NCBI GenBank assembly: GCA_023362775.1
Contig: JALMGJ010000005.1
Location: 71,664,963-71,728,962, forward strand
Direction of reading: 5' to 3'
Length of the DNA: 64,000 nt
Source of the DNA: Charina bottae
Lineage: Eukaryota; Chordata; Lepidosauria; Squamata; Charinaidae
The notes beneath the pieces were generated by a model. The model was not told the DNA's origin, searched no databases, and was given only the letters and a program-made list of their open reading frames with translations. This document shows, one piece after another, positions 1 to 64,000 of this stretch. A program made the translations under genes and the position numbers. Numbering within the stretch: the stretch's first letter is position 1; the number at the start of each line of letters is the position of its first letter.

Positions 1-253
1 AGACGCTGCTTTCGCGACGTTTTCCTGGCAGACTATAGAGTGGGGTGGTTTGCCATTGCCTTCCCCAGCCGTAATTACCTTTCCCCCAGCAAGCTGGGTA
101 CTCATTTTACCGACCTCGGAAGGATGGAAGGCTGAGTCGACCCGAGCTGACTACCTGAGAACCAGCTTCTGCTGGGATCAAACTCAGGTCGTGGGGAGAG
201 TTTCAGTTTCAGTTGCAATACTGCCACCTACCACTCTGCGCCACACGAGGCTC
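1..253 (-). mobile_element. tRNA-derived SINE (Sauria type), cut by window edge
   Basis: On the minus strand the head has A-box-like tggcgcagagtgg and B-box-like gagtttgatcccag. Then comes the unit tcggtaaaatgagtacccagcttgctggg and ggcaatggcaaaccacccc, known to me from squamate Sauria SINEs. The 3' end lies before base 1. Confidence 0.8.
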
Positions 254-548
254 AAAAAAGCAGGAGACAGCCATATTCAAAGTGTCAGCCTGCTTAGTTT
301 CTACTTTTTTTTCCTTTCCCGCTTCTGTGGAATGGGAGTGAAGGGGTTTTTATGGTGTTTGTTCGCAGTGTGACAATGAGTTTTGCTTTTGTTCTCGTCC
401 TTTGAGTCTGCTGAAAAAGACAACCGGGTCATTTGAGAGATTGAGTAGAAATAGCGGTGGTATGGAAGTGCCCCTATTAAAAGGCCCAACAGTAGCGTCA
501 TTTGATAGCTTTTTGAAATCCTGTAGTTATATGCAGCAATTTGTACCT

Positions 549-916
549 TTTTGGAAGGTATAAACGTATCCCTAGCCATGAGAGGCTCTGTTCTTGTGGT
601 AGTCCAGATACAATTTACCACATAATCTTTGACTGCCACTTATTCGAGTCCCTTCGGTATGAATTACTTTTAAAACCTTTTCAGGGTAAATATCCGTTAA
701 ATGCTGTAAATACTGTATCATCTTGCCAATATCTACTGAGTGATGTTGTATTTGAAACCACCAGAATTGTAGCTAAATTCTTAGATGAAGTACTTAAAAG
801 AAAATGTAAACAAATCTCCCAATGAGTATGGCTTTTTCTCTGGCTACTCTCATGACATGTCATGTTTTTTGTATTTTGTTCTTTTAATGCCAATAAAGGT
901 TTTGATTGATTGATTG
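549..916 (+). mobile_element. 5'-truncated LINE 3' end with (TTGA)n tail
   Basis: Exact 11-base target duplication aatttgtacct at 538-548 and 917-927. The frame through 825 encodes a C-terminal Cys/His knuckle (CSCGSPDTIYHIIFDCHLF) typical of L1/I/Vingi-type ORF2 ends. It is followed by aataaag (892-898) and a gattgattgattg tail. The truncation leaves only the last 90 or so codons. Confidence 0.85.
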
Positions 917-927
917 AATTTGTACCT

Positions 928-3591
928 CATATTGTATCAGATTTCATGTTAAAATGCAATGCTTCTCTGAGGAAATCCAAAAGTTTGCTGTCTTTCTGTT
1001 CTTAGATGGCCCTCAACACCATTTAGTATTCTTCTAATTTATTAGCACTGTTTGTAATTATTTTACAGTAGTGTAGTGAATGGATAAGTCCCCACCCCCA
1101 AATTTACTCTTGTGCCCGGCCTACCAGGCCCTGGTAATGGAGGGCAGGCTGCTGGCTCAGATATTGAATACACATCTTCTCCATCTCAATGGGTTTGGGC
1201 ATGTACAGATCAGGCAGAGCCTCCCTTTCTGACAGAGAAAAACCTGTTTTGCCTTTTTAAAAATCAAGCAGAAGTTGCTGGATGAGAGGCTGGAAATCAG
1301 TGGTGGGATTTACTGTCTCTTCTCAACCTCAGATTTAAGCTGGAATTTGCAGGAAAAGGATTTTCAAGGTATGAAATTGGCTCAGAGGTCATATCTGTTC
1401 CAACAGTCTAATGTTGTCCAGAGGAATAGAAAAAAATAGCTAGGAACTGCACTAAGTTTAATTTCTTTTGTGTGTCTGCTAATGTTTTATTGTATCTGTT
1501 GTTGTTGTTTTGTCCATGCAAGCTCAGGAATTGTTTGTATTAGGTAACAAACCAACACCATCTTATTGTCTGTTCAGAGTCTTATCTTTTCCTGTGTATT
1601 TTTCTATTGGAGGTTCTTCTAAGATGCTGTCTGTAATATGAGCATCCCTATATTTTTATTTCCTCCAATGTTGATTGTTTTGCATGTGGCTACTTAAAAC
1701 TAAAAGGGAATTTTTATTTTTCCTTTTTAAAAAAATAAAGTTTGATTCTATTAATATCAGTGTGATCTGTAAAGAAGAGTGTGTGGTTTCCTTTGTTATG
1801 TGCCTCAATGCTACAGGGCCAAAAATATTATTTTTATTACATTTTTTTCCTTTTATTTGGCAATAAATTTCATAGGCTATGTGGGTCTCATCTGTTTCAC
1901 ATGCCAAGACTTAGAGGGGGGATGCCAAGTAACGGCAGTCTCCAGAAGATGGGTGATGGCAGTGGGAACTACTAAGCTGATATACCAAGGCAAGAGGCAG
2001 AACTAGAGTGTGTAAACCCACAGACTTTCTGGGAGAAGAGATCTAAGAATGTCAAGTTTTCATTCTATGGGCTCAGCCTTGCTATTACAGATAAATCACT
2101 GTGTTTTTAATATTTTTGTTGTTCATATCCTTGGCGCAATTGTATACATGCAAACCAGAAGTAAGTTCCATTGAATATATAGGATCACTGCCATCTTCAG
2201 CTGTATACCAGGTTGTGGATAAATATTTTGGGATAACGGGATAAAAATCAAATAATAATACAATATACAATGAAATACTGAAAAGCATCTCTCTTAAACA
2301 TTAGATTCGAGAAAGAAATGTGCTCTATTTATCTTTCTCTGACCTAAATGTCTAGATACAATTTAGTTGAACTCCTACCCTATGTGAAAACCAGATACTG
2401 TACTATTTGGAAAGAGAAGTGAGAAGTACATTCTTTAGAGACAGTTGGAGAAATTCATATGTTCTGGAGACAGTTGCCTTGTTGTCTCCTTTCATGTAAA
2501 AGCGATTGTAAGCCACTGTCTCCTGTTTCTGCAAACAAAGGTTCGTTTTGCATTGGTAGTTAAGAAAAACTGAATGCAGCGAAGCAAAGCATCAACTTCA
2601 TAGGTTGCATAATATTAATGTTTTGAAAAGTACAGTAATTAAAATCATTTTTGTTATCCAAATATTTTGAGAGCATAGTAGAAAATAATACTTATGCCAG
2701 CAAATGAGATATTCTGGGAATGATTAATTAAATATAAATTTAGCAAATGAAATAGTGAAATGCAGTTCAAGAATGCTGTACCATATTTAAAAGTGGGGCA
2801 ATCTGAATAAATTCAACCTCCAAATGACCTTTTGCGGCTGAGTTACAAAGTTGTAATCTTCCCCTTTTGCTGATACTACAGTTTTATATTTTTGATGCTC
2901 ATCAAAAGCGCTGCACTTCTGATATATTTCCATGCATCATTCGAAGTGGTTATTTTAAACTTAGAACTCAGCACTTGCTTCCAAACCAAAGCAACTAACA
3001 ATATATATATTGTTATGTATTTATATTTATATATATAAAAAAAACTATTTTGTCTTTTCATCCTTAAAGGATTTCCCTTCCCCCAGACTAAATGTAATAA
3101 AAGCACTGTAAAATCATGAAACAGTTAAAAATGGAAAATATTTGAACCCTCCCTAAAATCCATAGTAAACAACCAGCTCCAGGTTTCTCCTTCACTTCTC
3201 CTGCTTCCCCAGATACAATGGCAAAGGGAGATTAAAAAGAGGTAGGTTAAGCACAAGAAATGAGTCTCCTCAATTGGGGAAATGCCCTACAGTGTGTGTG
3301 AGGCTGCATATTGGTGGTAGAGTAAGTCCCCGTCAAGGTTTCTGTGGTCCAATAAAGAATTCTGGTGCTGTGTTTTGAGTAAGTGCAGCATTTTTGGTTT
3401 TGAATCAGCTGACTATGGCTACGCTGATTACCATGCAGTCCTTTGATTTGGGCCAGTGTTTCCTGAACTATATGCTTATACATGTCAAGGAACACTGTAT
3501 TAGAGGCAAGCCTTTTCTTTTTCAGAATGGGTATGCCATGTTCTTATTCATTCCCTCATTTGTCTGAACAGTGAACAGCACATCTTTTATG
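928..3591. other. Intron, no feature recognised
   Basis: AT-rich sequence presumed to be PLCE1 intron because it precedes the acceptor at 5629. Only short unrelated open frames; no protein family, RNA gene or repeat end recognised. Confidence 0.6.
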
Positions 3592-3611
3592 AAATACACA
3601 CACACACACAC

Positions 3612-3840
3612 AATTTATTTTTATCCCGCCTTTATTATTGTTATAAATAACTCAAGGCGGGGAACATACCTAATACTCCTTCCTCCTCCTCTTTTCCCCA
3701 CAACAACAACCCTGTGAGGTGATTTGGGCTGAGAGGGAGTGACTGGCCCAAAGTCACCCAGCCGGCTTTCATGCCTAAGACGGGACTAGAACTCACAGAC
3801 TCCTGGATTCTAGCCCAGCACCTTCACCTTGAGGATTGCT
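3612..3840 (-). repeat. MIR/CORE-type SINE with L2-like tail
   Basis: On the minus strand: gggtgactttgggccagtcac, cctcacagggttgttgtt and ggcgggataaaaataaat. The first two phrases match the conserved MIR/CORE segment and the last the L2-type 3' end. It is preceded by a short (ac)n run at 3592-3612. Confidence 0.7.
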
Positions 3841-5629
3841 CTAAGTTACAGTTATCACCTCAACTGGATGATGATTTTTGTTTTTAATTAATCAGGCCAT
3901 CTTTAAAACCATGTTTTGAGTAAGAAAAAAGGTTACAAACTATCAGATCATGTTCTGTCTATTGGAATTATTTTTTCAATCCATACTGAGATGCCATAGA
4001 TTGAACCTTGGATTTTTGCATGCAAATTTCATGTTCCTGTTGAGCCCCAAGACCAAATAAAGTATTATAAAATACAATAGTTTAACATTCAGAAAGTTTT
4101 GAGTTCTTGTCTAATATATAGTATTCTGTTAGATAAAAGTTTCAAAATCTAGTCTTTATAGTGCAGTTAATCCATCTTTCTATATTATCTTATAATAAAG
4201 CAAATATAATTAATTTGCAGACTGACCAAATAACTAATTTGATGCTGTGTAATGTGAAGAAAAAAAGAATTTTTAAAGCTCAGGTTGTCTTGACGTTATG
4301 AGTAACAAATGTTCTCCTTCAGCATATTAACTAATAGAGTTTCAAGTTCAGCCACTTTTTTTCTTCTTTCCCCTTTTGCTTTGTTTAATATTGTTCCTGA
4401 TGAAGAGTTCTGGAGAACTCTAAAGCTTGCACATTGTGACCCCTGAATTGGTCTAATAAGGATACTATTTTCATATGGATTTTTGGAAGAGTTCTTGGTT
4501 GATTTTTGACAAAGATGCTTTAGTAGTTTTATTTCATAAAGAACAAAAACAGATTCTGGTATTTTAAAATTAACTTGTTCATCTAACAAAATCAGCTGTG
4601 GTCTATAATTAGTATTATCCTGAGGGAACAGTTTTTTCCAGCTATACTTTTAAGCAGAGTAGATGAATACATAATAGATACTTACTCAAAAAATTAACAG
4701 ATATGGTGATTCTTAGTATTTGGATAGCCTATACATTTTATATATTTTATACAGTGCCATCCAAACACAAGAATTAAGATTCTTAATTCCTCTGTTGTGG
4801 AATCATTTTGTCAGGTATTTAGAATTTTGTTTTAATGTTAAGGTTCTGAGAGATACATATTAAATAAGAGCTTTCGTATCCTCTAAATATTGTAACTATC
4901 AAAATGTATAACATTGTCAAACTAACTATTTTGAAAAATACAGATTGAATGATGATAAATTCAACTTTCCAGAAGATGGTCTAGGATTCTTCTGTTAAAA
5001 CAATTTACCTGTTTTGCCTTTTAGTCATCGTATATCACAATAAGCTATTGTTAAAATATGATTGGCTACATTTGTGCCACATGTTAAACCACACCCAAGT
5101 AAGCCAAATTATGGTTTTGTATAATGTGTAAATCTAGCCCATATGACGCCTTTCTAAAAACCTTTTAGAGTTTCTATTCTCTCCTGTAGTACAAATTCTT
5201 GTCATTACCTTCAAAGCTCTCAGCAGCTGTGTCACATCTCCACTTTTCTGGCAGTACTGTTTACAGCCTCTCTGTCTTCCCAGAGGAGCTCCTAGTTAAA
5301 TGCCTCCTAGTGCTAATAATCCAAATCCATTGCAGAGCTAGTCTACCTTTCTACAGATTATTTTCCCAATAAGAAAAAAGCACAATAGTGCTGGAGGGTA
5401 GGGGTGGGGGGAACAGAAGAGAGACTAATGTGGATGACCATCTTAATTATGGAGTCCTTGCAAAATTATGTAAGCAAGACAGCATGACTAGTCAATAAAA
5501 GCCTTGTATGAAAGCATCCTGAAAGATTACTTTCTTAACCTAGACTTATTTCTTTCTTGATTTTTATGCTTGAAGAATGAATAAATTCAACCAAGAATTA
5601 AGTTTATTCACTCAAATACTGTTTTTCAG
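3841..5629. other. Intron upstream of exon A
   Basis: AT-rich, no coding similarity. A pyrimidine tract and cag at 5621-5629 form the exon A acceptor. Confidence 0.65.
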
Positions 5630-5969
5630 ATCTTCAGGTCAACACAAGAAGCTGAAGATTCTTTGGACTGCTTTTCCCATCCAGTGAGGATTTTGTTAAT
5701 GCCATGCCACCATGCAAATTGCATGACACCATGTCCTCAAAGAGTTCCTGAATACCGCGCCACTTCAAGCAGAACTTCTCTTTCAGATTTTATCAGTGGA
5801 GCCTTACTCGAAGCAACAACATCTCTGGGAGCAAGAAGTGGCACCTTAAATGTTTTAGGAGGATCAACTGGAAAGATCATGTTAAAAGGTAATGAAGGGA
5901 GGTATATAATTTCTGATGGTATACCTGTAAAAGCTGTTATGTGCGGAATTTTTCTCCAAAGAGCCATTG
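5630..5969 (+). CDS. PLCE1: PLCE1 coding exon A (linker before Ras-GEF domain)
   Basis: This is the first PLCE1 exon in the window. PLCE1 is a phosphoinositide-specific phospholipase C that also has an N-terminal CDC25-type exchange domain for Rap1/Ras. The acceptor follows a pyrimidine run (actgtttttcag) and the donor is g|gtaagc. The 340-base exon opens in phase 0 with Ile-Phe-Arg and leaves one base (phase 1). It reads without stops and includes [20 protein letters not shown] and [13 protein letters not shown], segments I recognise from vertebrate PLCE1 just before the catalytic Ras-GEF region. An alternative AG eight bases downstream (5637) would keep no better phase and lacks the adjacent tract. 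The earlier PLCE1 coding sequence must lie upstream of base 1, because I see no other PLCE1 exon in 1-5629. Confidence 0.93.
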
Positions 5970-6831
5970 GTAAGCCTAAATTCTTAGAATTCAAATGCTG
6001 GATATTTTAAAAGTTTTCCCTGTGTATTATTTTTTTTTTTTAAATTAGGTTCTCGGATTTTTATCTTCAGAGTGCACACAAGCAGTTTACAACATTTTTA
6101 ACCAATAATTTAGAAGCAAGTAATTTACCAGATTAAGATTGCTCATAAATATGTGTATAGTGATGTAAAGTTTTCCTACCAAAAATGATCAGAATTTTAA
6201 CACATGATTTGCATACTATGATCAAGCTGACATAATCAGCATTGTTCATTTGGTCTGAGAAGTTATGGTGTTCTTGGAACAAGTTGTTTTTATTTTCTTT
6301 TGTGTCTTTATGTTCTTCAGCCAATTTGGTTAACATCATCACATGTCTTACAGATTCTTTGGAATTTTTTTTTTAAAGAATCCCTCTTCCTAGATATGCC
6401 ATACCACCAGGGATGGTGAAGTACAAAGTGCATAGGTATATTATTTCGTGGAGTCTCTAGAATTTCATGCTTTTAGGAATGTTAAACACTTTAGATTATA
6501 ATGTCAACAAAGCACAGTGTAAAGATATTTATTGAGTTTTTATTGTGCTTCGTAGTGAGGTAAGATTCCATGAAAAAGTAGTTCTTAATGAAATTGAATA
6601 AAGTGCAGGTCCTCATTGTTTTGGATACATTCAGAATACATGTCTCTTTCTGTGTTGAATAACTATGTATTTTTTATGTTCCTGAAAACTAATGGGCCAA
6701 AAGATTTATAAAAATAGGAATTAAATAAATTGTTACTCAGTTTTAGAATGTAGGCTATAAACATAAAACCTTAATGAATAAACACATTTTAGTGTCTCGA
6801 TCTGTAAATGCTGTCAATCTAGTATGTTGTT

Positions 6832-7075
6832 TATTATTTTTATTTATTTATTTAAATTTATATGACTGCCCATCTCCCCCAAACGGGGGACTCTGGGAGG
6901 CTTACAATAAAACTTAAGATTAAAATATAAGTATAAAATTACAGATTATTAACATGATATAAATAAATATAAAATACAATCTGGCGAATCGATCTCAAAC
7001 AATGGGGTACTAACCACCCCCAGGAGGAGCTGTTACCTTTCCCCTCCCACGCTAGGTGGCAGAACCAGGTTTTTA
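6832..7075 (-). repeat. L2-type LINE 3' end, antisense
   Basis: Starts with the complement of the (aaat)n tail and the stem-loop ctgcccatctcccccaaacgggggactctggg, then antisense 3' UTR to about 7075. Confidence 0.75.
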
Positions 7076-7750
7076 GATCTTATATGTTGTTACTATAATA
7101 AATGCTGTAACATTTGTTGGAGAAGTAATATATGTATCTCGACACCTATACATTTACATGATTAAATCAGATTTCTAGATCCCGACTGTTGCTTCTCTAT
7201 AACAAATTGGGAGATCACAGGATATAGAGAAGAATGGAGGGTAAGGAGATGTTTAGAATACTCCATTCATCACTTTGCCATCACATCTTCCCCAAACTCA
7301 CATTTCCAATAAAAATTAATCTGGAATAGGGATGGATTAACTGATTCTATCATAATTTATATTTTCTTTACTAAATTATGATCCAGTGTTAAAAACGTGG
7401 ACAAAAGTCCTTCTTTATTATGAGATTTCATAGTATCTTTGAATATTTGCATAATATCATTTCTAGAATGTATTTTTAGGAAGGTACTGTTTTCCACCAT
7501 GTATTGTGACTTCATGTATTAAAACACATCTCTTTTTCTGCTATTTCTCCCCTCTACTGTTTTGTTTGGTAATATATAATGGGCATATAAACAGTCATTC
7601 CTGCCATAGTCCTTTATTTCTGAGATTATTTAGCACTCCCACTCTTTTTATTAATCTATACAAAATTCTTTTTTAATGGGCAGCACAATAAGCAAACATA
7701 CTTTTGTTATGTATTTAAGCATATCAAACAACTTAGGAAGTAACTTAAAA

Positions 7751-7812
7751 TATTTATTTGTTTGTTTGTTGAATTTATCACCGCCCATCTCCCCCGGAAG
7801 AGGGACAATTTG
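7751..7812 (-). repeat. L2-type LINE 3' tail fragment
   Basis: (tttg)n followed by atcaccgcccatctcccccgg, the antisense terminal stem-loop only. Confidence 0.7.
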
Positions 7813-10655
7813 TTTGCCAGCTGCTCTGCTTCCTAATACTGCAATAAAAAAGTTGATTGTTTATATTTTTCTGGTTGTCTTGTTATCCTTGTTACTCTTT
7901 CATGCCACTAAAAACAAATTGTTATATCATTTATATTTGTTGTGAATCATGTTACATTTGCCAGAATTATTGAAGTCATTTGAATATCTTGCATTAAGGT
8001 TTAAAAGATGTATCATATTGCAGCTTAATAGAAGTAAGGGTGTTTGTTTCTTTTTGCATGAAAAGAGATAAATATTTGTGTAGTCCAGAATTAGTGCAAG
8101 TAAATATCTTGATATTTGAGAGGTTAAAATTAACAAAATATATATTTATTTAGACTTCATCAGACTCTGAAGATATAATCAATGACCTATTAGGTGTGAA
8201 TCTTATTATGAAGAATAAATTTTCATCTAAATAGTTAAAATTTTAACCTTTTCCTCTGAAAAAATAATTAGTTCAAAGTAAATTTGGAATGTTTGATAAT
8301 ATAAACAAAAGCCTAGAAGTCAAACCTAGAGATAAATATGTCATATGCTAATTAAGAACATGTTTGAATTTTTAAAAAGAATCATTGGGGGGCTTCTAAT
8401 ATATTTTGACAGTTTTAAATGATATCATTTATTGCCTATTGCTATGTATTGGAACTAACATAGTATTGATTATTAGAACATTTTGACTTCACTGAGTCTG
8501 TTCTAAGTAGATTGATTTCCATGTGGCATAAATGTGTTTATCAAATGCTACTCTCAGGAAGTCCTTAAAAGTAACATTTATCTTGTTGCAGTCATAGTGT
8601 CTCAGCTTTTATCTGGTAAGTAGGTAACCTGACCTTTATGCCTTTGGTCTTTGTGACTTACACAATGTATGCTAATTGTGTATTTTGACAGTTCGTAGTT
8701 TCAGACTGAGCAGCTGTTGCCCAGCACTGAATACAAATAAATGTAGCATGTTATATTTCTCTGCTTTTGAAAGCATCTGCACAGAAAATGAATAGGAAAA
8801 TTCAGTTTACTGGTAAGCTTGATGGCCTATCTAGTCATTTCTCATACCTTTTTAATCTAAAAAAATGTTTTTGAGATAGAAATAATGGCATGGATTTCAG
8901 AGTCATGTGCTGTGAATTATTTGTGGGAAGGCATATCCAATATATTAATCTTTTTTGTCATTCTTTGACAGATATTGGTTATATTTTTGAATTACGGCTA
9001 AATACTTTAAATGCTATGAAAGTTTAGTTGTAATGAGTTTAGATTAGTCAGTTTTAATATTAATGTATTTTTTTCATAGATGTGACTCCATGTTTTACTA
9101 CAGTAAGTTCAGTATGTCCAATAACCATGTAAGTCCAGTAACCATGGTTCATGTCAGTAATGAGGAGCTCTTATTGGATGTTACATATCAGAAAACTATT
9201 TTAGCTAATAAGGCTTCCTCTCTTTGTTTTAGAAGTAAATTAAAATAATTACTTTATATTAGCAAGTTATTTGGCATAATTTTCAAAAGTTTCATGTACA
9301 AATCACAGGCTAATTTATATTATCATAGAACAGTTGTAATTCAATAGCTGACATTGCATTCAATAGTTTACATTCTAACACTCATTAATGATCAAATATT
9401 AAGCATTTTAATTACTTGATTATTGTTATTGTAGATACACATATTAATATTGTAGATAATAAAAATTCCTAAAATTAGGAATCAGTAAAAGTGTTTCCTT
9501 GTATCAGGAATTATATTTTAGTTCAGATGACAGGCATTGCCTTCTTCTCACATGACAGATAATTTCTATTTCTCTTGAATCATTATTTGCCCTATTTGAA
9601 TATCACAATGAGTAATAGTTGTGCAAATTGAGAAAAAAACAGATTTACAAAAGAAAGTAAGTTTAAATAATGATATGGGGAGCAGATCATCCTGCAGCAT
9701 TTTTTCTGTCCTTCAAACCAAGCTTTGGAAAATCAGAACAAAATGTCTACTGGCTGTTTTCTCACAGTATGGTAACCAAGATTCTACCAAGCCACTGTGT
9801 AAGCTTAATTACATTGCTATTTTTCTTCCAGAATTCTTGGCACTGTCTTGGGGATTCCAGAAAGATGGATAATAATAGCTGTCCAGATTTAATGTTAGAA
9901 TGTCATATAGCATTCTTATACAATACTGCAAACAAGGGTTGTGGTGGCTGGAGATTGTAGAAGGGTATTAAGTTTTAAGAGATTTCCCATGGTTTACAAG
10001 ATTATTACTCATTTGTTTGCATGAGAAAAAAGGAAAATCGGTAGTAATGATGGAGTAACTTAATTCATTTAAGAAATAACTTAAATAATGTCACCAATAA
10101 CCTATTTCACCAGAAGCATTTAAGACATTTTGTTGTATGTTTTTATTTTAATGCAATTTGATTACCAGCTAAACAGTTTTCATGTCATTTGTAGTACCAG
10201 CTATGATTTTCACTTTACTCAGTGACAAGCAAACTTACATTATAGATGACTGTACATAGTAGTGCTCTAATTAATGTGTGTGTGTGTGTATGAATGACTG
10301 ACTGACTGACTTGGAAAAAGGATAATTTGGAGTAGAAATGTGGCAAAAAAGACAGCGTTTATATAAACAATTTCCTGTTGGTTTTTTTTTGCTTCAAATT
10401 AACACTCAAATAGCTTCTTCCTTCACAAACAGTTGGTAGCTAATCTTTAATATAGAAGTGTGAATTTTCTTTGCAGTCGGGCAGTGGAACTAAGTCAGCT
10501 ATAACTAAAAGCACATTGGGTTAATACAGTATGCTTAGTTTTTTTTCCCTATGCTTCTTATAGAACCTTTTGCTTAACTATTGCTTATGAAAGAGGTGTA
10601 AAGAAAATCACCAAGGTTTGGAACAGATTTTTCTTTCTGTAACTAAAAATATATT

Positions 10656-10736
10656 TTTTTATTGTGAACTGCCTAGGGTCCTCCATTGGGGGAGATGGGC
10701 GGTAATATAAATCTAAATAATAAATAAATAAATATA
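10656..10736 (+). repeat. L2-type LINE 3' tail fragment
   Basis: gtgaactgcctagggtcctccattgggggagatgggcgg followed by (aata)n. Confidence 0.8.
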
Positions 10737-11951
10737 TCAGAATTTAGTCCTGCATTATTAGCTTCTCAAATGTAGTCCGCACAAAGTAAAAGAGAAATAA
10801 ATTAAAGCAAGCCCCCCCCCCCCATAGCTTCTGGCTCATGTGAAGCAGCCTTATAACATACTGTACACACGCAGAGTAGATACGTATTTCTGATAGTTCA
10901 GAGGTAAAGGAACATGAAGAGATCGGCAGTAGAAACAGATACTGACAATATTTGGAGGGATAAGGGGAAGTTAATTTCTAATTTTTAACTTCAAAGGCTT
11001 CAATCAAGTGGAACACATCTTGGTCTGCTTAATTTTTATCCAAAGTGGCAAGTTATATTTAAAGGTAGTAGGATCATATCTTGAATACTAAACGCAGATG
11101 CAATAAATAAAGATGCAACCAAAATATATGATATATAAAACAGTTGCTGAAGAATACAAAGTATTGTATTGCTATCAGTACTTTTTCTAGGATAGGTAAT
11201 GATACATTTATTGGTACAGTGCTACTGTTGGAAGCTAATATCAAGTAACATTCAAAGAACGTGCTAGAATATTTTTTTGTTTTTTTCAGTTTTTTACTGT
11301 ATTGCTCAATGTTTCCAATATGATTTTTTCAACTGTAATATTCACTGCATTACATCATTTATAAAATGAAGTGTCAAAACAATTTGACAAAGCAATTTTC
11401 ATCTCTGCAGGGGGAACTTGACTTCACCAGTAGTGTTTTTTAGTGCACAGTTACTATTAACACCCTACTGTGCCTCATTATTTTTGGATATTTGTTGAAC
11501 TTTTGTAATATTCAGTTTATAAATGGATGAATCTGAGTCATGACTACATATTAATCTTTATTACTTTGGTTTATTGTTGTTTATTAGAGAATTAACCTAA
11601 TACAGTCAGGAGCAGAAATATTGGAACAAGGATAACTGTTTTGGCAGTTGGCCTCTGTACACCACCACATTGAAGTTGAAAGGAAACACACGCAGATGGG
11701 AGCGAAGTCAGGACTTGCAGCTGTAATTCAAGGGGTTTGACAAAAGTGGGGCACTAACTATTCAGGAAGTACAGCCAGTGGCATACATACACCCCCATCG
11801 TTGGTGGCTTATAAGTAATGGAACGAATGGCTGACAAGCAGCTGTATGGCCAGGTGTGGCCTGTTTCCCGGGTACCCCATGACCAATCAAGCAGATAAAA
11901 GGTCTGGAGTGTTACATTTGCATTTGGTAGCTGTTCACTGGAACTCCCAAC

Positions 11952-13415
11952 ATGAGGTCCAAAGAGGTGTCCATGCGAGTGAAGGAGGCCATCATTAGGC
12001 TGAAGAAACAAAATAAACCCATCAGAGAGATAGCAAAAACATTGGGAGTGGCCAATACAACAGTTTGGAACATCCTGAAAAAGAAGGAATTAACTGGCAA
12101 GCTCAGCAACAGCAAAAGGCCTGGAAGACCACGGAAGACAACTAAAGTGGATGACGGCAGAATTCTGCTCATGGTGAAGAGGAACCCTTTCACAACATCT
12201 AGCCAGGTCAAGAACGCTCTTGAGGAGGTAGGCATGTCATTGTCAACATCTACAGTCAAGAGACGGCTTTATGAATGTAAATACAGAGGCTTCACAACAA
12301 GGTGCAAACCACTGGTAATGCTCGAGAACAGAAAGGCCAGATTAGACTTCGCCAGCAAACACCTAAAAAAGCCTGCCCAGTTCTGGAATAAGATTCTTTG
12401 GACTGATGAAACCAAGATTAACATGCACCAGAATGATGGGAAGAGAAAAGTATGGAGAAGGAAAGGAACAGCTCATGATCCAAAGCATACCACATCATCT
12501 GTCAAACATGGTGGAGGCAGTGTTATGGCATGGGCATGTATGGCTGCCAATGGAACTGGGTCACTGGTGTTTATTGATGACCTGCCTGCTGATAAAAGCA
12601 GCAGGATGAATTCTGAAGTGTATAGGGCTATACTTTCTGCTCAGATTCAGCCAAATGCTGCCAAACTGATAAGACGCTGCTTCATATTGCAGATGGATAA
12701 TGACCCAAAACATACAGCAAAAGCTACCCAAGAGTTTCTCAAGGCAAAGAAGTGGGATGTTCTTCAATGGCCAAGTCAGTCACCTGATCTCAACCCAATA
12801 GAGCAGAGCTTTCCAAACTGTGTGTCGCGACACAATACTGTGTCGCCTGGGGCCCCCAAGTGTGTCGCGTGACAACCCGGAAGCACCGGCGGCGGCTGCC
12901 CCTTCGAAAAGGCAGGCTCCGGGGACCCCTCGGTTCAGGCAGGGAGGCGAAAAGGGTGCTCAGCTGTTCTGCGGGGAGAATTTCCACCCCAGCTCCAGGG
13001 CAGCGTGTGCGTGCGGGGAGGGGAGGCTTTTGCCTCCCTACCAGAACCGAGGGCATTTTAGGGGTCCCCAGAGCCTGCCCTTTCGAAGGGGCAGCGGCAG
13101 CAGCAGCGGCAACCCGGAAGCACCGCCGCTGGCACTTCCGGTTTTTGCGCCGCCGGCACTTCCGGGTTTTTGTGGGCCGGCCGTTGGTGTGTCGCCAACG
13201 GCAAAAGTTTGGAAAGCCCTGCAATAGAGCATGCTTTTCACTTACTGAAGACAAGACTGAAGGCAGAAAGACCCACAAACAAGCACCAGCTGAAGGCAGC
13301 TGCAGTAAAGGCCTGGCAAAGCATTTTGAGGGAGGAAACTCAGCATTTGGTCATGTCCATGGGTTCCAGACTTCAGGCAGTCAGTGACTGCAAAGGATTT
13401 TCATCCAAGTATTAA
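11952..13415 (+). pseudogene. Tc1-type transposase split by a hAT insertion
   Basis: The frame opens at 11952 (Met-Arg-Ser-Lys). It shows two N-terminal helix-turn-helix regions (IREIAKTLGVANTTVWNIL; SSQVKNALEEVG), a GRPRK hook motif, and the catalytic DDE signature. First Asp is in WTDETK, second in MDNDPKHTA, and the Glu is in DLNPIE. Immediately after that Glu codon (12803) a 418-base hAT element and its 8-base target duplication interrupt the gene. The same frame resumes at 13230 (HAFHLLKTRLKAE) and ends at 13415 (GFSSKY). Without the insertion the frame would be open, about 345 codons, the normal Tc1 length. As it stands the product would be truncated after the catalytic domain. Confidence 0.93.
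12804..13221 (+). mobile_element. Non-autonomous hAT element (copy 1, inside Tc1 transposase)
   Basis: The ends are cagagctttccaaact and agtttggaaagccctg, imperfect inverted repeats. An exact 8-base target duplication, caatagag, lies at 12796-12803 and 13222-13229, which is diagnostic of the hAT superfamily. The 418-base body is GC-rich with GCN trinucleotide runs and has no transposase. Short open frames within it are compositional artefacts. Three relatives occur at 25743, 27380 and 31122. Confidence 0.93.
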
Positions 13416-13672
13416 AGGCGATCCTTATGTTTGTAATGATGTTGGTTTGTTCCATTACTTATGAGCCACCAATGATGGGGGCATGTGTATGCCACTGGCT
13501 GTACTTCTCGAATGGTTAGTGCCCCACTTTTGTCAAACCCCTTGAATTACAGCTGCAAGTCCTGACTTCGCTCCCATCTGTGTGTGTTTCCTTTCAACTT
13601 CAATGTGGTGGTGTACAGAGGCCAACTGCCAAAACAGTTATCCTTGTTCCAATATTTCTGGTCCTGACTGTA

Positions 13673-16148
13673 GATAGCATTTTTGAAACTATGATTTAGA
13701 CTACATTCTTATCTAAATTTCACTACAATTCTAAAAACGTCCTCATCACATGGTTTTTTGAAAATATGAGCAATGTACTTAAAAGCCAAATAGGACACTG
13801 ACATAATTTGATCTATGCAAATTGAAAGAAAACCCCTCTAATGAGCTCTAAAAATGGTTACAAATGGGATGTCACTTTTTCTATAAATATGTAAAAATAA
13901 AAATTAACATCCATTCATTAGTGGAGGCACAAACATGTGAAAATGGCAAAATAGGCACTGTGGAGAACTTAACTACTCTAAAAAATGACAACTGTATCGG
14001 CTCATGTTCTCTTCTTTTGTTTTGTTTCTTTTAAAACCAAACTTTCATACAAAGGACAACCTATATAAATTACATTTACATTTTCCAAGGACAAAAAAAA
14101 GTTAATTCTCCTTAATGGCTTTTTGTAACTGTAGTTAACTATTGTAAATATGACATCCATCCTATGGGGTGTCTTTAATGCCTTTTGAGTTTTTATGTAT
14201 TTGGTATGAATGACTGCTTTCTTTTTAATAGTTAGGAAATGCATGAACTAAATGTACATTTGGTGACAGATTCATAAAAGGCCCAAAGGGAATATATCTG
14301 AGGCAAATTTCCTTTATTTTTAGATGTCATGATTAGACTAACAGTTATGAGACAAAGTATATCTTTCCCTTGTCTAACGATTTTTTTTTTTTGGCAACAT
14401 ATTAGATGGGATCAAAATATTTTTTTTGTTAATGCTAGCTTTCTTCAGCTAGAACAGGCTTTTTTTGAAAACATTCTCTAACATATTTCATTCAGGGTTT
14501 TGCCTTTTTTTTTTTTTTTTTGCAACTTGGGAATTCCCCAGAGCTTACTAATATTTCCCTTTTGTTTCATGGGGTCCCCTTTTTGGTTACAAACTTGTTA
14601 CAGGCAATAAATTATAGGCACTGAATTTAATATTAAAGAAAATTATGTCACAAGGTCATTTGCAGTTCTGCTTCTTCCTTGCCCCCCCTTTCTACATTTC
14701 ACCACAAACCTTTACGACAAGAGATAGTTCTTCTTGCGATGGGCATTGTCCAAAAAAAAAAAAAAACCAGGAAAAAACAATTCCTTGATAATTAAAAACA
14801 ATGTTTAAATCTGGTAGCCAAGACCCCTGAAATCTTAGCATATGTTTGTGTGCATGAATTGTTAAGGACAGAAATGACATTAATCACATTTTAAGTTCAG
14901 AAGCTGGTTTTCATTAATAGGAACTTCATCCTTAAACAAACATTATTATTTAAGTTATTTCTGCACTGTTTTTAGGCTGTATGCATATTCATCATCATAA
15001 TCTTGCTAAACAATGCAGACATTGTAGATAGTTGTGTTGATCTATTAGGAAAAAAGCCACTTTAATGGTTACAGAATGGAAATACCTTAATTAAGTGATG
15101 GGCACACTGCAGGCAGCCCACTAGCAACCCTTTTGCAGCTTCTACAGTAGAGAGTTGCCAAACATTCTGTTCCAAGATGGAACATTCTGCAGATATATAA
15201 TATATAATATCACAAAGCCTTGAAATTCCCCAGGATTCTTTATCAGGCTTTATCAATACTGAGCAAATTTAGAGAAGGGGGAAATAATGGAGGAAGTGGG
15301 GGGAAATAGTGAAGGCATCATGATGTTGTCTCAACAAAGTATAGGAATAGTAGTGCCAGTGCATATATAGTTATATTAGCCTTCCCCCTCTCCCACAAGT
15401 TTCTGTTACCTCTAAGCAGTACTTAGGGCATCAAATGAAATGGAACAAACTTCTTAAAAACTGTGTTATAAATATTGTGGTCATTAAAGTACCACAACAC
15501 TACCCTGTTTTTAGGTACCCTATAGATGAATTTTGTTTCAGGATTATTTAAGTCTGAGAAGGATTTTGAATTGCTTCTGCTCTTCTTTCTTAAAACTTTA
15601 TCTCTTTAAACACTGCGTGTTTTGTCACAAATTAATTTTTAAAAAAATCCTAGGTGAGACAAATTAGTATTCCAGATATGATAATATATTCATCTTCACC
15701 AACTCTGAGAACAGATGTGGCCCAATACCAGTTCTATAGACCTACTGCTTGCATATGTGAGCTGCTGTACTGGCTATTGTCTGTTACGTTGCAGAGACAA
15801 GACTATATAACTTCTTCCAGTGTTATGATTTTCATCATAAGAATGACTTGGAGGTGCAGCGAGGACAAACAGTACCTTTTGGAGACCATGATAAAACAAA
15901 TTGTTTTTAAAGATCATCACAATTCTTTCGCCTGTTTGTTCTCAGGCTTTAGAGATTTAATAATATCTTCACAACTACGTGTGAGGTAAGATTGGCTGAG
16001 AGATAATGATTAGCTCAGGAGGAAGTATTTACATTTTTAGTAACGGGGGTACGTTTTGGAGGAAGCCAAACATGGATAAAAGAAATGGACTTCACTTGAG
16101 CTAAAATGGACTTCACTTTGTTGTTTGCACTTGTCAAAAAGTCTGGTA
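13673..16148. other. Intron, no feature recognised
   Basis: Several poly-T/poly-A runs (14381, 14505, 14753). The frame at 15654-15989 follows a tag acceptor-like site but lacks a matching protein. Confidence 0.55.
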
Positions 16149-16268
16149 CTGTGTTTCTCAACCTTGGCAACTTTAAGATGCATGGACTTCAACTCCCAGA
16201 ATTCTGGGAGTTGAAGTCCACACACCTTAAAGTTGCTAAGGTTGAGAAACACTGGTTGAGAAACACTG
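16149..16268. mobile_element. Palindromic hAT-type MITE
   Basis: The 120-base element begins ctgtgtttctcaacc and ends ggttgagaaacactg, with flanking 8-mers gtctggta and gtctagta (7 of 8). The interior is almost a perfect palindrome around ccagaattctgg (ggcaactttaag... ggagttgaagtcc). The right terminal 16-mer is duplicated. I recognise the caacttccag-type interior from a common amniote MITE. Confidence 0.85.
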
Positions 16269-16638
16269 GTCTAGTATAATCCCTCTTCATTACTGAAAGC
16301 AAATTTTCTAATGCTGTGTAGGTAAATTGAAAGAAAGTTGAAAAGGGAAATCAGAAGCATCATATCTAAGTCAAACTGCCCAAGGTCATATATCAGAGGC
16401 CCTCCTACTACTGATTTATAACCTGGAAAATGCTGGTTCTTGTTTCACCAGCTTCACTTCTAACACTATATCCCCCTTCTTGTTTTCTCCCTTCCCTCCC
16501 CCTCTCAGTCTGAAGGTGTCAGGTCCTTTTCCCCCTCCTTCCCTCCAGTGCAAGATACTGGGAGCATATCATGTTTTTGTTGAAGGATCTGATATGGTTA
16601 CAAGTTGTTTTCCAAGCAAATTTAAGATAATGCTCTTT

Positions 16639-16732
16639 ACATTTGAGGCCTGATGCATGTCCTGAATATTGTTTTGAGGTAGATGATCTACCTCAAAACA
16701 ATATTCAAGACAACGCATTAGGCCTCAAATGT
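16639..16732. repeat. Near-perfect 94-base foldback
   Basis: Arms of about 45 bases (acatttgaggcct... ttgttttgaggtag and its complement) fold on a centre tagatgatcta with only about four differences. No TSD or TIR signature is evident. Confidence 0.85.
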
Positions 16733-16734
16733 TC

Positions 16735-17165
16735 TACAGAAAAGCTCCATCTCCAACTGTTCCCAGAAGACTACTCAAGTTAGGGCTAATCTAACTTTCA
16801 ATGGGAAGTCATTCTAAAGGTTGGTGCTACTACCAAAAAGCAGCACCTCCATGCTTGGCCTCCTCCACAACCCAAAGGTGGGAATTATCAACTGCCTTCC
16901 TTGGCAAGATGGTTGGCCAGTTCAAGCAGGTGAATGCAGTCCTGAAGGTAGCTTGGTGCTAAGCCCGAAGAGCTTTGTGGGGCAACACAAGTACTTTAAA
17001 CTGCACCCAGAAACCAGTGTAGGGTCTCTGGCATTCCCTGACCATTGCTTCAACCTGCTATTCAAACAGGAACCCTGAATCCAGGAGGACCCCCCAAGCT
17101 GCAGACCTGCTCCTTGACGGTTAGTGCTTCCTCATATGGCAGTTTGCAGATGAAGTCACTAAGAA
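16735..17165 (-). mobile_element. Antisense fragment of an old L2-type LINE
   Basis: Sequence such as gaagagctttgtggggcaaca, aaactgcacccagaaacc and ggaggaccccccaagctgcagacctgctcc matches in order the antisense L2/CR1-type repeat I recognise from amniote genomes. No coding frame survives. Confidence 0.6.
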
Positions 17166-17480
17166 ATTTGCTCAGTGGAGAGATGTTTAGATTATAAGAT
17201 TTTATTGACAACAGGACAAAGATAAAATCTCTTTTGTCTCTTATTATACAGTGGTCCACTACAGATTGCAACTTGGAATATAAAATAATGTATTCATAAA
17301 ATGAAAAGAAAAATATGTTGTCTATCTGTGAAACTAAGAGAGAGAGAGAATGGAATAGTTCTATTCAGTTTTGTGGAGTGGGATTGATAAATACATATAA
17401 GGAAATGAAGGTATAGATTTATTTATGAATCAAAAGATCTAAAATATATGTCAGAAAGTATGAATTGGTATTATTTAGAT

Positions 17481-17715
17481 CAGGGGTCCCCAACCTGTGG
17501 GCCATGGCCCACTAGTGGGCCGCAGCCTGTTAGGAAGTGGGCTGCGGGGCTCCCGCCTGCAAACCCCGCCCCCCAGTGCGCGTGATTGGCTTCCACCTGC
17601 CAACCTCGCCCCCTGATGCGTGTGATTAGCTCCCGCCTGCAAACCCACCCACCCCGTCTGTGGAAAAATTGTCTTCCACGACCAGTCCTGGTGCCAAAAA
17701 GGTTGGGTACCCCTG
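17481..17715 (+). mobile_element. hAT (Charlie-type) non-autonomous element
   Basis: 235 bases with ends caggggtccccaacc and ggttgggtacccctg, and an exact 8-base target duplication atttagat at 17473-17480 and 17716-17723. The body contains gggccgcagcctgttaggaa and ggtgccaaaaaggttggg, strikingly like the mammalian MER1/Charlie family from memory. No coding sequence. Confidence 0.88.
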
Positions 17716-17954
17716 ATTTAGATTATTGTCAGTAGAAAGTTGAAGTCCACAGGTTGGTGATGTTTGTATGCTGCACTCTAGTAAATTATGATAATGGAAG
17801 AACCAAAGATCAGTAGTGAAAAACTTTGTGCAACAATCTGGGTGTGATCCAGGGAAAACATTATTCTGTTAGGTAACATGAAAAGATGTGTGGGAGCAAG
17901 AAATTATAGAAAAAGTAATTGAATAATTCAGAGATATGGTTCATCCTAGTACTG

Positions 17955-18155
17955 ACTTATTGACTTGCATTTTTTTAGCCAAAATTGCTTGTATTTTAAG
18001 TGAAGCTTTTAAATATCTCTCTTTTAGTTAAAATTTCTTTTTTGTACTTACCCTGTAATTTACTTTAATCCTTTTAGTTTTCATCCTAAGGCTGACTGTT
18101 ATATTTGCTTTGTGCTGGTTAATATCTTCAATGAGAATTGATTTGAAAAAAATTG
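17955..18155 (+). repeat. LINE 3' end of the ATTGATTTG-tail family
   Basis: Shares ttaatccttttag, ctgttatatttgctttgtgctggtta and a terminal attgatttg with 45380-45610. Non-coding 3' UTR remnant. Confidence 0.6.
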
Positions 18156-18179
18156 TGTTAATGGAATGGTATTGAAATA

Positions 18180-19782
18180 CAGTGGGGCAAAAAAGTATTT
18201 AGTCAGCCACCAATTGTGCAAGTTCTCCCACTTAAAAAGATGAGAGAGGCCTGTAATTGACATCATAGGTAGACCTCAACTATGAGAGACAAAATGAGAA
18301 AACAAATCCAGACAATCACATTGTCTGATTCGGAAAGAATTTATTTGCAAATTATGGTGGAAAATAAGTATTTGGTCAATATCAAAAGTTCATCTCAATA
18401 CTTTGTTATATATCCTTTGTTGGCAATGACAGAGGTCAAACGTTTTCTGTAAGTCTTCACAAGGTTGGCACACACTGTTGCTGGTATGTTGGCCCATTCC
18501 TCCATGCAGATCTCCTCTAGAGCAGTGATGTTTTGGGGCTGTCGCTGGGCAACACGGACTTTCAACTCCCTCCAAAGGTTTTCTATGGGGTTGAGATCTG
18601 GAGACTGGCTAGGCCACTCCGGGACCTTGAAATTCTTCTTACGAAGCCACTCCTTCGTTGCCCGGGCGGTGTGTTTGGGATCATTGTCATGCTGAAAGAC
18701 CCAGCCACGTTTCATCTTCAATGCCCTTGCTGATGGAAGGAGGTTTGCACTCAAAATCTCACGATACATGGCCCCATTCATTCTTTCCTGTACACGGAAC
18801 AGTCGTCCTGGTCCCTTTGCAGAGAAACAGCCCCAAAGCATGATGTTGCCACCCCCATGCTTCACAGTAGGTATGGTGTTCTTTGGATGCAACTCAGCAT
18901 TCTCTCTCCTCCAAACACGACGAGTTGTGTTTCTACCAAACAGTTCTACTTTGGTTTCATCTGACCATATGACATTCTCCCAATCCTCTCCTGGATCATC
19001 CAAATGCTCTCTAGCAAACTTCAGACGGGCCCGGACATGTACTGGCTTAAGCAGGGGGACACGTCTGGCACTGCAGGATCTGAGTCCCTGGCGGCGTAGT
19101 GTGTTACTGATGGTAGCCTTTGTTACGTTGGTCCCAGCTCTCTGCAGGTCATTCACTAGGTCCCCCCGTGTGGTTCTGGGATTTTTGCTCACCGTTCTTG
19201 TGATCATTTTGACCCCACGGGGTGAGATCTTGCGTGGAGCCCCAGATCGAGGGAGATTATCAGTGGTCTTGTATGTCTTCCATTTTCTAATTATTGCTCC
19301 CACAGTTGATTTCTTCACACCAAGCTGCTTCCCTATTGAAGATTCAGTCTTCCCAGCCTGGTGCAGGTCTACAATTTTGTTTCTGGTGTCCTTCGACAGC
19401 TCTTTGGTCTTCACCATAGTGGAGTTTGGAGTGTGACTGTTTGAGGTTGTGGACAGGTGTCTTTTATACTGATAACAAGTTCAAACAGGTGCCATTACTG
19501 CAGGTAATGAGTGGAGGACAGAGGAGCCTCTTAAAGAAGAAGTTACAGGTCTGTGAGAGCCAGAAATCTTGCTTGTTTGTAGGTGACCAAATACTTATTT
19601 TCCACCATAATTTGCAAATAAATTCTTTCCGAATCAGACAATGTGATTGTCTGGATTTGTTTTCTCATTTTGTCTCTCATAGTTGAGGTCTACCTATGAT
19701 GTCAATTACAGGCCTCTCTCATCTTTTTAAGTGGGAGAACTTGCACAATTGGTGGCTGACTAAATACTTTTTTGCCCCACTG
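18180..19782 (-). mobile_element. Complete Tc1-family DNA transposon with identical 199-base TIRs
   Basis: The 1603-base element is flanked by TA (18178-18179 and 19783-19784). Terminal inverted repeats (18180-18378 and 19584-19782) begin cagtggggcaaaaaagtatt and appear identical over all 199 bases by eye. A full-length transposase gene is encoded on the minus strand. Structure and length are those of an autonomous Tc1 element. It interrupts the flank just after an older LINE 3' end and lies antisense to PLCE1. Confidence 0.96.
18395..19417 (-). CDS. Tc1-family transposase, apparently intact
   Basis: 340 codons from ATG (Met-Val-Lys-Thr-Lys-Glu) to stop. The N-terminal paired-type DNA-binding region has two helix-turn-helix motifs ([38 protein letters not shown]), joined by a short GAPRK basic stretch. 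The catalytic DDE triad is visible: Asp in IWSDETK (about residue 153), Asp in [10 protein letters not shown] (about 245), Glu in SPDLNPIE (about 280), the DD34E spacing of Tc1. The tail [14 protein letters not shown] resembles active fish and amphibian Tc1 transposases. No frameshift or premature stop is seen. It would cut and paste its own TIRs at TA sites. Confidence 0.95.
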
Positions 19783-19784
19783 TA

Positions 19785-21462
19785 TGTAGGATTAGGTTAA
19801 GAGAAAGCATGGAAAAATGCTTAGTGAAATTATGAAGTAAAAGAGGCTGTTAATGAAAAAAGTGTGTGTAAGAGAATAATTACTACAAAAAAGAGAATGA
19901 GAAAAAGATACTGTATAATATATAGAAAGAAAGAAAATTACACAAAGAGAACAAGGGACAGTTAAGACTAAAAAAGGAACAGACAGTGCAGGATGATTTT
20001 GATGGAAATAAACATTTGCTATGGAAGTGGGTGAATAGGGATAAACGAGAGTGAATGGAATTAAAAATAAAAGTGGTAACAATTTGAGATGAAAATGAAC
20101 TGAGGGGATGGTAGAAGAAATATTTTAGAGATTTATATGGGACCAGGAATGATACATTGAAGGGTGGAATTGTAGCGAATGGTATAAAAAATGATGTAAA
20201 GAAATCATAAATACTGTTGGAATGTTTAAAAATGGTAAGCCTCCATGTGTAGATGATGTAACAACCAGGCACAAATCATCATCTGTTTACCAGAAAGCAA
20301 GCTAGCTCTTAAGGATACTCTCTTATCATCTGAGTGGGTCCTTTGTGATGTCCAAAGGTGCTGCTGCAAAAAAATACGATACTAGGGGCTGGTGTTTTAT
20401 TCCTGTTTATTATTTATTATTAGATATATCTTTTCAAAAATCAGGTGAGGTAAGGAGCTTAGGGAGGGAACCAAGAAGTGTCTGGAGCACATGCTGGCTA
20501 TTCCTGCCTAAACTTTACTACTGCCATTTAATAACATCAGAATGCAGTAAAACTTGGCAGACCATTGGCTAGAACAGCTGGTGAGTGAGATGGTCTTTTT
20601 ATATACTGTGACCACTCTCCCTTCTCCTCCTCATAACCTACTGTAGCTTGCTGCACCATAGAGTAATTTGGCAGACAGAATTGGAAAAGCAAAATCTTCC
20701 CATCTTTCTTCCTCCAGATCCTCATGGCATATCCTAGGACTGCATTTCCATTCAGGATTAAAATAGATTAAATTAAATGAACAACCCACATTATATAGCA
20801 GGATTTTTAAACTGGGGAACCACCTTTTGTATTACCATTACTTCCTTGGACAGATTGCAAACTGAAAGAAAGTGAGACCAGCCAACAGCCCTTTTTTCCT
20901 TATTTATACATGCCACTAACCATCTTAATAGCTGTTGTCAAGCTGTTTCCTATTTCTCTTTTTGCAGATAATTGTCAGTTGCCAACCCCAGTGACACAGC
21001 CATGCATTCTTTCATCTGATGATAACCAGTCTGCACTCTAGTTTGTGTGCACATGCACCCAGGTCACGTGCCTTGACTTTCCTTTGGTGGTAAATCTGCT
21101 GGTAGCTACCTCACTGCCCAGGAAGCCAATCAGGGCTAACCAGATTGGGGGGGGGGGGGAAATCACTTTGGTTCAGGTTGGGAAATTCAGATGTTTGTCA
21201 TTGGCAGCCAAGCATCCCGGCAGCTAGTCTTTGGGGAAAGGGCCTCAGACATGGAACCAAGCTGATGACAAACTTGATAACTTAATCTCCCTCTGCATGG
21301 ATATCAATGTTCCTTTAGCATATGCTCTTGACTGCAAGCTGGTCCTAGTTTAAAGGGCTATAAAATGGTTAGACAAAAGCAGGAAAAAGAGCCGTGTGAT
21401 ATCTCTGATTCTAAATCCCCAAATCAGTCTTCTCAATCCACTTCATTTGAAATGCAGTAGAA
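19785..21462. other. Intron, no feature recognised
   Basis: Purine-rich 19800-20200 (agaaag runs), a poly-G run at 21147-21159. No family recognised. Confidence 0.55.
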
Positions 21463-21900
21463 ATCAAATCAAATCAATTTTCATTCGGTCATAGACCAGC
21501 AAATAAAACAGAAGATTCACATCTGATTAGAATAAAAGAAAGTAGAAAGCTTTATTGGAGATGTACAAATCAAAGCATAGCTAAAGACCCGAAGGAGAGT
21601 TCCCGCCTAAAAGTTAAACTTTCCTTTCTCCTGCTGTCGTGCCAGCCCCCTCCGTCCAATGAAGTCAATCCCTCTTCCTTTCCCACTCATTCTCAGTCCC
21701 GCTCCCAGTGGTGCTTGTCTCCGAGACGATCCCAGGTGGACGACCTTGGCGAGCTGCAAAACAGTCTCCAACCATCTTTGCTGGAATGCTCTCCCCCCGC
21801 ACACCGCTCCATCTCGCTGTCACGCATCTGCCCCAAAGTCTCTAAAACTTCATGGCAGGATTTGCACTGGGGCAAATGATTTCTTCATTGTGATCTAATT
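21463..21900 (-). repeat. Composite antisense retroelement remnant
   Basis: 21463-21530 is an antisense LINE tail (minus strand: ggtctatgaccgaatgaaaattgatttgattt). Next to it the minus strand has ccaataaagctttcta, a polyadenylation-like signal, and a GC-richer block to about 21900. I cannot assign the block; a LINE 3' UTR or LTR are both possible. Confidence 0.4.
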
Positions 21901-22599
21901 AGTGTATGCTGTGCCTGTTATCTGGCACTATTCTCTGCAGGAAGACAAACTATTTTGCATTTTGATACTGCTTCAAGGACCCTAATGTTTTTGAAGGCCC
22001 CATTTCATAAATGTTGCCCTTTTGGTGGTTGTGGCTCCTGTCACTTTTGCCTTCTTAAAGCCAACTACAGAAAAAGAAAAAGGACAGATCTTGGCTTCAT
22101 CTACTTGAGTCGAAACCATTCTAGTTGAAGGATCAGGACTGGAGCCATAGGACTCTGTGTCTCATTTGCAGGTATTCGTACTGACAAGCATCCTTGACTC
22201 AATTCCCCAGTGTAGAAGGTAGACTTGATTGCAGGCAGGAACCAGCAACTAGAGACTATATATCTGAGGGGGGAATATGGGATCACTCACCTGTTTGACC
22301 TCAGATAGGAGAATGAATTGATTACTTTTCACAAGGATTGCATAGATCCTTGCACTATCAAGTCTCCACAGTTTAACACCAGCTCTCACCTAATTCTTTT
22401 CATTTGGCATCTTTGTTTTTCACCAATGATGCTCCTATGGATCTATGTTTAGATAGATACTGGTACCATTTTCAATACTGTGACAGTGCCCTTTTCTCTC
22501 TGTTTTATAATGCACACCTCCACTTTCCTGTTTTGGTCATCAGTTACATTGGAGCAGTGCTGAATGATATTCTGGAAAATAGGATTCAGCACTGCTGAT

Positions 22600-23580
22600 T
22601 TTGCCAGTCATTACATGATGACTTGGCCATATGTTGTCTACCACTTCGGTCACATGATTTACCTGTCTTCAGATATGATTGCTCCATTTGTGGACCTACA
22701 CTTGGTTCCAGATAGAGCTAATGTGAGGAGGCTATGTCTGCCTCTCACTAGAGATATGAAGGCTTTGCTGCATTGATAGAGCAATATGAGCAACCTGTTA
22801 AAGGGATTGCCGTTCATTCTGCTGTCTCCATTGGTTGTGATGACTACAGATATTTCCATAGGCTAGGCTAGGCTATTCACTGCCAGTCCTTCAGATCCAT
22901 GCACATGATCAGTTATTGAGACTGTTATCCACTCCAACAAGCTCACATTCCTGAGTATATACAAAACACTCTACATTCAAGAACCTTCTCTGGGACAGAT
23001 TTGTGGAAATATTATTGGACAATATCACAATTGTTTGGTACATCACCACCAATGTCACACAAATTCAGACTGATTATTCTGCTGGCCCTGTGGGACTGAT
23101 GAGCTGTCATTTGGTGGCAATCTGTTTTGGCAGGAAGGACAGTGTGTTAGTTGTAGCACAGCTCAGTTGATCTGCTGTGTCTGACAAATGGCAGCTGCAG
23201 AGTTCATGCTGTCTTTCGGAGGTGGGATGGTAACCTTTTGCACTCAACAGCTGACAGTATGGCAAATATTGCTGTAAGAAGAGCTCCAGGACATGATTGC
23301 TAGAGGATTGTTTCTATCTCCTGAATAGACCTACTATACTTTTATTTCTCCCAGTTCAGTTACTGAACCAGATTGTCTCAAAGATACCTTGGCGGCCTCC
23401 CTCTCTGCAGTTTGTACCTGTCTCATTGGGAATATCTTCTTCTCCCGAAGTCCTGGACTTCCTTACCGAAAGGGCAGGTGCCTCATGTGGACCTGGGAAG
23501 GCTGCAGCATTGGTCCTGAACAACTGAGATTAGTGGGAGCATGCCTAAGCATAGACGATAGGGAGAAGGGGTAGCACTCT
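22600..23580 (+). pseudogene. Possible degenerate DIRS-like retroelement remnant
   Basis: Weak protein-level resemblance only. In one frame FVEILLDNITIVWYITTN (around 23010-23055) recalls the DIRS RNase H motif D-N-x-T-[IV]-x-x-Y-I. Further on, LFLPVQLLNQIVSKI (23341-23385) recalls the downstream YAFPPxPLIxRVxxKI segment. Many stops intervene. Other retroelements are possible. Confidence 0.3.
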
Positions 23581-23654
23581 CATCAACAATCTATGCTGTT
23601 GAATGGTTGTTGTGGGTTTTCCGGGCTGTGTGGCCGTGTTCTGGCAGTTTTGTT

Positions 23655-23697
23655 TCCTAACGTTTCGCCAGTCGCTGTGGCTGGCATCTTCAGAGGA
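23655..23697 (-). ncRNA. Hammerhead ribozyme motif in Penelope-like repeat (complete core)
   Basis: Reading the minus strand: stem I 5' side tcct, core ctgaaga, stem II tgccag-loop-ctggcg, core gaa, a two-pair stem III (acgt), cleavage-site base t at 23659, then agga, which pairs with tcct. This satisfies the CUGANGA / GAA / UH hammerhead consensus. Stem III is only two base pairs with no loop, as reported for Penelope-like and amphibian satellite hammerheads that work as dimers. Activity is not shown by sequence alone. Confidence 0.75.
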
Positions 23698-23936
23698 CAG
23701 GAGCACAGCTAGAAGATTCTGTCTGTGCCCAAGTGGAGGGTGTGTGTTCCTGCTGGTGTTTATAACTGCTGAGAAGGTGTGTGTCTTCTGTGGGTCATTT
23801 ACAAGAGATTAGGAGAGGGTTTATTGTGGTGATTAGAGGGTGTGGTGCTGTCCTGTGTGGGATTAGCACATCTATTGTGTGAGCAGGAACACACCCTCCA
23901 CTTGGGCACAGACAGAATCTTCTAGCTGTGCTCCTG

Positions 23937-23975
23937 TCCTCTGAAGATGCCAGCCACAGTGACTGGCGAAACTGC
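23937..23975 (+). ncRNA. Degenerate hammerhead motif (plus copy)
   Basis: The plus arm keeps tcct, ctgaaga and the perfect stem II (gccag/ctggc) followed by gaaac. Compared with the minus arm it lacks the segment between two gaaac repeats, which includes the cleavage site and the 3' half of stem I. It should therefore be unable to self-cleave. Confidence 0.65.
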
Positions 23976-24296
23976 CAGAACACGGCCACACAGCCTGGAA
24001 AACCCACAACAACCATCGGATTCCGGCCGTGAAAGCCTTCGACTATACATTATGCTGTTGAAGTTTGTGAAGACAGTTCTGTCCATATATAAAACCCATT
24101 CGTTTGAATTCAGAAATGACCACTTAGTTACAAGTCAGTAATCAACTGTTCCCTATTCTGTGGGTTTCCCATAGGTATGTATTATTTGGAAACAGAATTC
24201 ATTGTTTTTATTTTATTTACATGAATTTATATAGTGTCCAAACTCGGTGTGGTTTACGATAAGATTAAAACCTATATAAAAATATGAACACCATAT

Positions 24297-24352
24297 AATG
24301 TTATTGTAAACCGCCCAGAGTCCCCCTTGGGGGAGATGGGCGGTGATAAATC

Positions 24353-24420
<68 letters not shown>
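24297..24420 (+). mobile_element. Short L2-type 3' end with (GATA)n tail
   Basis: Contains only the terminal stem-loop (24311-24343, ccgcccagag...gatgggcgg) followed by tgataaatca and about 15 GATA units to 24412, then ataatagataaaata. It is inserted into the older antisense L2 copy. The tail matches the ATAG microsatellite seeding known from snake LINEs. Confidence 0.88.
24353..24412 (+). repeat. (GATA)n microsatellite
   Basis: About 15 uninterrupted gata units directly abutting the L2 3' end. Confidence 0.97.
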
Positions 24421-25742
24421 AAATAATCATAGTGACAGAATTAAAAATCAGTCACATAATGCCAGCTGAAACAAAGCTGTTTTCATGGCTCTTTAGAAAG
24501 CAAACGAGGGTTCCTGGCATACCTCAGTGAGTAAGGTTATAGCGAGGGGCCCACTGTAGAGAAGGATTGAATGGGTCCATATATTGTTTGATCTCATACA
24601 AGTAGGTTCATAAGCATTCCCTGTCTGCTTGCTTGCATGCATGGGCAAGGCAGATTATCTTTGGATGGTATCCTGGAATCAATCCAAATAGAGCTTTATA
24701 GGTCAAAGGCAAGACTTGGAAATCTATTGGCACCTAATGCAATGACTAGAGAATTTATACTCTCACTGTGCAGTGACATCTCTCACTTGTTAATATGTAG
24801 GCAATCACATTTTATGTAAACTGCAGTTTCTGGATTGTACAGTATTCAGAGGCAGCCCCATATAGAGCATGTTACAGAAATCTAAGCGTGTGGTGATGAG
24901 TCATTAAGTTTCAGTGACTGTCACTGAAACCTAATGGCCCATTTAAAGCCACAACTGGTGCAACAGCCCAAGATAGATTTAAGTAAAGGCCCCCCTGGCC
25001 ACCACTTCCACCTACTGTTCCCCCAGGACCCCCAAATTATGGACTACTTCCTTCTGAGAGAGGGCGATTCTGCCATTAGTGAGCCTGTGTTGGGGGGGAG
25101 GGGCAAACAATCCATCTTACTGGAATTCAGCTAATCTTGTTTTGGCCCATCCAAATACTATGTTAGGATTTTCACAGCATTATCTGGCATGAAATCTACA
25201 GTGATCGTACGTAGTTGAATATGATCAGCATACGGCCGGTACCTTACCCCAAACTGATGGATGACTTCTCCCAACCAGTGTGAGTTAAATAGATGATAAA
25301 TAGCAGTGGGAGTAGACTTGAGCCCTATAGCACTCTACATTGGAGCAGTCACAGACAACTACTTATCCCGTACTACAATTGACTGAAATTGCCCACTGAA
25401 GTAGAAACAGAACCCTATAAAACCATGTCCTGACGCCCAACTCCCACAGATGGTCTAGTAAGATACTATGATAATGGTATGAAAAGCTGCCGAGAGGTGC
25501 AAAAGGACCAGGAGCAGCAAACTTCCACCCTGAAGGTCCAATGCTGGTCATCTGTAGAGCAACCAGTGTTGTCTTTGTCCTGTGTCTGGACCTGAATTCA
25601 GACTGGAAGGGATCCTGATAATCTTTTTCATCTAGAACCTTCTGTGACTGACAGCTGTGATCCATAGCAGAATTTATCAGTTGCAACGTGTATTAGAAGT
25701 AAAGTTGTCACCACTTAGCATTCAAAGTTTTATACAATAAGA

Positions 25743-26001
25743 CAGATCATTCCAAACTGTGTGTCGGGACACGTTAGTATGTCGGCTGCAGTGTCTGGGT
25801 GTGTCGTGGCTGCTGCTGCCTCTGAGCCCTGCCAGGATTCCTCGCAGGTCCTAGTGCCTGCCTTGTGCCTGGCTGCCTCCAAACCTGCTGTGATTCCACG
25901 CAGGTCCTAGTGCCTGCCTTGTGCCCTGCTGTAAGAGTGTGTCGCGAAATGATGCATGTCTAAAAAGTGTGTCACCAACATGAAAAGTTTGGAAAGCTCT
26001 G
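25743..26001 (+). mobile_element. Non-autonomous hAT element (copy 2)
   Basis: 259 bases with degenerate left end cagatcattccaaact and right end agtttggaaagctctg. Flanking 8-mers caataaga and cattaaga match at 7 of 8. The internal sequence (gtgtgtcgggacacgttagt, gctgctgctgcc) is closely similar to copy 3. Confidence 0.88.
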
Positions 26002-26939
26002 CATTAAGAGAACTATAGGTTCCTTTTTTCAGACTGCCCTGACTTTTTAATAACCAGATAAGATTTATACCCACCATGTGAATAAGACCAATTTAACATT
26101 GGACCAAAAAAAATCAACTCCTGGTTCCTGTTGTACATCGCTATTAGAGCAACAAGCAAACTTTGTACCTTAAAATATTGTATAGGATTAGTGTCCAAAA
26201 GCCCTTTTTTCCACTTGCAGGAAACATACATGCCCTGGCAGCGTTTTTTTTCCTGCTGTCTCCCCATGGCATTGCCTTCATCCAATGAGTGAGAGTGGTT
26301 TAAGTCATGCAAGTGTTAAACTCATGTTTTCCCCCTTATTCTGACACAGTCCAAGTCCAGTGTTAGAGTTTATAAAGTCTGTTAGACTACCTTCAAGGGA
26401 AGCAACTGCATTGGCTTGAGATGGAGGCAGTAAAGGCAGTATAAAGATAGGCAATGGGCCACACATTTCATGCCAGTGGAGTTTTCTGTTGACTGAAGTA
26501 TGTTCAACTCAACAGTGGAAAAAGACTCTTAATAGCTGATTTGAAAATTAAACTCATAGAATAAGCCAGGTGAAACAGTTTAGCTTGGGATTTGCTACAT
26601 GGCAAGTTTTTGACTCTTTTTTTTTTTTTTAAAAGGAGTTGCAAAACTTCCAGAAAGAGATGCATCAGCATTTTGGATAGCCAGTTTAGATGTCCTCCAT
26701 ATGACTCCCATAAATAGCTGCTTAATGCAGAGGAGCCAATCAGTGTTCTGCATTATCCCCAAAGATTGCATATTGAATCTCAGAGGCAAAATCTGCTTTC
26801 TTAAAATATGAAAAAGCCCCCCAATAGGTATGAAGCTTTCTAGTAACCTTAATACACCTACTGCTAATAAAAACAAATCCAAAGGTTAAACAATTTGAAT
26901 GACCCTTCCAATATCACTGCAATGATCCTGTGGTTCTTT
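26002..26939. other. Intron, no feature recognised
   Basis: The minus-strand frames at 26013-26312 and 26595-26882 are not recognisable proteins. Poly-T at 26620. Confidence 0.5.
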
Positions 26940-27185
26940 GAGACCTCCCCAAAATAAAGTGTAGTTGCCTGGTGAACCCAGCTCCCTTGAGAAGTCTATA
27001 ATACTGGGAAAAGTCGAAGAAAAGAGAAGAAGAGGATGACCAGCAACAAGGTGGATGGACTCAATTACAGCTGTGATCCACTGCTGAAAGACATGAAGGG
27101 CCAGGTTGAGGACAAATCTTCCTGGAGAGGATCTATCTATGTGGTTGCTAAGAGTTGACACCAACTCAATGGAACATAATCAAAA
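26940..27185 (+). mobile_element. Diverged RTE-type LINE 3' end
   Basis: Conceptual translation around 27000-27165 reads KRRGRPATRWMDSI...HC, then WLLRVDTNSMEHN. This aligns with the BovB C-terminus (KRRRGRQRMRWLDSITDV ... SRTRLND) but is clearly a different, older family. No intact ORF. Confidence 0.6.
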
Positions 27186-27379
27186 CCAATCAGTCACTCG
27201 ATGAAAAGAGTCATGTGTCCCTGTTCGTTTTGATTGTGTGGGTAAAGTAGAGTACTTCTTGGATATCTGTTCTGAAGATCTTGATGCCTATAAATGCCTG
27301 GCCATAGTTGAGTAAATTTTTGATCATAGACATTAGGTTTCACAGAACCACAGTGGAAGCTAATACCAAAACACTATGG

Positions 27380-27669
27380 CAGAGCTTTCCAAACTGTGTG
27401 TCGGGACACGTTAGTGTGTCGGCTGCAGTGTCTGGGTGTGTCGCGGCTGCTGCTGCCTCCGAGCCCTGCCAGGATTCCACGCAGGGCCTAGTGCTTTCCT
27501 TGTGCCTTGCTGCCTCCAAACCTGCTGTGATTCCGTGCAGGTCCTAGTGCCTGCCTTGTGCCCTGCTATAAGAGTGTGTCGCGAAATGATGCCCTGCTGT
27601 AAGAGTGTGTCGCGAAATGATGCATGTCTAAAAAGTGTGTCACCAACATGAAAAGTTTGGAAAGCTCTG
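27380..27669 (+). mobile_element. Non-autonomous hAT element (copy 3)
   Basis: 290 bases, ends cagagctttccaaact and agtttggaaagctctg, flanked by cactatgg and ctctatgg (7 of 8). Near the right end a segment with gtgtgtcgcgaaatgatg is tandemly duplicated, which accounts for its extra length over copy 2. Confidence 0.9.
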
Positions 27670-27937
27670 CTCTATGGAATTTTTAAAGTATGGTCCCATT
27701 CACTTCATGATAATTTTCTCCCATTTGTCACTGAATGAGGATGAATTATCATGGACTGAACAGGCTTTAGAATTGAGAGAATAATTATCACCCCAGCAGA
27801 GCATCTAAATGAATACAAATTATTTGTACTACTGGTATAGAAGATGATGTAACACATTTGTTTATCTGCCCATGCAAATGTATACATATTGTCCAGATTA
27901 TAATTTAATGTATTTAATCATGTTAATATTTGAAATT

Positions 27938-28308
27938 AACCATTCATTTAGTGATGGTTTGGACTTAAAATGGTGTTGAAAAAAACGACTTACAACTGGT
28001 TCTCACACTTATGACCATCGCAGCATCTCCATGGTCACGTGATCACGATTTGGGCGCTTGGCAACCGGTTTGCATTTATGACTGTCGCAGCATCCCGTGG
28101 TCACATGATTGCCAGGTTTGACCTTCCTGGCTGGCTTCTGGCAAGCAGAATCAATGGGGAACCACATGATTCCCTTAACGACCATGTGGTTCACTTAACG
28201 GCCACTGCAAAAAAGGTCATAAAATCAGGTCAGATTCGCTTAATGACTGCTTCGCTTAGCAACTGAAATTCTGGTCTCAATTGTGGTCATTAAGCGAGGA
28301 CTACCTGT
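27938..28308 (-). mobile_element. Widespread amniote MITE (ACAGGTAGTCCTCG family)
   Basis: Minus strand begins acaggtagtcctcgcttaatgacc and continues with tcacatgattgcc/tcacgtgatcacg-type segments and atgaccgt-type repeats to the degenerate far end near 27938. I recognise the unit from many reptile introns. Probably Tc1/mariner-derived; the right end is followed by TA. Confidence 0.7.
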
Positions 28309-28574
28309 AAATGGTATATAGGGAAATATTTATCTGTATATGGACCAATGCTGTTTTTGGAAAGTGATGTACCCTGAATTGTACAAAATTTTGTACAGTT
28401 ATGGCAGTGAATACTGTGATATTTTGTAGAAATCAAAAAGGAACTTCAAATGCCATCTATTTGAACTCATTCAATATTAAAGCTTGTTCAGGATATACTA
28501 TAAACAGCTTGTAAAATGTTAATTTAATTTGATAAGAGAAAATGCTAGCTACTTTTTACTTTTATTTGTTTTAG

Positions 28575-28879
28575 AACGACAGTTGAGTTCGTCTATGGCT
28601 GCATCAAACACCCTCACTTCCACTGTAAGTGGTATCAGTAAAGAACTTGTAGAACTGCAGCATCTCATTCAGTTTCCAGAGGAAGTTGCTAGCATTCTGA
28701 TGGAGCAGGAGGAGGATCTCTACAGAAAAGTGTTGCCGGTTGACTATCTCTGCTTCTTAACCAGAGATTTGGGGAATGCTGAATGTCATACCAAACTTTC
28801 AACCATTAAAGCAACTTTTCTGTCTGTCCCAGATGGGGAACACACTGCTGTTGAAAATTTGGTGACACGATTCAATGAG
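28575..28879 (+). CDS. PLCE1: PLCE1 coding exon B (Ras-GEF domain start)
   Basis: The acceptor is tttgttttag|aacgac and the donor gag|gtaggt. The exon has 305 bases. Its first two bases complete a Glu codon with the last base of exon A (g+aa), giving continuous PLCE1 protein (AIERQLSS). It ends in phase 0 at Phe-Asn-Glu. The segment from about [20 protein letters not shown] is the first conserved block of the CDC25/Ras-GEF fold (helical, family pattern P-E-E-[VL]-A-x-x-L through V-D-Y-L). The C-terminal NLVTRFNE leads into the second block. In the family this domain activates Rap1. No stop or frameshift is present. Confidence 0.95.
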
Positions 28880-30332
28880 GTAGGTGGAGGATTTTGATTA
28901 TTTTTTGTATGTTGTACATGTGTATGTTTTTTAAGGACAGACTGGAAGGCTCTCTAAATGAAGAGAGCTCTCTAAGCTGGGGCCTTTTCCTTTTTGATGA
29001 ACCCTATCAGGCTGACTTTATGGGAGCACACATTTGTAATTTGAGCAGGGTGAAGTAGCTAGACTTAGCTGCCATTTTAATTCCCCACAGTGCCTCTGCT
29101 ATAGCACTGCACTAGGGCATTATGGGAAACTAGTTGTAGTTGGAACCACTGATGAACCTTGCTTTGAGTATTGGGCTAGATTTTTTTTAGAGGATCAGAC
29201 AGGCTCTAATGGTGAGCCCTTCCATTGCACTGGGGCCCTAGTAGTTGCCTGAAGAGCTATATAATTGCCAATCCTGGTCTTTTGACAAATAGATTGATTG
29301 TAACAATGGATTGGATTGTTACAGAGAGCTTATAATTTAATTGTCTGGACTGTTTTGTTACAGAGTGAACATCATTTTCCTAACAATGTGAATGAAATAT
29401 GAAACAGGCATTTCTAAATTCTAACAGATCCTATGTATTTATTCATAATCCATAATCCACAGCACTTTCATATGCTGTGATTGTCATTAAGGAATTTTTT
29501 TTTAATTTATTCTTTTGATTTCTATCACCGCCCCATCTCCCCCGAAGATGTTCTTTTTTCTGTTGAGGGGAAACCTTAAACTTATTTTCTGCCTTATTTA
29601 AGTATGACCGAAAGCCAACAGTGCCATTAGAACAGTGTAATATATACTGTTGTGCAATTTTCCTGAGCTGCCTCAGCATGTCATTTCAGTGTAATAGTAC
29701 CAGCAGTAATGAGAGCCATCCTAGTCCAGATAAGTCAGTTACATGATAGGTATACTGTATGATTCAGGGCATAAGTCCATATGATTGAACTGGCAGTGTT
29801 GCTCAAAAAGGACATGACTAAATGTTTATTTGGTTCTATCATCATAATCAACAGGATCATATTTATTAGAATTATTGACTATCTAGTGAACATCAGTTTT
29901 ATACAAATGTATGTACTATGGCTATATAGTGCTTAAGATTTGTTTCGCAAGAACTGCTTTAGATCTTGTAGTGAGAATGCAGCACTGTTTCCACTGTTTC
30001 AGTGAGCCCTGACAGGCATTGTATTAATGTTCCAGTGCACTGCAAGGCATCTGTTCCATAGTGAATCCAATGCATTACACAGCTTTACTGTGCAGCTATT
30101 ATGCAATGGAAGAAGGTGCTAAATTCAACATCGAGAGAGAATATAATACCACTAATGGATGAATAGGATGTTGTTGGAGAAACAGTACCTGGAATTATAG
30201 GAAGATTTGGATTGAGTAAATGCAGTAATGGAGGAGATAGATTGATAGACATTTGTAAAGAGAATTCTTTGTTTACTGCCAACACATACTTCATACAACA
30301 TAAACACCAGTTACATTCCTAGATTCCTAGAT
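28880..30332. other. PLCE1 intron start after exon B
   Basis: Donor gtaggt at 28880. Apart from the L2 tail at 29496 nothing is recognised. Confidence 0.6.
29496..29550 (-). repeat. L2-type LINE 3' tail fragment
   Basis: atttctatcaccgccccatctcccccg, antisense terminal stem-loop remnant. Confidence 0.65.
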
Positions 30333-30530
30333 AAAGATTTTTGGGACCCATTCCAGTTGGGTTTCAGGCTGGGGTAAGATAGCATTGGTCACACTTGTTG
30401 ATGACCTTTGGCAGAGCCGGAATGGAAAAGGGGCATGCATCCATCCTCTCAGTGGCCTTCAGTTCCTTTGATCATGGCATCCTTATGAACTGGTTGTTTT
30501 TGGAGTTTGGGGCTTCGAAATTTAATAAAT
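30333..30530 (+). mobile_element. L2-type LINE RT fragment
   Basis: Bases gggacccattccagttgggtttcaggctgg and ttgatgacctttggcagagcc correspond to the L2 motif DPFQSGFRPG...VDDLW. A degraded SxAFDxxDH-like stretch follows (tggccttcagttcctttgatcatgg). The 3' part is deleted, ending in (aaac)n. Confidence 0.65.
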
Positions 30531-31121
30531 GAAACAAACAAACAAATATCAGAATTAAATAGACTACATAATAGGAAATAGAAGCTTGAGAGGTACAATT
30601 GAGTCAGGTAAGAACTTCCAGGTGCAGATTATGGAACAGATCATGAATTATTGAAGTCAAATATACAGGTTAAACTTGTAAAATAATCATCATACAGTCA
30701 GAAAGATCTCAACCAAAATATGAATAAATGAAGAGATATAACAAGAAAAGGAAAATAAGAAATATTTATAAGAAGATCAGAGAAATCCCATTTATATTGG
30801 TAATGTGGTAATGTGTAAGAATACTCAAAAGTAAGCATGAAGAGATCTTATAGAGACACACAAGATTAAAAAAAAGGAAAGGCTATACTGAAACCTTTAC
30901 AAACGGGATTATAGAAGGGGAGAAACATTTCTAGAGAGAAAATATATTTAGGAACCTACACCCCTGGAAAGTGAGGTTCGACAAGTAATAAACCACTTAT
31001 CAACTAGGAAAGTATCAAATGCAAATGCAATATTCATGAACTCTTTAAAGCTGTAGAAGAACAGGTAGCTGGTGCTAGCAGCCCTGTGTTAACAATATGG
31101 ATAAGACTGTATGGGCTACAG

Positions 31122-31392
31122 CATTGCTTTCCAAACTGCCGCCGTTGGTGACACACCAACGGCAGCAGCGGTGGTGCGCGCAGTGGTGCGCGCGTTAACT
31201 GTGGCAGCGGTGGTAGTGTGTATGGCGGCGGCAGCAGCGGCAGTGGCCTCACTAAAACGCGGAAGCACTGATGGCACACCGCTGCCATCATCGCTGCCGC
31301 CGCCACCATACACACAGCTGCTGTGCGCCCCCCCGCGCCACTGCTTTGCGACACACTAAACTGTGTTGCGACACACAGTTTGGAAAGCTATG
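31122..31392 (-). mobile_element. Non-autonomous hAT element (copy 4, reversed)
   Basis: 271 bases, with terminal gctttccaaact and agtttggaaagc. Flanking 8-mers ggctacag and ggctagag match at 7 of 8. Its gccgttggtgacacaccaacggc segment corresponds to the right end of copy 1, so it is inserted in the opposite orientation. The core is rich in GCN/GGT repeats. Confidence 0.87.
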
Positions 31393-32179
31393 GGCTAGAG
31401 ATTGGGAAACATTGGTACTAAATCATTTAAAAAAGAGAGGTACAAGAGAAAGTCAAAATTTCTGCATCCCTTTCTTTAAGATCTTATTTTAAAAAGTTAG
31501 AGAAATGTCAAATGAACAGGCAAGGCTCAGAAAAGCACAGCAACACCAAATCACATAGCTTATATAAGGCAAATACAAGAAGGTGAATGAAGATAGATAC
31601 TTTACTGCCAGAAGAACCAATTAATCAGTCTTCACCTACCTAATTCTTTACAGGCATTTTCATATTAAGACAACAATTTTTGTAGTTAGGCAATATAGGG
31701 GAGAAGACCTTTATGCACGGTCAGTGTTACTATTTTACTTCATTTTTTTTATGGTACCATTCAATATTTTATCTCTTTTTTAAAGCTCCTTTCTTCAACC
31801 ACAGCCTTCTCATATCACTGTCTGCAAAAAGAGAACTTTGTTTTATTAATTTAAGCTTGGAAAGGATCCATGCATCAGAATAGCCAGTTAGTTAACGAAG
31901 GAAATACGACTTCCGGTCAAGATAGTGCCCTGAACAGTAGCAGGAGTATGATCCGTGAAGCTTTTACTACTCTTTTTAAATTTTCAACTAATAAGATTTT
32001 GGTTACTTTTCTTTTCACCTTTGTTAAGCCATAGTAGGGATTGCTTTGATCCTTAAAACACCTAGTGCTTCTAAGCTCTGATGTTTATTAGAATTGTAGA
32101 CAAAAAAAGTCAACAGAAGGGGATTTCATTGTAGCCTCTAGTTACAAATTCATTTAACCCACCATCAGATCTGTCATTT

Positions 32180-32342
32180 AAATTCCATAACACCTCTAGA
32201 GATAAATCAGCGACTAGCCCAACATTCTCTGTTCAAAATACCTATGCAGATATGGGAAACTGGTAAACAGGACACAAATGCAATAGTATCCTTTTGCTTA
32301 TTTATGCTAGTCTATGACTGTAATAAAGATTGATTTGATTTG
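32180..32342 (+). repeat. LINE 3' end, ATTGATTTG-tail family
   Basis: Ends gtctatgactgtaataaagattgatttgatttg, the same tail type as 45380 and 17955. Confidence 0.5.
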
Positions 32343-32378
32343 TATTCCTTAGCAATGTATATAGAAAAACATAACATA

Positions 32379-32645
32379 CCCACTCCTCGTTTAGAGACCA
32401 AGTTCTGTTCCAGGTCATTAAGTGAAATGGTTGCTAAGTGAACATGTGACAGAGAGAGAGAGACGCTGCCAAGATCACTGTTTCATTCAGATAAAGTTCT
32501 CTCATACAACTACAACAGTGTTACTCTCACTCTGGCATGTGTTGTTGTCAGGTGCATGAAATTTGGTCATAAATGTGCGCATTGGGGGGAAAATGAATTT
32601 TTTATTACCGTCGTATTTGCAAATGGTTGCTAAACAAGGAGTGGG
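32379..32645. mobile_element. TA-flanked MITE with 22-base TIRs
   Basis: 267 bases flanked by TA (32377-32378, 32646-32647). Left TIR cccactcctcgtttagagacca and right TIR tggttgctaaacaaggagtggg pair with three mismatches. Internal words (cattaagtgaaatggttgctaag, ggtcataaatgtgcgc) resemble the element at 27938. No coding sequence. Confidence 0.8.
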
Positions 32646-35484
32646 TATACCTTTCATACTGGAAGCAATATATACTATCATGATTAATTACCATTGATAG
32701 TTTTATCCTCTGTGATTTATCTGAATTAGATTTGGTTTTTAATATTAAAAATTATTGTTGACAATCCAAATCCAGTGGCCCTGACCCTTCAGCACCCCAT
32801 CACCGAATGACAACAAGGGACAGTAGGGTGTTGATAGAGTGTTATGGATGTACTCTGTGTCCCCTCTTTTTCATTCTGCCTGCGCTTTGTTGGTGAGGTT
32901 GCTTCCTTGTGCCCTCCCAGGAACACATGCCCTTGGACTCTCCTCCTGTTGGATTAGCTTGCTAGATACTAGGCTTTGCCTATCCCTATAAGGTATTTCC
33001 CGAAATCTTCTTCCTGCTTCCCCAGTCATTGCTCAGGTCAGATTTTTGTTCTCAGGAAAGCTCAGATGCATACATTGAATGCTTCAGCCACCAACATTTT
33101 TTATATTCAGAGTTTATCTTGTTTCTCAGTGTGTATCAGTATGCTGCATGTACCTCCTGAGTTTGTGGAATGTGGGCAACAGCAAGTTTGCTTACATGGT
33201 AGTCTCTAGATGAGAGATCCTAGCTTGCATAGAACAGAGTAAGCATGCTTTGGCTGTGCTTCTGAAACACTGGCCAAAATGTTCCAGAACTAAATGGTAC
33301 TTTTCCTGCCTTTAACAGGAAATGCTGCATGTGGTTTGGGTACAACTACAGCTGGTAGCCTAATCTAGACTTCTCTGTCTTTAGCATTATTGACTGTTTG
33401 AGCTATAAGTAAACAGCAGCCAGCAACTGTAGGTGTGGTATGTTCACCTGGAATCTAGAGAAGGTGGGTCCTCTAGGTTAATATCCAAAGTTGCAACTGA
33501 TGGAGAAAGCTCCATCTGCCTGTTTTGAGTTTGAGAAGCAGTTGGATTTAATACAATCTTGTTGGTTGTTTCATTATCTAGGAGCAAGTCTGACTCCAAG
33601 CAGCATACTTACTAGCCGTTTCAAAAGAGTTCCTTTTACTTATATTTACAGGCAAAGAGATATACTTGTCAATCTTGAATTGCCTTGCAAGGTTTTGTAG
33701 GTTCAGAGAGTTGGAGAGAGATTGAAGTAAGAACACGTTGCTGGAGGTGCTGCATTTTCCATTGCATGCTTGCTTCCTACTGCATTTTAATTCTCCTGAG
33801 AAACTCAACCATTTTTCCATTGAGAGGAAGGAGAGACAAGTGGCTTTAGAAGCCTCATTTTTACCTTAACGTCTAGCAGTTTAGGTAAAGCAAGGGCTTT
33901 AAACGTTTCGAAGGAGTCAGGAATCATGTTTAAATGTAAAGAAATTTCCTTGTGATAGGGACACAGTAAATATCGGTGGCTTCACTAAATACATATAAAC
34001 TTACACTCAGAGGCTTTTCTCGGTATAGAAGTTGCAGACATTCTGTTTGTTATGCTGCATAATAAGATGTATTTTTGCTAAAGATATAACATGTATTGGG
34101 GAAATATATTATTTCATTATGTACAGCACCAGCTGCATACTCAATATGTTTGTTGTACTCTATTGCTAAGACAGCCTTTCTATGCATCTCTATTATTGTA
34201 TCTGAAAAAAAAATTCCAGGGGAAAAAGTCATGCTTTGGTTGGCAAAAAAAATGTAACTGCTTTCTGGCATTGCCTGTAAAAATAATTCACGATATTTAT
34301 ATTGTGGGAGCCAGAATGAATTTTTAGATGACAGACTCTTGATACTTAATGGGAGAGAAATATTTCATACCTCAGTCCCACCCCCACTCCCCATTATTTC
34401 TTGCAAATTCTCTACTATGTAACAGTTTGCTTTTTTGTAATTTTTTTTATTATATACTGTACATTAGCACTTTATTTACTTAATAGTTTTTATTCTCTGA
34501 GAAAAGAACTTTCGGCTTTTTGTGGTTACCCATTCATCTTACAAACTGGCTCTTGGGATTGTATAATTTAACTTTATTATCAAATCAATTTGTAAAAGCC
34601 TTAAAGTCCTATTATGGTTGACCATGAAATATAAAAGAAAAACATTGCAAGACATTTTTATGTATTAAATGAAACCGACTTGTTATACAACCTTTGCTTA
34701 GATTTAAAAAAGAATAGTCAATATTTTCAGACCCTTTTAGAAAGAAACAATGTCTAAGAATATGTAGAAGGGATTTTTACAACAACCTAATTTTGTATAC
34801 TTGTGTTAAAGGAGTATCAGTAGATTTTTTCAAGCTATAAATAGCCACTGATCACAAGGGGATCCTGTGAAAAGTGATAACCTTTTAATTTAATCACTTA
34901 AAGATCACTCAGTTATTTGAAGATTATAGTTAACATTTTAGATATATTCATAAGCTTATATATTCATCATATTTCTAAGTTATAGAAGTATCACTGATTT
35001 TGTGGTGAAATAACTTGTTATTGGGACCTTTTTAAAAAGTAATTTTCAATGTTTTTCCACTCTCACATAACATTATGTTTACCTATTTATCTGTCTATTT
35101 TGATCCTATGGAGGTAAATAATTTTTATGTAATAAATGTGTCTGAGACAGCTTAACTCTCTTGCAGTCCAAAAAGAGATGTCTTAAAAGTGTACATTTGC
35201 TTCAGCAGTGGAATGTAAATAAATATTTCATTCCCCAGTTCAGAATTTTTTGAGAACCTAAATGAGTTTGCAGAAACCTTTAGAAAATATTATGTTTGTA
35301 TAAATAGCTAAATGTTTCCAGTCCTTGTTTGGAACAGTATATTTGAATTAATATATAATCAGATTAAACTGGTGAAGGTACTTTGTTGTTAGTTCATGAT
35401 ATTTTATTAAAGAGATTTACAGTTTTTGCAAAAGGAAGCAGGATTTTTTTTAAAAAAACTTGTATTACTGTGTACTGAGTGTTT
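32646..35484. other. Intron, no feature recognised
   Basis: AT-rich, short open frames only. Confidence 0.55.
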
Positions 35485-35621
35485 ATTGTCTGGATTTGTT
35501 TTCTCATTTTGTCTCTCATAGTTGAGGTCTACCTATGATGTCAATTACAGGCCTCTCTCATCTTTTTAAGTGGGAGAACTTGCACAATTGGTGGCTGACT
35601 AAATACTTTTTCGCCCCACTG
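35485..35621. mobile_element. Solo terminal fragment of the same Tc1 family
   Basis: 137 bases matching the right TIR of the element at 18180-19782 with one substitution visible (tttcgcccc for ttttgcccc) near the end. It ends cgccccactg followed by TA (35622-35623). The internal side breaks abruptly at 35485 with no transposase and no partner TIR nearby. Confidence 0.9.
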
Positions 35622-36068
35622 TACATATAATTTTATATAGGTATATATGGTTTTATATAGGTAGGGAAATTTGGAAAAATTATGTCTAGTTGTTGTTGTT
35701 CAGTCGTTTAGTCGTGTCCGACTCTTCATGACCTCATGGACCATAGCACGCCAGGCCTTCCTGTCCTCCACTGTCTCTTGGAGTTTACTCAAATTCATGT
35801 TCATTACATCGGTGATGCTATCTAACCATCTCATCCTCTGCCGTCCCCTTCTCCTTTTGCCTTCAGTCTTTCCCAGCATCAGGGTCTTTTCCAGTGACTC
35901 CTCTCTTCGCATTAGGTGGCCAAAGTATTTGAGCTTTAGCTTCAGCATCTGTCCTTCCAATGAGCAGTCAGGGTTGATTTCCTTTAGGATTGACTGGTTT
36001 GACCTCCTTGCAGTCCAAGGGACTCTCAAGTGTCTTCTCCAGCACCACAGTTCGAAAGCATCAATTCT

Positions 36069-37418
36069 TCAGCGCTCAGCCTTCCTTATGGTCCAACTCT
36101 CACAGCCATACATTACTACTGGAAAAACCATAGCTTTAACTATACGGACCTTTGTTGGCAAGGTGATGTCTCTGCTTTTTAATATGCTGTCTAGGTTTGC
36201 CATAGCTTTCCTCCCAAGGAGCAAGCGTCTTTTAATTTCATGGCTGCAGTCACCGTCTGCGGTGATCTTGGAGCCCAAGAAAATAAAATCTGTCACTGCT
36301 TCCATTTCTTCCCCTTCTATTTGCCAGGAAGTGATGGGACCAGATGCCATGATCTGGGTTTTTTTAATGTTGAGTTTCAAGCCAGCTTTTGCACTCTCCT
36401 CTTTCACCCTCATCAAGAGGCTCTTTAGTTCCTCTTCACTTTCTGCCAATAGGGTGGTATCGTCTGCATATCTGAGGTTGTTGATATTTCTCCCGGCAAT
36501 CTTAACTCCGGCTTGTGATTCATCCAGCCCGGCATTTCTCATGATGTACTCTGCATATAAGTTAAATAAGCAGGGTGATAATATACAGCCTTGTCGTACT
36601 CCTTTCCCAATTTTGAACCAGTCGGTTGTTCCATGTCCGGTTCTAACTGTTGCTTCTTGACCCACATACAGGTTTCTCAGGAGACAGGTAAGGTGGTCTG
36701 GTACTCTCATCTCTTTAAGACTTTGCCACAGTTTGTTGTGATCCACACAATCAAAGGCTTTAGCGTAGTCAATGAAGCAGAAGTAGATGTTTTTCTGGAA
36801 CTCTCTTGCTTTTTCCATGATCCAGCGAATGTTGGCAATCTGATCTCTAGTTCCTCTGCCTCTTCGAAACCCAGCTTGCACTTCTGGTAGTTCTCGGTTC
36901 AGATACTGCTGAAGCCTAGCTTGTAGGATTTTGAGCATAACCTTGCTAGCATGTGAAATGAGCGCAATTGTACGGTAGTTTGAACATTCTTTGGCATTGC
37001 CTTTCTTTGGAATTGGAACGTAAACTGACCTTTTCCAATCCTGTGGCCACTGCTGAGTTTTCCAAATGTGTTGGCATATTGAGTGCAGCACTTTAACAGC
37101 ATCATCTTTTAGGATTTTAAATAGCTCAGCTGGGATACTGTCTTCTCCGCTAGCTTTGTTGTTAGTAATGCTTCCTAAGGCCCACTTGACTTCACTCTCT
37201 AGGATGTCTGGCTCAAGGTCAGTGACCACACCATCGTATTTATCAGGGATATTAAGATCTTTCTTGTATAGTTCTTCTGTGTATTCTTGCCACCTCTTCT
37301 TAATCTCTTCTGCTTCTGTTAGGTCACTGCCTTTTTTGTCCTTTATCATGCCCATCTTTGTACAAAACGTTCCCTTGATATCTCCGATTTTCTTGAAGAG
37401 ATCTCTAGTCTTCCCCAT
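36069..37418 (-). pseudogene. BovB ORF2 reverse transcriptase region
   Basis: A 449-codon open frame encodes the RT domain. Visible motifs: PAELFKILKD, CSNYRTIALISHASKVM, motif A CFIDYAKAFDCVDH, motif B GVRQGCILSPCLFNLY, motif C NNLRYADDTTLLAE, and the thumb-side KTQIMASGP. The same frame continues on the 5' side (37488-37793) across one stop, and on the 3' side (35700-36029, ending KSRTRLND) across another. The RT core itself looks intact. Confidence 0.93.
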
Positions 37419-38178
37419 TCTATTGTTTTCCTCGATTTCTTTGCATTGTTCATTTAAGAAGGCCTTCTTATCTCTCCTTGCTATTCTCTAGAATTCTGCA
37501 TTCAGTTTTTTATATCTTTCCCTTTCTCCCTTGCCTTTTGCTTCCCTTCTTTCCTCAGCTATTTGTAAAGCCTCATCAGTCAGCCACTTTGCTTTCTTGC
37601 ATTTCTTTTTCTTTGGGATGGTTTTAGTTGCTGCCTCCTGTACAATGTTACGAACCTCCATCCATAGTTCTTCAGGCACTCTGTCTACCAGATCTAATCC
37701 TTTAAATCTATTCCTCACCTCCACTGTATATTCATAAGGGATATGATTTAGGTCATACCTGATTGGTCTAGTGGTTTTCTCTACGTTCTTCAATTTAAGC
37801 CTAAATTTTGCGATAAGAAGCTCATGATCTGAGCCACAGTCAGCTCCAGGTCTTGTTTTTGCTGATTGTATAGAACTTCTCCATCTTTGGCTGAAAAGTA
37901 TATAATCAATCTGATTTCGGTATTGACCATCTGGTGATGTCCATGTATAGAGTCGTCTCTTGTGTTGTTGGAAAAGAGTGTTTGCTATGACCAGCGTGTT
38001 CTCTTGACAAAACTCTATTAGCCTTTGCCCTGCTTCATTTTGTACTCCGAGGCCGAACTTGCCTGTTATTCCGGTTATTTTTTGACTTCCTACTTTAGCA
38101 TTCCAGTCCCCTATGATGAAAAGGACATCTTTTTTTGGTGTTAGTTCTAGAAGGTGTTGTAGGTCCTCATAGAACCGG

Positions 38179-38598
38179 TCAACTGAATTGGGATCCTGAA
38201 TTAAATTCGCCCATTCCTGTCCATTTTAGTTCGCTGATTCCCAAGATGTCGATGTTCAATCTTGTCATCTCATGTTTGACCACATCCAGCTTACCTTGAT
38301 TCATAGATCTTACATACCAGGTTCCTATGCAATATTGTTCTTTCCAGCATCGGACTTTCCTTCCACTTCCAGACACATCCACAACTGAGCGTCCTTTCGG
38401 CTTTGGCCCAGCCATTTCACTCTTTCTGGAGTTACTCGGAATTGCCTTCCGCTCTTCCCCAGTAGCATTTTGGACACCTTCCGACCTGAGGGGCTCATCT
38501 TCCGGCGTCATATCTTTTAGCCTTTTGATACTGTCCATGGGTTTTCTTGGCAAGGATACTGGAGTGGTTTGCCATTCCCTCCTCCAGTTTTGGACCAC
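38179..38598 (-). pseudogene. BovB ORF2 endonuclease N-terminal part
   Basis: Encodes the start of the RTE endonuclease (GTWYVRSMNQGKLDVV; ILGISELKWTGMGEF) in a frame different from the RT part, so at least one indel separates them. Upstream residues (RPKPKGRS..., MDSIKRLKDM) match the BovB 5' coding region. The intervening stretch 37794-38178 still carries recognisable endonuclease sequence (for example a GDWNAKVG-type and a SDHELL-type motif). Confidence 0.85.
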
Positions 38599-38707
38599 GT
38601 TTTGTCAGAACTCTCTGTCATGACCTGTTCTTCTTGACCTGACTTCATTGAGTTATGCAAGCCCCTTCGCCACGACAAGGCAGTGATCCATGAAGGGGAT
38701 GTCTAGT

Positions 38708-39969
38708 ACTCTGTAACTTTTTAACCATTTTGTTATATAGAGCAGTAGTGTGAAAACTTGCGTAAAGAGAAAGTAAGAAACCCACAACCTGAAGCTGAGC
38801 TATCACAGGATCCACCTATTCTAGGATAGGAACTATTGAGCAAGAAGCACAAAACTGAACCGCTTCACTAATCAGGGACTTAAGAACCAACGTAAGCAAT
38901 CAGGAGCAGTCCAAAACATTTTGCTGCCTGATGGCCCTTCCAAGCACAAATCCAAAAACATTTGTCGGTGAGTCTTTCTACAACAATTGTAACTGGATAA
39001 TGTTTTCCACTGCACTTGAAAGCAAGGGCCTAGTTTAGGAAGTGTGAAGTAGATTGCATAGAATATAAGCTCCTTTTTTGTACCTTACTGTAACCAACCA
39101 CCATTTGATGCCTGAGATGAGTGGTTCACTCTGATTAAGTTTGACCTTACAAGCATCAGCCAAGTGAATTAAGGGGCCAAGGGAAATACTCAAATTGGGA
39201 CAAAACAAATGCGTGCAAATGCACAAGTGGGAACAAAAGCTAAGCACCAGCAAGGTACAGATTGGTGCCTAGAGCAATGAAATTTGAAGCTGTTGAACTT
39301 TATATGTTTGATGTGTGTTTCTTGTTCAACATTACAGTCTGTTCTGGTAGTTAGTAGGATAAAGCTACTTAAGCTAGTGGCTCTTAACTTTTCATATCAT
39401 AAGTTCCTCTGGTCATACTAGCAATAAACTTTGATCCAGTTATGGTAGAAACAGAACCTCCACTTTCTTTGGAGAAGGATGTATGGATGTATGGATGTGT
39501 ATGTGTATGTGTATGTGTATATATATGTTTATATTTTTAAGTTACAGTAAATTTTAAGGGCATAAAATTGCAATGATAATGTTGACCATAGCTAAAACTG
39601 CAAAGTAATGAGCAAGAGCTAATTGGGGCTGAAATAATGGTGACTACTGGGGCGGTCTTCCCCCGAATCCAAATCAAGAAATACTTCCAAATGATGAGAA
39701 TAACTGGTGCAAAATGTGATTTTATTCTGACTCCTAAGCCCAAATCTTTCAGACTTTAGGAAATATTTGTATCTACATGAGATAAATATGGTATCTTATT
39801 CCAAGTCTAAGATCTAACTGCATGCAATAGTTGACATGGAATGATATTTAGCAGGGCTATGCATTGCTTGCATTCAAAAGCAAAATGTATTATGGAATGT
39901 GCCTGCAGTTTAGATTTTTTTTAAAACCAAATGCACCTTTTCTTGGGATTGTGTAGCAGGCAGCCCTGC
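38708..39969. other. Intron between BovB and L2
   Basis: No feature recognised besides the microsatellite at 39482. Confidence 0.55.
39482..39532 (+). repeat. Variant TATG/TGTA microsatellite
   Basis: gtatggatgtatggatgtgtatgtgtatgtgtatgtgtatatatatg, an interrupted tandem repeat. Confidence 0.85.
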
Positions 39970-41492
39970 TATGCCAAGAAAAAAAGCAGCTGTTTTTAAG
40001 GAGTTGCAGACAGGGGCTATATTTGACCCCTTCCAGTCAGGATTCAGGCCGGGATATGGGGTAGAGACTGCATTGGTCGCACTTACAGATGATCTCTGGC
40101 GAGAGCGGGATGGAGGCAGTGCATCCATCCTGGCTCTTCTTGACCTCTCAGCGGCTTTCGATACCATCGACCATGGTATCCTTTTGGGGCGGCTCGGAGA
40201 GTTGGGGTTGGGCGGCGTAGTCTTGCGCTAGTTCGCCTCCTTCCTCCGAGACCGGTCCCAATCGGTGGTGATAGGAGATGAGAGGTCCGACCCTCGGCCC
40301 CTACTTTGTGGGGTGCCGCAGGGCTCGGTTCTCTCCCCTCTCCTATTTAATATCTACATGAAACCGCTGGGTGAGATCATCCGCCAACACGGGATGAGGT
40401 ATCATCAGTATGCTGATGATACTCAACTATATATCTCCATCCCGGGTGAGTTAAGTGATGCAGTTTCTGCCCTTTCTCAGTGCCTGGAGGCTGTGGGGGT
40501 CTGGATGGGGAACAACAGGCTTCAGCTGAACCCTGGCAAGACGGAGTGGCTGTGGATTGATGGCGCCTCGGGATCCAAGGAGTTGTCATCTTTAGATCTG
40601 GACGGGGTGGCACTACCCCGTTCAGACTCAGTGCGGAATCTGGGGGTCCTTCTGGACTCACGACTCCTGCTTGAAGAGCAGGTGGCAGTCGTGGCCAGAA
40701 GGGCTTTTGTGCAACTTCGAGTTGTACGCCAGCTTCGCCCTTTCCTGGACCGAGAGGCCCTCCGTACAGTCACTCATGCCCTGGTCATCTCCCATATAGA
40801 CTATTGCAATGCACTCTACATGGGGCTACCCTTGAAGAATATCCGGAAGCTTCAGCTGGTCCAGAATGCGGCTGCGCGCGCAGTTATGTGTGCCCCAAGA
40901 TCGGCACACGTGACACCTCTGCTGCGTGAACTGCACTGGTTACCAGTTTGCTTCCGGGTCCAATTCAAGGTGTTGGTTGTTACCTTTAAAGCCCTACATG
41001 GCATGGGACCAGGTTACCTTAGAGACCGCCTCATCCCCAGAGTATCGACCCGCCCCACCCGGTCATGCAGAGAGGGCATGCTACGGATCCCATCAGTAAA
41101 AGAATTTCATCTAGCGGGATCCAGGAGGCGTGCCTTCTCTGCTGTAGCACCCGCCCTTTGGAACATCTTGCCCCTTGAGGTGAGGCTAGCCCCCACACTC
41201 CTGACCTTCAGGAAACAACTGAAAACCTGGCTCTGCCACCTCGCCTGGGACGGGATGAGTAATAGCTCTTCCTGGAGATGGCTCGCACCATAAAGTTCAG
41301 TTCGGTTCGTAAACATCAGATACAGCCTCTTGGATTTTATATTTTTATATTTTTATATTTTTAATTGATTGTATAAAGTATTTTATATGTTTTTAATCGC
41401 TGACTTTATTGTAAACCGCCCAGAGTCCCCTTGTGGGGGGAGATGGGCGGTGATATAAGTTAGAAATAATAAATAAATAAATAAATAAATAT
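39970..41492 (+). mobile_element. L2-type LINE, 5'-truncated, with RT and 3' end
   Basis: One frame runs from about 39971 to 41293 with a single nonsense codon at 40229-40231. It covers the RT palm motif A (LDLSAAFDTIDH), motif B (GVPQGSVLSPLLFNIYM), motif C (YADDTQLYIS) and the L2-clade C-terminus (DYCNALYMGLPLK, LRELHWLPVCFRVQFKVL, PALWNILPLEVR). The 3' UTR ends in the stem-loop ccgcccagag...gatgggcgg (41416-41450) and an (aata)n tail. The nearly open frame suggests a fairly young copy. Confidence 0.92.
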
Positions 41493-42761
41493 TTGTGTGC
41501 CCACGTGCTTCGAGGCCACCTTTTGCCTTCAAATCCAAAATACCGCATGACACTAAGGTTTAGTATTTAATAACTCATGTGTAATACTAGCTGACAGGCT
41601 TCGGATTTAGCATTTGACAGCTTTTAAAAATGGATGGCTTATGAGATTTTCTATTTGATTCTAGCCACAGAAGAGGTGTGATCAAAATACTTTTCTGGTG
41701 ATTGCCTTTGGAGTTAGCACACAGATGTACAGCCTTTATTTTAACACTGTTATACTCTTATTTTGGTTTGTGATCATAATCATAAATAATTAAAATACAT
41801 TACACATTGTTTTTAGCACTGTTCAACGGAAGACACCGTGCTTAAGTAAAGTTGGAGGTAAGGACAGATAGAAGATACAGAACATAGAATTCATCAGATT
41901 GATTAGGGAGAGTTTGAATGTGGAACATTTTAAATTTGTCTTAGGCTACACTGTAAAAAAAAGTCTATATAAAAGAAAGTGGGTGTTCCACTATTCCAGG
42001 TCTAGGGATAGAGTCTTACATCCTAATGGATTTTCTTATATCTGCTTTTGAGAACAGCTGAAGGTATAACATCAAAACACACAAAGTTAAGGGCTCTGTG
42101 ATATTTAGAGGTCACAAGTTGATCTATGTATCCAGCTAATTTGAAAGCATTTGTTAAACTCCATAGTGGAAAGAGAGTAGAGATGGTGCTGTGTTCAATT
42201 TGATGGTCCATGTCTAAGGCCCTTGCTTTAAGCTCTGCCCTGCGCAGTCATAAATATACTGTACAGCACTGCAAATATTTGGCTTCTTTACTGTTTACCC
42301 AGAAGGACTAATATTATCCAACAAAGTTTAAGAGGCAGCCATATAGTATTTTGCTGAAATTGTCCCCCCCTCCTCCCCCTCCTCCTCATGATTTTATCAT
42401 TTTGAATATTTTTTAAAAAAGTAAAACAACTGTAAAGTTCATTACAACTGGGGAAAAAGGATTTGCCAGTTTATTAAATACCAAGAGGTCTGTTGAAGTG
42501 GCTTTCTGTTTGGAATATTTGTCTTCAAATTAGTTTCTATTCCAATCCAGATATTACCATTAGAGTCTGTATACACTTTTGAGGTTTGAGAACATTATGT
42601 ATTTTTCACTGTATTAATATTTTTGGGTGTCCCTAATTTGATTGACAACTTTGGAGAAGTTACAGCCATTATTCTGCCTTTATGGTCCTCTAAAGAATTT
42701 TTCCTCTTGCTAGTTTCAGATCTTTTCTAAGATAGTTTTTTTTAGTAATGTAACTACTGAG
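41493..42761. other. Intron, no feature recognised
   Basis: AT-rich, with a C/T-rich run at 42363-42388. Confidence 0.55.
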
Positions 42762-42769
42762 TTCACTAA

Positions 42770-43104
42770 GGTAAAGGTAAAGGTACCCCCCGCACATTTG
42801 TGCAGTCGTGTCCGACTCTAGGGGCCGGTGCTCATCTCCATTTGTTAGCCGAAGAACCAGCGCTGTCTGAAGATGCTTCCACGGTCATGTAGCCAGCATG
42901 ACGCACGCGGAATGCTGTTACCTTCCCACCAAAGTGGTACCTATTCATCTACTTGCATTTGCATGCTTTCGAATTGCTAGGTTGGCAAGAGCTGGGGCTA
43001 GTGCGGGAGCTCACTCCGCATGCAGGGCTAAGGATTCGAACCTCTGAACTTGCGATCTTCTGATCAACAAGCCTGGCGTCTTACCCGCTGAGCTACCACG
43101 CCCC
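42770..43104 (-). mobile_element. tRNA-derived SINE with BovB-like 3' end
   Basis: 335 bases, exact target duplication ttcactaa (42762-42769, 43105-43112). Minus-strand head ggggcgtggtagctcagcgggtaagacgcc (A box) with B box ggttcgaatcc; 3' end agagtcggacacgactgcac, shared with BovB. Confidence 0.93.
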
Positions 43105-43359
43105 TTCACTAACAGATGTGTTAAAATGTAATGCATGTAATGCATGTGTTAAAATTGTTTTCCATAATTAATTTTTACTAAACCACATAGCAATGATTGC
43201 ATGTTCCATTATGTTCATAATTATAATTCATTAGAAATTCTAGACTTTAATGTTAAAAAAACTAATTTAATTTTGCTGTGATACTTTAAAAGAAATCGCT
43301 TATATTAATTACATCAACTAGGAACCCAGTGTTCTGAGTTTAATGAGATTTTATAAAGA

Positions 43360-43625
43360 TATTTATTTATTTATATAGATTTATATGGCCACCCATCTCA
43401 CTGATTCTGGACGGATAACAAGAATTAAAATACAATGTAAATACATGTATATTTAAAAAATAAATAAAAATAAACCCCATTCCCAACCAATTAACACAAG
43501 TAGCTTCCAGTGAGTTTGCTGGGGAAGAGTCTGTGATACCCCATCCAGCCAGCCAAGCTAATGTCTGGGTAGGAAGTACATGATCTCTCCTTGCTAGCAC
43601 AGACCATCAGGCGTTCTGATTGCAG
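43360..43625 (-). repeat. L2-type LINE 3' end, antisense
   Basis: (attt)n then gccacccatctcactgattctgg and 3' UTR-like sequence through ggtgataccccatccagcc-type bases. Degenerate. Confidence 0.6.
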
Positions 43626-45379
43626 TGGGGTATGAAAGCAATACGTAAATAAATAATCCTTCTCCACCTCAACTGGAGAGAATTTATGTGCCTCTGCGTA
43701 TATGGGTATATGTGTACTTAGTCCTTAGCCTACCACATAAGATTATTTATGGCTCTTGAGGGTGAAAGTTCACTCCTGTGCCAGATGTGTGCAAAAATGT
43801 ATACACTTAAGCGGGGGCATGAAAGTAGTGGCTGTGAACATGTGGTCAGAGCCCAGTCCCTTTTTATGCAGGTTGCACACACAATGAACATAAAAAAAGG
43901 GGGGGGGTTATCATATGGTCACACTGCCATCTTGACCTTTTCTTTCACCTTCCGTGCAGACACTCTGAAATGAGCATTTTAAAATAACATCTATCGTGTT
44001 CAGAATCTTCTGTTGTAGGGATCTGCTTATTTATGGATTCTTCTTTCTCTTTACTTTTTCCCTAATAAAGTAGATCCTCCTTCATTGTGTTTCTTAATAT
44101 TAATTGCTTAGTCATTCAGATATGAAAGCATAAGATATTTCCTTGCCATGCTCTTTACTGTTACTTTTGAAATAATCTGAAAGTTTTTAATTGTTCTGTA
44201 TTGCCTTTTCTGCTGGAAGCAAAAAAAAAAAAGCTTCTGTTTATATTACCAGGACAACTGTCAAAAACTGTCTTGTATAGAGTTTAATCTCTGAATAATT
44301 CTGTAGCTATGTATTACTTGTACTCGGGATGAAATATGACCCAAGCCTCTCAACTCTGTTTAGGCTGATATTGTTTAATTATCTGTTTTATTGCATTTGT
44401 TAAATTACATTTGTTTCCAATTAAGATCTATTTGGTAATGTTTGTGTTTATTAATTATTATGGCTGTGCAGTGTTTCAAATTCAGCATCCAAAGGTGCTG
44501 TGGAGTGTATGGGAGAACAGACACAGCACCCATCTGCAACACTTTAAAGCAGCTTTGACTTTTCTGATTCCCAGGATCTTGTGACTTCCCTCTGCAGCTA
44601 CAGTGCTGCATACTTCTGGGAAAGGGCAGGGTTGCTTTAGCTATCTCAGAGAGGTGCTACATTTGAACTGCATACAGTCTGAAGCACCTTTTGAAAACTG
44701 AATCTAAAGCACTGCAAAATTCTACTACTGTAATTGGTAGCCAGTTCACTTGACTATTTTGCCTTTATGAGTTACTAGCCACACAATTCTAGGCATGTCC
44801 TAATGATATTGGAGGGACTTGTTCTTAGATAATGATGCTTATGGGAGAATTACAAACTATGGTTTATTGGTTCAAGTTTCGATTGGGCAGTTGCTCACCT
44901 TGCCAGCCTGTGCTCCATTCTGTCTTCCCTTTGAGACGGGGGGACAATGTCTGCTCTCCAACATGGTGAGAATCCAATGATCCCATCAGTGCTCTCTCCC
45001 TCCAGCTGTTAAAGAGGAGTCTGCAAAGCTTTGTTTAGTCAGTGACCCACCCAACTCATCTCATTTCCTCTTTTCCTAGTCCTTCATCCACTCATATCAT
45101 ATGACCAAGTATGTGAGTTTTTGCTTTCTGGTCATCACTTCAAGGAAGCAGACAGCCCTTATGTAGCCCAGGACTGGTTGATTGGTTCTTTTTCTAGTCC
45201 TTGATATTCTAAATGACCATCTCCAAATCTGTAATGCAATCTTGCTTTTTATTGGTGTTTTAACTTTCACAGTAATACATTACAAGTGGAAAGACGATTG
45301 TTTAACTACTCTGGTCTTTTGTCACTTAAATGTTCTTATCCTATACGGTCTTGTCAACGTTTGTCATTGCCTTCTTGGA
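43626..45379. other. Intron, no feature recognised
   Basis: Poly-G at 43900-43908 and poly-A at 44221-44232; otherwise unassigned. Confidence 0.5.
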
Positions 45380-45610
45380 TTATTCTCTTTCTCCAACACA
45401 TTGTCCATATTTTATCTATTTTTGAGCCCCAAACTTCTTGCATTTTAAGGGAAGCTTTTTACTTTTAAAATTTCTTTTAGTTATAATTACTGTTTTATAT
45501 TTACACTCTGTCATGTATTTTAATCCTTTTAGATTCATCTTTAGAGCTACTGTTCTATTTGTTTTGTGCTAGTTACTGACTGCAATAAGTATTGATTTGA
45601 TGTGGCAAGG
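45380..45610 (+). repeat. LINE 3' end of the ATTGATTTG-tail family
   Basis: ttttaatccttttagattcatc, tctatttgttttgtgctagtta and gcaataagtattgatttgatg; homologous to 17955-18155. The upstream open frame (45182-45448) is not recognisable protein. Confidence 0.6.
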
Positions 45611-47569
45611 AAATAAAAGTTTAGTGTGATTTCATATCCCTCTGCTTTGCTGAAATCTTGTCTGCTCTTTTGGCATTTCTCTTTCCCTCAATAGCTCTAA
45701 CTTTCTTTGTAAGATTGTAAGCAAAACTTTGATTGCATAAGAAATTGGTTCAATGGTGCTTCCTGTACAAAGCTTTGAAGGCGTGCTTCGTTCTGCTGAA
45801 AGATCACGCAAAGCACCCCGTTAAGGCGGATTTTCAAAGCAACAAGGCTCCTTGCTTCTAAAAGTGAAGTGACCATGTTGCTTCTCTTCACAGGTTGTGG
45901 GCTTCCTCCACAACCTCTGTTGAGACTTCCAGTAGCCAGAAGAAGGTTTTGTGATTTGATTTAATTCAAATAATTTAATTTAATTGATTTGATTTAGGCG
46001 CCACCCGACTCCAAACAACTCTTGGCAGCTACAGTATAACAAAAAAAATGGAATACAACAAAACCAGGGGGGAACCCCCCCCCCCAAATAATGTAAGTAA
46101 AAGCAGATAAAGAGCTAGATGGTTATGCTGTGTATGTGCAGGAGCTTCTTCTGATGCTTCCAGGATTGCTGTTGAAGATACTGGAAGAATCATCCTCAGA
46201 TGCACAACCCATATACACAGAAGCCTCTTCCAGTTATTGGAAGTGAGAGGGTTGCAATGTGAAGCCTCTCAATGAACTATCGCATCATCCCTATGCCTTG
46301 GTGTAGTGAATTGTGGCTGCTGTGCACTCTGTGTATACAGAGGTAGGAGTACTGCAACTACTATTAATAATGCTAATGTTAATCTTAATAATATCTCCTC
46401 TGAGTCAAGTGTGTCTTATGGTGCCCATACAGTTTTGTCTATACAGTTTTCTTGCCCACAATCAAAAATGCCATAGCACTGGTTCCTTCCAAGATGTTAT
46501 TCAACAATACAGTTTAACCTAATGCCCTGGTGTTCCCTTGGAGTCTCCTATACAAGTATAAACCTAGCCCAAGCCTGCTTCTCTTCCAAGTCCAGACATA
46601 TATTAATGCAAATAAGATATGGGGGTAATTCCCCGCCCTTATAAATAGCTTTTAGTTACTTTAGCACAGTCTTGTGGCCAAGTTTGCTTTGTGTCTTTAA
46701 ATCTAACTGTTAAGAGATGATGAAATGCATGTGAAGCTCTCATCGCTGAAAGAATGTCAGTAAACATAAATTATAAATCCTTCAGGAGCCAAGAAGAAGA
46801 AAACTAAATGGAGGAGAAAAAAGATTGCATTTATTATCTCATGTTGATAAGTGTTTATACAATGGGAAAAACCAAACCCTTGGGAATCTCACTATAAAAT
46901 AGTCCAGTTGGTTTGAATTATGTTTCCATGTGAAATATGGCTTTTCTATATTTCTGTTTTTCTTTTTCTTTTTTCTTTCAATTAATGTTGTGGGAAAGTA
47001 AACTGCATTTTCTAAGTGTTAGATAGTTGTTCAGGTTCTGAATACTCAAATGAATTATGTTTAAATGTGTGTTCTCACTGAACCTAATATGGAATTTGCC
47101 AATGAAGTCATATTGGGAATATGAGTAAGACAAAATTAAAGTAAATGTGTTTACATGTTATACAACATATGAAGTGTTCTGAGAGTTTTAATTATTTTAA
47201 ATTATTTCTGGAATTTAAAAAAATAGTGATAAATGATGCACTGTATATATAAAATGATGGTGAGGGGAAGTTACATTCATACTTTTCTTACAAATGATGT
47301 GAAGTAAAATATTATTTTAAAATATGGTTTAAAGAAAGAATATGATTTTGTAATAGCAAAAGGTTTTTTTAAAAAAACTTTAGTTAAGTTTTTAATCATA
47401 AAATGTTAGAATTATAAAATGTTATTAAACATTAAGCCTTAGTGCTTTTCCTTAAAATTAGAAATCTATAATCATGTGCATCCAATCATTGTATAAGTAG
47501 GCTAGTTTCAGTTCAGTCGTATCTATTTTTACTTAGATTTAAGTTGTATTTACTTCCAAGTATAAAGTG

Positions 47570-47656
47570 GAGGACAGTGGAGGACAGGAAGGCCTGGCGT
47601 GCTATGGTCCATGAGGTCATGAAGAGTCGGACACGACTAAACGACTGAACAACAAC
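47570..47656 (+). mobile_element. 87-base 5'-truncated BovB insertion
   Basis: Corresponds to the extreme 3' end of BovB. It appears identical by eye to the equivalent part of the copy at 35691-38698. Exact 8-base target duplication ataaagtg at 47562-47569 and 47657-47664. Confidence 0.92.
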
Positions 47657-48100
47657 ATAAAGTGTTTTAAAGTTCAGTTCTCCTGCTCTAAGATTCCTAA
47701 TAAAGGCAAAATATTGTAAGATCAATGTCCTAGAAGTCAGTAGTTTTTTTCTTACTTAGCTCTATTATCCAGATTAACCTCTCCTTTAGCAGCTTACAGT
47801 TTAACATCTGCTACAGTCAACCAATCATTGTTGTGGCAAAGAAAAGTAACGTAGACAGCCTTTATATCACTTCAATGACGGCTGGGTGATGATGTTGCTA
47901 GGAAGATGCTGTAAGTTGCAGAGGGGAAATTGCCGAAGATGTTATTGGGCTCTTAGTTCCAATCTAACTGGCCATGCAGGCCCAAATAATTTTATTACCG
48001 CACCAAGGATTGGAGAGAAAAGCGTCATAAACATACCAGTTTAGGAATGTTGTATATTTTTAGAATATTTTATATTTAAAGTTATTAAAGCCTGCTTATA

Positions 48101-48117
48101 TATATATATATATATAA
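48101..48117 (+). repeat. Short (TA)n run
   Basis: tatatatatatatatata, about nine units, 330 bases before exon C. Confidence 0.85.
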
Positions 48118-48383
48118 GAATTACTTTTTAAATGGCAATGGAAATTCCTTAGATACAGCTAAAATATTAATTTATTGGTTCTGTACACAAACAAATGTAT
48201 TACATAGTGTTGTGCATCCCAGTAATAATGTTGTCATTATTACATAGCAGGGGGAATACATATCACAATATCTATTGTTCTCATAGGATTAAGTTCTTGC
48301 CTGGAACAAAACAATCAGGACTATCTATATTTAAAGTCATTACTCCATTGTAAAATACAAGCATGTAAGATATATATGTCTAA

Positions 48384-50264
<1,881 letters not shown>

Positions 50265-50523
50265 GTCAAGAAAAGTTTTAAAAATGTGGCAGTTCATGGA
50301 CCAATCTGATATTGAAACAATGCGAAGCTTGAAGGATGCTATGGCACAACATGAATCATCATCTGAATATAGAAAAGTTGTCAACAGAGCTCTGAATATC
50401 CCTGGCTGTAAAGTAGTTCCTTTTTGTGGTGTATTTTTAAAAGAGCTCTATGAAGTTTTGGATGGGACTGCAAGCCTCATCAGACTTTGTCCTAAGTATA
50501 ATTCTCAGGATGAAACACTAGAG
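50265..50523 (+). CDS. PLCE1: PLCE1 coding exon D (Ras-GEF core and C-terminal part)
   Basis: The acceptor is tttttcaaatag|gtcaag and the donor gag|gtaatt. The exon has 259 bases. Its first base completes the Arg codon begun in exon C, and it ends in phase 0. It encodes [19 protein letters not shown], then the Ras-GEF block [20 protein letters not shown], matching the family pattern [PC]-x-[VI]-P-[FY]-x-G-x-[FY]-L-x-[DE]-L. The following residues ([16 protein letters not shown]) match vertebrate PLCE1. The reading frame is fully open. Confidence 0.95.
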
Positions 50524-50819
50524 GTAATTTAATGAGTGAACATTGTTATCTAAAAGAGTTGTTATAATTCCATCATGTCTTACTGATTTGATGATACAGC
50601 AATGCATAAAAAGGTGAGGTTCATTTATAAGTAGGTAAGTATCATACCTGTATTCCTATATATATTAAAATAGAAGCCTTTACAATTGCAATAATTTTTT
50701 ATATGATACCTTAAACAAGGAGTGAACCTGATCAAGCATAAGTTAGAGCCACTGTTAAGGTCTCATGGCAGTAAGGGTGGTGAAACATCAACATTTCTCC
50801 ATCTTTATTGCTTCCACAG

Positions 50820-52460
50820 ATAGCTGCCCAACAGCCCTGTTTAGAGTGACCCAGCTCCTCCTGAGGAGGGTCGAGCCAGAGTTTTTTTTTCAGGGCCGCC
50901 TGTGAGGAGTATTCTGTCAGATAAAGTTGCTCAGATTCTCTCCAAGCTGGACTCTGGCTTTAAGGCAGATCCCGTGGAGGTGACTGAAGCCCACTCTGGC
51001 TTGGTGATCTGGGACAGTTTGATCATGTTGGTCTTGATGAAGTGGATAGGGTTCTTGGAACTGTTAGCTCAGCCACCTGTGTGTTGGACCCTTGTCCCTC
51101 CTGGTTAACTAAGAGTATCTTAGGAGACCACACATGATTGGATCCTGGTAGTGAATTCATCCTTGAAAGAGGGGGTGGTCCCACCGCTGCTTTCAGAGCC
51201 CCTCCTCAAGAAGCCATCCTTGTATCCAACCTTTTTGAATAACTTTTGTCCCATCTCCAATCTTCACTTCTTAGAAAAGTTTGTTGAGAAAGTGGTCATG
51301 CTGAAGCTTCAGAGAATCCTGGAGAAAACAGATTATCTGGATTCTTTTCAGTCAGGTTTCAAGCCTGGGTGTGCAACTGAATGGCACTGATTGCACTTCT
51401 GGACAACCTCTTGCATAAGAGGGATTTTGTGTGTGTGTGTGTGTCAGAAGCACCAAAGCGCTTCTGTAGTGAAAGGATTTGCCGGTGACATCACCATTGC
51501 CTGGGGACGCCCAAGGAGGCTCCTTTCATGTCCCTGTGATTTTTCCCACCGGAGTGGTACCTAATTTATCTAATTGCATTTGCATGCTTTTGAACTGCTA
51601 GATTGGCAGGAGCTGGGACTGATTTTTGGCTCACGCTCTTGGGTTTCGAACTGCCGAGCTGTCAGCCTTAATGGCTTCTGACTCGGCGTCTTAACCACTG
51701 AGTCACCGCAGTCCCTCATAAGAGGGATGGGAGAGAGAGATCCAGCACATGGCCCCTTCTCTGTGGGTTCCATCAGGATTCAATACTCTCCCCACACCTA
51801 TTTAACATCTACATGAAGGACATGCTGGGCAAGGTCACACAACAGCATGGGGTGAGGTATCATTGGTATGCTGATGATACCCAGCTCTACATATCTGTCC
51901 TGGGCTGACCAAACAATGCTGTGGAGGTTCTGTCTCAATGTCTGGAAGCTATGGGGAAGACAGGCTTCAGCTCTACGCTGGCAAGATGTGACTGTGGTTT
52001 TTAAAGCCCCCTGGATCCATCTTTGTTCTGAATGGGGCTGCACTACCCCAAACAGAACTGGTATACAATTTGGGGGTCTTCCTGGATCCATGTCTAGCAT
52101 CTTTACAAAACTTTATTTTGTGCACTAGTTGCACTCCTTCCTGGACTGGGATGCCCTGCTCACCATAACTCACACCTTAGTTACTTCCCAAGTGGGTTAC
52201 TTAAATTTGCTGTACATGGGTCTGCCCTTGAATGCACTCTACATGAGGCTGCAAGCCTTTCACAAAGCATTAAGACCTGGATGTGCTCCAGAGCATGGGG
52301 GTGGAAGGTTAAGTGGCCTGTGCATTGTTGTTGTCTTGCTGATTGCTTTTTATGTTTTGTTGATGTTCTTTTTTATTGTTTTAATGTGTTGTGAGCTGAC
52401 CAGAGTCTCATCTACGAGATGGGTGGCCATATAAATAGCTTTAATTAATAAATAAAATAA
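50820..52460 (+). mobile_element. Degenerate L2-type LINE split by a SINE
   Basis: Broken frames include ILEKTDYLDSFQSGFKPG (upstream of 51390), then RT motif B/C remnants around 51770-51905 (IRIQYSPHTYLTST; YADDTQLYI-like bases atgctgatgatacccagctctac), then DWDALLTITHTLV around 52150 and a 3' tail gagatgggtggccatataaat. The SINE at 51426-51716 interrupts it. Multiple stops and frameshifts. Confidence 0.85.
51426..51716 (-). mobile_element. tRNA-derived SINE inside the L2 element
   Basis: Exact 12-base target duplication cataagagggat (51414-51425, 51717-51728). Minus-strand head gggactgcggtgactcagtggttaagacgcc, B-box-like gttcgaaaccc, 3' end with a (ca)n tail. More diverged than the other three and with a different 3' part (gcgtccccaggcaatggtgatg). 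Confidence 0.9.
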
Positions 52461-52590
52461 ATAGTTGGGTTATTCTGTACTAGAATTACTGAGGTTAACT
52501 GCAAAATCATCTTTTCTTCTATGTAAGTCTCTGTGTAAATTCCCTATGCCAAACAAGTATTAATTAGTAAGGTTATTACTGCTGCTTGTA

Positions 52591-52926
52591 GGGGCGTGGT
52601 GGCTCAGCGGGTAAGACGCCAGGCTTGTCAATCGGAAGATCGCAAGTTCGGAGGTTCGAATCCCTAGCCCCGCGTGACAGAGTGAGCTCCCGCACTAGCC
52701 CCAGCTCTTGCCAACCTAGCAATTTGAAAGCATGCAGATGCAAGTAGATGAATAGGTACCACTTCGGTGGGATGGTAACAGCATTCTGCGTGCGTCATGC
52801 CGGCCACATGACCGTGGAAGCGTCTTCGGACAATGCTGGCTCTTCAGCTAACAAACGGAGATGAGCACCGGCCCCTAGAGTCGGACACGACTGCACAAAT
52901 GTGCGGGGGGAACATTTACCTTTACC
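52591..52926 (+). mobile_element. tRNA-derived SINE with BovB-like 3' end
   Basis: Same family as 42770. Head ggggcgtggtggctcagcgggtaagacgcc, B box ggttcgaatcc, tail gagtcggacacgactgcac...ttacctttacc. Target duplication tattactgctgc at 52574-52585 and 52927-52938 (the five bases 52586-52590 belong to the element or to a filler). Confidence 0.93.
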
Positions 52927-53665
52927 TATTACTGCTGCAATTATAACTTTGTTCTCTCTCTCTCTCTTTCACACTCACACATTCAGTGTGATCCTAAGAT
53001 CTGCTTAAGTTCTTATACGAGTCTCCTACTAGATTTTTAAAATACTTTTTTGTTTGACAAGCTAACAATGTGCCTCCTTAAAGAATACTGTTAAAGGGGG
53101 AAAAAACAGACAAACGCCCTTAGGCTCATGGAATTGCTGCTATAATTTCTTGGATCCTTCTTTGGTTTCTAAATTAGCCAGAATGCAATAAATATATTCC
53201 CATGTTCCTCAGTGAAATACTCTGCTTTTGTAGTTTTTTCTAAATAAATGCCCTTTCAGATTTACTACAACAGCAACATCAGTGTTATTAAGAACAGAGA
53301 CTGTTCTGTGAGCTGAATTGAAGTGGCCAAAGCGAAATTAATGGTAGGCATTCCAAGCATGCAAGTACATTTTGGTGTGTGCCAAATTGTATCCCCATTG
53401 AAAGTCTATCCCTAGTTATCTAAGAGTAGACCCCATTCAGTTCAGTTGGGCATACCTGTGAGGTCGTATGTATAGGAGTGAACAATAAGTAGATTTAATG
53501 GGATTCCAGTTGACAGGAAACATTACAGGATAATCTGTGTTACCGGCTTCACTCAGTAACTACTTATATCCATAAGATGTCTAAAATGTATTTATTCTAT
53601 AATCATCTTTAGCTATGAATAGTTAAAGAGTCAGTACTTAGTACTGTATCTTCTTTTTTTCCTAG

Positions 53666-53880
53666 TTTGTTGCAGAATACAGTGGTCAAGATAACTACTT
53701 ACAAAGGGTAGGTCAAGATGGCCTACATAATATAGAAAAAGAATCCATGGCTAATTACATATTTCAAACAGTTCGAAGCTGTAATCGAAGCTTGGAGTCA
53801 GAAGATGGAGAAGATAACTTTATTGAATATGAAGGTGGAAATTCCAGAAAAAATTCTTTGAAGGACAAAACCCGCTATCA
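53666..53880 (+). CDS. PLCE1: PLCE1 coding exon E (end of Ras-GEF, acidic/Ser-rich linker)
   Basis: The acceptor is cttttttttcctag|tttgtt and the donor ca|gtaagg. The exon has 215 bases, starts in phase 0 with Phe-Val-Ala-Glu-Tyr and ends with two bases (ca) of a split codon. It carries the last Ras-GEF helix region ([18 protein letters not shown]-like [16 protein letters not shown]) and then an acidic, serine-rich linker (ESEDGEDNF... [13 protein letters not shown]). The linker is less conserved in the family. The basic RKNSLKDK stretch could be a phosphosite, but that is inference. Confidence 0.94.
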
Positions 53881-53919
53881 GTAAGGTTTTAAAAATATTA
53901 AATTTATTTAGATTTTCAA

Positions 53920-54280
53920 GTTACAACATTAAAAAGTCAATCAATATTTTATCATGGTCACAGACCAGAATTACAAATAAAATACAAATTTGTACAAATA
54001 CGGATAAAAATGCATTAAAATAAGATAAAACAAAACATGATAATATTAATGGTGGGATCATCAGTGGGCAATCAAAGTCTGCCTAATTTTACAGACAGTA
54101 TAACAAAATTTAGGTATGTTCAAAGAAACTGAATCATACTGATCACATAGCAACAAATGTACATAAAAAAGATCAGAATTTCCCGGGTATTTTATCAAAT
54201 AGGGAGTTATAAAATGGGTCTGATGGATTGCATTAAAAGTTTATGATGTAAGTTTTAAATATAAAACATAGTTCAAATTA
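53920..54280 (-). repeat. LINE 3' end, antisense, TTGATTGA tail
   Basis: The minus strand ends ctggtctgtgaccatgataaaatattgattgac, parallel to 21463-21600 and 32180-32342. Degenerate 3' UTR. Confidence 0.5.
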
Positions 54281-55121
54281 AAAATTCCAATTTTCTGAAC
54301 TTTTATACATCCCCACCCACATTTAATTTTGTGCATTTTAAGAAAATATCTAATATGTACTAGTTAAATGTTCTCATTTTTAATAATTCCGTCTTGAAGT
54401 AATTACTTTAAAAAAGCTATGTGCTTCAGCAAAACTCAAAGTAGCAATCTGTTCCCTGATTGGATCATGGTCTCAAGGTACTCAAAATGGCATCATCCTC
54501 ATATAACATAAAAATATTGGATATGGGGAACCCTTGAAATTTGTAACAATATATACCCACAAAATTCAACCAATAAAAATGAGTTTCATGAGCATGAAGT
54601 GTTGTTAGAGCTCCCATTTATACTTTATTTCAACATACCTTTTTCGTACAGTAATAGCACCATTAAATAATGAGATCTTTAATTTTTAAATGTGGTTGTA
54701 TTGGTAATAATCATCAGAAATCTCTCTAAACCATGATTTTGAGTATGGAGGTATTTGAGGCCCAAGAAGGCATGTGGCCAAAATTCTTAGACGTGACCTT
54801 TAGATCCCCTCTAAATGATGTTGCCCACTTCTGTGTCCTATCTTGGCCTACTTTCATGGATGTGGCCTAGCCCAGGACTCAAAGGCAAAGTATGGTGTTT
54901 GCCCAGGAAAGTGTTACCCCTGGTTTAGAGTTTGATGGATGTGCTTCTGCTTCCAGTTTTTCCTTTCCTTATGTAGTTCCTATGCTCTTTATTTCTGGAA
55001 CTTTACAGGAAGTCCTGATGATATTATCTCCCTTTTTAAAGCTCTTCCATATTTTTGTCATCTATTTTTTTCTTATCCAAAAAAAACACCTTTGGATTGG
55101 GAAGGTAGAACGAACTAACTA

Positions 55122-55168
<47 letters not shown>

Positions 55169-57283
55169 AGATTTGTCATCGCCCATCTCCTCCCACTGGA
55201 GGGACTCTGGGCGGTGTTCCTTGTTTAGAAGCATCCAGGCTCAGAAAATCATGGGTTTCTATGTACTTGGTTGGGAGATCACTGGGAAATCCCAGGGTTG
55301 TTGGTTAGAAAACAGCCCAGAAGAAACCATTGGCAAGCCATTTCTGTCTTGTTGCCATGAAAACTACATGGACAAAGGACATGTCCCTTGAATCACAAGT
55401 TGAGTTCCACTCAAGGACATTAATGTAGTTTTTTGAAGCCTGGATGTTATAGTAAGTTACCGTTACTTTAAAGTGGAAGCAAAAATTTCTGAACTGAACC
55501 TTATAGTCTCAGAAAGGGAGGAAAGAACAGCATGAAGCCTGAAGGTATTTTTAAAACAGTAAATTATACTTTGGTCTTTAGCATTACATTCAACCAAGCT
55601 GAATGTGTCATTTTAAAATGTATATTCCCAATAGTAATATGTATAGAATATGAGAGAATATGTAACTTAAAACAAGTGGGTACTTGAACTCCTCCTACCT
55701 CCAGACCTTTTGTCAGAATTATGTGTAGAATCATGGCTCTAAGATTCTTGGAATCTTTCTCTTTAAGTTTTATATTCCCTCATGATGTAATTACTTTCGG
55801 GCAAAATCATTTCATCTTGTATATGAAACTTTTAGAAGCCTACAGATGCAGCTAGGACATAAGTCAGTGATGCCAGGAATAACATCATGCCATCTTTGTT
55901 GATCTTAGCCCAGAACATTGTATCCTGCTGGAATAGCATTCTAACTCAGTCAAAATAAAGGTTATTTATTATTGTTCCTACTCCCATTACTTTTAAGGAC
56001 ATGTTATCTGAGATTCTTGAATTATTTTAGGAAAAGCTTATCAGAGCTAATAAACTCTTTGAATATTCACAGTAGAGCACAGCCATTCAGCACAGGTGTT
56101 GCTTTAATTATGACATATGGGAAGGCTGTTATTCTCTGTTCTCAGATCTCCCAATTCTCTGTGTGTGGTGAGAAAACAACTGAGTCCAGAACACCATGCA
56201 CTTAAATGACTTTTTTTTTTTTGGACTATTCTGAGAGATCTGCCTCAACTATATCCCCAAGAAAAATTATAACCACTATTTATGTCTCTTTTCCTGGGGA
56301 ATTGAGAGTTGACAGCTGTGATATATAGTAGATAACATTTCACCTAGCCGTATGACCCAAGTTCAGAATTCTGTTCATCTGTTGTGAAATTCACTGGGTG
56401 GTCTGTGCAAGTTACTATCTGTCAGCCTAAGTTTATTCTAAAGTTGTAAAGTGCTACTGATGCTGTGATCTTCTTTGAGCAGGAAATTTTAAAATATATC
56501 CTTTTTTTGCCCAGGGGACATTAAATCCCAAGGCCAAATGTCTTATGGATATCAGAACACACAGCTATTAAATTATTTCATGAAACACACTATTTTTTAA
56601 AAAATATATACAGTATATTATTACCTTTTGGTGTTCTTGCAAGCTTCTGATAGCAATTCTGCCAATATAATTATAATAAAATTCTAAACTAATTATATTA
56701 CAAAATACGAACACTGCTTCCAGGAAACCTTTTAATGTGCAGCATGCCTTGTTCATCATGATAACTACACAGAGCATCCAAATGTCACCATCTCTTAGTC
56801 ATCAGTTCATGTTTCATCCCCCTTTTTTCTGTTGTTGTTTCCCTTAACAGGGATAATCTGTTTAGGCAGAAATACTCAGAGCAGTAATTCTAGCAGGGTT
56901 TTGGTGGCAGCTTTGAAGTCAGCAGAAGCAGTCATCATCTTTCCCCCATCCTGCCATTCCCCTGAACATCTGAATTGTGAGCATGCAAACATGGAAATTT
57001 CAGCAAACAAAATGCCATTTTACAATTAACTTTCCTCCTTGACTCTGCCTACTTTTCCTTCCAGAGTAGAAGGAATCTATTCTTGTTTTTGTAGAGATGG
57101 GTGATGTATCTGCAAGTAAGCAGTTTTTACTAAATACATATATATGGCAATATGTGAACAATGGAAATGGGTACCCAAAGAAATTGTCCACCTTTTAACA
57201 AATAATGTCCAAATAATTGCTCTATAAGGAAAACGTGCATTGGGAAAAAAATAGTTTATTTCATAGGTAGGAAAGAATTATAT
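54281..57283. other. Intron between exons E and F, left part
   Basis: Only the (TTAC)n/L2 tail at 55124-55218 is recognised. Open frames are short and unrelated to known proteins. Confidence 0.55.
55124..55218 (-). repeat. L2-type LINE 3' tail with (TTAC)n
   Basis: About 11 ttac units (to 55168) abut the antisense stem-loop catcgcccatctcctcccactggagggactctgggcgg. Confidence 0.8.
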
Positions 57284-57296
57284 TATCATAGGAGGT

Positions 57297-57630
57297 AAAA
57301 AGGTAAAGGTTCCCCTCGCACATTTGTGCAGTCGTGTCCGACTCTAGGGGCCGGTGCTCATCTCCGTTTGTCAGCCGAACAGCCAGCGTTGTCTGAAGAC
57401 GCTTCCACGGTCATGTGGCCGCATGACACGTGTGGAACGCTGTTACCTACCCACCGAAGTGGTACCTATTCATCTACTTGCATTTGCATGCTTTCGAATT
57501 GCTAGGTTGGCAAGAGCTGGAGCTAGTGCGGGAGCTCACTCCGCACGCAGGGCTAGGAATTCGAACCTCCGAACTTGTGATCTTCCGATCGACAAGCCTG
57601 GCGTCTTACCCACTGAGCCACCACGCCCCG
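57297..57630 (-). mobile_element. tRNA-derived SINE with BovB-like 3' end
   Basis: 334 bases, exact 13-base target duplication tatcataggaggt (57284-57296, 57631-57643). Same family as 42770 and 52591. Confidence 0.94.
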
Positions 57631-57884
57631 TATCATAGGAGGTTCAGCAACAAATGCAAAATACTTAGGAGTATTTTGTAGGCCTGCAATTTTTGTTTTT
57701 GTTTTGTGTAGTTTTATAGCCCTGAAGCTCTGTATGTGGTGGCGTGTGAAAGTCTCACATTCATGGTCACAACTATCATTGTATTCAGGGAAGGGACAGG
57801 GATGGGAGAGATGAAAGGGTACTTTATTATGATCAGTCCTATGAAACTGATGGAATACAGCAGACTTCTTCATAATTCTTCATA

Positions 57885-58015
57885 ATTCCGCGGCGGCGGA
57901 ACCCAAAGCAGCAACATCCAGGACGTCAGCAGCCGGTTCCGACGCAAGGCATTGTGGGACATGTAGTCCAGTAGCCACGGAAGAGTCAGTTCCCTTACCC
58001 CTTCCCTTAGGCACG
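57885..58015. promoter_or_regulatory. CpG-rich block with ZNF143/Staf-like motif
   Basis: A locally CpG-rich stretch (cggcggcgg, gacgtcag, ccggttccgacgc) in AT-rich intron. Bases 57948-57969 (ggcattgtgggacatgtagtcc) match the extended ZNF143 motif ACTACA-x-x-TCCCA-x-x-ATGC on the minus strand. It is flanked on the right by a LINE tail and may be the 5' part of a composite retroposon rather than a host promoter. Confidence 0.4.
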
Positions 58016-58141
58016 CGGTTTAAAAATGTATACTGTATAATGAAATGTAATTTACTATGTATGTAAGCCGCCTAGAGTCCTCCGTTAGGGAGGGGATAGG
58101 CGGGGTATAAATACAATAATAAATAAAATAAATAAATAAAA
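58016..58141 (+). repeat. LINE 3' tail (L2/CR1-type)
   Basis: gtaagccgcctagagtcctccgttagggaggggataggcgg and (aata)n/(aaat)n tail; a variant of the terminal stem-loop. The sequence before it (57885-58015) is CpG-rich and unlike the other copies. Confidence 0.7.
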
Positions 58142-58196
58142 AATAATAAAACATAGGAAGTGCAGGAAAGAAAGTATGTTTACATCTGGACATGGC

Positions 58197-58428
58197 TAGG
58201 CTGACCATATTTCCTTGGGGGGGAAACGGGACCCTAACCTACCCACGGCTCGCCAGACAAAGTGGGCGCGCGGGCAGGCGTGTGCATGCGGGCGGGCGCG
58301 GGCGCACTTTGCCGCGGGAACTTTCACAAACAGGACAAAATGGATATTTTTCTGAAAATGACGGGACGGTCAGGAATTGTTTAAAAAACGGGACTGTCCC
58401 GTTCAAAACAGGATGTATGGTCAGCCTA
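58197..58428. mobile_element. hAT-type MITE with GC-rich core
   Basis: 232 bases with ends taggctgaccatat and atggtcagccta and an exact 8-base target duplication gacatggc (58189-58196, 58429-58436). The core (58250-58320) is CpG-rich with gcgggcgggcgcgggcgc. Inner repeats of gggacggtcag/gggactgtcccg suggest further folding. Confidence 0.9.
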
Positions 58429-58617
58429 GACATGGCCAAAATCAGAATAAAAAATACAGTAACATCAACACTGAAAAGGAGCAATATAAGCAAGCAGTAA
58501 CAAATTAATAATTAAAAGCGGCTATAAAGCCAACCCTTTTAAACCTAAAAACATATAAAGAAAGACCATTTGACTAGTGTAAGCTATCATGGCTGGCATC
58601 AATGAAGCCTGCTCAAA

Positions 58618-58740
58618 GACAGACCAATCAGGAACCAGTACTCTTGGAATTTTCTTCAAAATGGACCAACCAGACAAAGAACCAATCAGCAACCAGCTTT
58701 CTTGGACTCCTGTTACATGGACCAATCAGAGAATAGCTTG
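58618..58740 (+). repeat. Short degenerate tandem units with CCAAT motifs
   Basis: Three units of about 43-56 bases, each opening with gaccaatcag or gaccaaccag, contain ggaaccag/gcaaccag and tcttgga. Three CCAATC boxes result. The organisation recalls retroviral LTR U3 enhancers, but no other LTR landmarks are established. Confidence 0.55.
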
Positions 58741-58839
58741 CCAGGTTCAAATACAAGAACCCAGTCAGCCCATTTGTGAGCTGTTGAGAGGTACATCACA
58801 ATCAATCATTTTCTAATAGTCATAAAAGTAGGAGCCACA

Positions 58840-59035
58840 CACATATCTAGGGAGAAATCATTCCAAAGGGCAGGAATTGCCACAGAACTCACCCACCCTG
58901 CTGGACTGAATCTGATGGTCAGAGAAACTGGAGATAAACAGTTCGTCAGCCAAACCCCATGCAATTAAGGGCTTTAAAGGTATTAACCAGCGCCGTGAAT
59001 TTCACCAGAAATTCAAGAATTGTAGTTCTTTGAAT
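58840..59035 (-). mobile_element. Antisense fragment of an old L2-type LINE
   Basis: Contains gggctttaaaggtattaaccagcgcc and tccaaagggcaggaattgcc, part of the same antisense L2 body as at 16735 and 24421, from a different region of it. Confidence 0.55.
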
Positions 59036-60672
59036 GGTCGTTTTTCTTTTACTTGAAGTGGCCACTGAGTAGTTCTAGGAGGTGAAGGACAAGTTATTTG
59101 AACATAAATAAAAGATGGTGGCTTGTACTGAAAGCTCAGCTTTGAAATGGTCTTGAACAATCATTTATGAAGATGTGAACCCATGGATATGAATACATAA
59201 ATGAAGAACACTTGAAGAACCATAACTGCAAGTAAATATCCTGTGGTTCTTGATTACTAGAGGTAATAAAAGTAGGAAGAAGAGCAGGTGATGAAGAATG
59301 GTGAACACTACAGCTCATCTTTCCCTATATTTACAAAGCCCCCCAGCTGTGAAGAGAAACATCATATACAACCTGACCTCATAACATTCTGAACAATTAA
59401 GATTATACTGATTTTAAGTTAATAAACATTTGTGCAGAAAACATAAATGTCCTTTTTCTAAATGTGCTCATTCCCTTAATATGTATGTGAAGTCATCTTT
59501 GCTTCCTGACAAAACCGCTTCTAATATAATTATCATCTGGCATCAGTTCTCTCTGGGCATACAAGCAATATCTGATGCCAAGAGAGGCTGACCTTCTCTC
59601 TTGTCCTTTCATATCACCTCTTGACATCTGAAAAGTGTCTGAAAAGCTCTGTATTTGTTTTTTAACAATTTGCAAATTTTTTGAGAAGTAGCTTATTATT
59701 AATTGAAGCTTACGTTTTCTTTGAAACGTTATTTTTGTTGGATATTAAACTTGAAAGGCTTTCCCTAAAAATAAATAGATAAATGCATTAGAATGAAGAA
59801 AAATAGAGGCAGTATATTATATCTCTGAACATCAGAGGCTGGATTTAGCTAATAACCTTCCTATTGGCTGGCTGTAAGTGATTTTTTCTTTGTTTGTTTG
59901 CTTCAGTAGAATTCCATTTAATAAAAATGGCACTAAACTGAACTCTGTATTCTTAATCTTTTTCTAATTTATTCAGATACTTGCTTTTCTATCTCACTCA
60001 TAGATGTTTCTGGTTTGTGAGCAATATATGCAAAACGAAGCAGCAAAACTCATTCATTTTGATTGCATTGAAAATATTGTTAACCGCCTATAATTCTTCA
60101 GCATTCTTTTATGGTAAACTAAATTTTTTAAAAAATTTAAAATGTGAGAATTGTCACAAATTGAAGCAGTGAAGTGTGCCAATGACATAAAAATTACTGT
60201 GTCATTCTCTGTCAGAACCTAACTCTTCATTTCAGTTTTGATACATACTTTTGATGAAGCACCTTAATTTCTACAGTGGCAAATTTTTATAGCGGTATAC
60301 TTGGAATATTTCTCCACACAATTAAAATGTTTAGTCATAATTCTTTTGGCTGAAAGGTAACAAGCATATGGATTCTGAAGAAGCCTGCAATATTTCTTTA
60401 CTTCCAGTCCACAATGGAATAGGGCTTTTTGAAATCTACTGTATTTTCCAGAGTCATGCTTTGGGCTGATAAATGTATGAATTGAATCATGCAATCATAT
60501 TATTTTGACTGTGTCCTTTGTTCTTATCTGTATCATTTATATGTTATAGCCTGGACACTGTGGCTTTACATGTATTGAACAATTTGTGATGATGAACTAT
60601 TTTAAGTATGCTTGTTAGATCCTTTTCAGTGTTTGCATTCCTTAAGCCATCACAGCAAGGGAGACTTCTTCT

Positions 60673-60724
<52 letters not shown>

Positions 60725-61228
60725 TGTGTGTGTGTGTGTGTGTATTTTCCACTTTTTTTAAAGGAACAAAAGTAATGCAAGCAAGAGAAAGAAAATCTTA
60801 TGCATCCATTTTGAGCACTTGTGCCTTATCAGAGCTCATTTCCCTCTGAATATACTCTTAATTTGCCTGAAATAACAAACGTTTATTAACTCTACTTTAT
60901 TGATTTATCAGAAAAGCAAAACTGACATTGGTGACATGGGGTTTTACAATATTTCTCATAAGAACTCTGTGGAAAATAAGCAGAATATAAATGTTTAAAT
61001 AAATGCAATAAATATGCCATTTGATATTTTTAGCAAAGTAGTCCTTTTGTAACAAGATCATTATGAAAGTGTGGTTTTAACATTTTAAAATGTTAAAATA
61101 TTTTATGTGTAATACATTGCAAGGAGGTTATGTGTACATTAGTTCACAACATTGCATAATGAAATCACGTGGTGTCGCGTGGTGATCTTTGCAAATGGAA
61201 GGCTCACTGTATCTTGGTTTCTATTCAG
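59036..61228. other. Intron before exon F
   Basis: AT-rich, with the compound microsatellite at 60676. Acceptor ggtttctattcag ends at 61228. Confidence 0.6.
60676..60743 (+). repeat. Compound (GA)n(TG)n microsatellite
   Basis: About 23 ga units (60676-60722) directly followed by about 10 tg units. The minus-strand frame across it (SLSLSL run) is not a gene. Confidence 0.97.
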
Positions 61229-61904
61229 CTTAATAACTGGAGATCTGTCAGATTCCGAAAATGACATTTTTGAGCAATCCAAAGAATGGGCTACACAGGC
61301 TGCTGAAGAACAACAAGAAGCTTTCAGTCATGGAATAGAGCTAATTCCCTGGTATGTGTTATCAATCAGAGCTGACGTCCATCAGTTCATGTTGCAAGGT
61401 GCAACAGTTATACGTTATGATCAAGAAACTCATTTGTCAGCCCGTTGTTTCCTTCAGCTTCAACCTGACAATAGCACACTGACATGGACGAAGCCAACCA
61501 TTGCTTGCTGTGCAAATTCTAAAATAAAACTTAGCATATTAGGTAGCACAACTGAACTTGGAAAATTTCAATTTCTTGGCAATACTGGATTAAATGGACT
61601 GGTCGAGGGTTGCTTAGATCTATTGTCAGCAAAAGCTGTGTATATGGGACACTCTGGCATTGATACGCATGCTGTGTGCATTCAGAATAACCTTTTGAAC
61701 ATGACTCTTGAAGAGAATGGTATAACGCTATTATATGGACTTCAAACTACTGAAAACAGATTGCTGCATTTTGTGGCTCCAAAATATACTGCTAAAATGT
61801 TGTTCCATGGATTGCTGGAATTAATTAATGCTATAAGGAAGATGAAGAGATTTCCTGATCAGAGATTACAATGGTTGCGGAAACAGTACGTCAGCCTCTA
61901 TCAG
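61229..61904 (+). CDS. PLCE1: PLCE1 coding exon F (PH-like module)
   Basis: At 676 bases this is the largest exon in the window. The acceptor is ggtttctattcag|cttaat; the first base joins ca from exon E to give His. The donor is tatcag|gtaaaa, phase 0. It encodes [18 protein letters not shown], then the PH-like module. First strands: [20 protein letters not shown] and [18 protein letters not shown]. Last strand and C-terminal helix: [20 protein letters not shown] and [18 protein letters not shown]. This matches the PLC PH/EF-hand linker architecture. The first translated residue is His-Leu-Ile-Thr-Gly where mammals usually have an aromatic or aliphatic run, so the exact acceptor deserves a transcript check, though phase agrees. 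Confidence 0.94.
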
Positions 61905-62127
61905 GTAAAATGAACTATAATTCTCCCTGTTCCCTTCAAATAGAATTTTTTCTATATTGCATTGTTGAATTCTGTAATCATCTATTTTCCATTCCTACAC
62001 TGTGTTCTTATAATATGCATGTGTACAATTAAAAGAATATGAAATATTTCTCTTTAATTACGTAGCTTTTTTAATTACAAAATTACAAAAGCTTGCACAT
62101 TTCAATAAAGTTGAACACTTTTATTAG

Positions 62128-62310
62128 GAGGATGGCCGATACGAGGGTCCAACCTTGGCTCAAGCTGTTGAATTGTTTGGAGGGAGACGCTGGAGTACAA
62201 GAAGTGCAAGCCCAGGAAATTTTGCAAAAAGCATAGAGAAGCCAGGTGTGCAAAGAAACAACACTTTAGGAATCAATGCAGCTAAGAAGAAAAAGAAAGT
62301 GCTCATGAGG
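62128..62310 (+). CDS. PLCE1: PLCE1 coding exon G (PH to EF-hand connection)
   Basis: The acceptor is cacttttattag|gaggat and the donor atgagg|gtatga. It is 183 bases, phase 0 to phase 0 (61 codons). It encodes [20 protein letters not shown] and the basic run [11 protein letters not shown]. The [10 protein letters not shown] block is highly characteristic of PLCE1 and follows the PH module. The polybasic stretch may contact membrane phospholipid, but that is inference. The upstream intron is only 223 bases. Confidence 0.95.
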
Positions 62311-62963
62311 GTATGAATGTTTTGTTAGTTAATATTATTGCATGGATTATTTAAGATTTATTATGTATTTACCCATCATAATGAATTTTTACATAAATAA
62401 TTGCTGTTTGTTTAAATTTCATTTCTTTAGAAGCATGCAGTTTTTCCTTTTTGTTTTTGTTTCTATAGATACTGTACACAATAGTATAAAAGTTTGCCTG
62501 GACTAAATAAAACTAGAAATTGAATGTTTTCAGTGGTATTTTGACTTCTGAGTTAGGCCTTTGTTTGTATTTACAAATTACAAATCTAAGGATAATAGAA
62601 TTACATACATTTGAAGTATAACAGTATTTTTGATTATGCAGAAAATACCATTTTGCCATGCTGCTCAGAAAATATTAATTTGGAAGCAGAATCCAATTAT
62701 GTCAGATTTTACTATCATTCTTTCTTTAGTGCTGTAGTCCAGTCAAAATAATTCTGGCTTTTCCAAAATTACTTTAAAAAACCCCCAGCTTGACCCACCA
62801 ATGAGTATTGTTATTAATTCTGTTCCACATGCAACTTTTATAGCCTTTTGATTCACCAAATGACTTGATAGCTTTTCATGTAGCTGTGTAACTTACAAAA
62901 TGGAAAGTGGTTGAAATATGTATTATTTTCTAAGATGTTTATTGCAAAAATCACTGTTTTAAG

Positions 62964-63081
62964 GGTGAAAGTGGAGATGGCACTGATGATGAGATGGCAA
63001 GTCGAAAAGCAAGACCTCTTAAGGAAAATCGGAATAGAAGTGGTTCAGACCCTCAAGATATTGATGAGCAAGAAGAAACAG
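62964..63081 (+). CDS. PLCE1: PLCE1 coding exon H (Ser/acidic linker)
   Basis: The acceptor is tcactgttttaag|ggtgaa (short pyrimidine tract and A before AG, so weak) and the donor aacag|gtaaaa. The 118-base exon starts in phase 0 and ends in phase 1. It encodes [20 protein letters not shown] and [14 protein letters not shown], the hydrophilic linker seen in vertebrate PLCE1 between the PH-like module and the EF hands. The next PLCE1 exon is not found before base 64000. Confidence 0.92.
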
Positions 63082-64000
63082 GTAAAAATAAAAACAGTAA
63101 TAATAATTGTATGCCGCCGAACTCTCAATGACTGAACAGCTCACAACAATCAAACAAAGAAATTACAATAAAATTTTAAAAAGATAAACGATGGTAACTA
63201 GCTGATATACTTCATTTGGACAAAGGACCTAAAGAAATCCTCCTGAGAGATGGGTCCATCCATACTGAGTCTTCCAGTCTAATTGCTACTTTTGATTCTA
63301 CTCACAAAATTTGGGAGTGGCTTGTTGGGGAAAACTTCAAATTAAAAATAGAAAACTTAGAAAACTTAATATAAAACTTAGGCACTGCAATTTTAAAAAA
63401 TTCTGAATGCGTGTTCTGCTTGAGCATGGTAGCTTAAAATATTTTTAGAAACTTAAATATTGAGAAAGCAAGCATTGCTAAAATAACTACCTAACGCTGA
63501 TCTTTGGCCAAAAAGTTTGCCCCATTGAAGATATTCAAACTTTGATTTAATTAAAGAGAGGGTCCATTTAAAATATTTCAGTGTACATCCTCAACAGCAG
63601 TATGTGACACACATGTGCAGCCTTCAAGAGTAACAGTGTGAAAAATTGTGGTGAACATCTAACTTTGGTTAGTTTCAAATAAGAAAACTTCAGCCATGAA
63701 TTCTGAAGCAAACTATGGTCCACCAAAAATGGGATATAATGTAGAATTCAGACGCTGAAATAAGCAACACATGTTGTAGCAATGTTCCTCTCCCTCTCCT
63801 CCTCTAATATAGCTGCAAAGAGGAGTTTGAAAGTATTAACTTATTTTATTTTTATCAACTGCTGCTTATTATTTCATCCAAACTGCTTAATTTTAATTAC
63901 AGTTTGTTTGAAACAAACCAGCTTCAAACCATGGGCTAAGCCACTAGCTTGTTGGAATGTATAGTTATTAAGATCTACTGCAGGTGAGTAAAAAATTCAA
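63082..64000. other. PLCE1 intron after exon H, runs off the window
   Basis: Donor gtaaaa at 63082. No further exon or repeat recognised. Confidence 0.65.

Follow-up and report, generated by a model that had tools for sequence, protein, structure and literature searches.

The window, meaning the whole 64,000-nucleotide stretch analysed here, carries a predicted minimal type I hammerhead core on its minus strand, placed in one of two inverted copies of a Penelope-like element (PLE) repeat (Table 1). Read from 23697 to 23655, the minus strand gives TCCT-CTGAAGA-T-GCCAG-(9 nt)-CTGGC-GAA-AC-GT-T-AGGA. An earlier note on this DNA had listed all hammerhead elements in this order, and the letters bear the list out; the single extra T between CTGAAGA and stem II had been overlooked. 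The site has the CUGANGA and GAA core around stem II, a cleavage base H, a stem I of 4 bp, a stem II of 5 bp and a vestigial helix III, which is the make-up of a minimal PLE hammerhead. Stem III, a 2-bp palindrome that has no loop, cannot be closed within a monomer; one published view, reportedly that of Lunse et al. in 2017, is that minimal hammerheads are active mainly as dimers. The extra U is presumably the one that follows A9 in hammerhead numbering, and a viroid hammerhead with an extra base in its core, reportedly at the same place, is on record. The reading of the site as a minimal hammerhead with almost no stem III is backed by the sequence, and also by the published account of PLE hammerheads in the accessible text of PMC11167929. 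Self-cleavage of the family RNA is a prediction from these letters.

Table 1. Features of the hammerhead core and of the surrounding insertion, in window coordinates.
Feature	Position	Strand	Remarks
Left target site duplication	23592..23603	.	TATGCTGTTGAA; exact 12-nt repeat; last base may belong to element
Short arm	23603..23883	-	tailless pseudo-LTR copy; 3' end at proximal start site (acaacaaccat)
Minimal type I hammerhead core	23655..23697	-	predicted cut between 23659 and 23658
Stem I, 5' strand	23697-23694	-	TCCT
Core	23693-23687	-	CTGAAGA
ATG at start of stem II	23685..23687	-	position published for the ORF start in Anolis Poseidon (accessible text of PMC11167929)
Extra T	23686	-	between CTGAAGA and stem II
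Stem II, 5' strand	23685-23681	-	GCCAG, then 9-nt loop
Stem II, 3' strand	23671-23667	-	CTGGC
Core	23666-23664	-	GAA
Stem III	23663-23660	-	AC/GT, no loop between
Cleavage base	23659	-	T
Stem I, 3' strand	23658-23655	-	AGGA
Long arm	23882..24051	+	5'-truncated pseudo-LTR copy, opposite orientation; ends with tail
Second hammerhead core	23941..23972	+	cleavage site and stem I 3' strand lost in 15-nt deletion
Tail	24017..24050	+	absent from left arm
Right target site duplication	24051..24062	.	TATGCTGTTGAA; exact 12-nt repeat

The two arms are complementary over inverted stretches of 84 nt (99%) and 48 nt (98%), in keeping with the earlier claim of two head-to-head copies. The site is very probably a single insertion of a Penelope/Poseidon-type PLE, composed of two 5'-truncated, head-to-head pseudo-LTRs within a 12-bp target duplication, with cDNAs primed from both strands. 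The source element of both copies would have had an RNA that carried the minimal hammerhead around its start codon. By analogy with the published element, the tail may correspond to the segment that separates two start sites of reverse transcription.

Longer copies of the repeat carry its coding sequence. Nineteen of the 21 copies homologous to the 5' end of the window arm share further upstream sequence with others, over 54 nt to 1361 nt (the latter being the limit of the loci). In loci L019 and L026, frames upstream of the pseudo-LTR encode a reverse transcriptase (RT) and then a GIY-YIG-like stretch; the core follows at the pseudo-LTR/ORF start, with the ATG at stem II. The upstream frame of L026 matches RVT_1 (Pfam, E=1.1e-10), and since RVT_1 is a general RT model, the PLE type of the RT rests on its relatives. 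There are 875 of these at E<=0.001. The best among the matches listed, 70% identical along the full query, is from Anolis sagrei, and the sixth-listed, from the gecko Eublepharis, is 79% identical across 72% of the query; these relatives point to a squamate host. GIY-YIG domain PF01541 is carried by two of the best 120 of the 875. The GIY-YIG-like stretch after the RT, VYRIPCSCGQVYIG, was recognised by eye, Pfam giving T5orf172 at 0.16 and 0.3, under its cut-off.

The repeat is read as a PLE pseudo-LTR because of this upstream RT frame and the RT relatives, two of the best 120 having PF01541. Head-to-head pseudo-LTRs, an optional tail and a target duplication, which are PLE traits, are present as well, and the Penelope-like assignment made from the window letters agrees with all of these features. 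The pseudo-LTR structure proposed at the same time is likewise supported by the longer copies, in which the RT frame precedes the pseudo-LTR. Copies of two subfamilies occur across the genome, one with the core loop CAGC[G/T]A and the other with CAGATG. The second (CAGATG) makes up most places listed in the genome-wide search for one-sided tails described below.

A descriptor that allowed the extra base and a 2-bp stem III matched a single site on the two strands of the 64-kb window, that at 23655-23697, and gave 0.01 matches on average in window-sized Markov-1 random sequence (200 runs). Because this descriptor had been modelled on the site itself, recurrence provides a more stringent test. 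The core pattern CTGAAGATGCCNGCCACNGNNNCNGGCGAAACGT has 3617 exact matches (1788 + 1829 by strand) in the 1.80-Gb genome that contains the window (G000), to which all genome-wide counts refer, and the pattern read backwards has none; the core pattern had no match in viral_contigs. Position-wise conservation of the core among the arms is uninformative, because most loci were chosen by that core.

Rfam reports no hammerhead at the site at the gathering cut-off, and none at E<=10 in stretches of 801 and 76 bases, where the only matches lie far under their families' gathering scores. The earlier note had proposed this covariance check and had named a missing match as evidence against its claim, and formally that is the outcome: the site does not score over the cut-off of the canonical type I hammerhead (RF00163). 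Rfam Hammerhead_1 lists at least 26 other matches in the same genome, 24 of them over the cut-off (74 of 171,717 candidates scored). The eight fetched loci (L001-L008) also have a short stem III by eye, so shortness of stem III is not by itself enough to account for the lack of a match at the window site, to which the extra U and the loops may contribute. These canonical loci share with the window core the type I order of parts, and differ from it in being scored by Rfam, in their other sequence and, by eye, in a longer stem I and in having no extra base after CUGANGA. No match between them and the PLE arms was found at E<=1e-3, and kinship between the families was rejected.

Folded alone, the 43 nt of the core have a lowest-energy structure of -10.6 kcal/mol, made up of stems I and II plus two additional pairs; in one of these the extra U is joined to the G of GAA. 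The hammerhead pairs by themselves account for -9.2 kcal/mol. With the downstream part up to the tail added, the same hammerhead-type fold is obtained, and this pairing of the extra U recurs in it. An 80-nt piece (23 nt upstream and 14 nt downstream) has a lowest-energy fold of -18.4 kcal/mol that is not a hammerhead. Since the fold depends on the flanks included, a hammerhead is possible and not clearly preferred. In the minus-strand transcript of the locus, 32 of the 43 core bases pair with the opposite arm, and the plus-strand copy lacks, after GAAAC, 15 nt starting GTTAGGA, a deletion that removed its cleavage site. Because the transcript would fold arm on arm and the second core is without a cleavage site, no cleavage of the locus's own RNA is expected. 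The ancestral RNA may have been open to cleavage in dimeric form or when the protein of the element was present; the decayed locus at 23655-23697 probably cannot cleave.

The closest described system is Poseidon of Anolis carolinensis (PAc), which, in the accessible text of PMC11167929, has a minimal hammerhead (stem I, stem II and loop II) with the start codon at stem II. Its protein cuts and extends both target strands, its RNA is cleaved only when that protein is added, and uncut RNA is the dominant in vitro template (PMC11167929, same text). Reverse transcription begins internally, at two neighbouring positions of the RNA, and the segment that these enclose is the tail; bulk in vitro data revealed no start-site difference between the strands (PMC11167929, as far as accessible). 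PAc and the window element are both PLEs with an ORF start at stem II, an AC-rich start-site region and a tail; the accessible text of PMC11167929 places the PAc cut 26 bp after the start codon, and that of the window element is predicted after base 29 counted from the A. Among 88 arms, a sample biased toward arms that run through the core because loci were chosen by the core, all 5' ends lie more than 4 nt away from the ribozyme cut, which agrees with the published view of uncut RNA as the dominant in vitro template.

The core could instead have arisen as a by-product of constraint on coding and of RNA binding close to where the ORF begins (ATGCCAGCC..., AC-rich start-site region), its hammerhead likeness being coincidental or no longer functional. 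The core region does overlap the open frame after the ATG, and the missing Rfam match, the non-hammerhead fold of the 80-nt piece and the lack of arms starting at the cut (0/88) all point the same way. So do two results in the accessible text of PMC11167929: ribozyme mutants left in vitro insertion unchanged, and RNA-seq showed no ends at the cut. Against this, all core letters stand in order and two helices are present, and the related Anolis core cleaves with its protein and loses this activity in single C3 and G8 mutants (PMC11167929, accessible text). A mere by-product is therefore considered unlikely, and the preferred reading of the site is that of a minimal PLE hammerhead.

Minimal PLE hammerheads are already known. 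Those of Cervera and de la Pena (2014) and Lunse et al. (2017) are type I, lack helix III, lie in pseudo-LTRs, occur in thousands per genome and have been proposed to act as dimers (accessible parts of PMC6155905, PMC7761336 and PMC7229834). As helix-III-less hammerheads of PLE pseudo-LTRs have been published, the window ribozyme is another occurrence of a known type, and it adds a large family to the published class. By description the published families are from another genome and another family, although, as far as the accessible parts of these sources tell, the window family may be identical with one of them.

The arrangement of the copies was followed in 86 loci (L009-L094), some of them overlapping, with neighbours defined as copies within 1.6 kb. 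All 46 rows of neighbouring copies (45 distinct pairs) are head to head. Rows L066 and L067, one pair interrupted by the ends of the loci (with a long left and a short right arm), were excluded from later counts, which left 44 pairs. A similarity search using a short-ended query had yielded 11 of them, the first 55 of 100 listed core-pattern places 27, and places 56-100, picked for two cores close together, 6. One plus-minus neighbour pair in the core-pattern list, 3.2 kb apart, was left out of the sample. A target duplication of at least 11 nt, measured as the longest shared word, flanks 33 of the 44 pairs, with a modal length of 12; in the mismatched-flank control the shared word reached at most 8 nt in 44. 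The 11 pairs without a duplication of 11 nt or more count against the single-insertion reading. A single 31-nt spacing class holds 263 pairs.

In every one of the 44 pairs, one arm is tailed and the other tailless. Long arms end at +31 to +37 past ACAACAACC and short arms at -4 to +8, the arm at -4 (L060) having been classed as incomplete in an earlier arm mapping. The tail is on the left in 25 pairs and on the right in 19. Neither kind of arm is systematically longer (short-ended longer in 20 pairs, long-ended in 19, tie in 5), and no pair of two short arms occurs among the 44 sampled. Single copies (n=38), which came in part from the short-ended query and some of which may have a partner beyond the 1.5 kb covered, comprise 26 short, 11 long and 1 other.

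Genome-wide, one 31-nt spacing class contains 774 + 781 = 1555 matches with the exact tail word on one side and a pseudo-LTR end on the other, where the partner is known only to be without the exact tail word and may not be short. In the corresponding spacing window, 4 pairs carry the exact tail word on each side. Given that 36 of 58 tailed arms retain an unaltered tail word, independent and equal choice of the two starts would be expected to give about 240 doubly tailed pairs. Seventeen spacing-class pairs lie inside the listed one-sided-tail stretch: 7 have an exact tail, in each case on a single side, against 10.5 expected with a tail if all 17 were one-tailed. Two of the remaining ten pairs, L075 and L093, do have one tail, but its word is altered. 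The count of 7 against 10.5 leaves room for some two-short pairs.

The four pairs that break the one-tail rule (G000:C1:19917465, C110:120034770, C214:3230561 and C223:31731157) all look like the second subfamily, and two of them have disturbed inner sequence.

Such a near-strict rule suggests that each insertion uses two different start sites, one for either strand of the target. No statement of it was found in the literature listings covered, which lacked the key subscription papers, nor in the accessible parts of PMC11167929, PMC6155905, PMC3846280, PMC7761336, PMC7229834, PMC12910113 and PMC5718144. A tail on one of two inverted pseudo-LTRs is itself already known from rotifers: in Penelope of Adineta vaga, inverted pseudo-LTRs are mostly head to head, with target duplications of 8-10 bp in the described cases, and a 31-bp tail on one of them is called optional (PMC3846280, accessible text). 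In contrast to that optional tail, one tail per pair is near-strict here, and the arms of a pair can differ in source. The pairs also differ from the bulk in vitro data on PAc (PMC11167929, accessible text), which gave no strand difference in start sites, whereas each examined pair has one of each. Bulk assays would hide a complementary choice, because either strand can take either role.

The sources of the arms were compared within and between pairs. Arms differ on average by 3.6% within a pair against 4.4% between pairs in subfamily A (32 pairs), and by 3.5% against 4.6% in subfamily B (12 pairs). At three diagnostic columns, transversion differences within pairs amount to 7/74 (9.5%), compared with 42.5% under shuffled pairing and a background of 58/4614. 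As the within-pair differences are far under those of shuffled pairing, the arms are usually of common source. Five of the 32 subfamily-A pairs differ at diagnostic columns (L064 at all three), which is above background and indicates that some pairs arose from two templates or from two pseudo-LTRs of one template.

These data bear on the self-priming model, in which one cDNA folds back and primes itself, a route put forward for rotifer PLEs because palindromes occur where the inverted copies join (PMC3846280, accessible text). Arms of a pair are indeed more alike than random arms. Nevertheless, self-priming alone predicts the same end on both arms, and the ends differ in 44/44 pairs; the differing sources of some arms further disfavour it, at least as the sole route. 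Fold-back of a single cDNA is accordingly thought quite improbable as the origin of the inverted pairs. Two independent insertions or a rearrangement after insertion, for which only the high copy number and the occurrence of chance neighbours might speak, are scarcely credible given the uniform head-to-head order of neighbour rows, the target duplications shared outside both arms in 33/44 pairs and the 263 pairs of one spacing class; for the window pair, two independent insertions are ruled out by the common 12-nt target duplication.

In the two-cDNA reaction favoured here, the endonuclease would make a staggered double-strand cut in the target, and both target 3' ends would prime reverse transcription of the element RNA inward. 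One cDNA would start at the distal site, giving the tail, and the other at the proximal site about 34 nt upstream, and the two cDNAs would be joined at their inner ends. In molecular terms, one RNA, or an asymmetric protein dimer, may offer each start site once. The general proposal that PLE integration proceeds by two cDNAs with complementary start sites, almost never the same site twice and often on RNA of one source, is held with even confidence for and against.

Mobilisation of PLEs is poorly understood, and the rule of one long and one short arm is a more useful result than the ribozyme. It speaks against the view that inverted pairs arise solely by simple fold-back self-priming, and the thousands of copies with their simple signature make a model of two-strand priming testable.

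Several further observations were made. The core of L001, CTGATGAGTCCCAAATAGGATGAAAC, belongs to a second hammerhead family that is scored by Rfam. In L008 an antisense core lies beside a sense-like core, and in L001 a 145-nt imperfect palindrome lies nearby, an arrangement that would fit mobilisation of such hammerhead elements by PLEs. L006 and L007 (matches 1501-1543) are on different contigs, one of 18.9 kb, and have identical letters in 180 bases around the core, perhaps as an assembly duplicate. Within the window, a (GATA)n simple repeat occupies 24353-24421, about 300 bases downstream of the insertion, and two 48-nt direct copies, 88% alike with starts 56 bases apart, lie at 25828-25875 and 25884-25931.
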